64,000 nt of DNA, taken from contig NZ_CP060789.1 in assembly GCF_014489575.1 (NCBI RefSeq), positions 1,860,001 through 1,924,000 on the forward strand. The letters run 5' to 3'. Position numbers and translations under genes: made by a program. The DNA is from Tessaracoccus defluvii (GTDB lineage: Bacteria; Actinomycetota; Actinomycetes; Propionibacteriales; Propionibacteriaceae). Under the pieces are notes generated by a model. It worked only from the letters and a program-made list of their open reading frames with translations, had not been told where the DNA came from and ran no database searches. This document shows positions 1 to 64,000 of the stretch, in pieces (within the stretch, counting starts at the first letter, position 1; each line of letters begins with the position of its first letter).

Positions 1-2657
1 TGCTCGACGAGGGCCCGAACCTCGCCGGAGGCGAGAGTGCGCCTGCTGCGGGTGAACCAGCGCATCGTCGACTCATCCAGGAACTCGTCGTCGTAGGCGA
101 CTGTGGCCTCGACGTGCTCGTGCTTGTGATAGGTGACGAAGATGGGGCAGGTCCCCGTGTCGTGATCGACCTTGTAGCCGTAGACGGTCGAGTACTCGCT
201 GCGCTCCCAGTTCAGCAGGCGCAGCGCATCCTTGCGTGAGTACCGCTGCCCGACCTGCAGCGACGGCGCGAAGCCGTAGCGTTGCCTGGACAGGAACAGG
301 CCCGTCTCGACGACGTCGCGCACGTGACCGGCGAACGTCGGGTCCTGCATCGCGGCCAGGAACCCGGGCGTGAGGGAGACCCTCTCCCCCGCGACCTGCA
401 CCACCGGCAGATAGTGCTTCCGGTCCTTGGCCGGATAGTGCTCCACCGTGAGCACCCGCAGGATGCGGGAGACGGACCAGGGCGACTCCCACAGGCCGCG
501 TTCGACCAGCGCTCCCACCGCCTCCGCCAGCGTCAGGGTCGGCTCGCGCAGCAGGGTGTCGAGCAGGACCAGTTCCTGCGGCCTCTTCCCGTTCAGCACC
601 TCCTGGGTCAGCAGGTTCAGCATCCTGTCCAGATGCGGGGCGGGCGCCTCCCTGGGGCCAGCGAACTTGGTGAGCAGCCGCCAGTAGTTCTTCTCCTTCG
701 TGGCCAGCACCACCGGGTCGACCGCGTCGAAACGGGCGAAGTCGAACAGCCGCGGCACTGTGCCGAGCCGACTGGCCAGGTCGAGGTAGGCGGCCTTGAG
801 ATTGGCCATGGAGTCGAGGGTCGTCTGAGCCAGGGAGGTCAGCACCCGATCCCGCGCGATCGCGTCGAAGCTCACGCTGGAGTTTCCGGCGATCGCCCCG
901 GCCTCCTGCGCCTCGATCAGTCTCTGCCGGATCGAATCCTTGCTGAGGCTGTTGTCGCCGAGGAGGGCGATGGGGATGAGGTAGTTGTTGGTGTAGTTGC
1001 CGATGAAGTCGATGACGACCAGGTAGTCCTTGCCGGCGGCCTTGCGTAACCCGCGGCCGAGCTGCTGTGTGAAGACGATGCTCGACTTGGTCTGCCGCAG
1101 CATCACCACCTGGTTGACGGCCGGCACGTCGACGCCCTCGTTGAAGATGTCGACGGTGAGCAGGTAGTCGAGGCGTCCCGCCTCCAGGTCGGCAACGGCG
1201 CGCTCGCGCTCCGCGACGGGATCCTGCCCGGACAGCGCCCGGGTCCGCAGCGCCCGCCCGTGGACCCTCCGCTCGTTCAGCAGCCCGGAGAGCCCGGACG
1301 CCTCGTCGTTGCGGGAGCAGAAGATCAGCCCCCGCACCGGCACCCCCACCTGGCCGTACGTCTCGACCGCGGACACGAGGTGGTCGGCCCGCTCGTCGCT
1401 GACGAGCCTGCCGATCGGGGCGAGGGCGCCGATCGGCTCACCGCCGGCTGCCACATGGTCGGTGACGCCGTAGTAGTGGAAGGGCGCGAGCATGTCCGAC
1501 TCCAGCGCCCGCTGCAGCCGGATCTCGTAGGCGAGGTTGTAGTCGAACAGTTCGAAGATGCTGCGACCGTCGGTCCGCTCGGGGGTGGCCGTCATGCCCA
1601 GCAGGAAAGCCGGGCGGAGGTGGTCGAGCAGGCGCCGGTAGCTGCCCGCTCCCGCCCTGTGGACCTCGTCGATGAGCACGTAGTCGAAGGTGTCCGGGTG
1701 GATCGCCTCCAGCACACCGGCGGAGTTCAACGACTGAACCGTCGCAAAGACGTAGCGCCTGTCCCATTCCCGGACCCCACCCGCGACCTTGCCGAAGCTG
1801 CCCTCCGGCTCATCCAGCACCCGCTGGAACTCGGTGATCGCCTTGTCGAGGATCTGTTCCCTGTGCACCACGAACAGGAGCCGCCGGGGCGCGACGGCAC
1901 GCACATCGAGTGCCGAGAGGATGGTCTTGCCCGTGCCCGTCGCGGAGACGACGATGGCCCTGCGCTCTCCACGGGCACGGATGAGATCGATCTGCGCGAG
2001 CGCCTCCCCCTGCATCGCATTCGGCAGCACCGTCAGGCCGCCGCCCGCTGCCCGGCCCCGACTGGGCGCCGGACCGCGGGGCGGCACCCACGTCTGCCGG
2101 TACTCCTCCACCCATTCGGCAGTGAGCGGGGTCGCCCGTGCCACCTGTCGGGTGATCAGCGCCTCGAGCTGGTGGACGATGTCGCCGTCGGCCAGGGCGG
2201 AGAACCGGAGGTTCCACTCCTGGTTGCGTTGCAGCGCAGCCTCCGTCAGATTCGAGCTGCCGATGATGGCCGTCGAGCTGTTCTCCTGCCGGAACAGGTA
2301 TCCCTTGGCGTGGAACCCCTCGGCGGCATCGTCGAGCACGAGGACCTCGACGGGCAGGTTCAACAGCTCGGCGAAAGCCGCCGGCGAGTTGAACCCCAGG
2401 TACGTGGAGGTGACGATCATCCCGCGGCCCGCGAAACCCAGCAGGGTCTGCTTGAGCGCGGCGATCGCGCCCGGGGTGACGAACGCGACCGAGAACACGA
2501 AGCTGTCGGCCGTGCCGAGCTCCCGAAGGATGGCACGCAGCATGGTGTCGCGGCCGTCGTTGGTGATCAGCCGGGGATGGAACCGGCGCGCCGAGGCGGT
2601 CTCCCTGTCGAGGAACCCGAAGGTGAGGTCGCGCTCGTGTTCGCTCCGAAGCGGCAT
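1..2657 (-). CDS. PLD nuclease-like / SF2 helicase / DUF3427 protein (C-terminus off the window)
   Basis: The frame is open from an ATG at 2657 to the left edge, about 885 codons, so the C-terminus is missing. Domains in order: a phospholipase D-like region (residues about 1-190, with HAKGYLF as the HxK motif and a following GSSNL), an SF2 helicase core (about 215-560: Walker A SATGTGKT, motif II DEVH, motif III MTATPERTDG, motif VI QQLGRGLRK), and a DUF3427-type C-terminal region. Such proteins are predicted DNA-processing enzymes in repair or phage defence; their substrate is not established. The gene lies one base after the stop of the Nudix gene upstream, so the two are translated together. 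The domain calls are firm; the biological role is inference. Confidence 0.85.
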   Translation of the reverse strand, partial: MPLRSEHERDLTFGFLDRETASARRFHPRLITNDGRDTMLRAILRELGTADSFVFSVAFVTPGAIAALKQTLLGFAGRGMIVTSTYLGFNSPAAFAELLNLPVEVLVLDDAAEGFHAKGYLFRQENSSTAIIGSSNLTEAALQRNQEWNLRFSALADGDIVHQLEALITRQVARATPLTAEWVEEYRQTWVPPRGPAPSRGRAAGGGLTVLPNAMQGEALAQIDLIRARGERRAIVVSATGTGKTILSALDVRAVAPRRLLFVVHREQILDKAITEFQRVLDEPEGSFGKVAGGVREWDRRYVFATVQSLNSAGVLEAIHPDTFDYVLIDEVHRAGAGSYRRLLDHLRPAFLLGMTATPERTDGRSIFELFDYNLAYEIRLQRALESDMLAPFHYYGVTDHVAAGGEPIGALAPIGRLVSDERADHLVSAVETYGQVGVPVRGLIFCSRNDEASGLSGLLNERRVHGRALRTRALSGQDPVAERERAVADLEAGRLDYLLTVDIFNEGVDVPAVNQVVMLRQTKSSIVFTQQLGRGLRKAAGKDYLVVIDFIGNYTNNYLIPIALLGDNSLSKDSIRQRLIEAQEAGAIAGNSSVSFDAIARDRVLTSLAQTTLDSMANLKAAYLDLASRLGTVPRLFDFARFDAVDPVVLATKEKNYWRLLTKFAGPREAPAPHLDRMLNLLTQEVLNGKRPQELVLLDTLLREPTLTLAEAVGALVERGLWESPWSVSRILRVLTVEHYPAKDRKHYLPVVQVAGERVSLTPGFLAAMQDPTFAGHVRDVVETGLFLSRQRYGFAPSLQVGQRYSRKDALRLLNWERSEYSTVYGYKVDHDTGTCPIFVTYHKHEHVEATVAYDDEFLDESTMRWFTRSRRTLASGEVRALVE

Positions 2658-2658
2658 C

Positions 2659-3051
2659 TCAGCCGGCCTGCTGGACGATGAGCTCGACAGCCGGCACGTC
2701 GGCGGGGGCCCACGGGAGGGTCTCCAGCGACCCGACTCCGACCCACGCCAGCTCGTCGTGCTCGCTGGGACGCGGCTCCCCGCTCTCGAGCGTGCACCAG
2801 TAGGTCGTGAGGTCGACCAGACCGAAGTCGTAGCTGTGTTCGGTTCGGGTGAGCTGCGCCCCGACCGTCACGAGGCAGCCGAGTTCCTCGTGGATCTCGC
2901 GCCGCAGCGTCTGCTGATGGGTCTCCCCCGGCTCGACCTTGCCGCCGGGGAACTCCCAGAGGCCGGCGAGGCTCATGCCCGGGCCGCGTCGTGCGGCCAG
3001 GATCCGCCCATCCCGCACCAGCACCGCGCCGACGACCGTGATCCGCTTCAC
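2659..3051 (-). CDS. MutT-like Nudix hydrolase, (d)NTP pyrophosphohydrolase
   Basis: 130 residues, the usual size of MutT. A complete Nudix box GX5EX7REUXEEXGU lies at about residues 36-58 (GGKVEPGET followed by REIHEELG). Family members hydrolyse oxidised or non-canonical nucleoside triphosphates such as 8-oxo-dGTP to the monophosphate and pyrophosphate, so the pool is cleaned before replication. Translation starts at GTG, supported by GGAGG six bases upstream. The stop is one base from the start of the PLD/helicase gene, which indicates one operon and suggests that nucleotide sanitation and the helicase act in the same DNA-damage pathway. Substrate specificity cannot be read from the sequence. 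Confidence 0.85.
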   Translation of the reverse strand: MKRITVVGAVLVRDGRILAARRGPGMSLAGLWEFPGGKVEPGETHQQTLRREIHEELGCLVTVGAQLTRTEHSYDFGLVDLTTYWCTLESGEPRPSEHDELAWVGVGSLETLPWAPADVPAVELIVQQAG

Positions 3052-3118
3052 AACCTGCCTCCGAGGGGTTCGAACGGGTCCAGGTTAACGGCAACGGTGC
3101 GGGCCCTACGCTGAGGCC

Positions 3119-3709
3119 ATGGAACCTCGGGTGTTCGGGTATCGCGAATGGGTCACGGCGCAGGTGCGGCCGGTGGCCGAGATCCGGCGCAGCGTGCGCC
3201 TCTCCTACGCCGGGGCCATCGTCGCCGGGCTGCTCGCGGTGATCTGCCTGGCTGTGCTGGTGGCCGTGCGCCCGCTGCAGCAGCAGTTGATCGCCGGGGT
3301 CGTCGTCCTCGGCGCCGCAGCGGTCCTCCTGTTCCGCCGCGCCGACGCCGACCGCAGGAATCTGCTCCGGGCCGACGAAGGCGGCTCGGTGTCGGCCGCC
3401 GGGCCCTATGCGCTGCGGATCGATGACGACGGCATCCACTTCCCCGACACCTTCGACACGCCGGCGGACACGTGGCCCTTCGAGGGGACAGGGGTCGAGG
3501 TCATGACGGTCACGAAGAAGGACATCGTGCAGCTCACCCATCCGGGCCGCACGCCCCGGCACTTCTACGCCACCGCCCTGACCGATCCCCTCGCCGACGT
3601 GGTGGCCGAGATCGAGTCCCGACAGCCCTCAGCCGCGGACGGCCCGGACGTCACGGCGGAGCCAGGCGAGCAGCCCGAGGGGCAGCAGCACCAGGATCCC
3701 GACGCCTAG
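3119..3709 (+). CDS. small membrane protein of unknown function
   Basis: 196 residues: a basic N-terminus, two adjacent hydrophobic helices (about residues 30-50 and 56-74), then a cytosolic domain of about 100 residues with a pattern (RIDDDGIHF, WPFEGTG) resembling the YcxB-like fold of bacterial membrane proteins, which is a weak match. The last 27 residues are Gly/Pro/Gln-rich and overlap the 3' end of the convergent permease gene by 81 bases, so the tail may be a secondary extension. A TACGCT box at 3107-3112, six bases before the ATG, with no Shine-Dalgarno sequence, points to a leaderless transcript. No function can be assigned. Confidence 0.65.
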   Translation: MEPRVFGYREWVTAQVRPVAEIRRSVRLSYAGAIVAGLLAVICLAVLVAVRPLQQQLIAGVVVLGAAAVLLFRRADADRRNLLRADEGGSVSAAGPYALRIDDDGIHFPDTFDTPADTWPFEGTGVEVMTVTKKDIVQLTHPGRTPRHFYATALTDPLADVVAEIESRQPSAADGPDVTAEPGEQPEGQQHQDPDA

Positions 3710-5275
3710 CCACACCGGCTGCCACCATTCGATCCCCTCCGCCAGCACGGGACCGTGCAGGTAGGCGGCGAACGGCGACCAGAGGCCGAGCTCCTCACGG
3801 CCGCCCGCCAGCAGGAGGGTGTAGCCGAAGTAGGTCACCGTCGCGACGGCCGTGGTACCCCAGATGGTGGCCCCCGGCCGACCCGTCGCCGCCGAGATGG
3901 CGAGCGCCAGGGCACCGAAGAAGCAGCCCAGCAGCCACAGCAGGAACGAGGCCCAGGCCAGGTTCGGTATCGACACGTCGAGGTCGACCAGTGACAGTCC
4001 GGCCCACATCCCGCCGAACAGCGCGGCTGCCACGACGAGGACGTAGAGGGCGACGGTGACCGCGGTGGTCCAGAAGACGCGGCTGCGTCCCAGGGGCTGA
4101 GCCAGCAGCACGGACATCCGCCCGGCCCGCTCCTCCCCGGCGATGCCCGCCGACGCGGCCGCGGTGGCGATGAGGATGACGCAGATCGGCGCCACCATCC
4201 CGAAGGTCTCCAGGTGGAGGAAGCCGGCGGCCGTGGTCAGGTCGCCGCCGCCGAACAGGGCCGACATCGAGTCGGGGAAGGAGAGCGCGAAGTCGCCCAT
4301 CACACTGTCGAGGGACGTGTACAGCGGCGGCATCGCCAGCCCCATGACCAGCGCCAGCAGCAGCGCGATGTAGGCGACCAGCCCCTGGTGGTCGGCCAGG
4401 CGGATCGCCAACGGCGACGTGCCACGTGTCCGACGGGTGCGCCCCATGACGGAGTCGAGGCGCGCACGCAGCCGCTCGACGAGGTGGGCCCCGGCCGAGG
4501 CGGCCGAGCGCAGCTCACGGCGCGGGAACACCACCACGCCGAGCACGAGGAACAGCAGCGCGCCGCCGAGCAGCAACGCCAGGTTCCCGCCGTCGATGCC
4601 GTTGACCAGCGGATTGGTGCCGTTGAACCAGGTCCAGGGCACCCAGTCGGCCGAGTCCTCACGCCACATCGGCAGGAGCCCCGACGCGAGCCAGCCGCCG
4701 ACCATGACGGTCGAGGCGACGCCCGAGCCCAGCCCCCGCCTGCCGGTAGCGGTCGCGACGGCGAACGCCAGCGCCCCGTGGAACAGGCCGTTGGCGGTGA
4801 GGTGCACCATCAGGGCCAGGACGCGCGCCTTCCCGGCGTCGACGTCGAGCAGGACGGGGGCTACCGCGGCGATCCCCCAGAGCGCCGCCCCACCGAGCAC
4901 CACGACGGTCACGAACGCCGCGGCCCGGCTGGCCGCCAGCGCCGTCCGTGAGGTGGGGGTGGCGAGCAGGAGCGCCGAGCGCCCCGCCCCCTCGTCGCGG
5001 GCAACCGCGGAGGCGCCGATGCTGATGGCGACACCGCCGAAGGCGAGCGCCCCGATGGCGGCGAGCATCTCGTTGTAGGCGAGCACGGAGGCGTCCGCCC
5101 CCTCCGGGATCCCCATGAGCGCGCGGACGGCGTCCGGCAGCACGTCGTAGATGCTGAGATCGATCTCCTGATAGACGTAGAGGCCGAGGAACAGCATCGC
5201 GCCGATCGACACGGCCGTGACTGCGGGTCCGCGCCAGTGCTCAGCGAGTCCCCTGGCGTACAGGGTCGGGTTCAT
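3629..5275 (-). CDS. ABC-2 type exporter permease, two-half membrane protein
   Basis: 548 residues with about twelve hydrophobic segments in two similar halves joined by a basic loop near residue 280. This is the layout of double-length ABC-2 permeases of drug/antibiotic exporters. Each half carries a DEGAGRS- or EERAGRM-like motif (about residues 93 and 380) followed by LL-A-P, a recurrent feature of this family that faces the ATPase. Its ATG overlaps the stop of the ATPase gene (ATGA), and the ATPase gene overlaps tetR the same way, so tetR-ATPase-permease is one operon. The cargo is unknown; a toxic hydrophobic compound sensed by the TetR protein is the natural guess. Confidence 0.85.
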   Translation of the reverse strand: MNPTLYARGLAEHWRGPAVTAVSIGAMLFLGLYVYQEIDLSIYDVLPDAVRALMGIPEGADASVLAYNEMLAAIGALAFGGVAISIGASAVARDEGAGRSALLLATPTSRTALAASRAAAFVTVVVLGGAALWGIAAVAPVLLDVDAGKARVLALMVHLTANGLFHGALAFAVATATGRRGLGSGVASTVMVGGWLASGLLPMWREDSADWVPWTWFNGTNPLVNGIDGGNLALLLGGALLFLVLGVVVFPRRELRSAASAGAHLVERLRARLDSVMGRTRRTRGTSPLAIRLADHQGLVAYIALLLALVMGLAMPPLYTSLDSVMGDFALSFPDSMSALFGGGDLTTAAGFLHLETFGMVAPICVILIATAAASAGIAGEERAGRMSVLLAQPLGRSRVFWTTAVTVALYVLVVAAALFGGMWAGLSLVDLDVSIPNLAWASFLLWLLGCFFGALALAISAATGRPGATIWGTTAVATVTYFGYTLLLAGGREELGLWSPFAAYLHGPVLAEGIEWWQPVWLGVGILVLLPLGLLAWLRRDVRAVRG

Positions 5276-6156
5276 GACTGGTCCTGGTAGTACGTGAGGA
5301 AGATGTCCTCGAGGTCTGCCTCCGTGGTGTGGATGTCCCGCAGCGTGGTCCGTGCGGAGACGGCCGCGAGCAGGGCTGCCATGTCGCCGTCGAAGTTCAG
5401 TTCGACGCGGTCATCGAGGACGACGACATCACGCGCCCCCGCGACCGCCTCGACGTCGGCGGCGACCAGGCCTGCGTCCACATCGAGCTCGATGTGACGC
5501 ATCCTGCGGCGACGCAGCGCGGCGACCTCCTCGACAGCGATCAGCTCGCCCCGGCGGATGATCCCGACGCGGTCGGCGACCCGCTCCACCTCGGAGAGGG
5601 TGTGGCTCGAGAGGAACACGGTGCGCCCCTCATCCGCGGCCTCACGCATCATGGCCCAGAACTCGTGCTGCACGAGGGGGTCGAGGCCTGCGTTCGGCTC
5701 GTCGAGGATGAGGAGCTCTGGGCTGTGCATGAAGGCTGCGACCAGCCCGATCTTCTGCCTGTTGCCGCTGGACAGCTCGCCGACGCGCTTGTCGAGGTCG
5801 GCGTCGAGCCGCTCCGTCAGCGCGTCGATCCGTCGCTGTTCGACGCCGCCGCGCAGCTTGGCGAAGAAGGCGAGCGTCTGCCGTCCCGTCATCGTCGGCC
5901 ACAGCGCTAGATCGGCGGGCACGTAGCCGAGGCGACGCCGGTGCGCCACGTCCCGCGGGGACGCGCCGAGCACGGTCGCCGTGCCCGCCGTCGACCGCAG
6001 TTCGCCCAGCAGCAACCGGATGGTGGTCGACTTGCCTGCCCCGTTCGGGCCGAGGAAGCCGAAGACCTCGCCAGGCCGGACGTCGAGGTCCAGGTCCTTC
6101 AGCGCGGGAAAGCGCCCGTAGTGCTTGGTGAGCCCTCGGGTCTCGATGGGGTTCAT
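5272..6156 (-). CDS. ABC exporter ATP-binding protein
   Basis: 294 residues when started at the ATG at 6156, which overlaps the tetR stop as ATGA; longer readings of this frame run back into tetR and are not credible. Motifs: Walker A GPNGAGKST (about residues 37-45), signature LSSGNRQK (about 134), Walker B LLILDEPNAGLDP (about 154) and switch histidine in LSSHTLSE (about 188). The roughly 90-residue C-terminal extension is typical of exporter ATPases such as those of antibiotic-efflux systems. It energises the permease encoded directly downstream, presumably as a dimer at the inner face of the membrane. Confidence 0.92.
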   Translation of the reverse strand: MNPIETRGLTKHYGRFPALKDLDLDVRPGEVFGFLGPNGAGKSTTIRLLLGELRSTAGTATVLGASPRDVAHRRRLGYVPADLALWPTMTGRQTLAFFAKLRGGVEQRRIDALTERLDADLDKRVGELSSGNRQKIGLVAAFMHSPELLILDEPNAGLDPLVQHEFWAMMREAADEGRTVFLSSHTLSEVERVADRVGIIRRGELIAVEEVAALRRRRMRHIELDVDAGLVAADVEAVAGARDVVVLDDRVELNFDGDMAALLAAVSARTTLRDIHTTEADLEDIFLTYYQDQS

Positions 6157-6794
6157 GACTGGTCCTCCAAAGTGTCGAGGTAGCCGCGGTACTCCTCGAG
6201 CACCGCCGGGGTGAAGATGGAGGCGAACACCTCCAGTTGGATGCGGACGTAGTCCAGGTAGCCGGGCCCCCCGGCGAAGTCGGGGGAACTCAGGTCGACG
6301 CCGAGCTGGCGGGCGAGGTGCCGGTGCAACGCGACGGCGCCGAGCGAGTACAGCGTCAGCATCGTGGCGCGACGCCGCTCGTCGGCGGTGGGTGTCAGCA
6401 CCCCGGCCGCCACGCCGTCCGCGAGATACCCGGTCGCATCCTCGATCAGAGTGTCGACGAGTCCGTCGAGATGGGCGCTCGGCTCCGACAGCCGGGCGGC
6501 CAGGTAGCCGATCACGAATTCGCGCCCCTCGGCCCGGAGTGAGGCCAGCGGATCGAAACCCGGGGACGGGTCGATCGCGTCGCGCTTGCCGGAACGGATC
6601 TCCTCGGCGACGTGCTCGTCGCACGCCTGCAGCAGGCCCGCCATCGAGCCGAAGTGGTGCCGGACCAGGCCCTGGGACACCCCCGCCCGTTCCGAGACCG
6701 CACGCGCCGTCAACGCCCGCGTGCCGCCCTCGGCGATCAGTGCGATGCCGGCATCCCGGAGCCGCGCCCTGGCGGTCAGATCCTCATCTCGCAT
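6153..6794 (-). CDS. TetR-family repressor of the exporter operon
   Basis: 213 residues. The N-terminal helix-turn-helix lies at about residues 25-55 (TARAVSERAGVSQGLVRHHF), a classic TetR DNA-binding helix pair; the remainder is the helical ligand-binding and dimer domain, which is not diagnostic of a ligand. First gene of the tetR-ATPase-permease operon. Its ATG overlaps a perfect inverted repeat (6794-6809), and a TACGCT box (6801-6806 on the opposite strand), six bases before the ATG, lies inside that repeat, so repression of its own leaderless promoter is strongly suggested. Autoregulation is inferred from site geometry. Confidence 0.9.
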   Translation of the reverse strand: MRDEDLTARARLRDAGIALIAEGGTRALTARAVSERAGVSQGLVRHHFGSMAGLLQACDEHVAEEIRSGKRDAIDPSPGFDPLASLRAEGREFVIGYLAARLSEPSAHLDGLVDTLIEDATGYLADGVAAGVLTPTADERRRATMLTLYSLGAVALHRHLARQLGVDLSSPDFAGGPGYLDYVRIQLEVFASIFTPAVLEEYRGYLDTLEDQS

Positions 6795-6829
6795 GATACG
6801 AGCGTATCACTTGCTATACGTTCATATAA
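6794..6829. promoter_or_regulatory. tandem TetR operators between tetR and the epimerase gene
   Basis: Site 1 (6794-6809) is a perfect inverted repeat, TGATACG-AG-CGTATCA. Site 2 (6814-6829) has the same architecture with the core ATACG-TT-CATAT, one mismatch in the core. The two centres (6801.5 and 6821.5) are exactly 20 bp apart, two helical turns, so two dimers could bind the same face. Site 1 covers the tetR -10 box and start codon. Site 2 covers the expected -35 position of the divergent epimerase promoter, whose TAGTAT box is at 6845-6850. Binding by the adjacent TetR protein is inferred. Confidence 0.7.
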
Positions 6830-6856
6830 GAGGGTGGGCGTGGCTAGTATCGGGCC

Positions 6857-7693
6857 ATGAGGATCGTCATCACGGGAGCCAGCGGCAAGGCCGGTCAGGC
6901 GACGCTGCGCCACTTCGTCGAACACACCGACCACGAGATCGTCGCGACCGACGTGGCCCCGCGCCCCGCCTGGTTCGACGGGCTCTTCTACCGCGCCGAC
7001 CTGACGCAGTACGGCGAGGCCGTCGACGTCCTGACCGACGCGCAGGCTGTGATCCACCTCGCCAACATCCCCGCCGACCGGATCCACACCGACTCCGCGA
7101 CGCTCAACGCGAACACCCTGATGAACAACAACGTGTTCCTCGCCGCGTGGAAGCTCGGCCTCGAACGCGTCGTCTACGCCTCCAGCGAGACGACACTCGG
7201 CCTCCCGTTCGACGAGGTGCGCTACGTCCCTGTCGACGAGGCCCACTACCCGCTGCCCAACTCCACCTACTCCCTGAGCAAGGTGATGACCGAGGCTGCG
7301 GCCGAGCAGGTGTCACGCTGGTCGGGGATCCCGTTCATCGGGCTGCGCCTGTCCAACATCTTCACCGTCGCCGACTACGCCGCGCAGCCCGCCTTCGCCC
7401 GCGATCCGGAGGCTCGGCGCTGGAACCTGTTCGGCTACATCGACGCCCGCGACGTGGCGCGCTCGTGCGAGGCGGCCCTGCTCGCCCCGCTCACCGGCGC
7501 GCATGCGTTCGTCATCGCCGCCGACGACATCATCCTCGACATGCCGACGCGGGAGGCACTGGCAGCGATCCATCCCGACCTCGAGGTCCCCTCCTCCGTG
7601 GGCGAGTACGGCACGCTGCTCAGCAACGAGGCGGCCCGCCACACGATGGGATTCGAGCCGCGGTACTCGTGGCGCGACGAGGTCACCGCGTGA
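6857..7693 (+). CDS. NAD(P)-dependent epimerase/dehydratase
   Basis: 278 residues, an extended short-chain dehydrogenase/reductase. The Rossmann motif GASGKAG is at residues 7-13, the acidic ribose-binding residue follows in ATDVAP, and the catalytic YSLSK (Tyr-x3-Lys) lies near residue 142 with the partner serine in ASSET. Members oxidise, reduce or epimerise nucleotide-linked sugars or similar carbonyl substrates; this one is not specific enough to name. A TAGTAT box six bases before the ATG (6845-6850) suggests a leaderless mRNA. The start is divergent from tetR across the tandem operators, so it probably belongs to the TetR regulon. The globin gene overlaps its stop. Confidence 0.85.
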   Translation: MRIVITGASGKAGQATLRHFVEHTDHEIVATDVAPRPAWFDGLFYRADLTQYGEAVDVLTDAQAVIHLANIPADRIHTDSATLNANTLMNNNVFLAAWKLGLERVVYASSETTLGLPFDEVRYVPVDEAHYPLPNSTYSLSKVMTEAAAEQVSRWSGIPFIGLRLSNIFTVADYAAQPAFARDPEARRWNLFGYIDARDVARSCEAALLAPLTGAHAFVIAADDIILDMPTREALAAIHPDLEVPSSVGEYGTLLSNEAARHTMGFEPRYSWRDEVTA

Positions 7694-8082
7694 GCTTCAC
7701 CCCTGTCGACACCACCTTCTACGACCGGGTCGGTGGCGAGCCCACCTTCCGGCGTCTCGTGGCGGAGTTCTACCGCGGGGTCGCGGGCGACCCGCCGCTG
7801 CGCGACATGTATCCGGAGGAGGATCTGGGGCCCGCCGAGGACCGACTGCGGCTCTTCCTCGAGCAGTACTGGGGCGGGCCGAAGACCTATCAGGAGCAGC
7901 GGGGCCACCCGCGTCTACGGATGCGCCACGCCGCCTACGCCGTCACGCCGACGCAGCGCGACCGCTGGCTGCACCACATGCTGGCAGCGGTCGACACGCT
8001 GACCCTGCCGGCCGCCGAGGACGCGGAACTGCGCGGCTACCTGGAGCGGGCCGCGCAGTTCATGGTGAACGCGGACGACTAG
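7690..8082 (+). CDS. glbO: truncated haemoglobin, group II (trHbO-like)
   Basis: 130 residues, the normal length of group II truncated globins. It starts at GTG, overlapping the epimerase stop by four bases (GTGA). Diagnostic features are the N-terminal YDRVGGEPTF, LEQYWGGP (the tryptophan at G8 and the WGG turn typical of group II), RMRHAAY with the proximal F8 histidine, and DRWLHHM. The protein binds haem and reacts with O2, NO or peroxide; in actinobacteria it is linked to respiration and stress protection. It shares its stop region with the convergent chorismate mutase gene, the four bases CTAG at 8079-8082 serving as TAG on both strands. Confidence 0.92.
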   Translation: MSFTPVDTTFYDRVGGEPTFRRLVAEFYRGVAGDPPLRDMYPEEDLGPAEDRLRLFLEQYWGGPKTYQEQRGHPRLRMRHAAYAVTPTQRDRWLHHMLAAVDTLTLPAAEDAELRGYLERAAQFMVNADD

Positions 8083-8381
8083 TCCTGTTCGGCCGCGATC
8101 TGCTCGTGGTGCCGGACAACCTCCGTGACGATGAACGTCAGGAACTTCTCCGCGAACTCCGGGTCCAGCTCCGCCTCGATCGCCAGCGCCCGCAGGCGCG
8201 CGATCTGCTGTGCCTCCCGCTCGGTGTCCGCGGCGGGAAGCCCCGCCGCGGCCTTGAGTTCGCCGACCCGCTTGGTCACCTTGAACCGCTCCGCGAGCAG
8301 GTGCACCAGGGCGGAGTCCATGTTGTCGATGCTCCCCCGCAGACAGCGGAGTTCGGCGCGGGCCTCGTCCTGGCTGATCAT
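8079..8381 (-). CDS. chorismate mutase, AroQ type
   Basis: 100 residues, all predicted helical, as in the AroQ fold. Recognisable elements are the first-helix pattern RCLRGSIDNMDSALVHLLAER with the active-site arginine, the VTKRVGELK segment with the second arginine and lysine, and the third helix ending FIVTEVVRHH. It converts chorismate to prephenate at the branch to phenylalanine and tyrosine. Actinobacterial stand-alone mutases of this size depend on DAHP synthase for full activity, which may apply here. Its ATG overlaps the guaB3 stop by one base (TGATG), so it is translated with guaB3. Confidence 0.88.
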   Translation of the reverse strand: MISQDEARAELRCLRGSIDNMDSALVHLLAERFKVTKRVGELKAAAGLPAADTEREAQQIARLRALAIEAELDPEFAEKFLTFIVTEVVRHHEQIAAEQD

Positions 8382-9481
8382 CAGTGCAGGATGAGGTCGA
8401 TGCGCTGGAACGACTTGATGTCGGTGTAGCCCGTGAGCGCCATGGCCTTGCGGAGCCCGCCCGCGAGGTTCATGGTGCCGTCCGGAACCCGCGATGGGCC
8501 GTGGATGACCTCGGCGAGGGTGCCGACCTGCTCGAAGAACGACCGCTCACCGCGCGGCAGTTGCTCGTGCCAGGCGCCGGCGCCCCAGTGCCAGCCCCGC
8601 GCGGGGGCCTCGGTGGCGCGGGCGAGCGGCGATCCGACCATGACGGCGTCCGCTCCGCAGGCGATGGCCTTGGCGATCGCGCCGGACTTGCCGACGGCGC
8701 CGTCCGCGATGATGTGCACGTAGCGGCCGCCGGACTCCTCCAGGTAGTCGCGGCGCGCCTCGGCGACGACGGCGACGGCGGACGCCATCGGCACCTCGAT
8801 GCCGAGCACGTCGGAGGTGGTGTGGGTGGCCCCTCCGCCAAAGCCGACGAGGACGCCCGCAGCGCCGGCCCGCATCAGGTGCTGGGCCGCGCGGTAGCTG
8901 GCGACGCCGCCGACGAGGACGGGAGTGTCGAGGCGGTAGATGAAGTCCTTGAGGTTCAAGGTGTCGTCGCCGCCGACGTGCTCCGCGGAGACGGTGGTGC
9001 CGCGGATGACGAAGAAATCCAGGCCGGCGCGCTCGATCACGTCGGCGAACTCGAGGGTCCGGGCCGGCGAGAGTGACCCTGCGACGGGAACCCCGGCCGC
9101 ACGGACCTCGGCGAGCCGGTCACGGATCAGCTCGGCCTTGACGGGCTCGGCGTAGATCTCCTGCAGCCTGCGCGTGGCGGTGACCTGGTCACACTCCTGC
9201 GTCAGCAGCTCGTACTGCGGCTGGGGATCCTCGTACCGGGTCCACAGGCCCTCGAGGTTCAGCACGCCGAGGCCGCCCAGCTCACCCATCCGGATGACGG
9301 TGGCCGGGGACATCACCGAGTCCATGGGTGCGGCGACGATCGGCACGTCGAACGTGACGGCGTCGATCTTCCACGTCAGGTCGACCTCTGACTCGCTGCG
9401 GGTGCGCCGGGTCGGCGCGATCGCGACGTCGTCGAAGCTGTAGGCATGGCTGGCGCGCTTGGTGCGTCCGAGCTCGTACAT
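8381..9481 (-). CDS. guaB3: GuaB3 family IMP dehydrogenase-related protein
   Basis: 366 residues, shorter than true IMP dehydrogenase because the CBS pair is absent; the TIM barrel is continuous. It has PMDSVMSP near residue 53 and a GADAVMVGSP phosphate-binding loop near 276, but lacks a clear IMPDH catalytic Cys loop. This matches the actinobacterial GuaB3 family; some members have been reported to have GMP-reductase-type activity. AAGGA nine bases before the ATG supports the start. It follows guaB on the same strand with 11 bases between the genes, so both are likely co-transcribed with the chorismate mutase gene. Confidence 0.9.
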   Translation of the reverse strand: MYELGRTKRASHAYSFDDVAIAPTRRTRSESEVDLTWKIDAVTFDVPIVAAPMDSVMSPATVIRMGELGGLGVLNLEGLWTRYEDPQPQYELLTQECDQVTATRRLQEIYAEPVKAELIRDRLAEVRAAGVPVAGSLSPARTLEFADVIERAGLDFFVIRGTTVSAEHVGGDDTLNLKDFIYRLDTPVLVGGVASYRAAQHLMRAGAAGVLVGFGGGATHTTSDVLGIEVPMASAVAVVAEARRDYLEESGGRYVHIIADGAVGKSGAIAKAIACGADAVMVGSPLARATEAPARGWHWGAGAWHEQLPRGERSFFEQVGTLAEVIHGPSRVPDGTMNLAGGLRKAMALTGYTDIKSFQRIDLILH

Positions 9482-9492
9482 TCGTGAGTTCC

Positions 9493-11046
<1,554 letters not shown>

Positions 11047-11250
11047 CTAGCCCGCGCCTCCCCCGGCCCCCAACCGTGACCGGGGGCCGACAAGGACCGC
11101 GAACAACCAACCTGCAAACTTCGACTCAGCGCGGTCGGCATCCCCAAGCCGACCCGGGGTCGTGTAACGGGCCCGGGCAGCCCGGACTAGGGTGACTGGC
11201 AGCACCCGGCCGACGGCCTGCTGGCCCACGCCACCTCCCGAGGAGCACCC

Positions 11251-12333
11251 ATGCCCGACTTCACCCTCACCGTCGAGCCGCGCAGCAGCGCGGCGCAGCG
11301 CGCCGAGATCCTGACCTCCCCCGGATTCGGGGCCCGGTTCAGCGACCACATGTCGCTCATCGACTGGACCGCCGACACAGGCTGGACGAACCACCGGGTC
11401 GTCCCCTACGCCCCGTTCACGCTCGATCCCGCCTCCGCCGTCCTCCACTACGCGCAGGAGGCGTTCGAGGGACTCAAGGCTTATGCACACGCGGACGGCT
11501 CCGTCTGGCGCTTCCGCGCCGAGGTGAACGCCGAGCGGTTCCAGCGGTCCTGCCGTCGGCTGGGGCTGCCGGAGTTGAGCACCGACGACTTCCTGGCGTC
11601 GGTCGACCGTCTCGTCGAGGTCGACCGCGACTGGGTCCCGACCGGCGCGGAGCAGAGCCTCTACCTGCGGCCCTTCATGTTCGCGCGCTCCCCCTTCCTG
11701 GCGGTCAAGCCGTCGACGTCGGTTACCTACGCCGTCATCGCCAGCCCGTCGGGGGCCTACTTCGGCGGGACGGGGGTGCAGCCCGTCGACATCTGGTTCA
11801 CACGCGACTTCAGCCGCGCCGCCCCTGGCGGCACGGGCTTCGCCAAGTGCGGCGGCAACTACGCGGCGTCGATGATCGCGCAGCAGGAGGCGGAGGCCAA
11901 CGGCTGCTCGCAGGTCGGCTTCGTCGACGCCGTCGAGCACCGCTACGTCGAGGAACTGGGCGGCATGAACCTGTTCGCCGTCACCACCGACGGCCGGGTC
12001 CTCACGCCGGCGTTGACCGACTCGATCCTCGAGGGCGTCACGCGCGGCGCGATCCTCCGGCTCGCCACCGAGTCCCGGCTGACCGTCGAGGAGAGGCGGA
12101 TCACGCTCGACGAGCTGTACGCGGGCATCGACGACGGCACCATCGGGGAGGTCTTCGCGTGCGGCACCGCCGCGATCGTTACGCCGGTGGGCTCGCTGCG
12201 CGACCGCGACGGCGTCCACATCGTCGGCGACGGCACGCCCGGCCGGGTGACGCTGTCGCTGCGTACGACGCTGACCGACCTGCAGTACGGGCTCCGGGCC
12301 GACACGCACGGCTGGATGCACCGGATCATCTGA
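11251..12333 (+). CDS. ilvE: branched-chain amino acid aminotransferase
   Basis: 360 residues, as expected for the actinobacterial type II form. EAFEGLKAY (near residue 70) and GGTGFAKCGGNYAAS (near residue 195) are family signatures; the PLP lysine is at about residue 197, in GFAKCGGN. SLYLRPFMFA and GTAAIVTPVG are also conserved. It exchanges amino groups between glutamate and the 2-oxo acids of leucine, isoleucine and valine, in the cytosol. AGGAG lies six bases before the ATG, and a TAGGGT box at 11188-11193 is a plausible -10 element, leaving a leader of about 50 bases. It stands alone, convergent with the helicase gene. Confidence 0.96.
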   Translation: MPDFTLTVEPRSSAAQRAEILTSPGFGARFSDHMSLIDWTADTGWTNHRVVPYAPFTLDPASAVLHYAQEAFEGLKAYAHADGSVWRFRAEVNAERFQRSCRRLGLPELSTDDFLASVDRLVEVDRDWVPTGAEQSLYLRPFMFARSPFLAVKPSTSVTYAVIASPSGAYFGGTGVQPVDIWFTRDFSRAAPGGTGFAKCGGNYAASMIAQQEAEANGCSQVGFVDAVEHRYVEELGGMNLFAVTTDGRVLTPALTDSILEGVTRGAILRLATESRLTVEERRITLDELYAGIDDGTIGEVFACGTAAIVTPVGSLRDRDGVHIVGDGTPGRVTLSLRTTLTDLQYGLRADTHGWMHRII

Positions 12334-12343
12334 CGGCGCCGGC

Positions 12344-14359
12344 TCAGGCGAACAGCGCCCCCAGATCGGGCAGGGCCACCGTCAGTGGCGCGGCCGGCGA
12401 GCCTGCGGGACGCCCCGGCCCGGGGGCTGTGTTCCGCAGCCCGGCCGACACGGCGCTGTCCATGGTCGCCAGCGCCGGGCCGGTGAGGAAGCGGCTGGGC
12501 TTGGTCAGCACATGCCGCGAGCTGAGGCTTGTCGGGTGCACCGGCAGCCGCAGCGGCGTGTAGATCCGCAGGCTGTCGCGGGCCCTGGTCGCAGCGACGT
12601 AGAACAGCCGCTGCTCCTCCTCCACCCCCTCGGCCGTCGACAGCGCCATGTCGGACGGCAGTGACCCATCCGTGGCGCGCAGCAGGTGCACGGAGCGCCA
12701 CTCGAGGCCCTTGGCCGAGTGGATGGTCGACAGCACCAGGAAGTCGTCGTCGAGGTGTGGCTTCTTGGCCCAGTCCGACGCCACCGACGCCGGGTCCAGC
12801 GTCGCGTCGGCGATGAAGGAGCGCAGGTCGGTCTGGCCCGCCGCGGCCGCGGCGACCGATTCGACATCGGCCGCACGCCTCCCCCAGTCGACGTAGTGCT
12901 GGCGCAGCAGCGGTTCGACGGCCTGGCGGCAGGCCTCCACCCGGTCAGCTGTCGCCGAGGCGGCCTCCGCCTCCCGCAGCCTCTCCAGGGTCGCTCCCAG
13001 CGAGGTGCGTGACTTCGCCGGGGCCTCTGCGACGACCTCGTCGTGGGCGGCGCCGTCGACCAACCGGGCGGCGAGCGCCCTGGCCGACACCCGCCCGAGC
13101 CCGCGATGCCTCGTCAGGAGCCGGTACCAGGAGATCTCGTCAGCCGAGTTCAGGGTGACGCGGAAGGCGGAGACGAGGTCGCGCACGTGCGCGGTCTCCA
13201 GGTAGCCGATGCCGCCGTACTTGTGGAACGGGACGCCGCGGACCCGCAGTTCGATCTCCAGCTGGCTGCTGTGGGTGCCGGTGCGGAAGAGCACGGCCTG
13301 GTCGCGCAGTGGCATGCCCTCGCCGTGCGCGGCCAGGACGGCGTCGGCGACCTCGCGGGCCTCGTCGTCCGCGTTGGCGCACCGCACGTGTGTGGGACGC
13401 GCTGCGCCGGGCCCCCGGTCGGCCACCAGGCCGAGCGGGAGCCGGCCGGGCCGCACGACGTTGGCGAGGTCGAGGATGTGTTGGCCCGACCGGAAGTTGC
13501 GTGTCAGCCGCACCAGGGTGGAGCCCGGGAGATGCTCGTGGAGCCCCAGCAGGTGCTCGGCCGTGGCGCCGCGGAAGCCGTAGACGGCCTGCGCGTCGTC
13601 TCCCACGACGGTCAGCCCCTCACCGCCGGGCCGCAGGAGCGACACGATGTCGACCTGGATCTGGTTGACGTCCTGGTACTCGTCGACGAGCACCCAGTCC
13701 CAGCGGGCGCGGAGCCGGTCGCCGACGCGCTCGTCTGCCAGCAACGCCCTCCAGTAGAGCAGCAGGTCGTCGAAGTCGAGGAGCCCGCGGCTGCGCTTGC
13801 GTTCCATGAGGGCACGCAGCAGGTCGTTGATGCGTTCGACGTGGTCGAGGCACCAGGGGAACTGCTCGGCGATGACCTGCCGGGTGCTGACGCCGGTGTT
13901 GACCGCGCGGGAGCAGATGTCCGCCAGCGTCTGGGAGGTGGGCAGCCGCTGCTCTGTGCCGGTGAGGCCGTGTTCCTCGCGCAGCAGGTCGATCAGGTCG
14001 GTCACGTCTCCGGGGTCCAGCACCGTGATCTCACCCAGCCCGAGGTGCTGCGCATGCTCCGCGACGATCCGGTGCGCGACGGCATGAAAGGTGCCGCTCC
14101 AGAGCCGCTGGGCGACGCCGGGGTCTGAGCACAGCGCCGCCGCCCGGCTGGTCATCGCGGCTGCGGCCCGGCGGGTGAAGGTCAGCAGCAGGATCCGCTC
14201 GGGAGGCACACCGGAGTCGATCAGCCTGGCCACGCGGGCCGTCAGCGTGCGGGTCTTGCCCGTGCCCGCGCCCGCCGCGACCACCAGCGGCCCCGGCCCG
14301 TGTTGGACGGCCTCACACTGCGCCGGGTCCAGACCCGCTGTCAGATCGATGTCCACCAT
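12344..14359 (-). CDS. UvrD/Rep-family ATP-dependent DNA helicase
   Basis: 671 residues. Superfamily 1A motifs: Walker A AAGAGTGKTRTL (about residue 30), LTFTRRAAAAM (Ia), WVLVDEYQDVNQIQ (II, about 225), VGDDAQAVYGFRGA (III), LTRNFRS (IV), STIHSAKGLEW (V, about 555) and FYVAATRARDSL (VI). It is shorter than UvrD/PcrA, and no HRDC domain is visible, so it is not a full UvrD2; a role in repair or removal of DNA-bound proteins is likely. A TAGCGT box (14367-14372, same strand) seven bases before the ATG suggests a leaderless mRNA. Confidence 0.93.
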   Translation of the reverse strand: MVDIDLTAGLDPAQCEAVQHGPGPLVVAAGAGTGKTRTLTARVARLIDSGVPPERILLLTFTRRAAAAMTSRAAALCSDPGVAQRLWSGTFHAVAHRIVAEHAQHLGLGEITVLDPGDVTDLIDLLREEHGLTGTEQRLPTSQTLADICSRAVNTGVSTRQVIAEQFPWCLDHVERINDLLRALMERKRSRGLLDFDDLLLYWRALLADERVGDRLRARWDWVLVDEYQDVNQIQVDIVSLLRPGGEGLTVVGDDAQAVYGFRGATAEHLLGLHEHLPGSTLVRLTRNFRSGQHILDLANVVRPGRLPLGLVADRGPGAARPTHVRCANADDEAREVADAVLAAHGEGMPLRDQAVLFRTGTHSSQLEIELRVRGVPFHKYGGIGYLETAHVRDLVSAFRVTLNSADEISWYRLLTRHRGLGRVSARALAARLVDGAAHDEVVAEAPAKSRTSLGATLERLREAEAASATADRVEACRQAVEPLLRQHYVDWGRRAADVESVAAAAAGQTDLRSFIADATLDPASVASDWAKKPHLDDDFLVLSTIHSAKGLEWRSVHLLRATDGSLPSDMALSTAEGVEEEQRLFYVAATRARDSLRIYTPLRLPVHPTSLSSRHVLTKPSRFLTGPALATMDSAVSAGLRNTAPGPGRPAGSPAAPLTVALPDLGALFA

Positions 14360-14396
14360 GGCCGCGACGCTAGCGGGGCCCTCCGACAGAAACGAG

Positions 14397-14426
14397 GAGG
14401 CCCCGGACCGTGCGGTCCGGGGCCTC
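14397..14426 (-). terminator. hairpin terminator after groEL
   Basis: A perfect 13-bp stem (14397-14409 with 14414-14426) and a four-base loop, GC-rich with no long U tract, as usual in high-GC actinobacteria. It sits 21 bases past the groEL stop and before the helicase gene, so it ends the groESL transcript. Confidence 0.8.
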
Positions 14427-14446
14427 CAGGCTCTGCGATCAGACGA

Positions 14447-16039
<1,593 letters not shown>

Positions 16040-16335
16040 TTACTTGCTGACGACGGCGAGGATGTCGCGGGCGTTCAGCAGCAGGTACTCCTGGCCGTCG
16101 TACTTGACCTCGGTGCCGCCGTACTTCGAGAAGATGACGACATCGCCCTCGGCGACGTCGAGCGGGACGCGGTTGCCCTTGTCATCGATGCGGCCGGGGC
16201 CGGTGGCGATGACCTTGCCCTCCTGCGGCTTCTCCTTGGCCGTGTCGGGGATGACGAGGCCGGAAGCGGTGGTCTGAACGGCCTCGAGGGCTGGATGAGG
16301 ATGCGATCCTCGAGCGGCTTGATCGTGGTTGCCAC
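16040..16335 (-). pseudogene. groES: co-chaperonin GroES, frameshifted in this sequence
   Basis: The start is GTG (16335) with AAAGG upstream, giving [16 protein letters not shown]. The frame then breaks at 16288-16290. Adding one C to the CCC run restores [20 protein letters not shown], the mobile loop, and the typical end RDILAVVSK with TAA at 16040-16042: 98 residues, exactly the family length. GroES is the heptameric lid of GroEL and is essential, and groEL nine bases downstream is intact, so a sequencing deletion is far more likely than a real mutation. The unrepaired reading runs on in the wrong frame and is not a protein. Confidence 0.9.
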
Positions 16336-16423
16336 GTCAACACCTTTCTTTGTGCGGTAGCCGGTTGCCCGGTTCACTTGTCATTCCTGGGGGCCGGGCG
16401 TCGTCGCGGGTGCCGCCCAACCG

Positions 16424-16450
16424 TTAGCACCCGACCAGGTCGAGTGCCAA
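16424..16450. promoter_or_regulatory. CIRCE operator, proximal copy
   Basis: TTAGCACCC - N9 - GAGTGCCAA, close to the HrcA-binding consensus TTAGCACTC-N9-GAGTGCTAA (two departures). It lies about 90 bases before the groES start, on the downstream side of the likely promoter. Confidence 0.8.
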
Positions 16451-16469
16451 TGCCAAAACTATCGCGGGT

Positions 16470-16496
16470 TTAGCACTCAATCAAGCCGAGTGCCAG
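16470..16496. promoter_or_regulatory. CIRCE operator, distal copy
   Basis: TTAGCACTC - N9 - GAGTGCCAG: the left arm is the exact consensus and the right arm has a changed end. Its spacer contains the stop codon of pxpBC (16481-16483), so the operator overlaps the 3' end of the upstream gene. With the proximal copy 46 bases away, HrcA could hold groESL off from two sites; the promoter core probably lies between them. Confidence 0.85.
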
Positions 16497-18013
16497 AACG
16501 CCACCAGTCGGCAGCGGTCACCCGGGCGCAGTTGGGCGGCCCGGTCGGCCGACTCCGCCGTCAGCACGCCGATGACGGGATACCCCCCTGTCGGAGGGTG
16601 GTCGGCGAGGAACAGCACCGGTTCACCCGACGGCGGGAGTTGGACGGCGCCCAGGACGACGCCCTCGCTGGGCAGCTCGCCGCCACGCCTGCCCAGCGCC
16701 GGGCCGGTGAGGCGGACACCCACCCTGTCCACGTCGTTGCCGACCGTCCACGCGGAGCCGGCCAGGCCGTCGGCCCAGTCGGATCGCGGACCGGGCAGGT
16801 AGGCCAGCTCGACCTCCGCGGGGCGGGCGGCGGAATAGGGCACGAACCCGACACCGGGCGTCCACCCGGGAGCCGAGGCCCCGAGGGGCACGCGGTCCCC
16901 CGCTCGCAGCGGCGACGGCCCGATGCCACCGAGGGTGTCGCGGGACCGGGAACCCAGCACCGGCGCGACGTCGACGCCGCCGTGGACGGAGAGGTAGGTC
17001 CGCAGCCCGGCCGGCGGGGCCCCGAGCGTCAGGGTCTCGCCGTCCCCGAGCACGAAGAGCGTCTGGTGGGACACGGGTCTGCCCCCGGCCTCCGCCGGGC
17101 ACGCCGCACCGGTGAGGACGGCGGTGCACGCCCCGTGCGCCCGGAGCGTCGCGCCACCGAGGGTGACCTCCAGCGCCGCCTCGCCCGTCCCGTTGCCGAC
17201 GAGCCGGGCGCCCAGTTCATAGGCGCCGCGGTCGGAGGCGCCGGACGCGCCGACCCCGACGGCGCCGGATCCCGGCCGTCCCCGGTCCTGGACGAGGATC
17301 GGGAAGCGGGTCTCCACGATTTCCAGACCCCGCCCGCCAGCGGGCGCCGCCTCGGCCCGGGCGGCCGACGGCCGCGACCGTAGCGCGTCGACGGCGATGA
17401 ACCGCACCAGCATCCCCGGCCGCAGCAGGGCCGGCGGAGTTCGATCGACGTCGAACAACACTGCGTCGGTGCGTCCGAGCAGGCGCCAGCCACCGGGTGA
17501 CGGGGTCGGGTAGATGCCGCTGAACCCGTCCGCCAGCGCGACGGCACCGGCGGGGACGCGGGTGCGTGGGCTGGCGAGCCGCGGCACCCGGAGCCGCGGG
17601 TCGCCGTCGGCCAGGTAGGCGAAGCCGGGCGCGAACCCGCCGAACCCGACCCGCCAGGGCGTGCCGGTGTGCGCGGCGACGACCTCGGCGACGGTCAGGC
17701 CGGTGAGTCGCGCGACGTCGGCCAGGTCGTCGCCGTCGTAGCGGATGGGGACCACCACCTCCTCCGGAGGAGGGGGCACCGGCGCGTCCGCGGCGTCGGC
17801 GGCAAGCAGCCGCTCGATCGCAGCGGCAAGACCCGGCAGGCCGCGGGCAGTCACGAGGACGGTGCGTGCCGCAGGCACCACATCGGCTACGCCGCCCCAC
17901 TGCGGCAGACCGGATTCGCGCGCGGCATCGAGCCTGGCGGCGGCGGCGAGCGACTCGTCCAGCGTGTCGAACTCGAGGAGCAGCGCCCGCTCCCCGCAGG
18001 GAAGGATCCTCAC
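16481..18013 (-). CDS. 5-oxoprolinase subunits B and C fused (PxpB-PxpC)
   Basis: 510 residues from a GTG that overlaps the pxpA stop as GTGA. Residues about 1-205 are the PxpB/KipI (AHS1) part with [12 protein letters not shown], and about 220-510 the PxpC/KipA (AHS2) part with [24 protein letters not shown] and [13 protein letters not shown]. With PxpA the subunits cleave 5-oxoproline (pyroglutamate) to glutamate using ATP, a metabolite-damage clearance step; older names (KipI/KipA, biotin-dependent carboxylase) come from homology only. B and C are usually separate genes, though fusions are common. Its stop lies inside a CIRCE element, directly upstream of groES. Confidence 0.9.
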
Positions 18014-18768
18014 GCCGCGAACGGGGCGACGGTGACGCCGTCGTCCTCGAGGCGGGCGCGGACGGCGCGGGCCAGGTCGACGGCCCCTGCCGTGTCCCCG
18101 TGCAGGCAGACCGACTCGACCTGCAGCGACACGCGCGTCCCGTCGACGGCGGTCACGGATCCGTCGGTGACCAGCTGCAGCACGCGTTCGGCCACGGCCG
18201 CGGGGTCGGTGATCAGGGCGCCGGGTTCGCCGCGTGGGACGAGGGTGCCGTCGGCGCGGTAGCCGCGGTCGGCGAACCCCTCCCGGACGGCCCGCAAACC
18301 GGCCTCCTCGGCCCGCCGCAGGAACGCCGAGCCGGGGAGCCCCAGGACCGGCAGGGTCGCGTCGTAGGAGATGACGGCGGCGACGACGGCCGCGGCCTGG
18401 GCCTCGTGGTGGACGATCGCGTTGTAGAGGGCGCCGTGCGGCTTGAGGTAGGCAACGCGCCCTCCGACGCTGCGGCAGATGCCGTCGAGGGCGCCGAGCT
18501 GGTAGACGACGTCGGCGGTCAGCTCGGCGGGCGACGCGTCGAGGAATCGGCGCCCGAACCCGGCGAGGTCGCGGTAGCCGACCTGCGCCCCGATGGTCAC
18601 GCCGTGGCCGACGGCGACGCGGCACGTCCCGGTGAGGGTCAGCGGGTCGCCGGCGTGGAAGCCGCAGGCGACGTTCGCGCTGGTGACGACCGCGAGGAGG
18701 GCGTCGTCATCGCCGAGCGGCCAGCGCCCGAAGGACTCGCCGACGTCGGCGTTGAGGTCGATCCGCAT
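18010..18768 (-). CDS. pxpA: 5-oxoprolinase subunit A (LamB/YcsF family)
   Basis: 252 residues, the standard size. Family signatures are [14 protein letters not shown] at the N-terminus, [14 protein letters not shown] (about 29-42), [12 protein letters not shown] and [11 protein letters not shown] (about 108-118). This subunit catalyses ATP-dependent opening of pyroglutamate together with PxpB and PxpC, encoded immediately downstream. The promoter appears leaderless: TAGGCT (18775-18780) lies six bases before the ATG. Upstream of this promoter the DNA passes directly into the middle of a VWA coding sequence on the other strand, marking a breakpoint. Confidence 0.94.
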
Positions 18769-18781
18769 GCAGAGAGCCTAG

Positions 18782-19470
18782 CCCGCGCGGGATGGCCCGG
18801 TCGCCAACGACGTCCACGAGCTCATCACGCAGATGCCCGGCGCACGGTTCGCGGTGGTCACGTTCGACAACGCGGCCGACGTCGCCCTTCCGTGGACGAG
18901 CGACACCTCCGCCGTGGACGCGCTCGGCCAGACCCTCGGTTGGAGGCCGGACGCCCAGGCGTCGGGCAGCGACATCTCTGTCGCCGTCGGCATGGCGGAC
19001 GAGCTCCTCACGGCCGCCGAGGCGAGCCGCCCCCACGTCCCCCGCTACGTGGTCTACTTCGGCGACGGCGAGCAGACATCGCAGGAGCCCCTGGAGAGCT
19101 TCGCCGGGCTGGCTCCCCGACTCGCCGGCGCACTCGTGCTGGGATACGGCACCCAGGCCGGGGCGACCATGCCTCTGCAGCCGGGGTCCGAGGACCTCGT
19201 CTCCCGCAACGACACGCCCCAGCGCTCCCGCATCGACGAGGGCAACCTCGACGCGATCGCCGCCGAGCTGGGCGGCGACTATCTGCACCGGGGGCCCCGG
19301 GCGGGGTGACGTTCTGGCCCGAGGATCCCGCCGCCACGGCCGGCCCCGCCACCGCCGAGGGCGCCGTGCCTCCGGCGTGGGCCCTCGGGCTGCTGATCGC
19401 GTCGCTGGTCCTGCTCGAGCTGTACCTCACCGTCCGCGACGCCCGCCGACTCTGGAAGGACCTGCGATGA
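18782..19470 (+). pseudogene. VWA-domain membrane protein (BatB-like), N-terminus missing and frameshifted
   Basis: The frame opens after a TAG at 18779 and enters mid-domain at DGPVANDVHELI; the first ATG (18833) lies within the VWA fold. Conserved parts are FAVVTFDN, GSDISVAVGMADELL (a MIDAS threonine/serine loop) and YVVYFGDGEQTS. Missing are the N-terminal membrane helices and the DxSxS metal motif that every functional VWA domain needs. A second lesion, one G lost in the GGGG at 19303-19306, separates the domain from its C-terminal helix (WALGLLIASLVLLELYL). BatA/BatB proteins belong to moxR-linked operons, of which no upstream genes remain. The stop overlaps the next gene as ATGA. Confidence 0.7.
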
Positions 19471-20192
19471 CACGACACGACGGGCCGGTGGGCCGCTCCT
19501 GGCTCGCCCTCCGATGGGCCGTCGGCGGCGCGGCGACCGTCCTCCTGGCGTCCTGCCTCGGGTTGGCGCTGCTCGCCCAGCTCGGTCTCACGGCCCTGGG
19601 CACGGCCGCCTGGAAGCGTGGCGACCCGCTGGCGGCGGAGCAGGCGTTCAGCCGTGGCCTCGCGGTCAATCTCGTGGACCGGTGGGTGCTGCCCTTCGAC
19701 CGCGGGGTCGCCCGCTTCTCGCAACGAAGCTGGAGCGGCGCAGCCGAGGACTTCGAGCTGGCCGCCTCTCTCGCTCCGCCGGAGCAGCAGTGCATCGTCC
19801 GGCTGAACTGGGCCTGGGCGCTGGAGGCTGCCGGCGACGAGTTCGATCGCGCCGGCGACGCGCGCAACGCCGTCGGATACTGGCAGGCGGCCACCCGCGT
19901 CCTCACCGAGGCCAACTGCGCCGACGCCGCCCAGTCCCCCGAGGACGGCACGGACGAAGCAGACGCCAACCCGAGCGGTTCCCCGAGGGAACAGCTGGCC
20001 GCCACCGCCGAGCGTCTCGCGGCGAAGACGGGCGACGGCAGGCAGGAGACCGAAGCGGTGGAGGCCGACCCCGCGTCCCGGCTCCAGGAGCTGGAGGCGC
20101 TGGAACGGCTCGCTCGGGAGGCCGATCAGGCGGGCAGGGACGAGAGCGGAGCTGCAGCCGAGCCCCCCTCGGACGGCACCAGGAGCTGGTGA
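19467..20192 (+). CDS. membrane-anchored TPR-like protein, partner of the VWA gene
   Basis: 241 residues: an N-terminal transmembrane helix (about residues 18-45), then helical repeats (GDPLAAEQAFSRGL, WSGAAEDFELAASL) resembling tetratricopeptide units, and a low-complexity, charged C-terminal third rich in Glu/Ala/Asp. The ATG overlaps the VWA stop (ATGA). In BatA-BatB-BatC or MoxR-VWA operons a TPR protein typically follows the VWA genes and acts as a scaffold in the envelope. With the upstream part of the operon gone it may be orphaned and unexpressed. The assignment is by context and repeat pattern. Confidence 0.6.
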   Translation: MTRHDGPVGRSWLALRWAVGGAATVLLASCLGLALLAQLGLTALGTAAWKRGDPLAAEQAFSRGLAVNLVDRWVLPFDRGVARFSQRSWSGAAEDFELAASLAPPEQQCIVRLNWAWALEAAGDEFDRAGDARNAVGYWQAATRVLTEANCADAAQSPEDGTDEADANPSGSPREQLAATAERLAAKTGDGRQETEAVEADPASRLQELEALERLAREADQAGRDESGAAAEPPSDGTRSW

Positions 20193-20249
20193 TCCCCTGG
20201 GCGCGGCTCGCGACGGCCCCCCACGGCGCCAGGTGTTAGGGTGGCCACG

Positions 20250-20425
20250 CGTCATCGATCGGGGAAGCTGGTGCGATTCCAGCGCTGACCCGCAACCGTG
20301 ACGGCCCCGATGGGCCGGAGCCGGGAAACCGTCCTTGACGCGCGTCCACACATGAATCCGTCGCGGACTACGGAGGGGACCGGGCCTTCGCATGCGTCTC
20401 GGCCTGGACCTGGCAGTCCCGAGAC
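20250..20425 (+). ncRNA. cobalamin (adenosylcobalamin) riboswitch
   Basis: Conserved aptamer blocks are visible: GGGAAGCTGGTGCGATTCC (20262-20280), CTGACCCGCAACCGT (20285-20299) and the B12-box region GGAGCCGGGAAACC (20317-20330). A TAGGGT box at 20237-20242 is a likely -10 for the leader. Just before the Shine-Dalgarno AGAAAGG (20426-20432), GTCTCGG (20396-20402) can pair with CCGAGAC (20419-20425), a candidate expression-platform stem next to the ribosome site, which suggests translational control. It would shut down the following surface protein/ECF operon when B12 is plentiful. Confidence 0.92.
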
Positions 20426-20441
20426 AGAAAGGCATCGATCC

Positions 20442-21190
20442 ATGTCTAACCCCACGGCGCCCCCGGCACGTCCGGCACGCCTCCTCTCTCTCATCCTCCT
20501 GACGCTGCTCGCCTTCGTCGGCCTCGGCGCCTCCCCCGCCATGGCCACCGAAGACAACCCTGTCGGCGCCTGCCTCAGCTCCGACGGGTGTGGCTCCTCG
20601 TCGTCGACGGCGAGGGCACCGCCCTGGCCAACGAGTGCGTCGACGCCCCGACCTCCGGCGAGGACGCCCTCGTCAAGGCGGGCCTGACCCTCGGCTATGC
20701 CGACGGGTTCATCTGCAGCATCGACGGCACCCCCGAGGTCTGCCCCGCGACGTTCGACGGCTCCTACTGGGCCTACTTCCACGGGGCACCCGGCGAGGCC
20801 TACGCCTACTCCGAGGTCGGGGCCGGCGCCTTCACGCCCGCCGGCGGCACCATCGAGGCCTGGTGCTTCGCGACGGCCGAGGCGAAGGAGTGCACCCCGC
20901 CGCAGCTGAACATCCTCATGGGCGGAACCCCGGTGGCGGCGCCGGACGGCCTCACCGCGGTCGACCTCCCGTTCACGGGCGAGACCGCCAGCCCCTCCGC
21001 CTCGCCCAGCGCGTCGGCCACTGAGTCGGCCAGTGCAGAGCCCACCGATGACGGCGCCACCGACCAGGGCTCCGGCACTGTCGTCTGGGCGGTCGTGGGG
21101 GGCCTCGTGGTCGTCGCGGCCGCGGTCGGCGTGGTCGTCTGGCTGCGCAGGCGCGGCTCCGGCGCGCCGAAGGCCACCGGCGGTCGCTGA
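20442..21190 (+). pseudogene. B12-regulated surface protein, transcobalamin-like DUF4430 domain, frameshifted
   Basis: It starts at the ATG after AGAAAGG. A signal peptide (LLSLILLTLLAFVGLGASPAMA) is followed by NPVGACLSSDG; then one G is missing from GGG at 20586-20588, and restoring it continues as VWLLVVDGEG. The roughly 110-residue domain with paired cysteines and YWAYFHGAPGEAYAYSEVGA resembles DUF4430/transcobalamin C-terminal domains that hold cobalamin. It ends with LPFTGE, a Ser/Ala/Pro/Thr-rich linker, a transmembrane helix and a basic tail. Directly behind the B12 riboswitch and ahead of the ECF genes, it probably captures cobalamin or precursors outside the membrane. Ligand binding is inferred. 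Confidence 0.75.
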
Positions 21191-21195
21191 CCGAC

Positions 21196-22359
21196 ATGCC
21201 ACGGCTCATTCCACGGGTGGCGCCGGCCGATCCGCAGGTCCCTGTCGAGGGGCTCGACCGGTCGGTCCGGCTCGTCCACCCGTGGGCCTGGTGGGGCTGG
21301 GCGCTGTGCGCGAGCGCGGCGGTCAGCCTCACCACCAACCCCATCGTGATCGCGCTGGTGGTGGTGTCGGTGGTGGCGGTGGTTCTCCTCCGCCGCTCCG
21401 ACGCGCCCTGGGCGCGGTCGCTCAAGATCTACCTCATCCTCGCACTGGTGATCGTCGGGATGCGGTTGTTCTTCCAGATCACCATCGGCGGCGTCCGGAC
21501 GGGGACCGTGCTGTTCACGCTGCCGTCCGTCGCCCTGCCGGGATGGGCCGCCGGCGTGACCCTCGGCGGCCCCGTGACGTTGGATGCCCTTGCCGTCGCC
21601 CTGTTCGACGCGATCCGACTGGCCGCGATGCTGCTCTGCGTCGGCGCCGCCAACTCGCTCGCCAACCCCCGCACCGCTCTCAAGTCCGTGCCGGCGGCGC
21701 TGCGCGACATCTCGACGGCGGTCGTCATCGCCCTGGCCCTCATCCCGCAGCTCATCGCCTCGATCCACCGCGTCCGCCGTGGGCAGCGGCTCCGGGGCGG
21801 ACGGCGCCGCGGTCTCAGCGCCCTGCCCGGCACGCTGCTTCCCGTCATCGAGGACGCCGTCGAGGGGTCGCTGCAGCTGGCCACCTCGATGGAGGCCCGC
21901 GGCTACGGGCGCACCCGCAGGACCGGGGAGCGCCGCCACGGCACCAGGCAACTGCTGGGCGCGCTGACAGCGATCCTGTTCGGCAGCTACGTCCTTCTCG
22001 CCGTCCCCGGCAGGACGCCGGTGCTGTTGGGCCTGAGCGGCCCGGCATGGCTCGCCGTCTCCCTGCTGCTGATCGGGTTCGGCCTGTCCCTGTGGGGGCT
22101 GCGCGTCTCCGGGGCACAGCTCGGCGTGACCCGCTACCGCCCCTCGCCGTGGGGAGCCCCCGAACACCTGACGGTGGCGTGCGGCGTCGTCGCGCTCGTC
22201 ATCGTATTGTGGCTCATCTCCCCCTACGGCGTGCCCGCCGAGATGAACTCGCAGCAGATCCCCGTCCGCTGGCCCACACTGCCGTGGCCCGCCGTCATCG
22301 CCGCGCTCGCCCTGGCCGTGCCCGGCTTCGCCACCCCCGCCCCCAGGAGGCTCCGTTGA
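21196..22359 (+). CDS. ECF transporter transmembrane component EcfT (predicted cobalamin uptake)
   Basis: 387 residues with about six to seven hydrophobic segments and the two cytosolic coupling motifs of EcfT: SMEARGYG (near residue 235), a true Ala-Arg-Gly signature, and an earlier basic coupling helix around RRGQRLRGGRR. EcfT links the substrate-binding S component to the ATPases in energy-coupling factor transporters for vitamins. It starts six bases after the surface-protein stop and ends within the EcfA start codon, so the operon is tightly coupled. It is longer than most EcfTs (about 260) because of the N-terminal extension and extra C-terminal helices. Confidence 0.85.
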   Translation: MPRLIPRVAPADPQVPVEGLDRSVRLVHPWAWWGWALCASAAVSLTTNPIVIALVVVSVVAVVLLRRSDAPWARSLKIYLILALVIVGMRLFFQITIGGVRTGTVLFTLPSVALPGWAAGVTLGGPVTLDALAVALFDAIRLAAMLLCVGAANSLANPRTALKSVPAALRDISTAVVIALALIPQLIASIHRVRRGQRLRGGRRRGLSALPGTLLPVIEDAVEGSLQLATSMEARGYGRTRRTGERRHGTRQLLGALTAILFGSYVLLAVPGRTPVLLGLSGPAWLAVSLLLIGFGLSLWGLRVSGAQLGVTRYRPSPWGAPEHLTVACGVVALVIVLWLISPYGVPAEMNSQQIPVRWPTLPWPAVIAALALAVPGFATPAPRRLR

Positions 22360-23978
22360 TCGAGTTCGACCGCGTCACCATCACCCCTCCCGACGCGACC
22401 ACGCCGGTGCTGGAGGACGTGACGGGCACCATCCGGGAATCCGACCTGTGCGTCGTGATCGGCCGCACGGGCACCGGCAAGTCGACGCTGCTCGGCGCGA
22501 TCAACGCGCTGGTCCCCGCGACGACGGGCTCGACGCTGTCCGGCGGGGTCCGCGTCGGCGGCGTCGACGTGACCGCACGCCGTCCCCGCGACCTGGCCGA
22601 CGTGATCGGCTTCGTCGGCCAGAATCCGCTGGCCGGTTTCGTGACAGACGTCGTCGAAGACGAGATCGCCTACGGCATGGAGCAGCTGGGGCTCGACCCG
22701 GTGACGATGCGGAAGCGGGTCGAGGAGACACTCGACCTGATGGGCATCGCCGACCTGCGCCGCAGGCCCCTGGTCGAGTTGTCGGGCGGCCAGCAGCAGC
22801 GGGTCGCCATCGCCGCCGTCCTGGCGGCCCAGCCGCGCGTGCTCGTTCTCGACGAGCCCACCTCCGCCCTCGATCCCACCGCGGCCCAGGACGTGCTCGC
22901 CGCCATCACCACGCTCGTGCACGACGTCGGCCTCACCGTGGTGCTGGCCGAGCACCGGCTGGAGCGGGTCATGCACGCCGCCGATTCGGCGATCTGGCTG
23001 CCGGGCGACGGCCGGGCAGTGTTCGGCCCCACCGCCGCGATCCTCGCCGAGGCCGACGTGAAGCCGCCGCTGGCGCAGCTCTCCGACGCGCTCGGCTGGC
23101 CGACGGTGGCCACGAGCGTCCGCGCGGCCCGGCGCAAAGTCGCCGCCGAGGGCCCCCACGTCGTGCTGCCGGACCTACCGCGGGAGTCGGTCTCGTGGCG
23201 GGCTGAGGGGCTGACCTCGGTGCTCAGCGCCACCGACCTGGCCGTCCGCTACGGCGACCTGGTGGCCGTCAACGTCAGCCTCGAACTGCAGGCGGGCACC
23301 ATCGTCGCCCTCATGGGCCGCAACGGCTCCGGCAAGTCGTCCCTGCTGTGGGCGCTGCAGGGCGCCGTGGCCAGCACCGGCACCCTGGCCATCGACGCGG
23401 CCGACCCCCGCACCGTCTCCGACGCCGAGGCCCGCCGCCTCGTCAGCCTCGTCCCCCAGTCCCCCGCCGACCTGCTGTACCTGCCGACCGTGGGGGACGA
23501 ACTGCGCCAGGCCGACACCGAGTCCACCGCCGAGCCGGGAACGACCCGCGCCATCCTGGACCGGCTGGGTGCCGACCTTCCGGACGACCGCAACCCGCGT
23601 GACCTGTCCGAGGGGCAGCGGCTGGCGCTCGTGCTCGCGATCCAGCTCGCGGCGCGCCCCGCCGTCATCTGCCTCGACGAGCCGACGCGGGGGCTGGACT
23701 ATCAGATGAAGTCCGAGCTGACGCGCATCGTCTCGCAGCTCGCGGCCGACGGCGCCTGCGTCGTCATCTCCACCCACGACGTGGAGTTCGCCGCGCAGAC
23801 GACCGAGCGCTGCATCGTGCTGGCGGAGGGCGACATCGTCGCCGACGGGCCGACCCGCACGGTCTGCTGCGCCTCCCCCGCGTTCTCGCCCCAGGTGGCC
23901 AAGGTGTTCCACCCCCACGACGTCCTCACCGTCGCCGAGGTGCGCGACGCGATCACCGTCGGGGCTGCCCGGCCATGA
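22356..23978 (+). CDS. ECF transporter ATPase, EcfA and EcfA' fused
   Basis: 540 residues carrying two ATP-binding cassettes. First half: GRTGTGKST (about 35), LSGGQQQR, LVLDEPTSALDP. Second half: GRNGSGKSS (about 322), the variant signature LSEGQRLA and ICLDEPTRGLD. The start is TTG at 22356, overlapping the EcfT stop; AGGAGG at 22345-22350 with five bases spacing makes this choice secure although TTG is rare. The Q-loops (VGQNPLAGF, VPQSPADLL) fit the ECF subgroup. It powers the EcfT-S complex; fused A-A' pairs are common in actinobacteria. Confidence 0.92.
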   Translation: MIEFDRVTITPPDATTPVLEDVTGTIRESDLCVVIGRTGTGKSTLLGAINALVPATTGSTLSGGVRVGGVDVTARRPRDLADVIGFVGQNPLAGFVTDVVEDEIAYGMEQLGLDPVTMRKRVEETLDLMGIADLRRRPLVELSGGQQQRVAIAAVLAAQPRVLVLDEPTSALDPTAAQDVLAAITTLVHDVGLTVVLAEHRLERVMHAADSAIWLPGDGRAVFGPTAAILAEADVKPPLAQLSDALGWPTVATSVRAARRKVAAEGPHVVLPDLPRESVSWRAEGLTSVLSATDLAVRYGDLVAVNVSLELQAGTIVALMGRNGSGKSSLLWALQGAVASTGTLAIDAADPRTVSDAEARRLVSLVPQSPADLLYLPTVGDELRQADTESTAEPGTTRAILDRLGADLPDDRNPRDLSEGQRLALVLAIQLAARPAVICLDEPTRGLDYQMKSELTRIVSQLAADGACVVISTHDVEFAAQTTERCIVLAEGDIVADGPTRTVCCASPAFSPQVAKVFHPHDVLTVAEVRDAITVGAARP

Positions 23979-24756
23979 ACGCACGCCCCGACCTCACGTC
24001 GACGGCGATGCTGACGCTCGCCGGGGCCGCAGGCCTGCTCGCGTTCGTGTGGCCGCTGATCGTGGCCCCCGCCGCCACCCTGGACGGCAACAGCCAGGCC
24101 CCGTTCGTGTTCGCGCTGCTGCTGCCGGTGATGCTGGGCATCGTCGTCTCCGAACTCAGCCGCGGCACCATCGACGTCAAGTCCCTCGCCATGCTCGGTG
24201 TCCTGTCCGCGCTGGGTGCCCTGTCCCGCCCCCTCGGTGCAGGCACCGCGGGCATCGAGTTCATCTTCGTGCCGCTCATCCTCGGGGGCGGGTCTTCGGC
24301 CCCACCTTCGGATTCCTGCTGGGCAGCACCACCCTGTTCACGTCGGCCGTGCTGACAGGGGGCGTCGGCCCCTGGCTTCCGTACCAGCTCCTGGCTGCCT
24401 CGTTCGTGTCGCTGGGGGCCGGCCTGCTTCCCCGCGCCACGGGCTGGGCGGAGATCGCGCTGCTGAGCTGCTACGGCACCGTGACCGCCTTCCTCTACGG
24501 TGCGCTGGTGGACCTCGCCATGTGGCCGTTCTCGCTCGGCATGGCCACCGACCTCAGCTACGTCGCGGGGGCGCCGATGCTGGAGAACCTGCACCGGTTC
24601 GCCCTGTTCAACCTGGCCACCAGCATGGCGTGGAACCTCGGACGCGCCTTCACGACGGTGCTGACGCTGTGCGTGGTCGGACGGCCCCTGTTGCGGATAC
24701 TGCGCCGCGCGAACCGGCGCGGCACCTTCGCAGAGTGCACCGCCACCGTCCCCTGA
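23975..24756 (+). pseudogene. ECF transporter substrate-specific (S) component, predicted cobalamin, frameshifted
   Basis: The ATG overlaps the EcfA stop (ATGA). About 260 residues and six predicted helices if one G is added to the run at 24284-24288, joining IEFIFVPLILGG to RVFGPTFGFLLGSTTLF; without it the frame ends at 24355. S components bind one vitamin each. The general plan (helices 1-6, short polar loops) is clear, but vitamin specificity cannot be read directly; cobalamin is inferred from the B12 riboswitch and the transcobalamin-like protein in the same operon, as for CbrT-type systems. Homopolymer loss suggests a sequencing error rather than decay. Confidence 0.75.
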
Positions 24757-24808
24757 GCCCACTGCGCCCCTACGCTGTGGCGACCAGGCTCAGCATGAGG
24801 AGGTCGCC

Positions 24809-25425
24809 ATGGGTTGGTTCAGCAGGTTCAGGAAGAAGGACGCCGCCACGCCGGCACAGGAGCAGCCGCCCACTGCACAGCCCACCTCCGCTGACGAGGA
24901 CCTGAGCCAGGTCGACGCACGCCTGAGACCGTCATCCTGGCCTCCGACGGCATGACCGACCCGTTCCGCGACGGGTCGGGTCCCGCCACCGGCTTCGGCG
25001 GCGAGGTGTACATCGAGTCGCCGGCCCTCGTCGGCGCCGACTTCGACACCATCCGCACGAGCTGGGAGTTGGACAGTCTGCGGAACTTCGCCGCGACCGT
25101 GGCCGACATGGGCGGCATCACGGGGCATCTGGAACGGTTCGGCGTCGTGTCGATGGAGCTCTACGCTCCCGACGGGATCGCCGAGGAGATGGTGAGCGGC
25201 GACAGGATCGGCATCATGATCGGTCTGGAAGCGCCCGGCCGCCCGGCCGAGGTGTCCGTCGCGCCCGGGGAGACGATCCGGATGATCCCGATCACGCTCC
25301 TCACGCCCGGCGAGACCGCACACATCGTCGACGGCGGCGCAGCCGGGCGCCGGGAGGTCGCCGGGAGACTGCTCGGGACGGGTGTCGGGGTCGTCTCCGT
25401 CGTCGGGCGTCCCTCCGTCGTCTGA
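24809..25425 (+). pseudogene. conserved protein of unknown function, frameshifted
   Basis: GAGGAGG precedes the ATG. The N-terminus MGWFSRFRKKDAATP is basic/amphipathic followed by a Pro/Gln/Ala linker; the body begins about residue 38. The frame breaks between 24916 and 24922 and is restored by one added C (GACGCC ACGCCT), giving ETVILASDGMTDPF and GFGGEVYIES. The core mixes beta-rich segments with a helical one (SWELDSLRNFAATVADMGG). GFGxE-containing patterns recall SUFU-like domains of bacterial immunity proteins, but the match is too weak for naming. It follows the S component gene by 52 bases with its own TACGCT box (24772-24777). Confidence 0.55.
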
Positions 25426-25436
25426 GGCAGCGCCGG

Positions 25437-25454
25437 AGCCGGCTACAGCCGGCT
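25437..25454. terminator. short hairpin between convergent genes
   Basis: AGCCGGCT-AC-AGCCGGCT, an 8-bp stem with a two-base loop, at the meeting point of the genes ending at 25425 and 25443. Plausible as a two-way terminator, though it overlaps the end of the Nudix gene. Confidence 0.35.
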
Positions 25455-25925
25455 GACCTGCCAGCCCACGCTCGTGCCGCCGTCGTAGGGGATCGTACCG
25501 TGGAACTGGGTGACCGACTCGTCGAAGACCAGCGGCAGGAAGTGTCGGTCGCCGTCCCACATGGGCAGTTCCATCATGGAGGCCACGTCGTGCCACGACA
25601 GGGTGCCCTCCTCGTTGGCCTCCGGCACCTCGCCGGTGAACGCCGTGACGAGAAAGACGAAGCCGAACACGTCGCGCCCGTTGAACCCAGGCCAGGAGAC
25701 GGTGCCGCGGAGAGCCAGGTCGACGGCCTCGATGCCCGCCTCCTCCCGGAGCTCGCGACGGATCGCGGCCACCACGTCCTCGTCGCGTTCGACCTTGCCG
25801 CCGAGCCCGTTGTACTTGCCCAGCTGCTCGTCGGAGTCGCGGGCGATGCGATGTACGAGCAGGACCTTCGTGCGGGTGGGGTCGGTCACGTAGGCGAGCG
25901 TCGTCAGTTCGGGCGCGTAGGGCAT
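25443..25925 (-). CDS. Nudix hydrolase, MTH1/MutT-like
   Basis: 160 residues with a complete Nudix box (GGKVERDEDVVAAIRRELRE and EAGI, about residues 43-65) and the preceding KYNGLGGK typical of 8-oxo-dGTP diphosphatases of the MTH1 type, whose asparagine-glycine pair lies next to the substrate pocket. Likely role: removal of oxidised purine nucleotides. A TAGCGT box (25933-25938, same strand) seven bases before the ATG lies at the very end of the upstream methyltransferase gene and suggests its own leaderless transcript. It is unrelated in detail to the shorter Nudix protein at 2659-3051. Confidence 0.85.
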   Translation of the reverse strand: MPYAPELTTLAYVTDPTRTKVLLVHRIARDSDEQLGKYNGLGGKVERDEDVVAAIRRELREEAGIEAVDLALRGTVSWPGFNGRDVFGFVFLVTAFTGEVPEANEEGTLSWHDVASMMELPMWDGDRHFLPLVFDESVTQFHGTIPYDGGTSVGWQVSRL

Positions 25926-25935
25926 GTCGCAGACG

Positions 25936-27056
25936 CTACCGTCCGACGCGGCGGGCCGCGATCGCGACGGTGCCGGCGAGGGTCCGCGCGAGGATCAGCG
26001 TGGCGGCCCCCAGCCCCTTCGGCCGCAGCTTCCGGCGCAGCTCGGCGGGATCGACGTCGATGGCCCGCTTCTTGATCTCCAACGTCCCGACGCCCCGGTC
26101 GGCCACCCAGCGGCGCAGGACTTTCACGTCGTAGGGCAGCACCTCGTCCACCTCGAACGTCGTGGCGTAGACGGTGTCCACCGGCTCGTCCGCCGACAGG
26201 TAGGCGGTGTGCCGGTCCAGCAGCCACACATCGCTCCCCGGCGCGACGGCCGAGACGAGCCCGGCCCGGATGACGGCGCCGTCCGGCTCCAGGAGATAAC
26301 GGCCCAGTGGCCGCACCTCCAGCGCCGGCGGAGAGGTGACCCGCAGCTCGTGCGGCAGGACCACGGCCTCGGTGCCGGTGCCCAGTCGGTTCCACAGCGT
26401 CGCCTCGACCACGTCGCCGCGGTGGCTCGTCCAGCCCGCCAGCACACTGGCGGGATCAGCTCCTTCGGCAGCCCCGGCCCCAGCTTGACGGCCACGAACC
26501 GCTCCGAGGCCAGGTGGCCGAGCACGAAGTCCCAGGGCGGCGTGAAGTCGGCCACGTTCCAGGTGCGTCCCTTCGCGGTGCGGCGGGCCGGGTCGAGGAA
26601 GACTGCGGCACCGGGCGGCACCGCGGCCTCCTCGGCGAAACCCACGCGGACCTCAGCGTCGCCGTCGACCAACGCCAGGTTGTGCGCCGCGACGGCCGCC
26701 GTCTCACCGTCGGCCTCGACGGCGACGACGCGCAGCCCCGCCTCGGCGAAGGCCATGGAGTCGAGCCCGATGCCGCAGCCCAGGTCCCACACCTGCGTCA
26801 CGCCGGCGGCGACGAACCTCGCCGCCCGCCAGCGCGCCACCGGTTCACGGGTGGCCTGCTCCAGTCCGGCGCGGGTGAACAGCATCTCGTCGGCGCGGGC
26901 GAACCGCCCGGCGGCGGAACGCCGCAACGCGGCCTGGGCGAGTGCCCAGGCCGCGTCGTCGGCGTCGAAGCTGCGGCGGAGCCGTGCCGCCGCCGCCAGC
27001 GATGACGGGTCCGGCTCGGCCATGGCCGCGGCCAGCGCATCGTCCCTGGCGGACAC
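25936..27056 (-). pseudogene. THUMP-like class I SAM methyltransferase, frameshifted
   Basis: The N-terminal helical region leads to a Rossmann SAM site (VWDLGCGIGLDSMAFAEAG, about residue 90) and FLDPARRTAKGR (about 155), the acidic-Pro-Pro-like loop of this family, then KLGPGLPKELIP. At 26452-26454 one C is lacking; restoring it joins SVLAGWTSHRGDVVEATLW and the C-terminal THUMP-like domain down to 25936. Total about 373 residues. Family members are annotated as RNA or protein methyltransferases without a proven substrate. It starts at GTG seven bases after the ABC ATPase stop, so it may be cotranscribed with the peptide transporter. Confidence 0.75.
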
Positions 27057-27062
27057 GGGAAC

Positions 27063-28787
27063 CTACTGCTGCAGCTCGCGGGTGTCGAGCTCGACGATCT
27101 CGTCGCCGAGTTCCTTGAGCAGCGCGTGACGCTCCTCGCGCCGTGCCCGCTGCTCGATCGGGTCCGGGACCGGGGCCGCTGCGAGGAGCCGCTTGGTGTA
27201 CTCCTGCTGCGGGTTGAGGAGCACGTCCTCGCGGACGCCCTTCTCCACGATCTTGCCGTACTGCATCACGACGACGCGGTGCGCCAGCGAGTCGATGACC
27301 GCCAGGTCGTGCGAGATGAACAGGCAGGCGAACCCGAACTCACGCTGGAGTTCCGTGAACATGGCCAGCACCGAGGCCTGCACCGACACGTCGAGCGCCG
27401 AGGTGGGCTCGTCCGCGATGAGCAGGTCCGGGCGCAGAGCCAGCGCCCTGGCGATCGAGACACGCTGCCGCTGACCGCCCGAGAGCTCGTGCGGGTAACG
27501 GTTGTACGCGCTGCGCGGCAACTGGACGGCCTCAAGCAGCTCGTGGACCCGGGCCTCCCGCTAAGCGGAGTTCCCGACCTTGTGTACCACCAGGGGTTCC
27601 GAGATGACGTCACCGACGGGGAAACGCGGGTTCAGCGACGCGGCGGGATCCTGGAAGATCACGCCGACGCGGCGCCGCAGCGCCTTGAGCGCCGAGCCCT
27701 TGAGCGACAGGAGGTCCTCGTCGAGGACCCGGACCTGGCCGGACTCGGACGGGATCAGCCCCAGCAGCGCGCGGCCGATGGTCGACTTGCCCGAGCCGGA
27801 CTCGCCCACCAGGCCGACGATCTCGCCACGCTTGACGTCGAAGGACACGTCGTCGACGGCGCGGAACGGCTTCTTGCCCTGCCGCTTGTACTCGACGACC
27901 AGGTTCTCCACCGACAGCGCCGTCGTGGCGTCCTCCGCGACCGGGTGCGGGGCGGTGCCGAACTGGCCGTGACCCTCGCCCAGGTGGGGCACTGCCGCCA
28001 GCAGCTTTTTCGTGTAGGGATGCTGCGGCTTGAGCAGCACCTCCTCGACGGGGCCCCGCTCGACGATGTTGCCCTTGAACATGACGGCGACGTTGTCGGC
28101 CATGTCGGCCACGACGCCCATGTTGTGCGTGATCAGCAGGATGCCCGTGTTCAGCTTGTCCTTCAGCGACCGGAGCAGGTCGAGGATTTCGGCCTGCACC
28201 GTCACGTCGAGGGCCGTGGTCGGCTCGTCGGCGATGATCACCTCGGGGTCGCAGGCGAGCGCCATCGCGATGACGACGCGCTGCCGCATGCCGCCGGAGA
28301 GCTCGTGCGGGAACTGCTTGACGCGTCGCTCGGGAGCGGCGATGCCGACGGCCGCGAGCAGGTCGATGGCGCGCTGCCAGGCCTCCCGGCCGTACGCGAC
28401 GCCATGGACCTCCATGGCCTCGGTGAGCTGCTCGCCGATCTTGATGACCGGGTTCAGCGCGGTCATCGGCTCCTGGAACACCATCGCCACGCGGCTGCCA
28501 CGGATGGAGCGCAGGTCCCGGCCGGACAGTTCGCCGACGGTCTTGTCGCCGACCACCGTCTCGCCCGTGATGGTCGCCGTCTTCGGCAGGAGGCCCAGCG
28601 CGGTCGTCGCGGTGACCGACTTACCGGAGCCGGACTCACCGACCAGCGCCATCACCTCGCCCGGCTCCACGGACAACGTCAGCCCCTTGACGGCGTGGAC
28701 GCGGCCGAACTCGGTGCGGAACTCGACGTCCAGGTCGGTGAACCTGAGGGCCGGGTTCTCCCCGGTGAAGATCTTCTTCTCAGTCAT
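27063..28787 (-). pseudogene. peptide ABC transporter ATPase, DppD-DppF fusion, interrupted by an in-frame amber codon
   Basis: 574 residues if read through. First cassette: VGESGSGKSV (about 52), LSGGMRQRV, IIADEPTTALDV; second cassette: VGESGSGKST (about 325), LSGGQRQRVS, LIADEPTSALDV. A TAG at 27561-27563 stops the frame at residue 408, before the second signature, and the same frame continues immediately with REARVHELLEAVQLPR. No indel is involved, so a substitution (for example CAG, AAG or GAG to TAG) is the cause. The stump could not form a working second ATP site. Fused DppDF proteins are common in actinobacteria. Confidence 0.85.
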
Positions 28788-28795
28788 CGTCTTCC

Positions 28796-29776
28796 TCAGT
28801 CCATCTGCTGCCGGGGATCGAAGGCGTCACGCAGGCCGTCACCGATGAAGTTGACGCACAGCGAGATCGCCAGGATGAACATGCCGGGGATCCAGAAGAG
28901 CCAGGGCCGCGTGGTGAGCGCGTTCTGGAACTCGGAGACCAGCAGGCCGAGCGACGTGTCGGGGGCCCGGACGCCGTAGCCGAGGAACGACAGGGACGTC
29001 TCCGTGAGGATGGCCGCGGAGATCAGCAGCGTCGCGTTGACGACGATCGTGCCGAGCGCGTTCGGCAGGATGTGCCGGACGATGATGCGCAGCGACGGCG
29101 TACCGACGGCGCGGGCCGCCATCACGAACTCCCGTTCACGCAGCGAGAGCACCTCGCCTCGGACGAGCCGGGCCAGGCCCGTCCAGGACACCGCGGCCAG
29201 CACGAGCGCCAGCGCCAGGATGTTGCCGCTGGTCATCTTGCCGAGGACGGCGGCGAGCACCAGCGTCGGGATGATGATGAACAGGTCCGTGGTGCGCATC
29301 AGGAAGGCTTCGAGGAAGCCGCGGTAGTAGCCGGCCAGGGCTCCGACCATGGTGCCGATGAACGTGGCGATGAGGCCGACGGTGAAGGCGATCATGAGCG
29401 ACTGCTGGGCGCCGCGCATCACGAGGGCGAAGTAGTCCTTGCCGACGGTGTCCTGGCCGAACGGGTGTTCGCCCAGAGACGGCGGGAACAGCTGGATCGT
29501 CGGTCGGCCGCCGTTGACGAGCGGCAGGTAGGTGTCGGTGTAGGTCTTGCCCCACCAGCCGGGGATGGGTCCCCAGCCGAGCGAGGTGACGGCCAGAAGG
29601 ATGATGAAGATCAGCACCACCATCGAGACCATGGCACCCTTGTGCCGGAAGAACCGGCGGCGCACGAGCTGGCCCTGCGAGTAGGACTTGGTGTTGCTGG
29701 TCTGGACGTCGTCCTCGATCGAGAACTGCTGTTCGGGCTCGACGGCGGGCAGCGTGTTGTTGGGATCACTCATCAT
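28796..29776 (-). CDS. peptide ABC transporter permease (DppC/OppC type)
   Basis: 326 residues. A cytosolic N-terminal tail of about 40, a first helix (GAMVSMVVLIFIILLAV), the OppC N-terminal region with a periplasmic loop containing HPFGQDTVGKD, then five helices. The EAA coupling loop reads MAARAVGTPSLRIIVRHILP (about 225-244), which docks on the ATPase. GGAG stands two bases before the first ATG and five before a second, so the true start may be 29773. It lies in the order SBP-DppB-DppC-DppDF, all on the minus strand, and forms the channel with the larger DppB. Confidence 0.92.
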   Translation of the reverse strand: MMSDPNNTLPAVEPEQQFSIEDDVQTSNTKSYSQGQLVRRRFFRHKGAMVSMVVLIFIILLAVTSLGWGPIPGWWGKTYTDTYLPLVNGGRPTIQLFPPSLGEHPFGQDTVGKDYFALVMRGAQQSLMIAFTVGLIATFIGTMVGALAGYYRGFLEAFLMRTTDLFIIIPTLVLAAVLGKMTSGNILALALVLAAVSWTGLARLVRGEVLSLREREFVMAARAVGTPSLRIIVRHILPNALGTIVVNATLLISAAILTETSLSFLGYGVRAPDTSLGLLVSEFQNALTTRPWLFWIPGMFILAISLCVNFIGDGLRDAFDPRQQMD

Positions 29777-29781
29777 GACTC

Positions 29782-31290
29782 CTATCGCGCGATCCGCGGG
29801 TCGAGGAACGCGTAGGCGATGTCTGCGACGAGGTTCATCGTGACGGCCGCCGTTCCGGTGACGAGGTAGAAGGCCATGACGGGCGCCGGGTCGACCCTGT
29901 CGAGGCCGACCTTGAACAGGTTGCCCATGCCCTGCCAGCCGAACACCGTCTCAGTGATGACTGCGCCGCCGATGAGGGCCGCGAAGTCGAACGCCACGAT
30001 GGTGGCCAGCGGGATCAGGGAGTTGCGGAACGCGTGCCGCGTGATGACCTTGCGCTCCGAGACACCCTTCGAGCGGGCCGTGCGGATGTAGTCCTGGTTC
30101 AGGACGTCCAGCATCGAGGCGCGCGTGTAGCGGGTGTAGCTGGCGACCGAGATCAGCGTCAGCACGATCGTCGGCAGGATGAGGTGAGTGGCCGCGTCGA
30201 TGAAGTGGCCCCAGTAGGTGGTCTCGAAGTTCGGCGTCACCGACCCGATGGTGGGGATCGGGCGGGGCTGCACCTTCAGGTAGGCGCCCCAGTTGCTGAG
30301 GGCCAGGTCGATGAGCGCCACGACGGACGCCACGACGGCCAGCCCGAGCGAGGCGCTGATGGCCTGCTTGCGGGAGAAGCCGCCCCACGCATAGCCGGCG
30401 ACCAGCGCGACGACGATGGCCGCGAGGAAGCAGACCAGCAGCAGGCCAGTCGACGGGGCCTTCATGAGCATGCCGCGCGTCAGGCCGTAGCCGATGATGG
30501 CGACGATGCCGGTGGTGGCAACAGCGTTGCGGACCCGGACGTTCTTGAAGCCGGACGTCAGCACGATGACGATGGCGGCGGCCGCGACGACGAGGATGGC
30601 GAAGATCGGCAGCCCGATGGCGGGGCGGCGGAACCACTGCACCTGGTCGAAGTAGACCATCGCCCCGGCGAACACCACGGCGGCGACGGCGAAGCTGATG
30701 AGGCGGCGCTTCCAGGGGCCGCCGATGGCGGCGACGAGCAGGAAGGCCAGCACGAGGGCTATCACGGCTATGGATGTCGGGGTGAATCTCGCGTCGACGA
30801 TCCAGTTGTTGAACTCGATGGCGGCGTAGTGCTTGAGCATCACCGCGGCCCAGAAGACGGGCAGGGAGAAGAAGACGAAGGCGGCGAAGGTGACGCCGTA
30901 GTCGAAGCCGCTGTACTGGCGGATGGCGGTGACGATACCCAGCGTCACGCCGATGACGATGGCCAGCAGCGTCGCAAGAATGACCAGCCGCAGCGTGGCA
31001 CCCGCCGCGCTGGCGACGAGGTCGTTGACGCTGCGTCCCTGGATGTCCTTGCCGAGGTCGCCCTGGGTGATCAGCCCCTTGAGCCACGACCAGTACCGCT
31101 CGTACCAGGTGTCCTCGAGCCGCATCGCAGTGATGCGCTGCCTCATGAGGTTTTCCCGGTTCGGCGCGTTCGACTCGCGCAGATCGGCGAGAGGGTCACC
31201 CGAATTGATGGTCAAGACGAACATCAAGATGGATCCCAGGAACAGGATGAGCAGCGAGATGCCCAACCGTTTCGCGATGTATCTGATCAC
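29782..31290 (-). CDS. peptide ABC transporter permease (DppB type) with extra membrane insert
   Basis: 502 residues against about 310-340 for ordinary DppB. The N-terminal (IRYIAKRLGISLLILFLGS) and C-terminal thirds are normal, with the EAA loop SKGVSERKVITRHAFRNSLI (about 408-427) and FGWQGMGNLFK. Between them, residues about 170-345 are an added block of five or six hydrophobic segments that standard DppB lacks. Such enlarged permeases occur in actinobacteria; what the insert does is unknown. It pairs with DppC to form the translocation pore for oligopeptides delivered by the lipoprotein encoded upstream. Confidence 0.9.
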   Translation of the reverse strand: MIRYIAKRLGISLLILFLGSILMFVLTINSGDPLADLRESNAPNRENLMRQRITAMRLEDTWYERYWSWLKGLITQGDLGKDIQGRSVNDLVASAAGATLRLVILATLLAIVIGVTLGIVTAIRQYSGFDYGVTFAAFVFFSLPVFWAAVMLKHYAAIEFNNWIVDARFTPTSIAVIALVLAFLLVAAIGGPWKRRLISFAVAAVVFAGAMVYFDQVQWFRRPAIGLPIFAILVVAAAAIVIVLTSGFKNVRVRNAVATTGIVAIIGYGLTRGMLMKAPSTGLLLVCFLAAIVVALVAGYAWGGFSRKQAISASLGLAVVASVVALIDLALSNWGAYLKVQPRPIPTIGSVTPNFETTYWGHFIDAATHLILPTIVLTLISVASYTRYTRASMLDVLNQDYIRTARSKGVSERKVITRHAFRNSLIPLATIVAFDFAALIGGAVITETVFGWQGMGNLFKVGLDRVDPAPVMAFYLVTGTAAVTMNLVADIAYAFLDPRIAR

Positions 31291-31398
31291 TCGTAGGTCC
31301 TTATGGTTTGGGTTCGGCCGGTGCTGTGCTGACGCGGAACCCCGGCGCGTTGGCTGATCCTACGCCCTGTCGGGCGGCGGAGGCCAAGCGGGAACGTG

Positions 31399-31433
31399 TG
31401 TGGGGCAGGCGGCCACGGGCCGCCTGCCCCACA
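31399..31433 (-). terminator. hairpin between the peptide-binding protein gene and dppB
   Basis: A 16-bp perfect stem (31399-31414 with 31418-31433) and a three-base loop, 28 bases after the stop of the binding-protein gene and about 110 bases before dppB. As in many ABC operons it probably leaks, giving more binding protein than permease. Confidence 0.75.
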
Positions 31434-31460
31434 ACGCACGTCAGTGCATCAGTGATCTGG

Positions 31461-33320
31461 TCAGCTGACGAGCCACTGCTGGGCGTTCCACCAGAGCTGG
31501 CTCTGGGTCGCGGTCGGACGGACGTTCGTCAGACGCGCATCGGTCGCCGCGATGCCCGGGTGGGCGTACAGCGGGATGCCGAACAGGTTGTCCCACAGTT
31601 CCTTCTCGATGATCTTGACCTGCTCGAGGTGAACGGCCGTGTCGAGGGTTCCGGTGAGGGTCTGCCAGGCCTCGTCGACGGCGTCGTTCTTGAACTTGCC
31701 GAAGTTCTGACCGCCGGTGCTGGCGTAGATGTTCTGGCCCGAGGTGATCTGGCCGGACCCCGCCCACGCGAACAGGGCAACCTCATAGTCGCCGGCCGGA
31801 ACCGCGACCTGCATGAAGTCGGTGGCGTTCACGTCGACGATGTTGAAGCCGGCGTCCTTGCAGGAGGCCGTGATGAGGGCCACGGTGTTGGCGCGACGCT
31901 CGTTACCGGAGCGGTAGCCGAGTCGGATGTCGATCGGGGTCGTGACCCCGGTCTCGGCGATCAGGGCCTTGGCGGCCTCGATGTCGACCTTGTCGTAGGC
32001 GCCGTCGTAGGCGGCGGAGACGACCTCGTCGTAGTTCTCCTGGAACGGGAAGACCTCACGGGCGTTCATCACGACCGTGTCCTCGGCGATCGGCTTGATC
32101 AGCGTGTCGACGATGTCCTGACGGGGAACGCACAGGGCGAACGCCTGGCGCAGCTTGAGTCCGTTCTCGGGGTCGCCGAACACACTGTTCTCACGGAAGT
32201 TGAAGTCCAGGTGCTCCCACGTCAGCGACGAGAAGGTGTGGACCGTGATGGCGGAGCCGATCTGCTCGAGCTGGCCGACGGTGTCGATGGTCGCCTGCGG
32301 CTCGATGGCCATGACGTCACCGTTCTGGAGCGCCTGCACCATGCCCGCGTCGGGGATGTAGCGCACGACGAGGTCCTTGGTGGCGGGCTTGGGACCCCAG
32401 TAGGCCGGGTTGACCTCGAGGGTCAGCGAGTTGCCGGCCTGCCAGGCGCCCTGCTTGGGCTGGTAGGGGCCGGAGACCGGGATGTCCTCAGCGGCGGGCA
32501 TCTGGCCGGGGGCCAGGGTCCAGCCGGTGTTCCACCACTCGGCAACCTTCTTGACGGTCTCGGCGTCGCGGTCGAGGACCGCCTGCGCCAGCGCGTCGGG
32601 CTCGAGGCCGGACTTCTTGGCGACAATGTGGGCCGGCATGGTGGAGCCCACCATGATCTTCCAGTCCGGGTTCGGGTTGGCGTACTCGAGCGTGAAGCTC
32701 TTGCTGCCGACCTCACCCTGCGGGCCCTCGGGGACGTACTCCGACATCGAGGTGCTCACGTGGTCGAAGACGGCCTCGGCGTTCTCGTCCTCGCCGTTGA
32801 CGTAGCCGGGGGCGATGAACTCGGGGTTCTGTGCGGCCCAGTCGAGGAGGTAGTCGTTGATGGTGATCGGGGTGCCGTCCGACCAGACCGCGTCGTCGGC
32901 GATGGTGTACTTGATGACCATCGGATCCTCGGAGACGAGCTCCATGGTGCCGAAGTCGGTGTCCTCACAGGTCGTGCCGTCGGTACCGAAGTACGCGAAG
33001 CCACCGAACATGCGGTCGGCGACGGCCGAGTTGTAGGTCGAGTAGGTGCCGGCGGTGAGCGCGTTGTAGCTCTCCCAGTCGCCGGGGCCGGGGGTGAAGG
33101 ACACCTGGCCGTCGGCGGTCTCCGTCAGGCCGAGGTCCTGGAGGCAGCCCGCAGCGACATCGCCGCTGCCCGGGGTGGTGGCCGACGCGCTCGGCGAAGC
33201 CGAGGAGCCGGAGGTGGGGGTGGTAGTGGGCTCGCCGGGCTCCGGGCTGGTGCAAGCGCCCAGCAGGAGGGCGCCGCTCAGCACGAGGCCGAGCGAGGCC
33301 GTCGTACGCCTGAACTTCAT
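31461..33320 (-). CDS. peptide-binding lipoprotein of the ABC transporter (SBP family 5)
   Basis: 619 residues. Signal peptide with lipobox LLGAC (cysteine at about residue 23), a Ser/Pro/Thr-rich linker, then the large two-lobed solute-binding domain with VSEDPMVIKYTIADDAVWSDGTPI and LTLEVNPAYWGPKPATKDLV, the conserved ligand-cleft segments of DppA/OppA. AAGGAG five bases before the ATG fixes the start. The protein is anchored on the outside of the membrane and hands peptides to DppB/DppC. Its position first in the operon, followed by a hairpin, is the usual arrangement. Specificity for di- or oligopeptides is not visible. Confidence 0.95.
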   Translation of the reverse strand: MKFRRTTASLGLVLSGALLLGACTSPEPGEPTTTPTSGSSASPSASATTPGSGDVAAGCLQDLGLTETADGQVSFTPGPGDWESYNALTAGTYSTYNSAVADRMFGGFAYFGTDGTTCEDTDFGTMELVSEDPMVIKYTIADDAVWSDGTPITINDYLLDWAAQNPEFIAPGYVNGEDENAEAVFDHVSTSMSEYVPEGPQGEVGSKSFTLEYANPNPDWKIMVGSTMPAHIVAKKSGLEPDALAQAVLDRDAETVKKVAEWWNTGWTLAPGQMPAAEDIPVSGPYQPKQGAWQAGNSLTLEVNPAYWGPKPATKDLVVRYIPDAGMVQALQNGDVMAIEPQATIDTVGQLEQIGSAITVHTFSSLTWEHLDFNFRENSVFGDPENGLKLRQAFALCVPRQDIVDTLIKPIAEDTVVMNAREVFPFQENYDEVVSAAYDGAYDKVDIEAAKALIAETGVTTPIDIRLGYRSGNERRANTVALITASCKDAGFNIVDVNATDFMQVAVPAGDYEVALFAWAGSGQITSGQNIYASTGGQNFGKFKNDAVDEAWQTLTGTLDTAVHLEQVKIIEKELWDNLFGIPLYAHPGIAATDARLTNVRPTATQSQLWWNAQQWLVS

Positions 33321-33472
33321 GGAATCTCCTTGTCGATTTCCGACAGTCGGTAAGGGGACCGCGCAGTGGCCCCATTAGGTCTAGCACCATAGCGACACGC
33401 GTGACTTATTCGGTAGCGCATCTCGCCTGTGTGACAGATCGTTACACAGTTGTTGCGTGGCGCTCGAAGGTG

Positions 33473-34516
33473 CTAAACGACGACGCGCGTGACGGGAAGG
33501 CCCGAATCGGCCGACAGGTCCAGCGACGACGGGGCCAGCCCGGCCCGGATGGCCTCGCTCCCGACCGCGGCGATCATCGCCCCGTTGTCGGTGCACAGCG
33601 CCGGCCGGGGACGACGCAGCTCGATGCCGACGGCCGCCGCGCGCTCCTCGAGCAGGGTGCGGAGCCGCGAGTTGGCCGCCACTCCCCCGCCGAGCAGGAT
33701 CGTGGAGACGCCGAGCTCGGTGGCCGCGTCGACCGTCTTCGCCGTCAGCACGTCACAGACAGCCTCCTGGAAGGAGGCGGCGACGTCGGCGAGCGGCACG
33801 TCGAGGCCGTCGAGCCTTCGCTGTTCGACCCAGCGGGCCACCGCGGTCTTCAGCCCGGAGAACGAGAAGTCGAAGCGGTGCCGCTCCATGTCGTGGCGGG
33901 CTGTCAGGCCACGGGGGAAGCGGATGGCGGTGGGATCGCCGGCGGCGGCCGCCTTGTCGATCACGGGACCGCCCGGGTACGGGAGCCCCAGGATCCGGGC
34001 CACCTTGTCGTAGGCCTCCCCCGCGGCGTCGTCGATGGTCGACCCCAGCTCGGTGATGCCCGAGGTGATGTCGGTGACGTGCAGCAGCGAGGTGTGGCCG
34101 CCGGAGACGAGCAGGGCGACGGCGGGCATGGGCAGCTCGCCATGGTCCAGCAGGTCGACGGCGACGTGCCCGACGAGGTGGTTGACGCCGTAGAGCGGCT
34201 TGTTCAGGTAGGCCGAGAGCGCCTTGGCCGAGGCGATGCCGACGACGAGCGCTCCCATCAGCCCCGGCCCGGCGGTGACGGCGATGGCGTCGACGTCGGC
34301 CAGGTCGATGTCGGCGGTCGCGGCAGCGCGCTCGAGGGCGGGGACGATCGCCGACAGGTGCGCCCGGCTGGCGACCTCGGGCACGACCCCGCCGAAGCGC
34401 ACGTGCAGGTCGACCGAGCTGGCGACCTCGTTGGCCAGCAGCGTGCGGCCGCGGACGATCCCGACGCCGGTCTCGTCGCAGGAGGACTCGATTCCGAGCA
34501 CCAGTGGTTCAGTCAT
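33473..34516 (-). CDS. tsaD: tRNA N6-threonylcarbamoyltransferase TsaD
   Basis: 347 residues, the family length. It starts ESSCDETG after MTEPLVLGI; the metal-binding [10 protein letters not shown] supplies the HxxxH pair (about 110-114), and GGHTSL, SGLKTA and LLGGGVAAN are ASKHA ATPase-fold signatures. It transfers threonylcarbamate from TC-AMP to A37 of ANN-decoding tRNAs (t6A). It overlaps the end of rimI by eight bases and is encoded with tsaB and tsaE, which supply its partners. Confidence 0.97.
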
Positions 34517-34997
34517 GTTCTCCAGCCTCCATGTCCCACATGCCGACCGAGTCGGCGTCGACGCCCTCGAGGCCACGCTCAAGGATGAGGGCGTGGCCGC
34601 CGGGGCCGTAGTAGTCGGGCCGCTTCGCCACCGACCGGAAGCCGTAACCCCGGTACAGGTTGATGGCGGCCTCATTGTCGTGCTCGACCTCGAGCATCAT
34701 CCTGTGCGCGCCGCGTCCGATGGCCCACTGCAGCCCGGACACGAGCATGACGCGGGCGAGGCCGAGGCGGCGCTGGTCGGGGGCGACGGCGATCCGATGC
34801 AGGTCGGCGACCTCGGCCACCAGCTGGAAGCAGGAGACGCCCACCACCGCGCCGGCCGCGTCGCGGGCGACCAGCGTGAGCCGGTCCTCGCCGTCGATCT
34901 CCGCCCGCCAGGACTCCTCCGACCAAGGGACGGAGAAGCTGTCCTCGAGGGCGAGGATGGCGGGCAGGTCCGAGGCGGCGGCGCGCTCGACGATCAT
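34509..34997 (-). CDS. rimI: RimI-like GNAT acetyltransferase
   Basis: 162 residues, single GNAT domain. The CoA-binding signature is [15 protein letters not shown] (about 76-90), preceded by VADLHRIA and followed by [15 protein letters not shown]. In E. coli RimI acetylates the N-terminus of ribosomal protein S18; in actinobacteria it is regularly encoded between tsaB and tsaD and may act more broadly. The ATG overlaps the tsaB stop (ATGA). Confidence 0.9.
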
Positions 34998-35634
34998 CGG
35001 GCCCTCAGCCGCGGCAGCGCCGACTTCGGCTTGCCGGGGACGGTGGCGTCCGCCTGGCGGAGGTAGTAGGGCTCGTCGCCGGCGGGGGCGAGCGTCTCCC
35101 AGCGAGCGGCCAGCACCCCGGGATCCAGCCGGGCGGGGCCGGTCGCCGTCAGAGCCGGGGCGTGGTCGGGGACGGCGCCTGCGACGGGAAGCGCGGGCAC
35201 AGCGTCGGGGGCGGTCACCTGCGGCTCGCCAAGCGGCGTCCCGTCGGCCCCGTAGCGGCGCCAGTAGACCTCGCGGCGGCGGGCGTCGGCGACGACGACG
35301 AACTCGTCGGGGGCGCCGGCGTCGGCCCATTCGCGGGCGACGACGTCGAGCGAGCACACCCCGCGGGGGTGCGGCCGGCCAGGTGCGCCAGCGCCCACGC
35401 CGTGGCGACCCCCACCCGCAGGCCGGTGAACGGCCCGGGGCCCATGCCGACGACGAACTCGTCGACGTCGGCCAGCGCGATGCCCGCCTCGGCGCACACC
35501 GCCTGGATGGACGGCGTGAGCGTCTCGGCGTGGGCGCGGGTGTCCTCGACGACGCGGCGGGCCACGATCGCGCCGTCGTTCGCGAGGCCGACGGCCACGT
35601 GGTGGCTGGTATCGATGCCGAGGGTCCAGGTCAT
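34994..35634 (-). pseudogene. tsaB: t6A synthesis protein TsaB, frameshifted in this sequence
   Basis: The N-terminal half is MTWTLGIDTSHHVAVGL with GMGPGPFTGLRVGVATA (about 68-84), the TsaB/TsaD dimer segment. At 35359-35362 (CCCC on the plus strand) one base is missing; restoring it links GRTPAG to VCSLDVVAREWADAG and gives a product of about 213 residues ending [11 protein letters not shown]. TsaB is the scaffold that binds TsaD and TsaE and is essential in most bacteria, so the lesion is probably a sequencing error. Confidence 0.85.
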
Positions 35635-36551
35635 GCGTTCTCCCTGAGGGATTCCAGCGCACCGGCCCAGCGGGGGCCGATGCCGGTGATGTAGACGGTG
35701 CGGTCGTCGGCCTCCAGGCCCCGGACGATCTCGACCTCGAGGCGGTCGTCGGCGAGCCATTCGGCCAGCCCCGCGCCCCATTCGACGAGGGTGACGGAGT
35801 CGGCCAGGGAGGCGTCGAGGTCGATGTCCGCCAGTTCGGCGGCCTCACCGAGCCGGTAGGCGTCGACGTGGACGAGGTCGGGGCCTGCGCCACGCGCGTG
35901 GTGCACGCGCGAGATGACGAAGGTGGGCGAGATGACGGGCCCGTCGACGTCGAGGCCCTCGCCGATGCCCTGCGTCAGGGTCGTCTTGCCGGCGCCGAGG
36001 TCGCCGGTGGCGACGATGACGTCGCCGCGGCGCAGCAGCGCGGCCAGCCTGCGGCCGAGGTCGCGCATGGCGTCGGCCGTCGGCACGTCGACGAGGACTG
36101 GCAGGTCGCGGCCGAGCCACACACCGTGTCCGTCGGTCTCCTCGATGACGAAACCCTGCGCCTGCCACCAGGCGATGAGCTCGGGGAACTCGCGCCGGGC
36201 GAACAGCCGGACCCTGGAGCGGCCGAGGTCGGCGGCCACGGAGAGCGCACCCTCCACCAGTTGGCGGGCCACGCCACGGCCGGTCGCCCCCGGCTCCACG
36301 GAGACGCGGCGCAGGGTGGCGACGGGGCCGTCCAGCTCGATGAGCAGTCCGGCGACGATCCGGCCCTCGGCCTCCGCGACGATGCCCGTCCCGGCGGCCA
36401 GCGCCGCCCGGATGTCGACGGGGCCGTCGGAGAGTGCCGCGGCGGGCGGGTCGACGGGGCGGCGCGCGGAGAAGGCCGCGCGAATGACGCCGAGCAGTTG
36501 CTCGGCGTCATCCGTGGTTGCGACCCGGAGGGTCACAGGGTGTGGGTCCAT
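35631..36551 (-). CDS. GNAT acetyltransferase fused to TsaE ATPase
   Basis: 306 residues in two domains. Residues 1-150 are GNAT-like (RRVSVEPGATGRGVARQLVE is the CoA site, and AWWQAQGFVIEE follows). Residues about 155-306 are TsaE: RLAALLRRGDVIVATGDLGA then GKTTLTQGIGEGL (Walker A), ISPTFVISR, VHVDAYRLG and VTLVEWG. TsaE hydrolyses ATP to reset the TsaBD complex during t6A formation. The two functions are usually separate genes; the acetyltransferase target is unknown. The stop overlaps the tsaB ATG as ATGA. TAACAT, eight bases before the ATG, may give a nearly leaderless mRNA. Confidence 0.9.
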   Translation of the reverse strand: MDPHPVTLRVATTDDAEQLLGVIRAAFSARRPVDPPAAALSDGPVDIRAALAAGTGIVAEAEGRIVAGLLIELDGPVATLRRVSVEPGATGRGVARQLVEGALSVAADLGRSRVRLFARREFPELIAWWQAQGFVIEETDGHGVWLGRDLPVLVDVPTADAMRDLGRRLAALLRRGDVIVATGDLGAGKTTLTQGIGEGLDVDGPVISPTFVISRVHHARGAGPDLVHVDAYRLGEAAELADIDLDASLADSVTLVEWGAGLAEWLADDRLEVEIVRGLEADDRTVYITGIGPRWAGALESLRENA

Positions 36552-36562
36552 GGGACGCGATG

Positions 36563-38697
36563 TTAGTAGCGGTCGCGCCCGTACTGCGGACGACGACCAC
36601 GGTTGCCGCCACCGCCGCGGGGCCACGGCCACCGCCGCGCTGGCCGTCGGGCCGGAAGCGGCGCTGCTGCTGCTTCGGCGCGATGAGGGCCAGGTACTCG
36701 GACTCGGGGATCGGGACCCCCGACGGCGTCCGCGCACCGGTGGCCTCGCGCAGCTCCGGGGTGCCGGGCTCGACGGGCAGCGCCGCGGCACCGACCCCCG
36801 CCTGGCCGAGGAGACGGCGCGTCATCTTCTGCTGGTGGGGCAGCACGATGCTGGCGACGACGCCCTCGGAACCGGCGCGGGCGGTACGGCCGGCCCGGTG
36901 CAGGTAGTCCTTGGAGTCGTGCGGCGGATCGACCTGCAGCACGAGCGTCACGTCGTCGACGTGGATGCCGCGGGCCGCCACGTCCGTGGCCACGAGCACC
37001 GGCACGGATCCGTCACGGAAGGCCGTCAGGATCCGGGCGCGCGCGCCCTGCGTGAGGCCGCCGTGGAGCGAGCCGGCCATGACGCCGGCCTCGCGGAGCT
37101 GCCCGGCGATGCGGTCGGTGCCCATCTGGGTGCGGGCGAACAGGACGGTCCGGCCCTCCCTGTTGGCGATCTCCGCGGTGACGGCGTTCTTGTGGTGAGG
37201 GTGCACCAGCAGCGGCCGGTGGACCATGGTCGTGACCGACGCCTTCTCCGAGTCGACCTCGTGGGTGACCGGATCGTGCAGGTACTGGCGCACCAGGGAG
37301 TCGACCGCGTCGTCAAGCGTCGCGGAGAAGAGCAGCCGCTGGCCGTCGCCGCAGGCGTCGAGCAGCGTGCGCACGTCGCGGAGGAAGCCGAGGTCGGCCA
37401 TGTGGTCGGCCTCGTCGAGGACGGCGATCTCCACCTGGCTGAGGTCGGCGGCACCCTGCTCCAGCAGGTCGATGAGGCGGCCGGGCGTGGCCACGACGAC
37501 ATCGACGCCACGCTCGAACGCGCGCAGCTGGGGGCCGTACGACATGCCGCCCGCGATGAGCGTCAGGTCGATCCCGACGGCCGCCGCCAGCGGCGACAGG
37601 TTGTCGGCGATCTGCAGCGCCAGCTCACGGGTGGGGCTGAGGATCACGGCGCGCGGGGAGCCGACGGGGCTGCCCTGGGCGAGGCGCGTGAGCATCGGCA
37701 GCCCGAAGGCCAGCGTCTTGCCGGAGCCGGTGCGGCCACGGCCGAGGACGTCCTTGCCTGCGAGCGCATCGCCGATGGTGGCGGCCTGGATGGGGAAGGG
37801 CACGGTGATGCCCTGGCCGGCCAGGACACGGACGAGCTGCTCGGCGACGCCGAGCTCGAAGAAGCCCGACGCCACGTCACCGGTGACGGCCTCCGAGGTG
37901 GTCGCCGTCCAGCTCATCTGGTCGGACTCGGCGTCCCAGGCATCCGTACCGGGGGCGGGACGGTCATTGTCGCGCTCGAAGGGGCGCCTGCGCTCCACGT
38001 GGCCGCGGGGCTCGTGGTCGCGGCGGTACTCGGCGCGCTGCGATGTGGGGCGCGGGCCGCGGGGACGGTCGTCGCGACGGAAGCCGCCCTCACGGTCGTT
38101 GCGGCGGTCGTCACGGCCCTGGAAACCACGATCGTCACGACGGAAACCGCCACGATCATCACGACGGTCATCACGACCCTGGAAACCACGATCGTCACGA
38201 CGGAAACCGCCACGATCATCACGACGGTCATCACGACCCTGGAAACCACGATCGTCACGACGGAAACCGCCACGATCATCACGACGGTCATCACGACCCT
38301 GGAAACCACGATCATCACGACGGAAACCGCCACGATCATCACGACGGTCATCACGACCCTGGAAACCACGATCATCACGACGGAAACCGCCACGGTCGTC
38401 ACGGCTCTGGGTGCCCCGGTCGTCGCGCCGGGTGCCGCTTGCGCGGTCGCTGCGGGCGTAGCCACGGTCGGCCCTGGCGCCGCCCTCGCGCTCCGGGGAG
38501 CGGTTCTCCTCGCGACTGTCGGCCGCCTTCTCCTGGCGACCCTCAGGAGCGGTGGGGGTGGAACCGAACTGCAGCGCGCGGCGCTGCTTGCGGTTCATGG
38601 GTGCGTCGTCGGGACGGCCGCCCCTGCGCTGGGCGGGCTTACCCGCGCTCTTGCGCTTCTCGGGGGACCAACGATCCTTACGGCGGGGTGCATTCAT
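36563..38697 (-). CDS. DEAD-box RNA helicase with arginine-rich repeat N-terminus
   Basis: About 711 residues. The first 260 are basic and disordered, mostly copies of a 20-residue unit containing DDRGGFRRDDRGFQGR. The helicase core follows: the Q-motif region, RGRTGSGKTLAFGLP (I), SPTRELALQI (Ia), ATPGRLIDLL, LDEADHMADLGF (II DEAD), LFSATL (III), VLVATDVAARGIHVDD (V) and HRAGRTARAG (VI). As written the frame overruns at the end, because one C is missing in the run at 36619-36622. Restoring it gives GRGPRGGGGNRGRRPQYGRDRY and a TAA at 36563-36565. Likely a cold-shock or ribosome-assembly helicase of the RhlE/CsdA type. Confidence 0.92.
38101..38400 (+). repeat. five tandem copies of a 60-bp coding repeat
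   Basis: Period exactly 60 bp, in register at 38101, 38161, 38221, 38281 and 38341. Copies 2 and 3 are identical over all 60 bases; copies 4 and 5 carry one and a few changes; copy 1 has diverged at its 5' end. In the minus-strand helicase gene each copy encodes 20 residues rich in Asp, Arg and Gly. Recent slippage or unequal recombination is the likely origin, so copy number may vary between strains. Confidence 0.95.
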
Positions 38698-38903
38698 GCG
38701 TGTAACAAATCCTCTGTGGGAGTGAGCCCGCTGTCTGCGGGGCGATGCCCGCTAGAAGTGTCACGCGGGCGAATGGTCGCCCCGGCCGGGCCGGACAAGT
38801 CTACGCGTTCCGCGCCGATTTCCCGAACCGGTCATTGAACGTTCACCGAATGGCCGCCTTCCGGGCGCCGGACACGCCGGATGCGCGGAGTAGACTCGCC
38901 GTC

Positions 38904-40046
38904 GTGCGTGTGGCCATCGTTGCGGAGTCGTTCCTGCCGAATGTCAACGGAGTGACCAACTCGGTGCTCCGCATCCTCGACCACCTCCGGGACAACGGCC
39001 ACGAGGCGATGGTGATCGCCCCGCAGGACGGCGACAAGGTCCCGAGCCACTACCGCGGCTTCCCCGTCGAGACCGTGGCGAGCATCGGACTGCCCGGCTA
39101 CGACCTCGTCCGCGTCGTGACCTCCACCACCTTCACCGTCAACCGGTTGCTGACCCAGTTCCAGCCGGACGTGGTGCACCTGGCCGCGCCCTTTCTCGTG
39201 GGCTACAAGGCCGCGAGCGTCGCATCGACGTTGGGCCTGCCGATCGTCGGGGTGTACCAGACCGAGGTGCCGACCTACGCTGCCCGCTACGGCTTCCCGC
39301 ACCTGGAGCCCGTCCTGTGGCACCAGGTGCGCCGCGTCCACACGCTGGCCTCGCTGAACCTGGCGCCGTCGACCTTCGCCCGCGACCAGTTGGTGGAGCA
39401 GGGCATCCCGAGGGTCGGGATCTGGGGGCGCGGCGTCGACTCCGTCCGCTTCTCCCCCGCCAAGCGCAGCGCAGAACTGCGCGCGCGGCTGGCCCCGAAC
39501 GGCGAACGGCTGATCGGCTACGTCGGCAGGCTCGCCTCAGAGAAGCGCGTCGAGGATCTGGCCGCCGTCGCCGACATCCCCGGCACCCGGCTCGTGGTCG
39601 TCGGAGACGGCCCGCAGCGCGGTCAGCTCGAGGCCGCGCTGCCCAACGCAGCGTTCCTCGGGCAGCTGACCGGCGAACATCTTCCCATCGCGATGGCGAG
39701 CCTCGACCTGTTCGTGCACCCTGGCGAGCTGGAGACGTTCTGCCAGTCCATCCAGGAGGCGAAGGCGTCGGGACTGCCGGTCATCGCCCCGCGGCGCGGC
39801 GGCCCCATCGACCTGATCGAGCCCGCGACGACCGGCTGGCTCTACCGACCGGGCGACGTGGCGGAGCTGCGGCGGGTGGCCACCGATCTCGCGCACGACC
39901 CGGCCCGCAGTGCGGGCTATGGTCGGGCGGCCCGGGCCTCGGTGCTGGAGCGGACCTGGGATCAGGTGTGTGCCGAGCTCATCGGGCACTACGACCGGGC
40001 GATCTCCCTGTCGGTGCGCGACCGCAGCGACGCGCTGGTGGCCTGA
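38904..40046 (+). CDS. GT4 glycosyltransferase, MgtA/PimB-like mannosyltransferase
   Basis: 380 residues from the GTG at 38904. This start is chosen because TAGACT (38891-38896) lies seven bases upstream, the leaderless pattern, and because the protein then begins at [16 protein letters not shown], the true N-terminal nucleotide-binding strand; an earlier in-frame ATG would add a basic extension. The C-terminal lobe has [12 protein letters not shown] and [19 protein letters not shown] (the E-x7-E motif, about residues 277-285). It resembles actinobacterial GDP-mannose-dependent mannosyltransferases that make phosphatidylinositol mannosides or glycolipids (MgtA). Acceptor specificity is not certain. 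Confidence 0.88.
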
Positions 40047-40052
40047 GCGGCC

Positions 40053-40562
40053 TCAGTCGCCGGACCCGTCACCCTCGTGCGTGTGGTAGGTGTCCTGCTC
40101 CTCCGTGAACTGCTTGACGGGGGCGAGAATGTCGATCGTCTGGCCGTCGTCGAACGTCAGGGTGCAGCCGAGCTCCTCCGAGCCCGCGGGGAGTTCCCGG
40201 GCCAGGTTCATCAGCATGATGTGCGGTCCGCCGGGCGCGAGGTGCTGGTGCTTGCCCGCCTCGACGATGATGCCGCCCTCCGCCTTCCGCATGACGACCT
40301 CGCCGTCGACGGTGGCCATCTCGTGCAGCTCGGTGGCGCCGGCCACGTCGCCGCAGTCCGCGGCCACGAGGGTGCGGTCCTCCGTCCCCGGGTTGGTCAG
40401 GTTGACGAACACCGCGGTCATCTCGGGCATCTTGGCGCCGTCGGTGGTGCGCACCCAGGGGTCGGCCGCCAGCACTCCGGGGTTTGCGGCCGGCTGCTGA
40501 CCGCATGCGGCGAGCGGCAGGAGGAGCAGGACGGTGGGGACGAGGACTGCACGGAGACTCAC
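40053..40562 (-). CDS. copper chaperone PCu(A)C-domain lipoprotein
   Basis: 169 residues from the GTG at 40562; TAGTAT (seven bases before, on the same strand) indicates a leaderless transcript. Signal peptide with lipobox LLPLAAC. The PCuAC metal motif is recognisable as ELHEM (His, Met), VVMRK, then LAPGGPHIMLM with the distal His-Met pair, in all the H-M-x-M-x-H-M order. Such proteins bind Cu(I) outside the membrane and help load cytochrome oxidase Cu-A. The tail is histidine-containing (EEQDTYHTHEGDG). It is divergent from the Dyp peroxidase gene across an 80-bp gap holding both -10 boxes. Confidence 0.88.
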   Translation of the reverse strand: MSLRAVLVPTVLLLLPLAACGQQPAANPGVLAADPWVRTTDGAKMPEMTAVFVNLTNPGTEDRTLVAADCGDVAGATELHEMATVDGEVVMRKAEGGIIVEAGKHQHLAPGGPHIMLMNLARELPAGSEELGCTLTFDDGQTIDILAPVKQFTEEQDTYHTHEGDGSGD

Positions 40563-40642
40563 GGGGCCGATACTACCCACAGATGCGCCTCTACTACTCG
40601 CTGTCATAGGACGTCCCGCGGGCCGCGACTAGACTCACCCGC

Positions 40643-41842
40643 ATGTCCGATTCCAGCGTGAGCCGCCGCCGCCTCTTCGGCTACGCCGGGGCGGCCGGGC
40701 TGGGCGGCGTCGCCGGCGTCGTGGCGGGCCGCGCCAGCGCCGCGAACGGCGAGGCACCGGTGGCCCAGGACGTCGTCGGCCGCACCCACTCCCCCTATGG
40801 CGAGCAGCAGGCCGGCATCTTCACGCCGAAGACCATGACGGGCGAACTGGTCGCGTTCGACCTGGCACCCGACACCGACCGGGCCGCCCTGGGGCGCCTT
40901 CTGCGGGCCTGGACCGGCGACATCGTGGCCCTGATGACGGGTCGGCCACCGGCCGGCGACTTCGCCCCGGACATGGCGCAGGCCGCCGTGTCGCTGACGG
41001 TGCTCGTCGGGTTCGGCCCGCGGGTCTTCGAGCTCGAGGGGCTGGCCGGCCGCCGTCCCGCCGGCTTCCAGGACATCCCGCCCATGGCCCACGACAGGCT
41101 GCAGGACCGTTGGTCCGGCGGCGACCTGCTGGCGTGGGTCTCGGCCGACGACGCGACCAGCGTCGCGCACGCCGTCCGCCGGTTGTCCACTGACGCCGCC
41201 CCCTTCGCTTCCGTGCGCTGGCGGCAGCGCGGCTTCTGGCGCCCGCTGGACCAGACGGGCGCCCCCGTCACCGGCCGCAACCTGTTCGGCCAGGTGGACG
41301 GCTCCGCCAACCCGACGGGCGACCTGCTCCGCGAGACCGTCCTCTCCACCGACGACTGGCTCGCCGGCGGCACGCAGCTGGTCGTGCGACGCATCGAGAT
41401 GAACCTGGACACCTGGGACGAGGCCACCCGCTCCCGGCAGGAGGCATCGGTCGGGCGCGACCTCCCGGAGGGCGCCCCGCTCAGCGGCGGTGTCGAGCAC
41501 GACGACGTCGATCTGGCCGCCACCGTCGACGGCTCCCCCGTCATCGCGCTGGACGCGCACGCCCGCGTCTCCCACCCGTCGCAGAACAGCGGCCGCCGGA
41601 TGCTGCGGCGCGGCCTCAACTACACGGCCGAGGAGTGGACCGACGCCGGGCTCGTGGAGACCTCCGGCCTCATCTTCTCGGCGTTCCAGGCCAACATCGC
41701 CGACCAGTTCATCCCGGTGCAGCGCAGCCTCGACCAGCTCGACGCGCTGAACGAGTGGACCACGGCGATCGGCTCCGCGGTGTTCGCGATCCCGCCCGGC
41801 TTCTCCGAGGGCGGCTGGATCGGCGAGGGGCTCCTCGCCTAG
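40643..41842 (+). CDS. efeB: Dyp-type haem peroxidase (EfeB-like), Tat-exported
   Basis: 399 residues. Twin-arginine signal SRRRLFGYAGAAGLGG at residues about 7-22. The Dyp motif GQVDG (GxxDG; about residue 215) supplies the catalytic aspartate, and HARVSHPSQNSGRRML contains the haem-ligand histidine region. EfeB-like enzymes oxidise dyes or porphyrinogens and can aid iron recovery from haem as part of EfeUOB; no efeU or efeO genes are adjacent, so the symbol is by similarity only. TAGACT (40630-40635) seven bases before the ATG suggests leaderless expression. The stop shares CTAG with the convergent nnr gene. Confidence 0.92.
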   Translation: MSDSSVSRRRLFGYAGAAGLGGVAGVVAGRASAANGEAPVAQDVVGRTHSPYGEQQAGIFTPKTMTGELVAFDLAPDTDRAALGRLLRAWTGDIVALMTGRPPAGDFAPDMAQAAVSLTVLVGFGPRVFELEGLAGRRPAGFQDIPPMAHDRLQDRWSGGDLLAWVSADDATSVAHAVRRLSTDAAPFASVRWRQRGFWRPLDQTGAPVTGRNLFGQVDGSANPTGDLLRETVLSTDDWLAGGTQLVVRRIEMNLDTWDEATRSRQEASVGRDLPEGAPLSGGVEHDDVDLAATVDGSPVIALDAHARVSHPSQNSGRRMLRRGLNYTAEEWTDAGLVETSGLIFSAFQANIADQFIPVQRSLDQLDALNEWTTAIGSAVFAIPPGFSEGGWIGEGLLA

Positions 41843-43245
41843 CCTCCGGCCCCCGCCGTCAACGCGGCGATGGTCTCCGGGAGACGCGCCGCCAGCTGAT
41901 CGGGCGGGTACGGCCCGGGGTTGCGGGCCGCCGCGATGGCCTGCACGCTCGCCCCGACGACACCCGCCTGCCACGCGGGCAGCCCCGCCGCCAGCAGCGT
42001 CCCGCAGATACCGGCGAGCACGTCGCCCGAACCGGCCTGCGCCGTCCAGGCCGGGCCGGCCACGGCGAGCGTGACGCGCCCCGACGGCTCGGCCACGAAC
42101 TGCGTCGCCCCCTTCAGCAGGACCGCCGCGCCGCTGTGTCGCGCCAGTTCACGCACGCACGACAACGGGTGGGCCTCGACGTGCGAGCGGGTGCAGCCGA
42201 GCAGGCGGGCCAGCTCCCCTGCATGCGGCGTGAGCAGCCAGCCATCGAGGCGTTCCTCAGGCAGGCTGTACAACGCGTCGGCGTCGACGACGGTCGGGAG
42301 CGCGTGCAACCGGGCGTTGGCGACGCGGCCCTCCGCGCCGTCCGTCTCTCCCCAGCCAGAGCCCAGCACGAGCGCCTGGGCGCGCCCCTCCCCGATCACG
42401 GTGCTCGGGAAGCGGGTCAGGATCAACCCGGACGCCACCCGCCCCGTGTAGCGGGCCATCCCCGCGCCGGAATTGAGGGCCCCGGCGACGGTGAGGAGCG
42501 CGGCCCCCGGGTAGTGCTCGGAGCCGGTGTCGAGCATGACGACGCCGCGGGCGTACTTGTCGGACGTCGCGCCGGGGGTCGGCCACCAGCGGGCGATGTC
42601 GGACTCCTCCGCCTGCCGGAGGGTGGCGGCCGGGACGTCGACGCCGATGTCGGCCACATGCAGCCGCCCACAGCGTGACGCGGCCGGCTCCTGCACGTGG
42701 CAGGCCTTCAACGCGGCGAACGTGACGGTGTGCGCCGCGCTGAAGGACGCACCGGGGAGGAGCCCCTGGTCAGCGACGAGCCCGCTGGGCAGGTCGACGG
42801 AGAGCACGGGGACGGCGGCCGCGGCGCACGCCTCGGCGAAGGTGGCCACGGCGAGGGGAAGGCCGCCGCGCGAGCCGAGCCCCAGCACCGCGTCGATGAC
42901 GAGCGCAGAGTCGGCCAGAGACTGCAGGGCGCCCACCGCGTCGACCTCGGTCGCACCGGCGCGCCGTGCCGCCTCCCGGCCCGCCGCGTGGCCGGAGCCG
43001 CCGGTCAGCCAGACGAACACGGGCCGATGCTCGGCGAGCAGCGCGGCCGCGAACAGGCCGTCACCGCCGTTGTTCCCGGGGCCGACGACCACCAGGACCG
43101 CCCCCTCGGGCGCGACGGCGGCGGCGACCCGGGCCACCTCCGCGGCGGCGCGCCCCATCAGGTCGACGTCCGGCTCACGGTCGAAGACCACCTGCTCCGC
43201 GGCCCGCATCTGCGCCGCCGTGATGACGGGCCTCACGATTCGCAC
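41839..43245 (-). CDS. nnr: bifunctional NAD(P)HX epimerase/dehydratase
   Basis: 468 residues. The N-terminal NnrE/YjeF part has VVVGPGNNGGDGLFAAALL (about 52-70) and LPSGLVADQG; the C-terminal ADP-dependent dehydratase has LTPHAGELARLLG (about 312), GAAVLLKGATQFVAEP and AQAGSGDVLAGICGTLLAAG (about 395-414). Together they repair hydrated NADH/NADPH, the epimerase interconverting R and S forms and the dehydratase using ADP. Its start overlaps the acpS stop by 13 bases. The link with acpS and glmS is widely kept in actinobacteria, often with alr, which is absent here. Confidence 0.95.
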   Translation of the reverse strand: MRIVRPVITAAQMRAAEQVVFDREPDVDLMGRAAAEVARVAAAVAPEGAVLVVVGPGNNGGDGLFAAALLAEHRPVFVWLTGGSGHAAGREAARRAGATEVDAVGALQSLADSALVIDAVLGLGSRGGLPLAVATFAEACAAAAVPVLSVDLPSGLVADQGLLPGASFSAAHTVTFAALKACHVQEPAASRCGRLHVADIGVDVPAATLRQAEESDIARWWPTPGATSDKYARGVVMLDTGSEHYPGAALLTVAGALNSGAGMARYTGRVASGLILTRFPSTVIGEGRAQALVLGSGWGETDGAEGRVANARLHALPTVVDADALYSLPEERLDGWLLTPHAGELARLLGCTRSHVEAHPLSCVRELARHSGAAVLLKGATQFVAEPSGRVTLAVAGPAWTAQAGSGDVLAGICGTLLAAGLPAWQAGVVGASVQAIAAARNPGPYPPDQLAARLPETIAALTAGAGG

Positions 43246-43583
43246 ACCACCATCGCGGTGACGTAGCCGCCGTCGTGGCTGAGGCTGAGGTGGATCCTGC
43301 CGATCTCGAGGGCGGCGATGCGGGCCGCCACCGACCCGTACGCGGCGAAGCGGGGCGCGCCGTCAGCGCTCTTGACCACCTCGCAGTCGAGCCAGCGCAT
43401 GCCCCCCGGCGAACCCAGCGCCTTCGCGAGGGCCTCCTTGGCGGCGAACCGGGCGGCCCGCGACTCGACGGAGAGGCCCCGCTCGGCCTCGGTCAGCAGC
43501 CGCTCCTCGATGCCGGGGCGCCGCTCGACCATGGCCTTGTAGCGGGAGACGACGCACAGGTCGGTGCCGATGCCGATGATCAT
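43233..43583 (-). CDS. acpS: holo-[acyl-carrier-protein] synthase
   Basis: 116 residues, the usual AcpS size. IIGIGTDLCVVSR at the N-terminus holds the Mg-binding aspartate, RAARFAAKEALAKALGSPGG (about 43-62) holds the glutamate and lysine pair, and HLSLSHDGGYVTAMVV is the conserved end. It moves 4'-phosphopantetheine from CoA to apo-ACP. TACTCT six bases before the ATG (43590-43595, same strand) indicates a leaderless promoter driving acpS-nnr. Confidence 0.95.
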   Translation of the reverse strand: MIIGIGTDLCVVSRYKAMVERRPGIEERLLTEAERGLSVESRAARFAAKEALAKALGSPGGMRWLDCEVVKSADGAPRFAAYGSVAARIAALEIGRIHLSLSHDGGYVTAMVVCES

Positions 43584-43619
43584 GGCCCAAGAGTAGGCCG
43601 CGCACCGCAGGCGGACGGG

Positions 43620-45452
43620 CTACTCCACCGTCACGGACTTGGCCAGGTTGCGGGGCTGATCCACGTCGTGGCCCTTGACGGTGGCCAGCTCGCAGGCGAA
43701 CAGCTGCAGCGGGATGATCGCCGCCAGCGGCTGCAGCAGCGTCGACACGCGCGGCAGCTCGATGAACGTGTCCGCCACCGCGTGGGCCTCGTCGTCGCTC
43801 CCCTCCGCCAACACGATGGTGCGCGCCCCGCGGGCCCTGACCTCCGCGATGTTGGAGATCACCTTGTCGCGCAGCTGGTCGCGGCCCCGGGGCGGGACCA
43901 CCACGAACACGGGCAGCCCCTCGCTGATCAGCGCGATGGGCCCGTGCTTCAGCTCCCCGGCGGCGAAACCCTCCGCGTGGATGTAGGCCAGCTCCTTCAG
44001 CTTCAGGGCCCCCTCCAGTGCGCTGGGGTAGCCGACGTGACGGCCCAGGAAGAGGACGGAGGTGGCGTCGACCAGCTCCGCTGCGAGGTCGTAGACGGCG
44101 CCCTTCGCGTCGAGCATCCGCTGGATGGCGTCGGGCATCCGCTCCAGCTCGGCGAGCAGCGCGGCGATCTCGTCGCCGTACTTCATGCCGCGCACCTGGG
44201 CCAGGTACAGGCCGAGCAGGTAGCAGGCGACGAGCTGCGTGGTGAACCCCTTGGTGGAGGCGACGCCGATCTCCGGGCCCGCGTGCGTGTAGATGACGGC
44301 GTCGGACTCGCGCGGGATGGTGGCGCCGTTGGTGTTGCAGATGGCGATGACCTTGGCGTGCTGCTCGCGGGCGTGCCGGATCGCCATGAGCGTGTCGGCG
44401 GTCTCACCGGACTGCGAGATGGTCACCACCAGCGTCATCGGGTCGATGATCGGGTCGCGGTAGCGGAACTCGGAGGCGAGTTCGACCTCGCAGGGGATCC
44501 TGGTCCAGTGCTCGATGGCGTACTTGGCGACGAGCCCGGCATAGAAGGCGGTGCCGCAGGCGACGATGACGACCTTGTTGACGCGACGCAGCAGCTCGGG
44601 GCTCATCCGCAGCTCGTCCAGCTGGAGCTCGCCGCGGTCGTTGAGGCGGCCGAGGAGCGTGTCGGCCACGGCCTTCGGCTGCTCGAAGATCTCCTTGCGC
44701 ATGTACCAGTCGAAGCCCTGCTTCTGCGCGGCCTCGAGGTCCCAGTCGACGTGGAACGCGGTGGTCTCCGCGGGGCCGCCGTCGAATCCTGTGACGTTGA
44801 CGCCGTCACGGGTGAGTTCGACGATCTGGTCCTGGCCGAGTTCGATGGCGTCGCGCGTGTAGGCGATGAACGCGGCCACGTCGGAGGCGAGGAAGTACTC
44901 GCCCTCCCCCACCCCGACGACCAGCGGCGAGTTGCGGCGCGCGGCGACGATGCGGTCAGGATCGGCCGAGTCGACGGCGACCAGCGTGAACGCACCCTCG
45001 AGGCGGGCAGCGACGGCCCGCACCGCGGTGACGAGGTCGGCTCCCGCCGCGACCTCGCGCTCCAGCAGGTGTGCCGCGACCTCGGAGTCCGTCTGCGAGG
45101 TGAACTCGACGCCGCCGAGCTCGGCCCGCAGCGCCTCGTGGTTCTCGATGATCCCGTTGTGGACGATGGCGACCCGGCCGGCGACGTGCGGGTGGGAGTT
45201 CTCGTCCGTCGGGGCGCCGTGGGTGGCCCACCGGGTGTGCCCGATCGCCACGGTCGACGGCGGCAGCGGCGCCTCGGCGATGGCGGCCTCCAGATTCACG
45301 ATCTTGCCGGCCCGTTTGCGCCACTCGATACGCCCGGAGTGCGGCAGCGCCACGCCCGCCGAGTCGTAGCCGCGGTACTCCAGCCGGCGAAGGCCGCCGA
45401 GGACCACGTCCAGTCCGTCACGATGTCCCAGATATCCAACGATTCCACACAC
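43620..45452 (-). CDS. glmS: glutamine-fructose-6-phosphate aminotransferase (isomerizing)
   Basis: 610 residues from a GTG chosen so that the next residue is the catalytic cysteine (CGIVGYLGHRDG), which must become N-terminal. Glutaminase motifs are GHTRWATHG and NGIIENHEAL; the isomerase half carries two SIS domains (TISQSGETADT near 350; LGRHVGYPSALEGALKLKE near 480) and the conserved NLAKSVTVE end. It makes glucosamine-6-phosphate from fructose-6-phosphate and glutamine, the entry to peptidoglycan and mycothiol precursors. TACGGT seven bases before the GTG (45460-45465, same strand) gives a leaderless start. Confidence 0.97.
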   Translation of the reverse strand: MCGIVGYLGHRDGLDVVLGGLRRLEYRGYDSAGVALPHSGRIEWRKRAGKIVNLEAAIAEAPLPPSTVAIGHTRWATHGAPTDENSHPHVAGRVAIVHNGIIENHEALRAELGGVEFTSQTDSEVAAHLLEREVAAGADLVTAVRAVAARLEGAFTLVAVDSADPDRIVAARRNSPLVVGVGEGEYFLASDVAAFIAYTRDAIELGQDQIVELTRDGVNVTGFDGGPAETTAFHVDWDLEAAQKQGFDWYMRKEIFEQPKAVADTLLGRLNDRGELQLDELRMSPELLRRVNKVVIVACGTAFYAGLVAKYAIEHWTRIPCEVELASEFRYRDPIIDPMTLVVTISQSGETADTLMAIRHAREQHAKVIAICNTNGATIPRESDAVIYTHAGPEIGVASTKGFTTQLVACYLLGLYLAQVRGMKYGDEIAALLAELERMPDAIQRMLDAKGAVYDLAAELVDATSVLFLGRHVGYPSALEGALKLKELAYIHAEGFAAGELKHGPIALISEGLPVFVVVPPRGRDQLRDKVISNIAEVRARGARTIVLAEGSDDEAHAVADTFIELPRVSTLLQPLAAIIPLQLFACELATVKGHDVDQPRNLAKSVTVE

Positions 45453-45585
45453 GTCGAAAACCGTACAGTACGACTGCGCATTTCTTGACTTTCGCCACCC
45501 GGGCATCTCAGGTCCGTTCCGGGCCCGGTCGCGGCGGCAGCGTCGCCGTTCGCTAGAGTATCGCCACCTCACCTGAAGGAGCGCC

Positions 45586-46518
45586 GTGCCCTCTCCCTTC
45601 GTCACGCTGACGCGCCCTGCCTGGGCCGCCCTCGCGGACGCCACCGAGATCGACCTGGACGAGGCGACCCTGGCGCGGTTGCGCGGCATCGGCGACCCGA
45701 CCTCCGCGCTCGACATCGAAGAGGTCTACCGCCCGCTCTGTCAGCTCCTCCACCTGCACATGGTCAACACCGGAGCCCTGTACGCGCAGGCCAACGACTT
45801 CCTCGGCCTGGACGTGTGCCGCACCCCGTTCGTGATCGGCGTGGCCGGTTCGGTCGCCGTCGGCAAGTCGACGGTGTCCCGCCTGCTGCAGGAGCTGCTG
45901 AGCCGGGCGCCCGGCGAGCCGAAGGTCGACCTGGTCACCACCGACGGCTTCCTGTACCCGAACGCCGAACTGGAGCGCCGCGGCATCCTGGACCGCAAGG
46001 GTTTCCCGGAGTCGTTCAACCGCAAGGCGCTGCTGCAGTTCGTGATGGACGTGAAGTCGGGCGAGCCGCGCGTCGTCGCCCCCGTGTACAGCCACATGGT
46101 CTACGACATCGTCCCCGGCGAGGAGATCGCCGTGGAACGTCCCGACATCCTCATCGTCGAGGGGCTCAACGTCCTGCAGCCCGCCCGGGTCGAGGCCGAC
46201 GGCCGGCAGGGGCTGACCGTGAGCGACTTCTTCGACTTCAGCGTCTTCGTCGAGGCGGACGAGCGGCACATCAAGGGCTGGTTCCTCTCCCGCTTCCTCG
46301 AGCTGCGGCGCACGGCCTTCCAGGACACGCGCAGCTTCTTCCGCAGCTACGCCGAACTCTCCGAGGCGGACGCCGTCGCGATCGGCAACAACGTCTGGGA
46401 CACCATCAACGGGCCGAACCTGCGCGAGAACATCGCGCCCACCCGGGACCGCGCGACGGCGATCCTCACGAAGGGCCCCGACCACAGCATCGACTCGATC
46501 CACATCCGCAAGGTCTGA
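45586..46518 (+). CDS. coaA: pantothenate kinase type I
   Basis: 310 residues. Walker A GVAGSVAVGKSTVSRLLQ (about 86-103), DLVTTDGFLYPN (about 119) and RKGFPESFNRKALLQFV are CoaA signatures. It phosphorylates pantothenate, the first and regulated step of CoA synthesis. The start is GTG with GAAGGAG upstream and a TAGAGT box at 45554-45559. It is divergent from glmS, so CoA and amino-sugar synthesis share an intergenic promoter region. Confidence 0.96.
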   Translation: MPSPFVTLTRPAWAALADATEIDLDEATLARLRGIGDPTSALDIEEVYRPLCQLLHLHMVNTGALYAQANDFLGLDVCRTPFVIGVAGSVAVGKSTVSRLLQELLSRAPGEPKVDLVTTDGFLYPNAELERRGILDRKGFPESFNRKALLQFVMDVKSGEPRVVAPVYSHMVYDIVPGEEIAVERPDILIVEGLNVLQPARVEADGRQGLTVSDFFDFSVFVEADERHIKGWFLSRFLELRRTAFQDTRSFFRSYAELSEADAVAIGNNVWDTINGPNLRENIAPTRDRATAILTKGPDHSIDSIHIRKV

Positions 46519-46536
46519 CCGGCGTCGTCGCCCTGG

Positions 46537-47277
46537 TCAGACGTGGGTTCCTGCCCCTGTCCCGTCGGATTCCCGGTCCCGGAGCCGTTTGGTGCGGGCG
46601 GCCCGGCGCCGCGACTTGGCCATCACCTGGCCGACGGCCTGCCCGATCGTGATGACGTCGTCGCCGACCGGCAGAGACAGCCGACGCCAGCGGGCCAGCA
46701 GCACCAGCGCGGCCCCGACGACGGCGGCGATCAGTGAGCCGATGACGGCGGCGTCGAGGTACCAGCAACCGACGGCCACGCCGGAGGCGAGCAGGGCCGC
46801 GGTGGCGTACAGCGTGTTCCCGCCGAGGATCCCGGGGATGCGCCGCAGCACCATGTCACGGACGAAGCCGCCTCCGACGGCGGTCAGCGTCCCGAGCATG
46901 AGCGCGGGCAGCACGCCGAACCCCGCCTCGAGCGTCTTGAGCGACCCGGCCGCGGCCCATGCCCCGAGCGCGAGGGCGTCCATCGGCGGATAGATCCGGT
47001 CCCACCAGCGCCCCTCGACGCGGATGAGCACGACGACCGCGGCGCCGATCAGCGCCGTGGTGATGTAGCGGCCGTCCGTGATCGCGATCGGCGGGCCGAT
47101 CTGCAGCATCATGTCGCGCATCATGCCGCCGCCCAGCCCCGACATGATGGCGAGCACGCCGAGCCCGATGATGTCGAGTTTGGCCGCCCGTCCGATGACG
47201 GCGCCGAGGATGGCGTTGAACAGCACGCCGATCAGGTCGATCCACTGCAGGATCGTCAGTAGCGTCATCTCCGTCAC
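46537..47277 (-). CDS. TRIC-type cation channel family protein (UPF0126)
   Basis: 246 residues, about seven helices in an inverted repeat. Each half has the glycine-rich helix break of the family: GLGGGMMRDMM (about 50-60) and AVGGGFVRDMVLRRIPGIL (about 135-153). Bacterial TRIC proteins are trimeric K+-permeable channels. The GTG start at 47277 is favoured over the ATG nine bases later because GGAGG lies nine bases upstream, while the ATG has only an abutting GGAG. The C-terminus is basic (KSRRRAARTKRLRDRE). Convergent with coaA. Confidence 0.85.
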   Translation of the reverse strand: MTEMTLLTILQWIDLIGVLFNAILGAVIGRAAKLDIIGLGVLAIMSGLGGGMMRDMMLQIGPPIAITDGRYITTALIGAAVVVLIRVEGRWWDRIYPPMDALALGAWAAAGSLKTLEAGFGVLPALMLGTLTAVGGGFVRDMVLRRIPGILGGNTLYATAALLASGVAVGCWYLDAAVIGSLIAAVVGAALVLLARWRRLSLPVGDDVITIGQAVGQVMAKSRRRAARTKRLRDRESDGTGAGTHV

Positions 47278-47372
47278 GGTCTGCTCCCTCCGGCCACGCG
47301 GAGATTGTAGGGGTCCGCGCACGTGCTCCCCACAGAGGAGGCGGCCAGAGGCCACGGCGTAAGGTGGAGGCC

Positions 47373-48809
47373 ATGAGCAGCAGCGACAAGGACCGCAACG
47401 AGAACCGCCGAGATCCCTTCTCGGAGGCCTTCAAGACCTTCATCGTCAAGGACTGGGAGCCCTATCCCACCGAGCTTCCCGCCGGGCTCCCGTCGGCCCC
47501 GTACGCCGCCGCCCGCCGGGCCGCGCTGGCCTCCGAGTTCCCCGGCAGGACGCTGGTCATCCCCGCCGGCCCGTTGAAGACCAGGTCGAACGACACCGAC
47601 TACCGGTTCCGTCCCCACAGCGCCTTCGCGTACTACACCGGCCTGGGCGAGGACCGTGAGCCGGACGCCGTGCTGGTGATCCGCGACGCCGAGGCGATCC
47701 TGTACTTCCGGCCCCGCGCCCCCCGCACCGACCGCGAGTTCTACGCCGACGCCCGCTACGGCGAGATGTGGGTGGGCCAGCGCGATTCGCTGGAGGAGAT
47801 GTCCGCCGCCGTCGGCTTCCCGACGCACACCATCCTCGATCTCGAGGCCGAGCTGGGCGGCGATCTCCTCGTCGTGCGGGAGGCCGACGATTCCGTGACC
47901 GCGCTGGTCGACAGGCTCCGGGGCGCGGCCGACGAGGACGGCGACGCCGAGCTGAGCCGCGCGGTGTCCGAGGCACGGTTCCGCAAGGACGAGTTTGAGG
48001 TGGGTGAGTTGCGGGCGGCCTGCGCCGCGACCAAGGTCGGCTTCGAGGCCGTCGTCGCCGAACTGCCCGCCGCCGTCGCGGCCGGGCGCGGCGAGCGCTG
48101 GGTCGAGGGCGTCTTCGGGCTGCATGCCCGCCACCTCGGCAACGCCGTCGGCTACGACACCATCGCCGCGGGCGGCGACCACGCCAACACGCTCCACTGG
48201 ATCCGCAACGACGGCGTGCTCCGCGACGGCGACCTGCTGCTGATGGACGCCGGCGTCGAGGTCAACTCCCTCTACACCGCCGACATCACCCGCACCATGC
48301 CCATCAACGGCCGCTTCACGCCGGCCCAACGCCGCGTCTACGAGGTCGTGCTGGCGGCGCAGAGCGCAGGCATCGAGGCGTGCCGCGCAGGCAACGCCTT
48401 CACCGACCCGCACAAGGCGGCCATCGCGGTGCTGGCCGACTTCTTCGAGGAGCTGGGGATCCTGCCCGGCACGGCCGCCGAGTCCCTCGACCCCGAGACC
48501 GGGGGCTTCCACCGCCGCTGGATGGTGCACGGCACGTCCCACCACCTCGGCCTGGACGTGCACGACTGTGCGCAGGCCCGCTCCGAGCTGTACCGGGAGG
48601 GCTCCCTGGAGGAGGGCATGGTGATCACGGTCGAGCCCGGGATCTACTTCAAGTCCACCGACCTGCTGGTGCCCGAGGAGTACCGGGGCATCGGGATCCG
48701 GATCGAGGACGACATCCTCATCACCGACGGCGATCCGGTGAACCTGTCCGAGGAGCTCCCCCGCGACCCCGACGCTGTCGAGGCGTGGATGGCCTCCCTG
48801 CTGGGCTGA
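47373..48809 (+). CDS. pepP: Xaa-Pro aminopeptidase (aminopeptidase P)
   Basis: 478 residues from the ATG at 47373, seven bases after TAAGGT (47360-47365). The pita-bread metallopeptidase domain contains all five metal ligands: LLMDAGVEVNSLYTADITRT with two aspartates (about 290-302), HGTSHHLGLDVHD with the histidine (about 385), ITVEPGIYF and GIRIEDDIL with two glutamates. The N-terminal creatinase-like domain precedes it. It removes an N-terminal residue ahead of proline in peptide turnover, a natural complement to the peptide transporter. It is closed by a hairpin at 48818. Confidence 0.95.
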   Translation: MSSSDKDRNENRRDPFSEAFKTFIVKDWEPYPTELPAGLPSAPYAAARRAALASEFPGRTLVIPAGPLKTRSNDTDYRFRPHSAFAYYTGLGEDREPDAVLVIRDAEAILYFRPRAPRTDREFYADARYGEMWVGQRDSLEEMSAAVGFPTHTILDLEAELGGDLLVVREADDSVTALVDRLRGAADEDGDAELSRAVSEARFRKDEFEVGELRAACAATKVGFEAVVAELPAAVAAGRGERWVEGVFGLHARHLGNAVGYDTIAAGGDHANTLHWIRNDGVLRDGDLLLMDAGVEVNSLYTADITRTMPINGRFTPAQRRVYEVVLAAQSAGIEACRAGNAFTDPHKAAIAVLADFFEELGILPGTAAESLDPETGGFHRRWMVHGTSHHLGLDVHDCAQARSELYREGSLEEGMVITVEPGIYFKSTDLLVPEEYRGIGIRIEDDILITDGDPVNLSEELPRDPDAVEAWMASLLG

Positions 48810-48817
48810 AGGGTCAC

Positions 48818-48847
48818 CGGGTGGGGCGGCAGCGGCCGCCCACCCGG
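48818..48847. terminator. hairpin between pepP and the hydrolase gene
   Basis: CCGGGTGGG(G)CGGC pairs with GGCCGCCCACCCGG, about 13 bp with one bulged base and a two-to-three-base loop. It lies between convergent stops at 48809 and 48857 and can serve both. Confidence 0.65.
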
Positions 48848-48856
48848 GACCGCGGC

Positions 48857-49681
48857 TCAGTCGGCGGATTCGCTGACGACGCGGTTCCACTGGGTGCGGC
48901 GCAGCATCGTGCTGATGAGGGCCGCGACCTGCAGCGGACGCATGACGGTGACCTGGTGCGAGGCGCCCTCGACGACGTGCAGTTCGCCCCGGGGAGCCGT
49001 CTCCGCCACCAGTTCAACGTTCGCGATAGGCGTCGACGAGTCGCGCTCGCCGGCGATCATCATGATCGGCGGCTGGATGTAGGGCAGGTCGGCCCGCAGG
49101 TCATGGACGGCGAGCGCCCGGCACAGCTGCGCGTATGAGTGGTCCTCGCTGGTGGACAGCCCCTCCATGATGATGTCGACGACCGCCGGCTGCTCCGCCC
49201 GGAAGTCGGGGGTGAACCAGCGCTTGACCGTCTCGTCGACCAACTGCTGGGTGCCGGTCTCTTCGACCTGCTCGGCGCGGGCGATCCAGCGCGCCGGCTC
49301 GCCGACGGTGGCTGCGGACGCGACGACCACGATGCCGGCGAACAGGTCCGCGTAGTCGCGGGCCAGGTGCAGCCCGATGGCCCCCGAGATCGACAGACCC
49401 GCGTAGTAGACGGGGGTGTCCTCGCCGAGCTCGGCCTTCTGCTCGCGGGCGAGCCCGGCGACCGCCGCAGCGACCGTGTCGAGAGTGGCCGGATCGGCGT
49501 CATCCCACGGCTCGCTCAGGCCGCTGCCAGGCAGGTCGACGAACACGACCCGGGCCTCGTCGATGAGCGCTGCCGCCACCTTCGTCCACTGATGGGTGGC
49601 GTTGCCCCCCAGGCTCGGACCCACGAGCAGCACGGGGAGATCCGTGGCGACTCGGTTGTAGATCGTGGTGTGCAAATCCAT
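48857..49681 (-). CDS. alpha/beta hydrolase
   Basis: 274 residues. Nucleophile elbow GLSISG (about 95-100, Ser), oxyanion region VGPSLGGNATH (about 20-30), acid in GERDSSTP (about 212) and histidine in EGASHQVTV (about 243). It resembles 3-oxoadipate enol-lactonase and related ester or lactone hydrolases, but no pathway genes are near, so the substrate is open. GGAGCGGAAAC precedes the ATG. Single gene, facing pepP. Confidence 0.8.
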   Translation of the reverse strand: MDLHTTIYNRVATDLPVLLVGPSLGGNATHQWTKVAAALIDEARVVFVDLPGSGLSEPWDDADPATLDTVAAAVAGLAREQKAELGEDTPVYYAGLSISGAIGLHLARDYADLFAGIVVVASAATVGEPARWIARAEQVEETGTQQLVDETVKRWFTPDFRAEQPAVVDIIMEGLSTSEDHSYAQLCRALAVHDLRADLPYIQPPIMMIAGERDSSTPIANVELVAETAPRGELHVVEGASHQVTVMRPLQVAALISTMLRRTQWNRVVSESAD

Positions 49682-49757
49682 GTTTCCGCTCCTCTGGGAC
49701 GGCGACTCGATGCCGTCTCCAACCTACCGGACCTCCCGCCGCGGGCGGGACCGAGGG

Positions 49758-50363
49758 TCAGCGCAGACCGAGGGCCTGGACCACCGAGCTGAGCCCCTGA
49801 TGCCCCATCCCCTCGAAGATCCGCCGCTCCACGAGCCGCACGTCGAGCCGCCAGCCCTCCCAGTCGGCCGTCACGTCGCGGCCGGTCAGCAGGAGGGCAG
49901 GGTCCTTCGGCCCGCCGGTGCCCAGGGCGGGCTGCGCCGGCGTGTAGGCCTCCAGGATCAGGACCGCTCCGGGGCGGGACTGTCGGGTGGCCGTCGCGGC
50001 CACGCGGCCCCGCAGCGGCTGTGGCAGGTGGACGAACACGGAGACGATCGCGTCCCAGGGGACGTCCGGGTCGGGCAGGTCGACCCAGTCCGCGAGGTCG
50101 AGGTGCCAGGTCTCGATGGTCACGCCCCGCTCGGCTGCCAGTGCCTCGGCCTTGTCGAGTCCGACGCGGGAGAAGTCCAGGCTGACGACGTCGTGGCCCT
50201 GCTGCGCGAGCCAGACTCCGTTGCGGCCTTCGCCGTCCCCCAGGCACAGCACGCGGCTGCCCGGCCGCAGGAGCCGCGCCTGCTGCTTCAGGAAGTCGTT
50301 GGGACGGTAGCCGAAGACGTGGTTCGGGTGGCCGTAGCGGTCGTCCCAGAACCCGGCCGTCAT
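49758..50363 (-). CDS. class I SAM-dependent methyltransferase
   Basis: 201 residues. SAM site LCLGDGEGRNGVWLAQQGHDV (G-x-G-x-G type, about 39-59), second acidic loop SLDFSRVGLDKAEALA, and DAIVSVFVHLP. The start WDDRYG with FGYRPNDFL resembles the tellurite-resistance/thiopurine type of small-molecule methyltransferases. The target is not determinable. Its ATG overlaps the stop of the upstream membrane-protein gene by four bases. Confidence 0.8.
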   Translation of the reverse strand: MTAGFWDDRYGHPNHVFGYRPNDFLKQQARLLRPGSRVLCLGDGEGRNGVWLAQQGHDVVSLDFSRVGLDKAEALAAERGVTIETWHLDLADWVDLPDPDVPWDAIVSVFVHLPQPLRGRVAATATRQSRPGAVLILEAYTPAQPALGTGGPKDPALLLTGRDVTADWEGWRLDVRLVERRIFEGMGHQGLSSVVQALGLR

Positions 50364-50857
50364 TCGAACAGGGCCGCGCGGGCGCCGGGACGCTCGGCGA
50401 GCAGGTCGCGGGCCTGCTGGGCGACCTTGTGTTCCGCGAGGACCTCGTAGCGTGTGGCCACGGTCTGCTTGGCGGAGTTGAAGTCGCGCTTGCCGCCGCT
50501 CATCGCCTGCCCGAGACCGGCGGCGAGCAGGCCGAACAGCATGCCCATGCCGAGACCGACGAAGAGCATCACCATGTCGCCCTGCAGGAACACCATCAGC
50601 ATGAGGCCGACCATGAGGCCCGTCGTGATGCCGGAGATGAGGCCCTGGCCGAGCACGGAGCCCCAGGTGCGACGCCCCGTGACGCGCTCGAGCAGGCGTA
50701 GGTTCGTGCCGACGATCAGCAGGTTCTGCACCGGGAACTTGGAGTCGGCCAGGAAATCGACGGCGGCCTGCGCCTCCTCGTAGGTGGGGTACTCAGCGAC
50801 GTGCTGCGGAAAGTCGAGCTGCATCAACCGGCTCATGCGTGCCTGTGGCTCAGTCAT
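50360..50857 (-). CDS. membrane protein of the general-stress-protein (YflT/DUF-like) family
   Basis: 165 residues. A short N-terminal alpha/beta part with EYPTYEEAQAAVDFLAD and VQNLLIVGTNLRLLERVTG is the hallmark of general stress protein 17M-like domains. Two close glycine-rich hydrophobic segments (about residues 70-110) then form a hairpin membrane anchor, followed by a basic helix. Function unknown; related proteins appear in stress regulons. GAGGAGG before the ATG and TAGGCT about 30 bases upstream give a short leader. It forms an operon with the methyltransferase gene. Confidence 0.75.
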   Translation of the reverse strand: MTEPQARMSRLMQLDFPQHVAEYPTYEEAQAAVDFLADSKFPVQNLLIVGTNLRLLERVTGRRTWGSVLGQGLISGITTGLMVGLMLMVFLQGDMVMLFVGLGMGMLFGLLAAGLGQAMSGGKRDFNSAKQTVATRYEVLAEHKVAQQARDLLAERPGARAALFE

Positions 50858-50951
50858 CGTCGTCCTCCTCGGGTGCTGCGTCCAGCCTAGCCGCGCCGCA
50901 GTCCCGGCGGGCGTCCGTCGCGTCCGGCGGGCGGGGCGTTAGTCTTGCCGC

Positions 50952-52232
50952 ATGGTCGCCAAGGACACCCAGGTCTTCATCTCCCGCGTGGTCGGCCTCC
51001 CCATCGTCGACGCCGCCGGCGACCAGGTCGGAAGGGTCAAGGACGTCGTGTGCCACCTGCGCGCCGACGGCAAGGCGCCGCGGGTGAAGGGCCTTGTCGT
51101 CGAGCTGTTCGCGCGGGCCAGGATCTTCGTCCCGATGGTCAGGGTGCACGGCATCGCCCCCACGCACGTCGCCATCCTCGGCCAGGTCGACACGCGCAGG
51201 TTCAAGCGCCGCGAGACCGAGATCCTGATCGCAGCCGACCTCCTGAACCGGGTCATCGGCAACGACCGACGCACACGGATCGCCGACATCTCCATGCACC
51301 AGGTCCGCAACCGGGAGTGGGAGCTGTCGTCGGCTGCCCTGCGTTCCACGACGCGGGTGGGCCGCTTCGGCCTCGGGGGCCGCAACGAGGCCCGCGTCGC
51401 CAGCTGGAGGGAGATCCCCGAGCTGATCCTGCGGACCGGCCGCACCCCCGCCCACTTGATCGCCGAGTTCTCCGAGATGAAGGCCGCCGACATCGCCCAG
51501 GAACTCCACGACATGGAGCCTGAGTCCCTGGCCGCGGTCGTGGAGGCGCTCGACGACGAGACCCTCGCCGAGGCCCTGGAGGAGCTGCCGGAGCACGAGC
51601 AGATCGAGCTGATCTCCGCACTGGACACGGACCGCGCCGCCGATGTGCTGGCCGAGATGGACCCGGACGATGCGGCCGACCTGATCAAGGACCTCCCCAG
51701 CGACGTGGCAGAGGACCTGCTGCAGCGGATGGAGCCGGAGGAGGCCCTCGACGTGCGTCGGCTCCTCATGTACGAGGAGTTCACCGCCGGCGGCATGATG
51801 ACCCCGGAGCCGGTGATCCTCGACACCGACGCCACCGTGGCGCAGGCCCTCGCGAACGTCCGCATCGACTCGCTGACGCCCGCGCTGGCCTCCATGGTCT
51901 TCGTGACCCGTCCGCCGCTCGAGACGCCGTCGGGACGCTACATCGGCGCCGTCCACATCCAGCGCCTGCTGCGCGAGCCCCCGACGACTCTCGTCGCCAC
52001 CCTGCTCGACGAGGGGCTGGAGCCGCTGCCGCCCGATGCTCCGCTCGCGCTGGTGAGCCGGTTCTTCGCGACCTACAACCTCGTGGTCGCCCCCGTCGTC
52101 AACGCGGAGGGCCATCTCGTGGGCGCCGTGACGGTCGACGACGTCCTCGACCACATGCTGCCGGACGACTGGCGCGGCGATCAGATGGACGAGATCGACG
52201 CGGACGAGTTCGACGAGGTGAGCCGTGGCTGA
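50952..52232 (+). CDS. PRC-barrel / MgtE N-domain / CBS protein without membrane part
   Basis: 426 residues: a PRC-barrel-like first 60 ([19 protein letters not shown]), a linker, the MgtE intracellular superhelical N domain (about 190-285, repeats of the type LEELPEHEQIELISALD and DPDDAADLIKDLPSDVAEDL), then two CBS motifs (EEFTAGGMMTPEPVIL and APVVNAEGHLVGAVTVDDVL). The MgtE membrane domain is absent, so it is a Mg2+- or nucleotide-sensing protein rather than a transporter. TAGTCT (50940-50945) six bases before the ATG: leaderless. Its stop overlaps the DUF1003 gene, its likely membrane partner. Confidence 0.88.
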   Translation: MVAKDTQVFISRVVGLPIVDAAGDQVGRVKDVVCHLRADGKAPRVKGLVVELFARARIFVPMVRVHGIAPTHVAILGQVDTRRFKRRETEILIAADLLNRVIGNDRRTRIADISMHQVRNREWELSSAALRSTTRVGRFGLGGRNEARVASWREIPELILRTGRTPAHLIAEFSEMKAADIAQELHDMEPESLAAVVEALDDETLAEALEELPEHEQIELISALDTDRAADVLAEMDPDDAADLIKDLPSDVAEDLLQRMEPEEALDVRRLLMYEEFTAGGMMTPEPVILDTDATVAQALANVRIDSLTPALASMVFVTRPPLETPSGRYIGAVHIQRLLREPPTTLVATLLDEGLEPLPPDAPLALVSRFFATYNLVVAPVVNAEGHLVGAVTVDDVLDHMLPDDWRGDQMDEIDADEFDEVSRG

Positions 52233-52725
52233 GCGCAACCCGCTGTCGCAGCCGGGGCGGCGGCGCTGGCTGCCGCGGGTGTCGCTCGACTCGGAGACGT
52301 TCGGCCGTTTCGCCGAGAGCGTGGCCAGCTTCATGGGAACGGCCACGTTCCTGGTCTACATGACGGTCTTCGTCGTGCTGTGGATCCTGTTCAACGTCGT
52401 CGGCATCTTCGGGTTCCGCTGGGACGCGTATCCCTTCATCCTGCTGAATCTCTTCTTCTCGACGCAGGCCTCCTATTCGGCGCCGCTGATCCTGCTGGCG
52501 CAGAACCGGCAGGAGCGCCGCGACCAGGTCAGCTTCGACGAGGACCGCCGCATCGCGGCCCAGTCCAGGGCCGACATGGACTTCCTGGCCCGGGAGATCG
52601 CGGCGATCCGGATGAGCCTCGGCGAACTGGCGACCAGGGACTTCGTCCGCGGCGAGCTGCGCAACGAACTGCGCGACCTGGCGGAACGCCTGGAGCAGGC
52701 CACGGACGAGGAGGAGCAGAAGTGA
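52225..52725 (+). CDS. DUF1003 membrane protein
   Basis: 166 residues: two transmembrane helices (FMGTATFLVYMTVFVVLWIL and a second near FILLNLFFSTQASYSAPLIL) separated by DAYPF, the DUF1003 signature, then a charged C-terminal helix (DRRIAAQSRADMDFLAREIA) likely to be a coiled coil. Starts at GTG overlapping the preceding stop by eight bases. The pairing with an MgtE-N/CBS protein recurs across actinobacteria, which suggests a joint role in cation homeostasis. Confidence 0.85.
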   Translation: MAERNPLSQPGRRRWLPRVSLDSETFGRFAESVASFMGTATFLVYMTVFVVLWILFNVVGIFGFRWDAYPFILLNLFFSTQASYSAPLILLAQNRQERRDQVSFDEDRRIAAQSRADMDFLAREIAAIRMSLGELATRDFVRGELRNELRDLAERLEQATDEEEQK

Positions 52726-53102
52726 GCAGGGAGATCTCGCCGGACCAGGTGTCGGAGCTGCGGGAGCCGGCCGGCGACATCCGCTGGTACGGCGTCGTGC
52801 TGCTGGTCGGGCACGTGGCGCTACTCGTGCTGGGAGCGGTGTCGCTGTGGCGGATCGCCGGCGGCTGGTGGATCGGCGCCGCCGCGGCGGCCGTCTTCGT
52901 TCTCGCCTACGCGGCAAGCTGGCGGTTCTGGCTGGCGCCGGGCGCCCGCGGCAGGCTCGGCTACAAGGAGCGGCTCACCGTGACCATGGTCGTGGGCCCG
53001 GCCGTCGTCGTCCTCGGCAGCCTGGCGGGCCTGTGGCTGCCCGCGCTGATCGCCACGAGCGTGGTGCTGCTGGGCGACGCCCTCAACGAGCGCTCCGCCT
53101 GA
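52722..53102 (+). CDS. small membrane protein of unknown function
   Basis: 126 residues with about four hydrophobic helices. N-terminal SREISPDQVSELREP is charged; helix 1 WYGVVLLVGHVALLVLGAV, helix 2 WIGAAAAAVFVLAYAAS, a short positively charged loop (GRLGYKERLTV), and helices 3-4. GTG start overlapping the DUF1003 stop (GTGA), so it is the third gene of the MgtE-N operon. No family recognised. Confidence 0.7.
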   Translation: MSREISPDQVSELREPAGDIRWYGVVLLVGHVALLVLGAVSLWRIAGGWWIGAAAAAVFVLAYAASWRFWLAPGARGRLGYKERLTVTMVVGPAVVVLGSLAGLWLPALIATSVVLLGDALNERSA

Positions 53103-53106
53103 GCCT

Positions 53107-53133
53107 GGCGCCCCGACCGGAAGGTGGGGCGCC
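53107..53133 (+). terminator. hairpin after the MgtE-N operon
   Basis: GGCGCCCC pairs with GGGGCGCC, 8-bp stem with an 11-base loop, just after the stop at 53102 and before the Mrp promoter. Weak as a terminator on its own. Confidence 0.45.
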
Positions 53134-53159
53134 GCGGCGGCCGCGCTAGAGTCGACCCC

Positions 53160-54314
53160 GTGACCGAGAATCCCCTGCTCCCCCTGCTGCGTGCGGCACT
53201 CCACGAGGTCGAGGACCCCGAGATCCGCCGCCCCATCACCGACCTGGGCATGGTCGACGACCTCCGCGTCGACGACGCCGGCGCCGTCTTCGTGCGTGTC
53301 CTGCTGACCGTCTCCGGCTGCCCGATGCGCTCCGAGATCACGACCCGCGTCACTGACGCGGTGAGCCGGGTCGAGGGCGTGACCGGCGTGGACGTCGAGC
53401 TCGGCGTCATGAACGACGAGCAGCGCGAGGCCATGCGCACCATGCTGCGCGGCGGCCAGACGGAACGGGTGATCCCGTTCGCCCAGCCGGGCAACCTGAC
53501 CCGCGTGCTCGCCGTCGCCTCCGGCAAGGGCGGCGTCGGAAAGTCGTCCGTGACCGTCAACCTGGCGCTGGCGCTGGCCAAGCAGGGCCGCAGCGTCGGC
53601 ATCCTCGACGCCGACATCTACGGCCACTCCATCCCCGACCTGCTTGGCCTCGGCGACGCGCGCCCCACCGTCGTCGACGACATGATCATGCCGGTGCCCG
53701 CCGTCGGCGGCCTGAAGGTGATCTCCGTCGGCATGCTGAAGCCGTCGCGCGACCAGGTGGTCGCCTGGCGCGGCCCGATCCTGGACCGGGCGCTCACACA
53801 GCTCCTGAGCGACGTGTACTGGGGCGACCTGGACTACCTGCTGCTGGACCTGCCGCCCGGCACCGGCGACGTCGCCATGTCGCTCGGTCAGAAGATCCCG
53901 AAGTCCGAGGTCATCGTCGTCACCACCCCGCAGACCGCGGCCTCCGAGGTGGCGGAGCGGGCCGGCACGATGGCGCACATCCTCGAGCAGCGGGTCCTCG
54001 GCGTGGTCGAGAACATGAGCTGGCTGGAGAGCCGCTGTCCCCACTGCGAGGAGACGCACCGCATGGAGCTGTTCGGCTCCGGGGGCGGCCTGACGGTTTC
54101 CGAGGCCCTCACCGATCGTCTCGTCTACGACGTGCCGCTGCTCACGCAGGTCCCGTACGACGAGGCGCTGCTGGCCGGCGGTGACCGGGGCGTCCCGATC
54201 GTGGAGTCGAATCCCGATCACCCCGCCGCCGCGGCGCTGCTGGGGCTGGCCGAGTCTGTTGCCGCGTCGCGGCAGGGGCTGCTGGGTCAGCGGCTGCCGC
54301 TGTCCACCCCGTAG
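53160..54314 (+). CDS. mrp: Mrp/NBP35-type Fe-S cluster carrier ATPase
   Basis: 384 residues: a DUF59/MIP18 N-terminal domain (about 1-85) with LTVSGCPMR, then the P-loop NTPase with the deviant Walker A ASGKGGVGKSSVTVNLALAL (about 122-141), ILDADIYGHSIPDLLG and DLPPGTGDVAMSLGQ, and a CPHC pair near residue 300 for cluster binding. It binds and transfers Fe-S clusters. GTG start; TAGAGT (53147-53152) seven bases before it: leaderless. It converges on tatB with nine bases between the stops. Confidence 0.95.
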   Translation: MTENPLLPLLRAALHEVEDPEIRRPITDLGMVDDLRVDDAGAVFVRVLLTVSGCPMRSEITTRVTDAVSRVEGVTGVDVELGVMNDEQREAMRTMLRGGQTERVIPFAQPGNLTRVLAVASGKGGVGKSSVTVNLALALAKQGRSVGILDADIYGHSIPDLLGLGDARPTVVDDMIMPVPAVGGLKVISVGMLKPSRDQVVAWRGPILDRALTQLLSDVYWGDLDYLLLDLPPGTGDVAMSLGQKIPKSEVIVVTTPQTAASEVAERAGTMAHILEQRVLGVVENMSWLESRCPHCEETHRMELFGSGGGLTVSEALTDRLVYDVPLLTQVPYDEALLAGGDRGVPIVESNPDHPAAAALLGLAESVAASRQGLLGQRLPLSTP

Positions 54315-54323
54315 GGCTGCCGC

Positions 54324-54755
54324 CTACGTCGCCTCGGTGTCGAAGGGTGACGCCACCGGCTTCGTCGGCCCGGCCTCCAGCGCCGGGGCCGACGAGGCCG
54401 ACGGGCCCGCGCCGACATCCTTGAGGTTGGCGGCCTTCTCCACGTCCTTGGACGACTGCTTGAGCAGGTCCTGGGTCTCCTTGAGTTCGCGCTTGGCCTC
54501 GTCGAGCAGGGCGACCTCGTCGCGCAGCTGCTTCGAGATGAACGTCTTCGGGTTCAGGTCCTTCAGCTCGAGATCGGCGTACTCGGGGCCGAGCTCCGTG
54601 CTGAGCGTCGTCTTGGCGTTGTTCGCGATGTCGCGGAAGTAGACGAACAGGCGCGCGGCCTTGCGCGAGTACTGCGGGAGCTTCTCCGGGCCGAACATGA
54701 CGACGGCAAGGACAAGGATGATGATGAGGTCTACCCCGTCGATGCCGAACAACAC
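54324..54755 (-). CDS. tatB: Sec-independent translocase subunit TatB
   Basis: 143 residues from the GTG at 54755. N-terminal membrane helix FGIDGVDLIIILVLAVVMFG followed by the hinge GPEKLP, then the amphipathic helix and a charged C-terminal tail of about 100 residues (NPKTFISKQLRDEVALLDEA), as in TatB rather than TatA. It receives twin-arginine precursors, such as the Dyp peroxidase above, together with TatC. TACCCT (54763-54768, same strand) lies seven bases before the start: leaderless, so it can be made apart from rseA just upstream. Confidence 0.93.
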   Translation of the reverse strand: MLFGIDGVDLIIILVLAVVMFGPEKLPQYSRKAARLFVYFRDIANNAKTTLSTELGPEYADLELKDLNPKTFISKQLRDEVALLDEAKRELKETQDLLKQSSKDVEKAANLKDVGAGPSASSAPALEAGPTKPVASPFDTEAT

Positions 54756-54784
54756 GAGTGCAAGGGTACCCGGCCGGGCGGGTG

Positions 54785-56197
54785 TCAGCCCACCCGGATC
54801 AGACGCTGGAGCCCGGCGACGATCTTCTCCCCCAGGCTGGGGTCGTAGTCGGCCGGTGCCGGGAGCCCTGCGCAGATCTCCCTGAGCAGCGCGCGGGAGC
54901 CGTTGGTCGACACCCACACCGTCGCGGGGCCCGCCTGCCACATCTCCACGCTCGGCAGGCCGGCCACGGAGTCTGCACGCAGCTGCGCCTGCCCGAGCAG
55001 CCCCTCGGCCCAGCCGACGACGGCGGTCTCGAAGCCGTCGGAGTAGACCAGCGTCATGGAGCGGGCGTGCTCGCGGTCGCTCGAGGAGTAGGCGATCAGG
55101 GGCAGACCGGCGAGGGTGGCGGGGCAGGCGGGCAGGCCGACGCACCAGCCCGCGGATCCCGAGGCCGACGCCGGCTCGAGGCTGATGACGAGCATCGCAT
55201 CGGTGCTCAGCTGCGTGGGGCCCAGCTCGAGCTCGGTGAAGCCCGCCGCCAGCGTGACCGATCCGTCAGAGCCGTAGCGCTCGTTCCAGAGCAGCAGCCC
55301 GGTCGCCTCGTCGAACCACCAGGCCGCCACCGCCTGGCCGTCCTCGGCCGCCGTCAGCCTGACGGCGCTGCGGCCGTGGACGTCCTCGGGTGCGTCGGCG
55401 CGGGCGAAGCGCCAGTCCTCGGGGGCCCTGACAGTGTGCTCGCTGATCGTCTGCAGGAAGGAGGCGGCGAAACGGTCGCCGTTGGCGTCGAGGACCTCCA
55501 GCTGCGATCCCTCCCCCGCAGCCTTCGAGACGCGCACACGGGCTGTGCGGTACTGCTCGCCGTCGGAGACGTACACCGACTGCGTGCCGCTGAGGCTGAG
55601 CCTGTGCGTCGCCGCCGCACGCAGCATGCCTGCTGCGGTGTCAGCCGACACAGGCGTCACCGTGCCGGGCTGCGGCAGCGGCTGGTAGGGGACGCTGGTG
55701 CCGAGGTTGGCGCCACGGTCGGAGGCGAGCAACACGGCGCCGATGGCCTCGTTGATGCTGATGGCCGCGGCCGACATCGAGAACTGTTCACGAGCGGTCC
55801 GCAGAGGGTTGGGGAGGCGCGCAGGCTCCGGGGCGATCATGACCGCCAGGACCACCACCGACATCACCACCGCCACGAACGCGGCCCCACCGAAGGTTGC
55901 GACCCTGGCACGCTCGCGCCGGGCCGACGGATGCCGACCCCCGGTGGCCGACAGGTACAGGGGGGCTGCCGCCTCGTCGCCGGCGATCATCTCGAGCCGT
56001 GTCGTCAGCTCCGCGGGCGTCTCGGAGGAGCGGCAGGAGCTCAGGGTGGCGCAAAGGTTGGCCAGTGCGGCCACCTCGTCGCGGCAGGCTGCGCAGGTGG
56101 CGAGATGGTAGCTGACCTGCTCCAGGCGCTTGTCGGGAAGCGTCCCGTCCACGAAAGCGGACAGGTCGCCGGCGAAGCGCGGGCAGGCCGGTGACAC
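54785..56197 (-). CDS. anti-sigma factor RseA joined to RseB-like sensor domain
   Basis: 470 residues. Cytosolic zinc-binding anti-sigma domain (HLATCAAC, HxxxCxxC, about residues 31-38), a transmembrane helix (about 102-125) and an extracytoplasmic part of about 340 residues resembling MucB/RseB (VYVSDGEQYRT, FDEATGLLLWNERYGSDGS). Here the inhibitor and the envelope-stress sensor are one chain, where E. coli has RseA plus RseB. The GTG start overlaps the sigE stop by one base (TAGTG), typical of sigma/anti-sigma pairs. Confidence 0.85.
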   Translation of the reverse strand: MSPACPRFAGDLSAFVDGTLPDKRLEQVSYHLATCAACRDEVAALANLCATLSSCRSSETPAELTTRLEMIAGDEAAAPLYLSATGGRHPSARRERARVATFGGAAFVAVVMSVVVLAVMIAPEPARLPNPLRTAREQFSMSAAAISINEAIGAVLLASDRGANLGTSVPYQPLPQPGTVTPVSADTAAGMLRAAATHRLSLSGTQSVYVSDGEQYRTARVRVSKAAGEGSQLEVLDANGDRFAASFLQTISEHTVRAPEDWRFARADAPEDVHGRSAVRLTAAEDGQAVAAWWFDEATGLLLWNERYGSDGSVTLAAGFTELELGPTQLSTDAMLVISLEPASASGSAGWCVGLPACPATLAGLPLIAYSSSDREHARSMTLVYSDGFETAVVGWAEGLLGQAQLRADSVAGLPSVEMWQAGPATVWVSTNGSRALLREICAGLPAPADYDPSLGEKIVAGLQRLIRVG

Positions 56198-56778
56198 TAG
56201 TTGACCCCGGCGTAGCGGGTCCGGCCGGCGGTGGGGGCGCGGTGCGCGAGCGCGTCGCGCAGGGCCGCACGACCGCGGGCGATCCGGCTCCGGACGGTGC
56301 CCAACTTGATGTCGAGCACCTGGGAGATCTCCTCGTAGCTGAGGCCCTCGATGTCGCAGAGGACGACGGCGACGCGCTGGTCGGGCGGGAGCGCGGCGAG
56401 CGCGGCGGCCACATCGGCGTCCAGCTCAGCGTCGGCGTGCAGCTCGTCCGGGCTGGCGGCCGAGCCCCACACATGGTCGGGGGCCGCGCTGAGCGCATCC
56501 ATCCGGATCCGCTGCCGGCGCCGGGCCTGGTCGAGGAACAGGTTGGTCGTGATCCTGTGCAGCCAGCCCTCGAGGGTCCCTGGCTTGAAGGTGTGGATCG
56601 ACTTGAACACGCGGACGAAGACGTCCTGCGTCAGATCCTCGGCGTCCTCACGGTTTCCGGTCAGCCGGTAGGCCAGTCGGTACACCCGGGTCGAGTGGTC
56701 CCGGACCAGTTCCTGCCAGGTGGGCGCGGTCCATTCGGGGTCGACAACACCTGCGTGTGTCTTCTTCCCGCGGAACAT
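56197..56778 (-). CDS. sigE: extracytoplasmic-function sigma factor, SigE type
   Basis: 193 residues from the ATG at 56778, preceded by GAGAGG at seven bases (an ATG 15 bases upstream has no such site). Region 2: [20 protein letters not shown] and DVFVRVF; region 4: [20 protein letters not shown] and [20 protein letters not shown]. It directs RNA polymerase to envelope- and heat-stress genes and is held by the RseA-like protein encoded next. A SigE-type promoter upstream suggests autoregulation. The genomic setting near tatB and mrp matches mycobacterial sigE. Confidence 0.95.
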
Positions 56779-56844
56779 CGATCGCCTCTCCATGCCTCAA
56801 GGCTGCCTGATCAAGCTGTGAGAAACCTGTGAGCCTACCTGTTC

Positions 56845-56871
56845 AACGCCTGAGGGAGCCGAAATGTTCCC
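56845..56871 (-). promoter_or_regulatory. SigE-type promoter upstream of sigE
   Basis: On the minus strand GGGAAC, 17 bases, CGTT, matching the actinobacterial SigE consensus GGGAACY-N15-16-CGTT (counting the Y). It lies about 70 bases before the sigE start and overlaps the end of dapA. Supports positive autoregulation of sigE-rseA. Confidence 0.75.
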
Positions 56872-57821
56872 TACGCGCCGAAGCCGTAGGTCTCCAGCAG
56901 CTCCGCATAGGCGGCGACGGTCGCGGGGGCGACGCGACCCATGGGCGGGCGGCACCCCCCGGCCTCGAAGCCGCGGGCCGCGAGGGTGGCCTTGACCATC
57001 ATGCAGCCCTGCGTGGCGAACACTCCCTGGAAGGCGGGCAGCGCCTGCCGGTTGGCCTCGATGGCCTCCTCGACGCGACCGGCGGTGAACAGGTCGATGA
57101 TGCGGGCCGCGGCAGGGGCCGTGAAGTGTGTGGAGGTTCCGACGACCCCGACACCACCGACCGACAGGAGCGGAAGGAGGTAGGCGTCGTCGCCCGCGTA
57201 GTAGGCGAGGTTGGTGTTGGCCAGCACCTGGGAGGTGGACACGATCGAGCCCTTGGCGTCCTTGACGGCCCGGATGCGCGGGTGCGCGTCGAGCCGGATC
57301 AGGAGGTCCTCGGGGATCGGGAGCCCGGCGCGGTGCGGGATGTCGTAGAGCATGACGGGCAGGTCGGTCGCGTCCGCAACGGAGACGAAGTGGTCCTCCA
57401 GCGCGTCGGCCGGGGGCCGCGAGTAGTAGGGGGTCACGACGAGCAGTCCGTCGACGCCCACGTCGGCGGCCTGGCGGGCCAGCTCGATGGTGTGGTGTGT
57501 CGAGAAGGTGCCGACGCCGGCCACGACGGTGGCGCGGTCGCCGACCGCGGTCACGACCGCGTCGAGGATGCGGCGCTTCTCCTCGTCCGAGGTTGTGGGG
57601 GCCTCCCCCGTGGTGCCGTTGATCACGAGCCCGTCGTTGCCGAGGTCGTCGACGAGGTGCGCGGCCAGCCGGGCCACCTGCGCGTAGTCGACCTGTGATC
57701 CGTCCGGGGTGAACGGGGTGACCATCGCGGTCAGGACACGCCCGAAGAGGGGACGCATGTCGCCCTCCGAGTCGTCCTTTCCGCCCGAAGAGGGCGCGCC
57801 CGCCGTTTCGCCATGATCCAT
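56871..57821 (-). CDS. dapA: 4-hydroxy-tetrahydrodipicolinate synthase
   Basis: 316 residues from the ATG at 57821, seven bases after TAAGAT (57829-57834, same strand); another in-frame ATG nine bases earlier would lie within that -10 spacing. The first 22 residues are a polar extension, the barrel starts at LFGRVLTAMVTPF. Conserved: GTTGEAPT (about 68), YDIPHRAG with the proton-relay tyrosine (about 160), and IRAVKDAKG with the Schiff-base lysine (about 188). It condenses pyruvate with aspartate semialdehyde for lysine and diaminopimelate, the pathway also served by dapE in this window. Confidence 0.96.
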   Translation of the reverse strand: MDHGETAGAPSSGGKDDSEGDMRPLFGRVLTAMVTPFTPDGSQVDYAQVARLAAHLVDDLGNDGLVINGTTGEAPTTSDEEKRRILDAVVTAVGDRATVVAGVGTFSTHHTIELARQAADVGVDGLLVVTPYYSRPPADALEDHFVSVADATDLPVMLYDIPHRAGLPIPEDLLIRLDAHPRIRAVKDAKGSIVSTSQVLANTNLAYYAGDDAYLLPLLSVGGVGVVGTSTHFTAPAAARIIDLFTAGRVEEAIEANRQALPAFQGVFATQGCMMVKATLAARGFEAGGCRPPMGRVAPATVAAYAELLETYGFGA

Positions 57822-57869
57822 GGGCGACATCTTAGGTCACGGCGCCGGAAGCCTGAGTAGGCTGGCCAC

Positions 57870-58514
57870 GTGAACAACGCAGCTCAGTCCCCCAACGTCG
57901 CCAGTTGGACCTTCGCAGAAGACCTGATCGCCCCCTCGCCCGAAGTGGCCGAGATGCGCGACGAGGCCAGCCTGGCCGGCCTGACCCCCGTCTCCACCGG
58001 CGTCGTGGCGACTCTGCAGGTGCTCACCCGCGCCATCGCGGCCAAGGCGGTCGTCGAGGTCGGCACCCTCATGGGTGCGTCCGGGCTGAGTTTCCTGGAG
58101 GCGATGGCCACCGACGGCGTGCTGACGTCGATCGACGTCGAGGCCGACAACCAGCTTCCCGCCAGGGCCGCCTTCACGAAGGCCGGCTTTTCGTCGTCGA
58201 GGTTCCGCCTGATCGCGGGCTCCCCCATCGACGTGATGCCGAAGCTGCGGGACGGCGCCTACGACATCGTCTTCATCAACGGCGACAAGCTCGAATACGT
58301 CGAGTACGTGGCGAGCGCGCTGCGGCTGCTTCGCCACGGGGGGCTGCTCATCATCAACGATGCCCTGTGGCGCAACCTCGTCGCCGACCCCGAGGACGAG
58401 TCGGACGAGGCGATCATCATCCGTGAGGCCCTCGAGGCCGTCTCCGCGAGCGAGTCCTACACGCAGGCGCTGCTGCCTGTCGGCGACGGGCTGCTGGTCG
58501 CCGTCAAGGACTGA
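57870..58514 (+). CDS. O-methyltransferase (class I SAM, family 3)
   Basis: 214 residues from a GTG. SAM motif AVVEVGTLMGASGLSFLEAM (about 56-75), TSIDVEADNQLPARAAF, DIVFINGDKLEYVEYV with the metal-site aspartate and GGLLIINDALWRN, all typical of cation-dependent catechol-type O-methyltransferases. The homologue in mycobacteria is encoded next to sigE too, with an unknown substrate. TAGGCT (57858-57863) lies six bases before the start: leaderless. Divergent from dapA. Confidence 0.87.
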   Translation: MNNAAQSPNVASWTFAEDLIAPSPEVAEMRDEASLAGLTPVSTGVVATLQVLTRAIAAKAVVEVGTLMGASGLSFLEAMATDGVLTSIDVEADNQLPARAAFTKAGFSSSRFRLIAGSPIDVMPKLRDGAYDIVFINGDKLEYVEYVASALRLLRHGGLLIINDALWRNLVADPEDESDEAIIIREALEAVSASESYTQALLPVGDGLLVAVKD

Positions 58515-58540
58515 CGCCCTCCGGCCCAGCCGGTCCGTCA

Positions 58541-58580
58541 ACGACGACACCCCCGCCTCTCCGGGCGGGGGTGTCGTCGT
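58541..58580. terminator. two-way terminator between the O-methyltransferase gene and glgC
   Basis: Perfect 17-bp stem (58541-58557 with 58564-58580) and a six-base loop, between convergent stops at 58514 and 58589. One of the strongest hairpins in the window. Confidence 0.9.
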
Positions 58581-58588
58581 CTGGTCGG

Positions 58589-59815
58589 TCAGTCGCGCGG
58601 GATGATGACCCGCTTGCCGACGACGACGATGCCGCCCTCGGAGACCGCGAATCCGCGGGCCCGGTCGTGCTCGTGGTCGACACCGATCTGCACGCCGTCG
58701 GGGACGACGACGCCCTTGTCGAGGATGGCGCGGCGGACGACGGCGTCGCGGCCGATCGACACCTCCTCCATCAGCACCGAGTCGGAGACCTGCGCCCACT
58801 TCTCGACGCGCACGTAGGGGCTGAGCACCGTCCTGTCGACCTCGCCGCCCGAGATGATGCAGCCGGGGGTGACGATCGAGTCCTCGGCGCGTCCGCGGAT
58901 CACGAACTTGGCACCGGGCGCCTGCACCTGGTCGGTGAAGATCGGCCACTCGGTGTTGTAGAGGTTGAACTCCGGTTCGACGCTCACGAGATCCATATGG
59001 GCCTCGTGGTACGCATCGATGGTGCCCACGTCACGCCAGTAGTTGATGTCCTTCTCCGTGGCGCCGGGAACCAGGTTCTCCTTGAAGTCGTAGACCTGCG
59101 CCTGCCCCTGGGCCGTGAACCACGGGATGATGTCGCCGCCCATGTCGTGGCGAGCCGTCGGGTTGTCCGCATCGGCGCGGAGCGCCTCCACGAGGGCCGC
59201 GGTGGTGAACACGTAGTTCCCCATCGAGGCGAACGACTCGTCGGGCGAGTCGGGCAGGCCGGGCGGATCGGCCGGCTTCTCGAGGAAGCTCTTGATCTTG
59301 TGGTTGGCGTCGGCGTCGATGATGCCGAACGCGGACGCCTCACTGCGCGGTACCCGGATGCCGGCGACGGTCGCGCCCAGCCCCGAGTCGATGTGCGCAT
59401 CGATCATCTGCTCGATGTCCATGCGGTAGATGTTGTCGGCGCCGAACACGACCACGTAGTCGGGCTTGGCGTCGATGATGAGGTTCAGCGACTGGTAGAT
59501 CGCGTCGGCGCTGCCCTGGTACCACCGGGGTCCGAGCCGCTGCTGCGCAGGCACGGGGGCGACGTAGTTACCCAGCATCGTCGAGAAGCGCCACGTCTTG
59601 GCGATGTGACGGTCGAGCGAATGGGACTTGTACTGCGTGAGTACCGCGATCTGACGCAGGTTGGAGTTGGCGAGGTTGGAGAGCACGAAATCGATGAGGC
59701 GGTACGTGCCACCGAACGGAACGGCCGGCTTGGCCCGATCCGCAGTCAGAGGCATCAGCCTCTTTCCTTCGCCTCCAGCAAGGACGATTGACAGAATCTG
59801 AGGACGAGCGAGCAT
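58589..59815 (-). CDS. glgC: glucose-1-phosphate adenylyltransferase
   Basis: 408 residues. Pyrophosphorylase motif [20 protein letters not shown] near the N-terminus, [26 protein letters not shown] (about 98) and the left-handed beta-helix end ([20 protein letters not shown]). It makes ADP-glucose from glucose-1-phosphate and ATP for glycogen. TAGGTT seven bases before the ATG (59823-59828, same strand) marks a leaderless start. Divergent from the glycogen synthase-like gene with 92 bases between, so both are probably co-regulated. Confidence 0.96.
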
Positions 59816-59907
59816 GGCTCAAAACCTATTCCCTTCCGGGACGAAAGGCGAACAATCCACAAAAAACGCGTCGCACAGATCGACTACGGATATGACACGA
59901 TCAACCT

Positions 59908-61095
59908 ATGACCATGAGGCTGTCTCTGCTGACCCGCGAATATCCCCCTTCCATCTACGGTGGCGCCGGCGTGCACGTCGCGCAGTTGGTGCCCCAACTC
60001 CGCAAGCTGATCGACGTCGAGGTGCACTGCATGGGTGAGCCCCGCGACGGCGCCGCGGCCCATGCCGAGGACTTCCCGCCCGGGGCGAACGCCGCGCTAC
60101 GGGTGCTGGGCGCCGACCTGTCGATGGCCGATGCGGTCGGCGACGTGGACATCGTCCACTCGCACACCTGGTACGCCAACATGGGCGGCCACCTCGCCGC
60201 CCTCATGCGCGACATCCCCCACGTGGTCACCTCCCACTCGCTGGAGCCCCACCGTCCGTGGAAGGCCGAGCAGCTGGGCGGCGGATACCGCGTGTCGTCC
60301 TGGGCGGAGAAGACGGCCTACGAGGCGGCCGACGCCGTCATCTCGGTGAGTGCGGGCATGCGCGCCGACGTCCTGGAGAGCTATCCGGCCCTGGACCCCG
60401 ACCGCGTGCACGTCGTCCGCAACGGCATCGACACCGACGAGTTCCGCCCCGACCAGGCGACCGACGTCGTGAGCGGGCTCGGCATGCGCACCGACCTGCC
60501 GTCGGTCGTGTTCGTGGGCCGGATCACCCGCCAGAAGGGCCTGGTCCACCTCGTGCGGGCCGCCAGGCGCTTCGATCCCGACACGCAGGTCGTCCTCCTC
60601 GCCGGTGCCCCGGACACCCCGGAGATCGCCGCCGAGTTCAACGCGGCCTTCGCCGAGCTGCAGGAGCACCGCACCGCCCCCGTGATCTGGGTGCGCGACA
60701 TGCTGCCCCGCGCCGCCGTGCGCCAGGTGCTGACGCACGCCTCCGTCTTCGCCTGCCCGTCGATCTACGAGCCGCTCGGCATCGTCAATCTCGAGGCGAT
60801 GGCCTGCGAGACGCCGGTCGTCGCGAGCGCCGTCGGCGGCATCCCGGAGGTCGTCGTCGACGGGGAGACCGGCCTGCTGGTCCCCTACGATCCGGCGCGG
60901 GCTTCAGACGCCGCCTTCGTGGCCGACTTCGAGGCCCAGTTCGCCGCGCAGGTGAATCAGCTCACCGGTGACCCCGCGCTCGCACGGAAGATGGGGCTGG
61001 CCGGTCGGCAGCGCTGCATCGACGAGTTCTCGTGGGCCAAGATCGCCGCCGAGACCGTCGCCGTCTACGAAGCTGCCATCGCCCACCACGGCTGA
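59908..61095 (+). CDS. GT4 ADP-glucose glucosyltransferase, GlgA/GlgM type
   Basis: 395 residues, a GT4 enzyme like Mycobacterium Rv1212c rather than the GT5 glycogen synthase of E. coli. N-terminal SLLTREYPPSIYGGAGVHV (about 4-22) with the acceptor-site glycines, HSHTWYANMGG, GRITRQKGLVHL (about 206) and the E-x7-E segment EPLGIVNLEAMACETP (about 288-303). In mycobacteria this family makes maltose-1-phosphate from ADP-glucose and glucose-1-phosphate, feeding GlgE; chain extension of glycogen is the alternative. It works with GlgC, encoded divergently. The start is the first of two close ATGs. Confidence 0.9.
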   Translation: MTMRLSLLTREYPPSIYGGAGVHVAQLVPQLRKLIDVEVHCMGEPRDGAAAHAEDFPPGANAALRVLGADLSMADAVGDVDIVHSHTWYANMGGHLAALMRDIPHVVTSHSLEPHRPWKAEQLGGGYRVSSWAEKTAYEAADAVISVSAGMRADVLESYPALDPDRVHVVRNGIDTDEFRPDQATDVVSGLGMRTDLPSVVFVGRITRQKGLVHLVRAARRFDPDTQVVLLAGAPDTPEIAAEFNAAFAELQEHRTAPVIWVRDMLPRAAVRQVLTHASVFACPSIYEPLGIVNLEAMACETPVVASAVGGIPEVVVDGETGLLVPYDPARASDAAFVADFEAQFAAQVNQLTGDPALARKMGLAGRQRCIDEFSWAKIAAETVAVYEAAIAHHG

Positions 61096-61107
61096 CCCCC
61101 TGCAACG

Positions 61108-61143
61108 CTGAAGGCCACCCCCACGAACGGGGGTGGCCTTCAG
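61108..61143. terminator. two-way terminator between the GlgA/M gene and the DUF3117 gene
   Basis: Perfect 15-bp stem (61108-61122 with 61129-61143) with the loop ACGAAC, lying between convergent stops at 61095 and 61166. Confidence 0.9.
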
Positions 61144-61165
61144 CGACTACGGGATTGCGCGTGGC

Positions 61166-61333
61166 TCAGCCGACGACATCCTTCAGCGCGTTGAGGAGAT
61201 CGGTCGCCTCGGTGGCGTTCATTTCGACCACCAGTCGCCCGCCCCCGTCGACGGGGACCCGCATCACGATGCCGCGGCCCTCCTTCGTGACCTCCATGGG
61301 ACCGTCTCCCGTGCGGGGCTTCATCGCTGCCAT
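61166..61333 (-). CDS. DUF3117 small protein
   Basis: 55 residues, the standard and strongly conserved length of this actinobacterial family: it begins MAAMKPRTGDGPMEVTKEGR and ends ATDLLNALKDVVG. GAGG seven bases before the ATG supports the start. Function unknown. In mycobacteria the homologue (Rv1211) also sits beside glgM/glgC. Confidence 0.93.
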   Translation of the reverse strand: MAAMKPRTGDGPMEVTKEGRGIVMRVPVDGGGRLVVEMNATEATDLLNALKDVVG

Positions 61334-61376
61334 TTGCCACCCTCATTCTGTGTGTGCCGAACTGGTGTGCCCCCCA

Positions 61377-61768
61377 TTATTCCTTATCGGACCAAGCAGG
61401 CGGGCTGTCCGGTCGAAAGAGTCGCTCCTCGGCCCCCGGCGCAGCCGGCTGGGGACGGTCGAGAAGGTCGTCCACGACCTGCATGTCGTAGCCCCGGCGG
61501 ACGACGTCGAACAGCACCGCCCCGGTTCGACGCCCTCGCCGTCGGCGATGCGCCGGAGCACACCATCGACCTGGCCGCGGTCGTAGCCATGGGCGGCCAC
61601 GGGGATCCGGGCCTCGGCCAGGAACGCCTCGTCGACGGGGCCGTCCGGGATCCGGCCCTTCGGCCGGTCGTGGACGGCGTGCTGCGGCATCTCCCCCAGC
61701 TTCCCCAACCCGAGGTAGGCGGCCAGGCCGAAGACCACCAGCGGCAGCAGCCACAGCACGATCTGCAT
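61377..61768 (-). pseudogene. small DivIVA-motif membrane protein, frameshifted
   Basis: N-terminal membrane helix (MQIVLWLLPLVVFGLAAYLG), then RIPVAAHGYDRGQVDGVLRR, a DivIVA-like GYD..QVD..L motif. At 61520-61523 (CCCC on the plus strand) one base is missing; repair continues as AVLFDVVRRGYDMQVVDDLL, a second motif copy, and ends WSDKE with TAA at 61377-61379. About 130 residues. DivIVA-motif proteins act at the cell pole or septum in actinobacteria; this short form is unassigned. It starts one base after the LOG-family stop. Confidence 0.7.
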
Positions 61769-61769
61769 G

Positions 61770-62507
61770 TCAGTCGGTCCAGACCTGCCGCGGCTCCCCC
61801 ATGGCGGCCACGGCCTCCTCGGGATCGTCGGTCACCACGAACAGGTCCGAGTCGCCGGGCGAGATGAAGCGGCCCTCTTCGAGGGTGTCGCGGATCCAGG
61901 CCACCAGCGGGGACCAGTAGCGGCTACCGAAGAGCACGACCGGGAAGTGCGTGACCTTGCCCGTCTGGATGAGGGTGAGGGCCTCGAACAGCTCGTCCAG
62001 GGTGCCGAAGCCGCCGGGCATGGTGATGAACCCCTGGCTGTACTTGAGGAACATCATCTTGCGGGCGAAGAAGTAGCGGAAGTTGACCCCGATGTCGATG
62101 AAGTCGTTCATGCCCTGCTCGTGGGGCAGCTCGATGCCGAGGCCGACGGATGTCCCGTCCGCGAGATGCGCTCCCCTGTTGCCCGCCTCCATGACGCCGG
62201 GGCCGCCGCCGGTGATGACGGCGAACCCGGCCCGCACGAGCCGGCCGGCGATGTCCTCGGCCTGCGCGTAGAGCGGGTCGTCCGTCCGGGTGCGGGCCGA
62301 TCCGAAGATGGAGATGGCGGGCGGCAGGTTGTTGAGCGCGTCGAATCCCTCGACGAACTCCGACTGGATCCGCAGGACCCGCCACGGGTCCTCCTGGCTC
62401 CAGTCCCGCTTGGTGGGGCGCTGCAGCAGCGCCTGGTCGGCTGTGGGTTGCGCGTGCTCGCGCCCTCCCAGGATGACGGCACCCTGGCGACGCTTCGGTT
62501 CGATCAT
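61770..62507 (-). CDS. LOG family protein (TIGR00730, cytokinin riboside phosphoribohydrolase-like)
   Basis: 245 residues. SIFGSARTRTDDPLYAQAED (about 68-87), the glycine-rich GGGPGVMEAGNRGA (about 106) and the signature MPGGFGTLDELFEAL (about 169) define the family, whose members cleave N6-modified AMP or other nucleoside monophosphates to base and ribose-5-phosphate. AGGAG lies four bases before the ATG. Between dapE and the DivIVA-like gene, all on the minus strand. Confidence 0.9.
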   Translation of the reverse strand: MIEPKRRQGAVILGGREHAQPTADQALLQRPTKRDWSQEDPWRVLRIQSEFVEGFDALNNLPPAISIFGSARTRTDDPLYAQAEDIAGRLVRAGFAVITGGGPGVMEAGNRGAHLADGTSVGLGIELPHEQGMNDFIDIGVNFRYFFARKMMFLKYSQGFITMPGGFGTLDELFEALTLIQTGKVTHFPVVLFGSRYWSPLVAWIRDTLEEGRFISPGDSDLFVVTDDPEEAVAAMGEPRQVWTD

Positions 62508-62514
62508 CGTTCTC

Positions 62515-63576
62515 CTAGTGTGAGGTCAGCCAACGGCGCAGGCCGTCGGCGCAGCGGTCCAGATCGGCGACGGGACAGAACTCGTCGGCGCGGTGGGCGT
62601 ACGACGGGTCGCCGGGGCCGTAGTTGACGGCGGGCACCCCCAGCGCACTGAAGCGGGCCACGTCGGTCCAGCCGTACTTGGGGCTGGCCTGCTCGCCGAT
62701 GGCGGCGACGAACTCCTGGGCCAGGGGCAGGTCGAGACCGGGCCGCGCGGCGGGCGACACGTCGGTGACCTCGAGGCGGTACCCCGGGAACCAGACCCCG
62801 AGCCTGGCCAGCGCCTCCTCGGGGGTCTTGTCCGGGGCGTAGCGGTAGTTGACCGTCAGCACCGCGGCGGGCGGGATCATGTTCGTCGCCACCCCGCCCG
62901 TGACGCCCACGGCGTTGAGGCCCTCGCGGTAGACGAGCCGGTCGACCTCGATCTCCTCCGAGGCGTAGTCGGCCAGGGTCGCCAGAGCGGGTGCGAGGTC
63001 GTGGATCGCGTTGTGCCCCATCCAGGCCCGCGCGCTGTGGGCGGCGACCCCTTCCGTGTGCAGTTCGACGCGGATCGTGCCCTGGCAGCCGCCCTCGATC
63101 CTGGCCGAGGTGGGCTCCATCAGCACCGCGAAGTCGGCCTCGATGAGGTCGGGTCGATGGCGGGCGAGGCGCCCCAGCCCGTTGCGCGCCGCCTCGACCT
63201 CCTCGTGGTCGTACAGGATCCAGGTGATGTCACGGTTCGGCTCCGTCAGCTCGGCGGCGAGGGCGAGCATGACGGCGACGCCGCCCTTCATGTCGCAGGC
63301 GCCCCGGCCCCACACGTAGTCCCCGGCGGGATCGACGACGTAGCGGGACGGCAGGTTGTCGAGCAGCGGGACGGTGTCGAGATGGCCCGCGATCACCACC
63401 CGCTCGGCGCGACCGAGCTCCGTGCGGGCCACGACGCAGTCGCCGTCGCGGTGCAGACGCAGGTGGCCGAGTGGGGCGAGCCTCGCCTCCACCAGGTCGG
63501 CGAGCGCCCGCTCGTTGCCCGAGACCGACTCGACATCCATGATCTGCTGCAACAGCGCCGCGAGTGGATTGGTCAT
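62515..63576 (-). CDS. dapE: succinyl-diaminopimelate desuccinylase
   Basis: 353 residues from the ATG at 63576, which lies seven bases after TAGGCT (63584-63589, same strand); a longer reading frame upstream is rejected for that reason. M20 metal ligands: AGHLDTVP (His, Asp; about 75), WGRGACDMKGG (bridging Asp), DHEEVEAARNG (catalytic and metal glutamates), and the final histidine in YAHRADEFC. It removes succinate from N-succinyl-LL-diaminopimelate, the late step of the lysine/peptidoglycan pathway begun by DapA. Confidence 0.95.
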   Translation of the reverse strand: MTNPLAALLQQIMDVESVSGNERALADLVEARLAPLGHLRLHRDGDCVVARTELGRAERVVIAGHLDTVPLLDNLPSRYVVDPAGDYVWGRGACDMKGGVAVMLALAAELTEPNRDITWILYDHEEVEAARNGLGRLARHRPDLIEADFAVLMEPTSARIEGGCQGTIRVELHTEGVAAHSARAWMGHNAIHDLAPALATLADYASEEIEVDRLVYREGLNAVGVTGGVATNMIPPAAVLTVNYRYAPDKTPEEALARLGVWFPGYRLEVTDVSPAARPGLDLPLAQEFVAAIGEQASPKYGWTDVARFSALGVPAVNYGPGDPSYAHRADEFCPVADLDRCADGLRRWLTSH

Positions 63577-63586
63577 GCTGGGAAGC

Positions 63587-64000
63587 CTAGCGGCCGTCGC
63601 CGCCTCCGCGGCCGTCCCGCCGGGCACGGAGGACGCGCCGCGCCACGAGCAGCGCCTCCGCGACGCCGTCGGTCAGCAGCAGAAGCCCGCCTCCGAGGGC
63701 GAGCGCCCGACCGAGGCCGCGGCGTCGCAGACCGTCGCGCATCCAGCCGGCGCCGAGGACAACCTCGGCCCCGGCCAGCGCGGCTCCGGCAGCGGGCCGC
63801 TCCCGGACCCAGATCCCCGCCCGGGCGGCCGCCGACAGGTCGCGGCTGCGGGGGCTCAGCCCCGCCAGGCCGGCGTCCGCGAGCCCGAGGAACGCGGCAC
63901 CCCAGCCCCCTGGCAGCGTGGTGGTCGACGCCGTCCCCGCGGCGTCGGGGCCCAGGGCGAGACGTGCCAACTGCGTGGGCACTCCGAGTGCCTCGACGGC
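63587..64000 (-). CDS. hydrophobic protein of unknown function (N-terminus off the window)
   Basis: The frame is open from the right edge (AVEALGVPTQLARLALG) to a stop at 63587, at least 137 residues. An internal GTG (63982) exists but has no ribosome site, so the true start probably lies beyond 64000. Two hydrophobic stretches (GGWGAAFLGLADAGLAG and LGRALALGGGLLLLTDGVAEALL) and a basic end (RRVLRARRDGRGG) suggest a membrane protein. No family recognised. Confidence 0.55.
   Translation of the reverse strand, partial: AVEALGVPTQLARLALGPDAAGTASTTTLPGGWGAAFLGLADAGLAGLSPRSRDLSAAARAGIWVRERPAAGAALAGAEVVLGAGWMRDGLRRRGLGRALALGGGLLLLTDGVAEALLVARRVLRARRDGRGGGDGR

Follow-up and report, generated by a model that had tools for sequence, protein, structure and literature searches.

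A riboswitch-preceded ECF transporter operon of Tessaracoccus defluvii as a candidate corrinoid importer with a surface-tethered transcobalamin-type beta domain

Bacterial proteins of the transcobalamin-type beta-grasp (SLBB) class were treated by Burroughs et al. (2007; PMC1796856), whose sections on them describe secreted beta domains standing alone or fused to an alpha/alpha toroid on either side, with genes adjoining those of a CbiO-like ATPase and a CbiQ-like membrane protein, and predict a role in B12 scavenging. The clade described there occurs in low-GC Gram-positives and planctomycetes and, more rarely, in euryarchaea, whereas the locus presented here is actinobacterial; likewise the word riboswitch does not occur in the text of that paper, whereas a B12 riboswitch precedes our locus. 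Further differences are that the secreted protein is not matched by the DUF4430 HMM, that the S component is CbrT-like, that B12-biosynthesis genes are present and that the toroid was not found.

On the transporter side a related system is the Lactobacillus delbrueckii transporter ECF-CbrT (6FNP), described by Santos et al. (2018; PMC5997447). Its S component binds both cobalamin and cobinamide; the module is of group II and serves other S components as well, and the gene lies in an nrdJ-cbrS-cbrT-pduO cluster. Our operon differs by a dedicated group I module with a fused ATPase, by a surface binder and by its riboswitch. Another related system is found on plasmid pMF1298-5 of Lactiplantibacillus plantarum MF1298, which encodes an EcfT, a fused two-domain ATPase and an S component, published under the names CbrV, CbrU and CbrT, followed by a DUF4430 protein. 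There the binder genes, one of them annotated as a lectin, lie downstream of the S gene, whereas here the binder gene comes first. The animal proteins transcobalamin, haptocorrin and intrinsic factor have the same beta-domain fold, and some relatives of our protein also combine toroid and beta domain; the protein itself, in contrast, has no more than the beta domain and a predicted membrane anchor. BtuFCD, too, captures cobalamin outside the membrane before ATP-driven import (as outlined in PMC5997447), but with an unrelated binding protein, and the present transporter is of the ECF type rather than built on a BtuC-type permease.

We recognised no published actinobacterial version of the operon in the literature searched, and SCO2322 was not found there by name. 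Rodionov and colleagues reportedly predicted CbrTUV in actinobacteria in 2009.

The window, that is, the whole stretch of 64,000 nucleotides of Tessaracoccus defluvii DNA that was analysed, contains the following features:

20222..20351, plus strand: compact aptamer of a cobalamin riboswitch (RF00174; cmscan 47.6 bits, E 8.4e-9)
20352..20441, plus strand: leader from the aptamer to the start codon, with a purine-rich AGAAAGG at 20426-20432
20442..21190, plus strand: gene of the secreted beta-domain protein, predicted to be C-terminally membrane-anchored and of transcobalamin-type beta-grasp fold
21196..22359, plus strand: EcfT gene, CbiQ-family transmembrane coupling protein, CbrV-like (PF02361; BLASTP)
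22356..23978, plus strand: gene of the fused EcfA-EcfA' ATPase, CbrU-like, two ABC domains in one chain (ABC_tran; BLASTP)
23975..24756, plus strand: ECF S component gene, CbrT-like (PF12822 through the intact relative P0001; hhalign)

We propose, with a probability of roughly 0.8, that this operon encodes a CbrTUV-type (group I ECF) corrinoid importer which is repressed by cobalamin and has a capture domain tethered at the cell surface. The proposal builds on the riboswitch match, the gene content, the predicted beta-domain fold, the homology between S component and CbrT and the conservation of the layout; ligand, hand-over, direction of regulation and toroid loss are what the model adds to these. 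The initial annotation had described a complete riboswitch-controlled B12 uptake operon with an extracellular capture protein. As a whole this observation is confirmed with two corrections, concerning split reading frames and DUF4430, and its interpretation is partly supported.

The riboswitch is the sole Rfam match at gathering threshold within the window, and its score lies well above the gathering score of RF00174 (31.5 bits); the claimed B12-riboswitch control is supported. A genome-wide search recovered the same site among four RF00174 places, three of them over the cut-off. Our own model R1, which contains only five base pairs, is mainly a sequence profile and yields rough E-values, also recovers the site, from which it was partly built. 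Among relatives, neither Rfam nor R1 matched an upstream riboswitch at 3 of 67 loci, and 12 of the 25 Rfam riboswitch matches at loci fall below the family cut-off. A regular-expression scan for riboswitches was dropped; it missed at least 12 of the 17 tried loci with an Rfam- or R1-supported riboswitch, the share being approximate. Within the leader no terminator-like site was seen, and its folding is no stronger than that of shuffled sequences (z 0.36), giving no structure beyond chance. Judged from the leader sequence, the control is presumably translational.

The genes are indeed overlapping or nearly so: the secreted-protein gene is separated from the EcfT gene by 5 nt, and both EcfT/EcfAA' and EcfAA'/S overlap by 4 nt. 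The same order, secreted protein, EcfT, EcfAA' and S component, is common to the ten best-matching loci retrieved from the genus (L021-L030). The initial annotation had not mentioned that two genes are split over two reading frames in the assembly, the secreted-protein gene near 20586-20590 and the S-component gene near 24283-24290, both at G-rich stretches. Taken at face value, two of four genes being interrupted could mean that the operon is decaying and non-functional in this strain, and the failure of the genome searches to find a toroid partner would fit such a decay. Against this, the database holds intact proteins matching both halves of each gene, P0121 (249 aa) at 98-99% for the secreted protein and P0001 (260 aa) at 100% for the S component, and these may even come from the same organism as the window. 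A FecCD permease gene of the same assembly is interrupted as well, as are genes in G008, whose assembly has a stated completeness of 60, which fits long-read indel errors. The breaks are probably indels introduced by the assembly, and we consider decay of the operon quite improbable.

Turning to the importer proper, the claimed EcfT scores above the cut-off of PF02361 (33.2 versus 25 bits) and gives a BLASTP match of 41.6 bits to the L. plantarum EcfT adjoining CbrT. The fused EcfAA' is equally borne out by two ABC_tran stretches (E 2.4e-48) and a nearly full-length BLASTP match of 199 bits to the fused ATPase of L. plantarum. The S component is recognised through its intact relative P0001, which matches PF12822 at 33.3 bits (cut-off 30.7). 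With EcfT, two-domain fused ATPase and S genes dedicated and in one operon, the transporter has the make-up of a group I ECF system. The S component was also compared with CbrT, as had been called for. The S family aligns with the CbrT-type S component of L. plantarum in hhalign (E 5.3e-15), which in turn matches 6fnp_A (E 1.8e-9), so that homology to the CbrT family, including L. delbrueckii CbrT, is found through this intermediate. Directly searched against PDB sequences, however, the S-family profile gave no CbrT (6fnp) match at E<=10 and only weak ones to FolT (E 0.33-0.77); phmmer of the S component against PDB sequences returned no relevant match, and the folate S family of NCBIfam gives P0001 18.8 bits (E 0.001), below its cut-off of 60. 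Because the direct search misses CbrT and the folate family matches weakly, the link to CbrT is a transitive one. The suggestion that the S component may define a distinct cobalamin family is unsupported as stated; we see instead a protein remotely homologous to lactobacillar CbrT, from which a very long branch sets it deeply apart in the tree.

An EcfT of the CbiQ family (PF02361) behind a cobalamin riboswitch might also belong to a cobalt importer, as such riboswitches often control cobalt uptake. Yet the S component is of the PF12822, CbrT-like kind and not a CbiM, a transcobalamin-type binder would be unexpected for a metal ion, and a separate CbiM/CbiQ set lies at about 600 kb with a weak riboswitch match of its own (25 bits, below the cut-off). 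In view of this separate set and of the CbrT-like S component, we reject cobalt transport as hardly tenable.

The secreted protein was analysed with an AF2 model, which shows a helix at 12-28, a domain at about 41-165, including two strands after a helix (84-87 and 90-94), the place of the ligand-contacting hairpin insert in SLBB folds, and a further helix at 214-238. In this model the first helix would be the signal peptide and the last one the membrane anchor. The predicted domain has a transcobalamin-type beta-grasp (SLBB) fold and is nearest to the transcobalamin beta domain, with TM-scores of 0.62-0.64 when normalised by the isolated domain; the Foldseek E-values are modest, none being <= 0.001 and the best 3e-3, and sequence identity to the animal transcobalamin-type fold matches is 13-22%. 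The resemblance to transcobalamin is therefore real at the level of the fold. Membership in DUF4430 (PF14478), in contrast, is not borne out by the HMM: no match was obtained in the window protein at E<=1, its pieces being searched separately, and a search of 43 members of the family at E<=0.1 gave none either, whereas the L. plantarum binder matches this family at E 4.4e-16. PF28005 is the precomputed family of most members. When the beta-domain family was compared directly, profile against profile, with the DUF4430 protein of L. plantarum, no similarity emerged; the link between the two rests on the fold. Searches of PDB sequences with the secreted protein (phmmer) and with the beta-family profile gave no relevant match.

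Beta-grasp folds are described as very versatile (PMC1949818), and a common fold says nothing of function, so the surface protein could be a structural or signalling domain that binds no corrinoid. We regard this as unlikely, as the closest PDB folds are specifically those of cobalamin binders, with other beta-grasp folds ranking well behind, the gene is the first one after the B12 riboswitch, and in relatives the domain is combined with an alpha/alpha toroid, either as a pair or as a fusion, much as transcobalamin combines the two. Together with the B12-type importer, a surface protein folded like one half of the human blood B12 carrier suggests a simple relay by which the vitamin would be captured outside the cell.

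The toroid partner is also encoded at 53 of the 80 named loci. In the T. defluvii genome two single queries and one profile gave no match, so that the combination of alpha/alpha toroid and beta domain typical of transcobalamin was found there neither fused nor as separately encoded parts. As a control, the L080 toroid query matched in 23 of 60 relatives, many of the rows covering only the C-terminal repeat part; the L080 toroid part was matched in at least eight genomes (G001, G009, G011, G012, G013, G024, G032 and G033). A first toroid profile, tails included, gave 24 ORFs also matching the beta profile; trimming the profile removed 12 ORFs whose toroid match was no more than weak, as well as a 785-aa ORF of L027, leaving 11 toroid-beta fusions from 10 organisms. 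The model of one fusion (L112) has transcobalamin as its best Foldseek match (E 2.7e-9), while its whole-length superposition on transcobalamin is poor. The VIA matches listed for its toroid part are headed by terpene cyclases, and transcobalamin is absent among the 50 VIA matches listed for the fusion model (terpene cyclases and sugar-acting enzymes), which is not a negative test. The locus had been taken for a self-contained acquisition machine; an ECF transporter with its own fused ATPase and a transcobalamin-like surface protein are supported, whereas the toroid partner which so many related loci encode weakens the claim.

According to the importer model, low intracellular cobalamin would lead the riboswitch to leave the operon on. 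The first gene product would be exported and stay anchored outside the membrane through its C-terminal helix, on a flexible Ser/Pro/Thr-rich linker; there the beta-grasp domain would bind cobalamin or cobinamide and so concentrate it close to the S component. By analogy with L. delbrueckii ECF-CbrT, the corrinoid would then enter the membrane by way of the S component, and its release into the cytoplasm would be powered by EcfT and the fused two-domain ATPase. In many actinobacterial relatives an additional secreted toroid could close over the corrinoid together with the beta domain, in trans or fused; in the T. defluvii lineage the toroid was probably lost and the beta domain would work alone.

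The main substrate could instead be an incomplete corrinoid or a lower-ligand precursor (cobinamide, alpha-ribazole or dimethylbenzimidazole). In families f2, f3 and f4 of the same order, homologues of CobU/CobS/CobT are encoded close to the S component at 13 of 59 loci. Standalone copies of the S component occur in f4 genomes, preceded by a riboswitch and by homologues of CobT/CobU and CobS. Cobinamide is bound by CbrT (PMC5997447) and by the transcobalamin beta domain too. Cob genes of the CobU/CobS/CobT type are, on the other hand, close to only one of the 80 named loci, which also counts against the importer model itself, and the transcobalamin-like fold points to a whole corrin ring and thus against free dimethylbenzimidazole for the main system. 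We regard a precursor as main substrate as doubtful.

Still within the importer model, we tentatively put forward a wider idea, which we hold to be less likely than not: that actinobacteria as a group possess a riboswitch-run split transcobalamin, in which cobalamin is enclosed in trans between a secreted toroid and a tethered beta domain, and these dock on a dedicated ECF importer of the CbrT type, reduced in the lineage of the window to a single membrane-tethered beta domain delivering directly to the S component. If true, no simpler extracellular B12 receptor would be known, and it would offer a working model of an ancestral half of animal transcobalamin. A point against the importer model is that human transcobalamin domains, once separated, have a lower cobalamin affinity. 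If the beta domain alone suffices, T. defluvii offers an example of half a transcobalamin working; if relatives need both halves, they provide a natural counterpart to the in-trans closure of the separately made human domains. Gene order, regulation and natural fusions tie the animal architecture to a bacterial importer, and for B12 capture in Gram-positive actinobacteria the operon offers a candidate system that is small, concrete and coherent in its genetics.

Hosts of transcobalamin-type beta-grasp proteins usually lack key enzymes, according to Burroughs et al. (2007; PMC1796856). T. defluvii does contain B12-biosynthesis genes; the organism is therefore not simply a scavenger, and its need for uptake is not obvious. 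The operon had also been thought to replace BtuFCD, a claim with weaker support. No BtuFCD-type operon follows any of the four RF00174 places, and the FecCD permeases lie at two loci elsewhere in the genome, but a BtuFCD may still exist there. Pfam scans of the operon pieces revealed neither a BtuF-type binding protein nor a FecCD permease. Judging by eye from the translations, we take both FecCD loci to be siderophore-type. The labels MoxR/DUF58/VWA-like and LamB/YcsF-like likewise come from by-eye recognition of translations.

The window spans positions 1,860,001-1,924,000 of a one-contig genome of 3.86 Mb. The arrangement proposed in the initial annotation, a cobalamin riboswitch followed by genes for a secreted protein, EcfT, a fused ATPase and an S component, is borne out by Rfam, Pfam and the gene spacing, the four genes being separated by a 5-nt gap or overlapping by 4 nt:

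20222-20351, + strand: cobalamin riboswitch, 47.6 bits (Rfam cut-off 31.5)
20442-21190, + strand: secreted protein, first gene 3′ of the riboswitch
21196-22359, + strand: EcfT, CbiQ family, 33.2 bits against a cut-off of 25
22356-23978, + strand: fused ATPase, two ABC domains in one chain
23975-24756, + strand: S component, last of the four operon genes

The genes of the secreted protein and the S component change frame at G-rich stretches near 20586-20590 and 24283-24290, respectively. Intact copies exist, since a 249-aa database protein matches both halves of the secreted protein at 98-99% and a 260-aa protein (P0001) both halves of the S component at 100%; both may come from the same organism. 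Frames are also broken in one FecCD permease of the T. defluvii genome and in genes of the assembly G008. The simplest reading of the interruptions is long-read indel errors; real gene decay may also account for them. The minus-strand genes at 16481-18768 resemble, by eye, a set of the allophanate/5-oxoprolinase type, one of them LamB/YcsF-like; the 714-aa ORF there seemingly starts in another frame and is perhaps a further interrupted gene.

The riboswitch is the sole Rfam match at cut-off across the 64-kb window. From 14 Rfam-found copies, the window's own among them, we built a riboswitch model (R1), which in the window finds the known riboswitch only. Among 80 named actinobacterial S-component loci (the best 80 of at least 574) it matched in 65 (E≤1e-3, same strand, at most 8.5 kb upstream), and in 64 of the 67 with at least 5 kb of upstream sequence; one locus, L082, belongs to the same organism as the training copy L029. 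When 30 of the 80 genomes were checked with the Rfam model, RF00174 was found at the same place (E≤1e-3) in 25, 13 of them above the Rfam cut-off, with contigs paired by coordinates alone. L098 is left out of these counts, which would otherwise be 26 and 14, since its Rfam match coincides with no R1 match and seemingly lies on another contig. A further 59 loci of relatives gave 63 R1 matches, some of which fall 3′ of the S gene. Several same-genus genomes carry a second match just 3′ of the S gene (L036 8916-9033, L046 7045-7154, L051 7054-7171 and others); the one in L036 immediately precedes a further beta-domain protein, which has leucine-rich repeats. In the window and in the same-genus loci L021, L023, L025 and L026 the riboswitch directly precedes the gene of the secreted beta-domain protein. 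As no terminator-like site was found 3′ of the window riboswitch, translational control appears the likelier mode of action.

P0001 scores above the PF12822 cut-off. The initial annotation suggested that the S component may define a cobalamin family apart from the characterised ones, and advised comparing it with CbrT. Kinship with CbrT holds by way of Lactiplantibacillus plantarum but not directly: the S component of plasmid pMF1298-5 is matched by the window protein (tblastn E 1e-7) and by our S-family profile (hhalign E 5.3e-15), and itself matches 6FNP chain A (E 1.8e-9), whereas a search of PDB sequences with the profile (E≤10) retrieved weak matches to folate S components but no CbrT. 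6FNP is the structure of ECF-CbrT, for which import of cobalamin and cobinamide has been demonstrated (PMC5997447); the ECF genes of pMF1298-5 are named CbrV, CbrU and CbrT (PMC6722938). Despite the folate matches and the very long branch of the two lactobacillar proteins in a tree of 135 rows, the pMF1298-5 and 6FNP matches argue that the window S component is, as far as sequence tells, a divergent actinobacterial CbrT and not an S component for another vitamin. The plasmid order is EcfT, fused ATPase, S, a lectin-annotated protein and a DUF4430 protein. The annotated "fucose-binding lectin II" (L165, 9578-10630), encoded 3′ of the CbrT-type S gene and 5′ of the DUF4430 gene, had no Pfam match at E≤0.1 and may be an unrecognized member of the capture complex. 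Among relatives, an Arachnia MAG S component is 71% identical to the C-terminal piece of the window's; T. bendigoensis belongs to the window's genus, and its S component (L080) is identical to that of G011 (L022).

A secreted alpha/alpha toroid is encoded in 53 of the 80 named loci, the beta domain in 51 and both in 40; a toroid-trimmed profile and the first profile gave the same numbers. In profile searches the top matches of the toroid protein are squalene-hopene cyclases (E 6e-32), and PF13243 matches 13 of 27 members. Both domains are fused in 11 ORFs from 10 organisms, with the toroid first (L030, L094, L095, L112, L153) or the beta domain first (L029/L082, L132, L138, L152, L157). In Foldseek, the top 14 matches of the L112 fusion model (585 aa, mean pLDDT 77.9) are all chains of transcobalamin or intrinsic factor (E 2.7e-9 to 1.1e-7); whole-length superposition is poor (rmsd 18-21 Å), so that the domains match and their relative placement does not. 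In VIA terpene cyclases rank first, aligned to the toroid. Of the claim of a DUF4430 transcobalamin-like protein, the likeness to transcobalamin stands at the level of fold, but the branch lies outside the DUF4430 HMM. Half of the ten same-genus loci of window-type order have a toroid within the fetched stretch (L022, L024, L027, L029, L030); none was found in those of L021, L023, L025, L026 and L028, the last ending at a contig end. In the L025 genome (G033) a toroid gene lies about 20 kb from the locus, while searches of the L023 (G028) and L026 (G020) genomes, and of the T. defluvii genome with two single queries and one profile, gave none. We infer that the toroid was lost in the window's lineage.

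Produced by itself, the human transcobalamin beta domain can bind both cobalamin and cobinamide; cobalamin binding also brings separate alpha and beta domains together, with affinity below that of the whole protein (PMC5599065). A split or half transcobalamin is therefore workable in principle, and hence we propose a capture relay: the tethered beta domain would capture the corrinoid outside the cell and deliver it to the CbrT-like S component, import then being ATP-driven. For bacterial transcobalamin-type beta-grasp proteins, with toroid fusions on either side and adjoining CbiO-/CbiQ-like genes, Burroughs et al. (2007, PMC1796856) proposed B12 scavenging, so this idea is already in print. 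Compared with their proteins, ours form an actinobacterial branch outside the DUF4430 HMM with a consistent riboswitch, an S component linked to CbrT and a beta-only form in a genome that also encodes B12 biosynthesis enzymes; as far as our literature searches show, these features are new.

This genome encodes cobyric acid synthase, CbiB, precorrin-2 methyltransferase, precorrin-8X methylmutase, corrinoid adenosyltransferase, CobBC and a cobalt CbiM/CbiQ set, and contains two PF02310 B12-binding domains above cut-off. RF00174 occurs at four places, one below cut-off, preceding biosynthesis genes, the cobalt ECF set, a ribonucleotide reductase and the window operon. FecCD permeases are found at two loci, with neighbours that by eye look siderophore-like. 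From these riboswitch contexts and neighbours, no corrinoid transporter other than the window operon was seen to be linked to a riboswitch in the genome; BtuFCD may additionally be present. The strongest cobalamin riboswitch (607092-607300, L020 16593-16801, 103.9 bits) lies 5′ of the NrdE/NrdA-type ribonucleotide reductase alpha subunit.

CobU/CobS/CobT homologues lie near the S component in 13 of 59 loci of other lineages versus 1 of the 80 named loci. Genomes of one family of the same taxonomic order (f4) carry a second, standalone S copy 3′ of a riboswitch and CobU/CobS/CobT-type genes, with no EcfT/EcfA match nearby. These copies form one well-supported clade and may serve another corrinoid precursor. 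In L053, L055, L058, L061, L066 and L071 they lie about 2.5-3 kb 3′ of a strong cobalamin riboswitch, and all but L071 (5/6) have CobT/CobU or CobS homologues. Seven same-genus genomes also contain a distant S-component paralogue (30-38% identity), with MoxR/DUF58/VWA-like neighbours by eye at L029 16679-17563 and a riboswitch match several kb off at L078 (G033) and L079 (G011).
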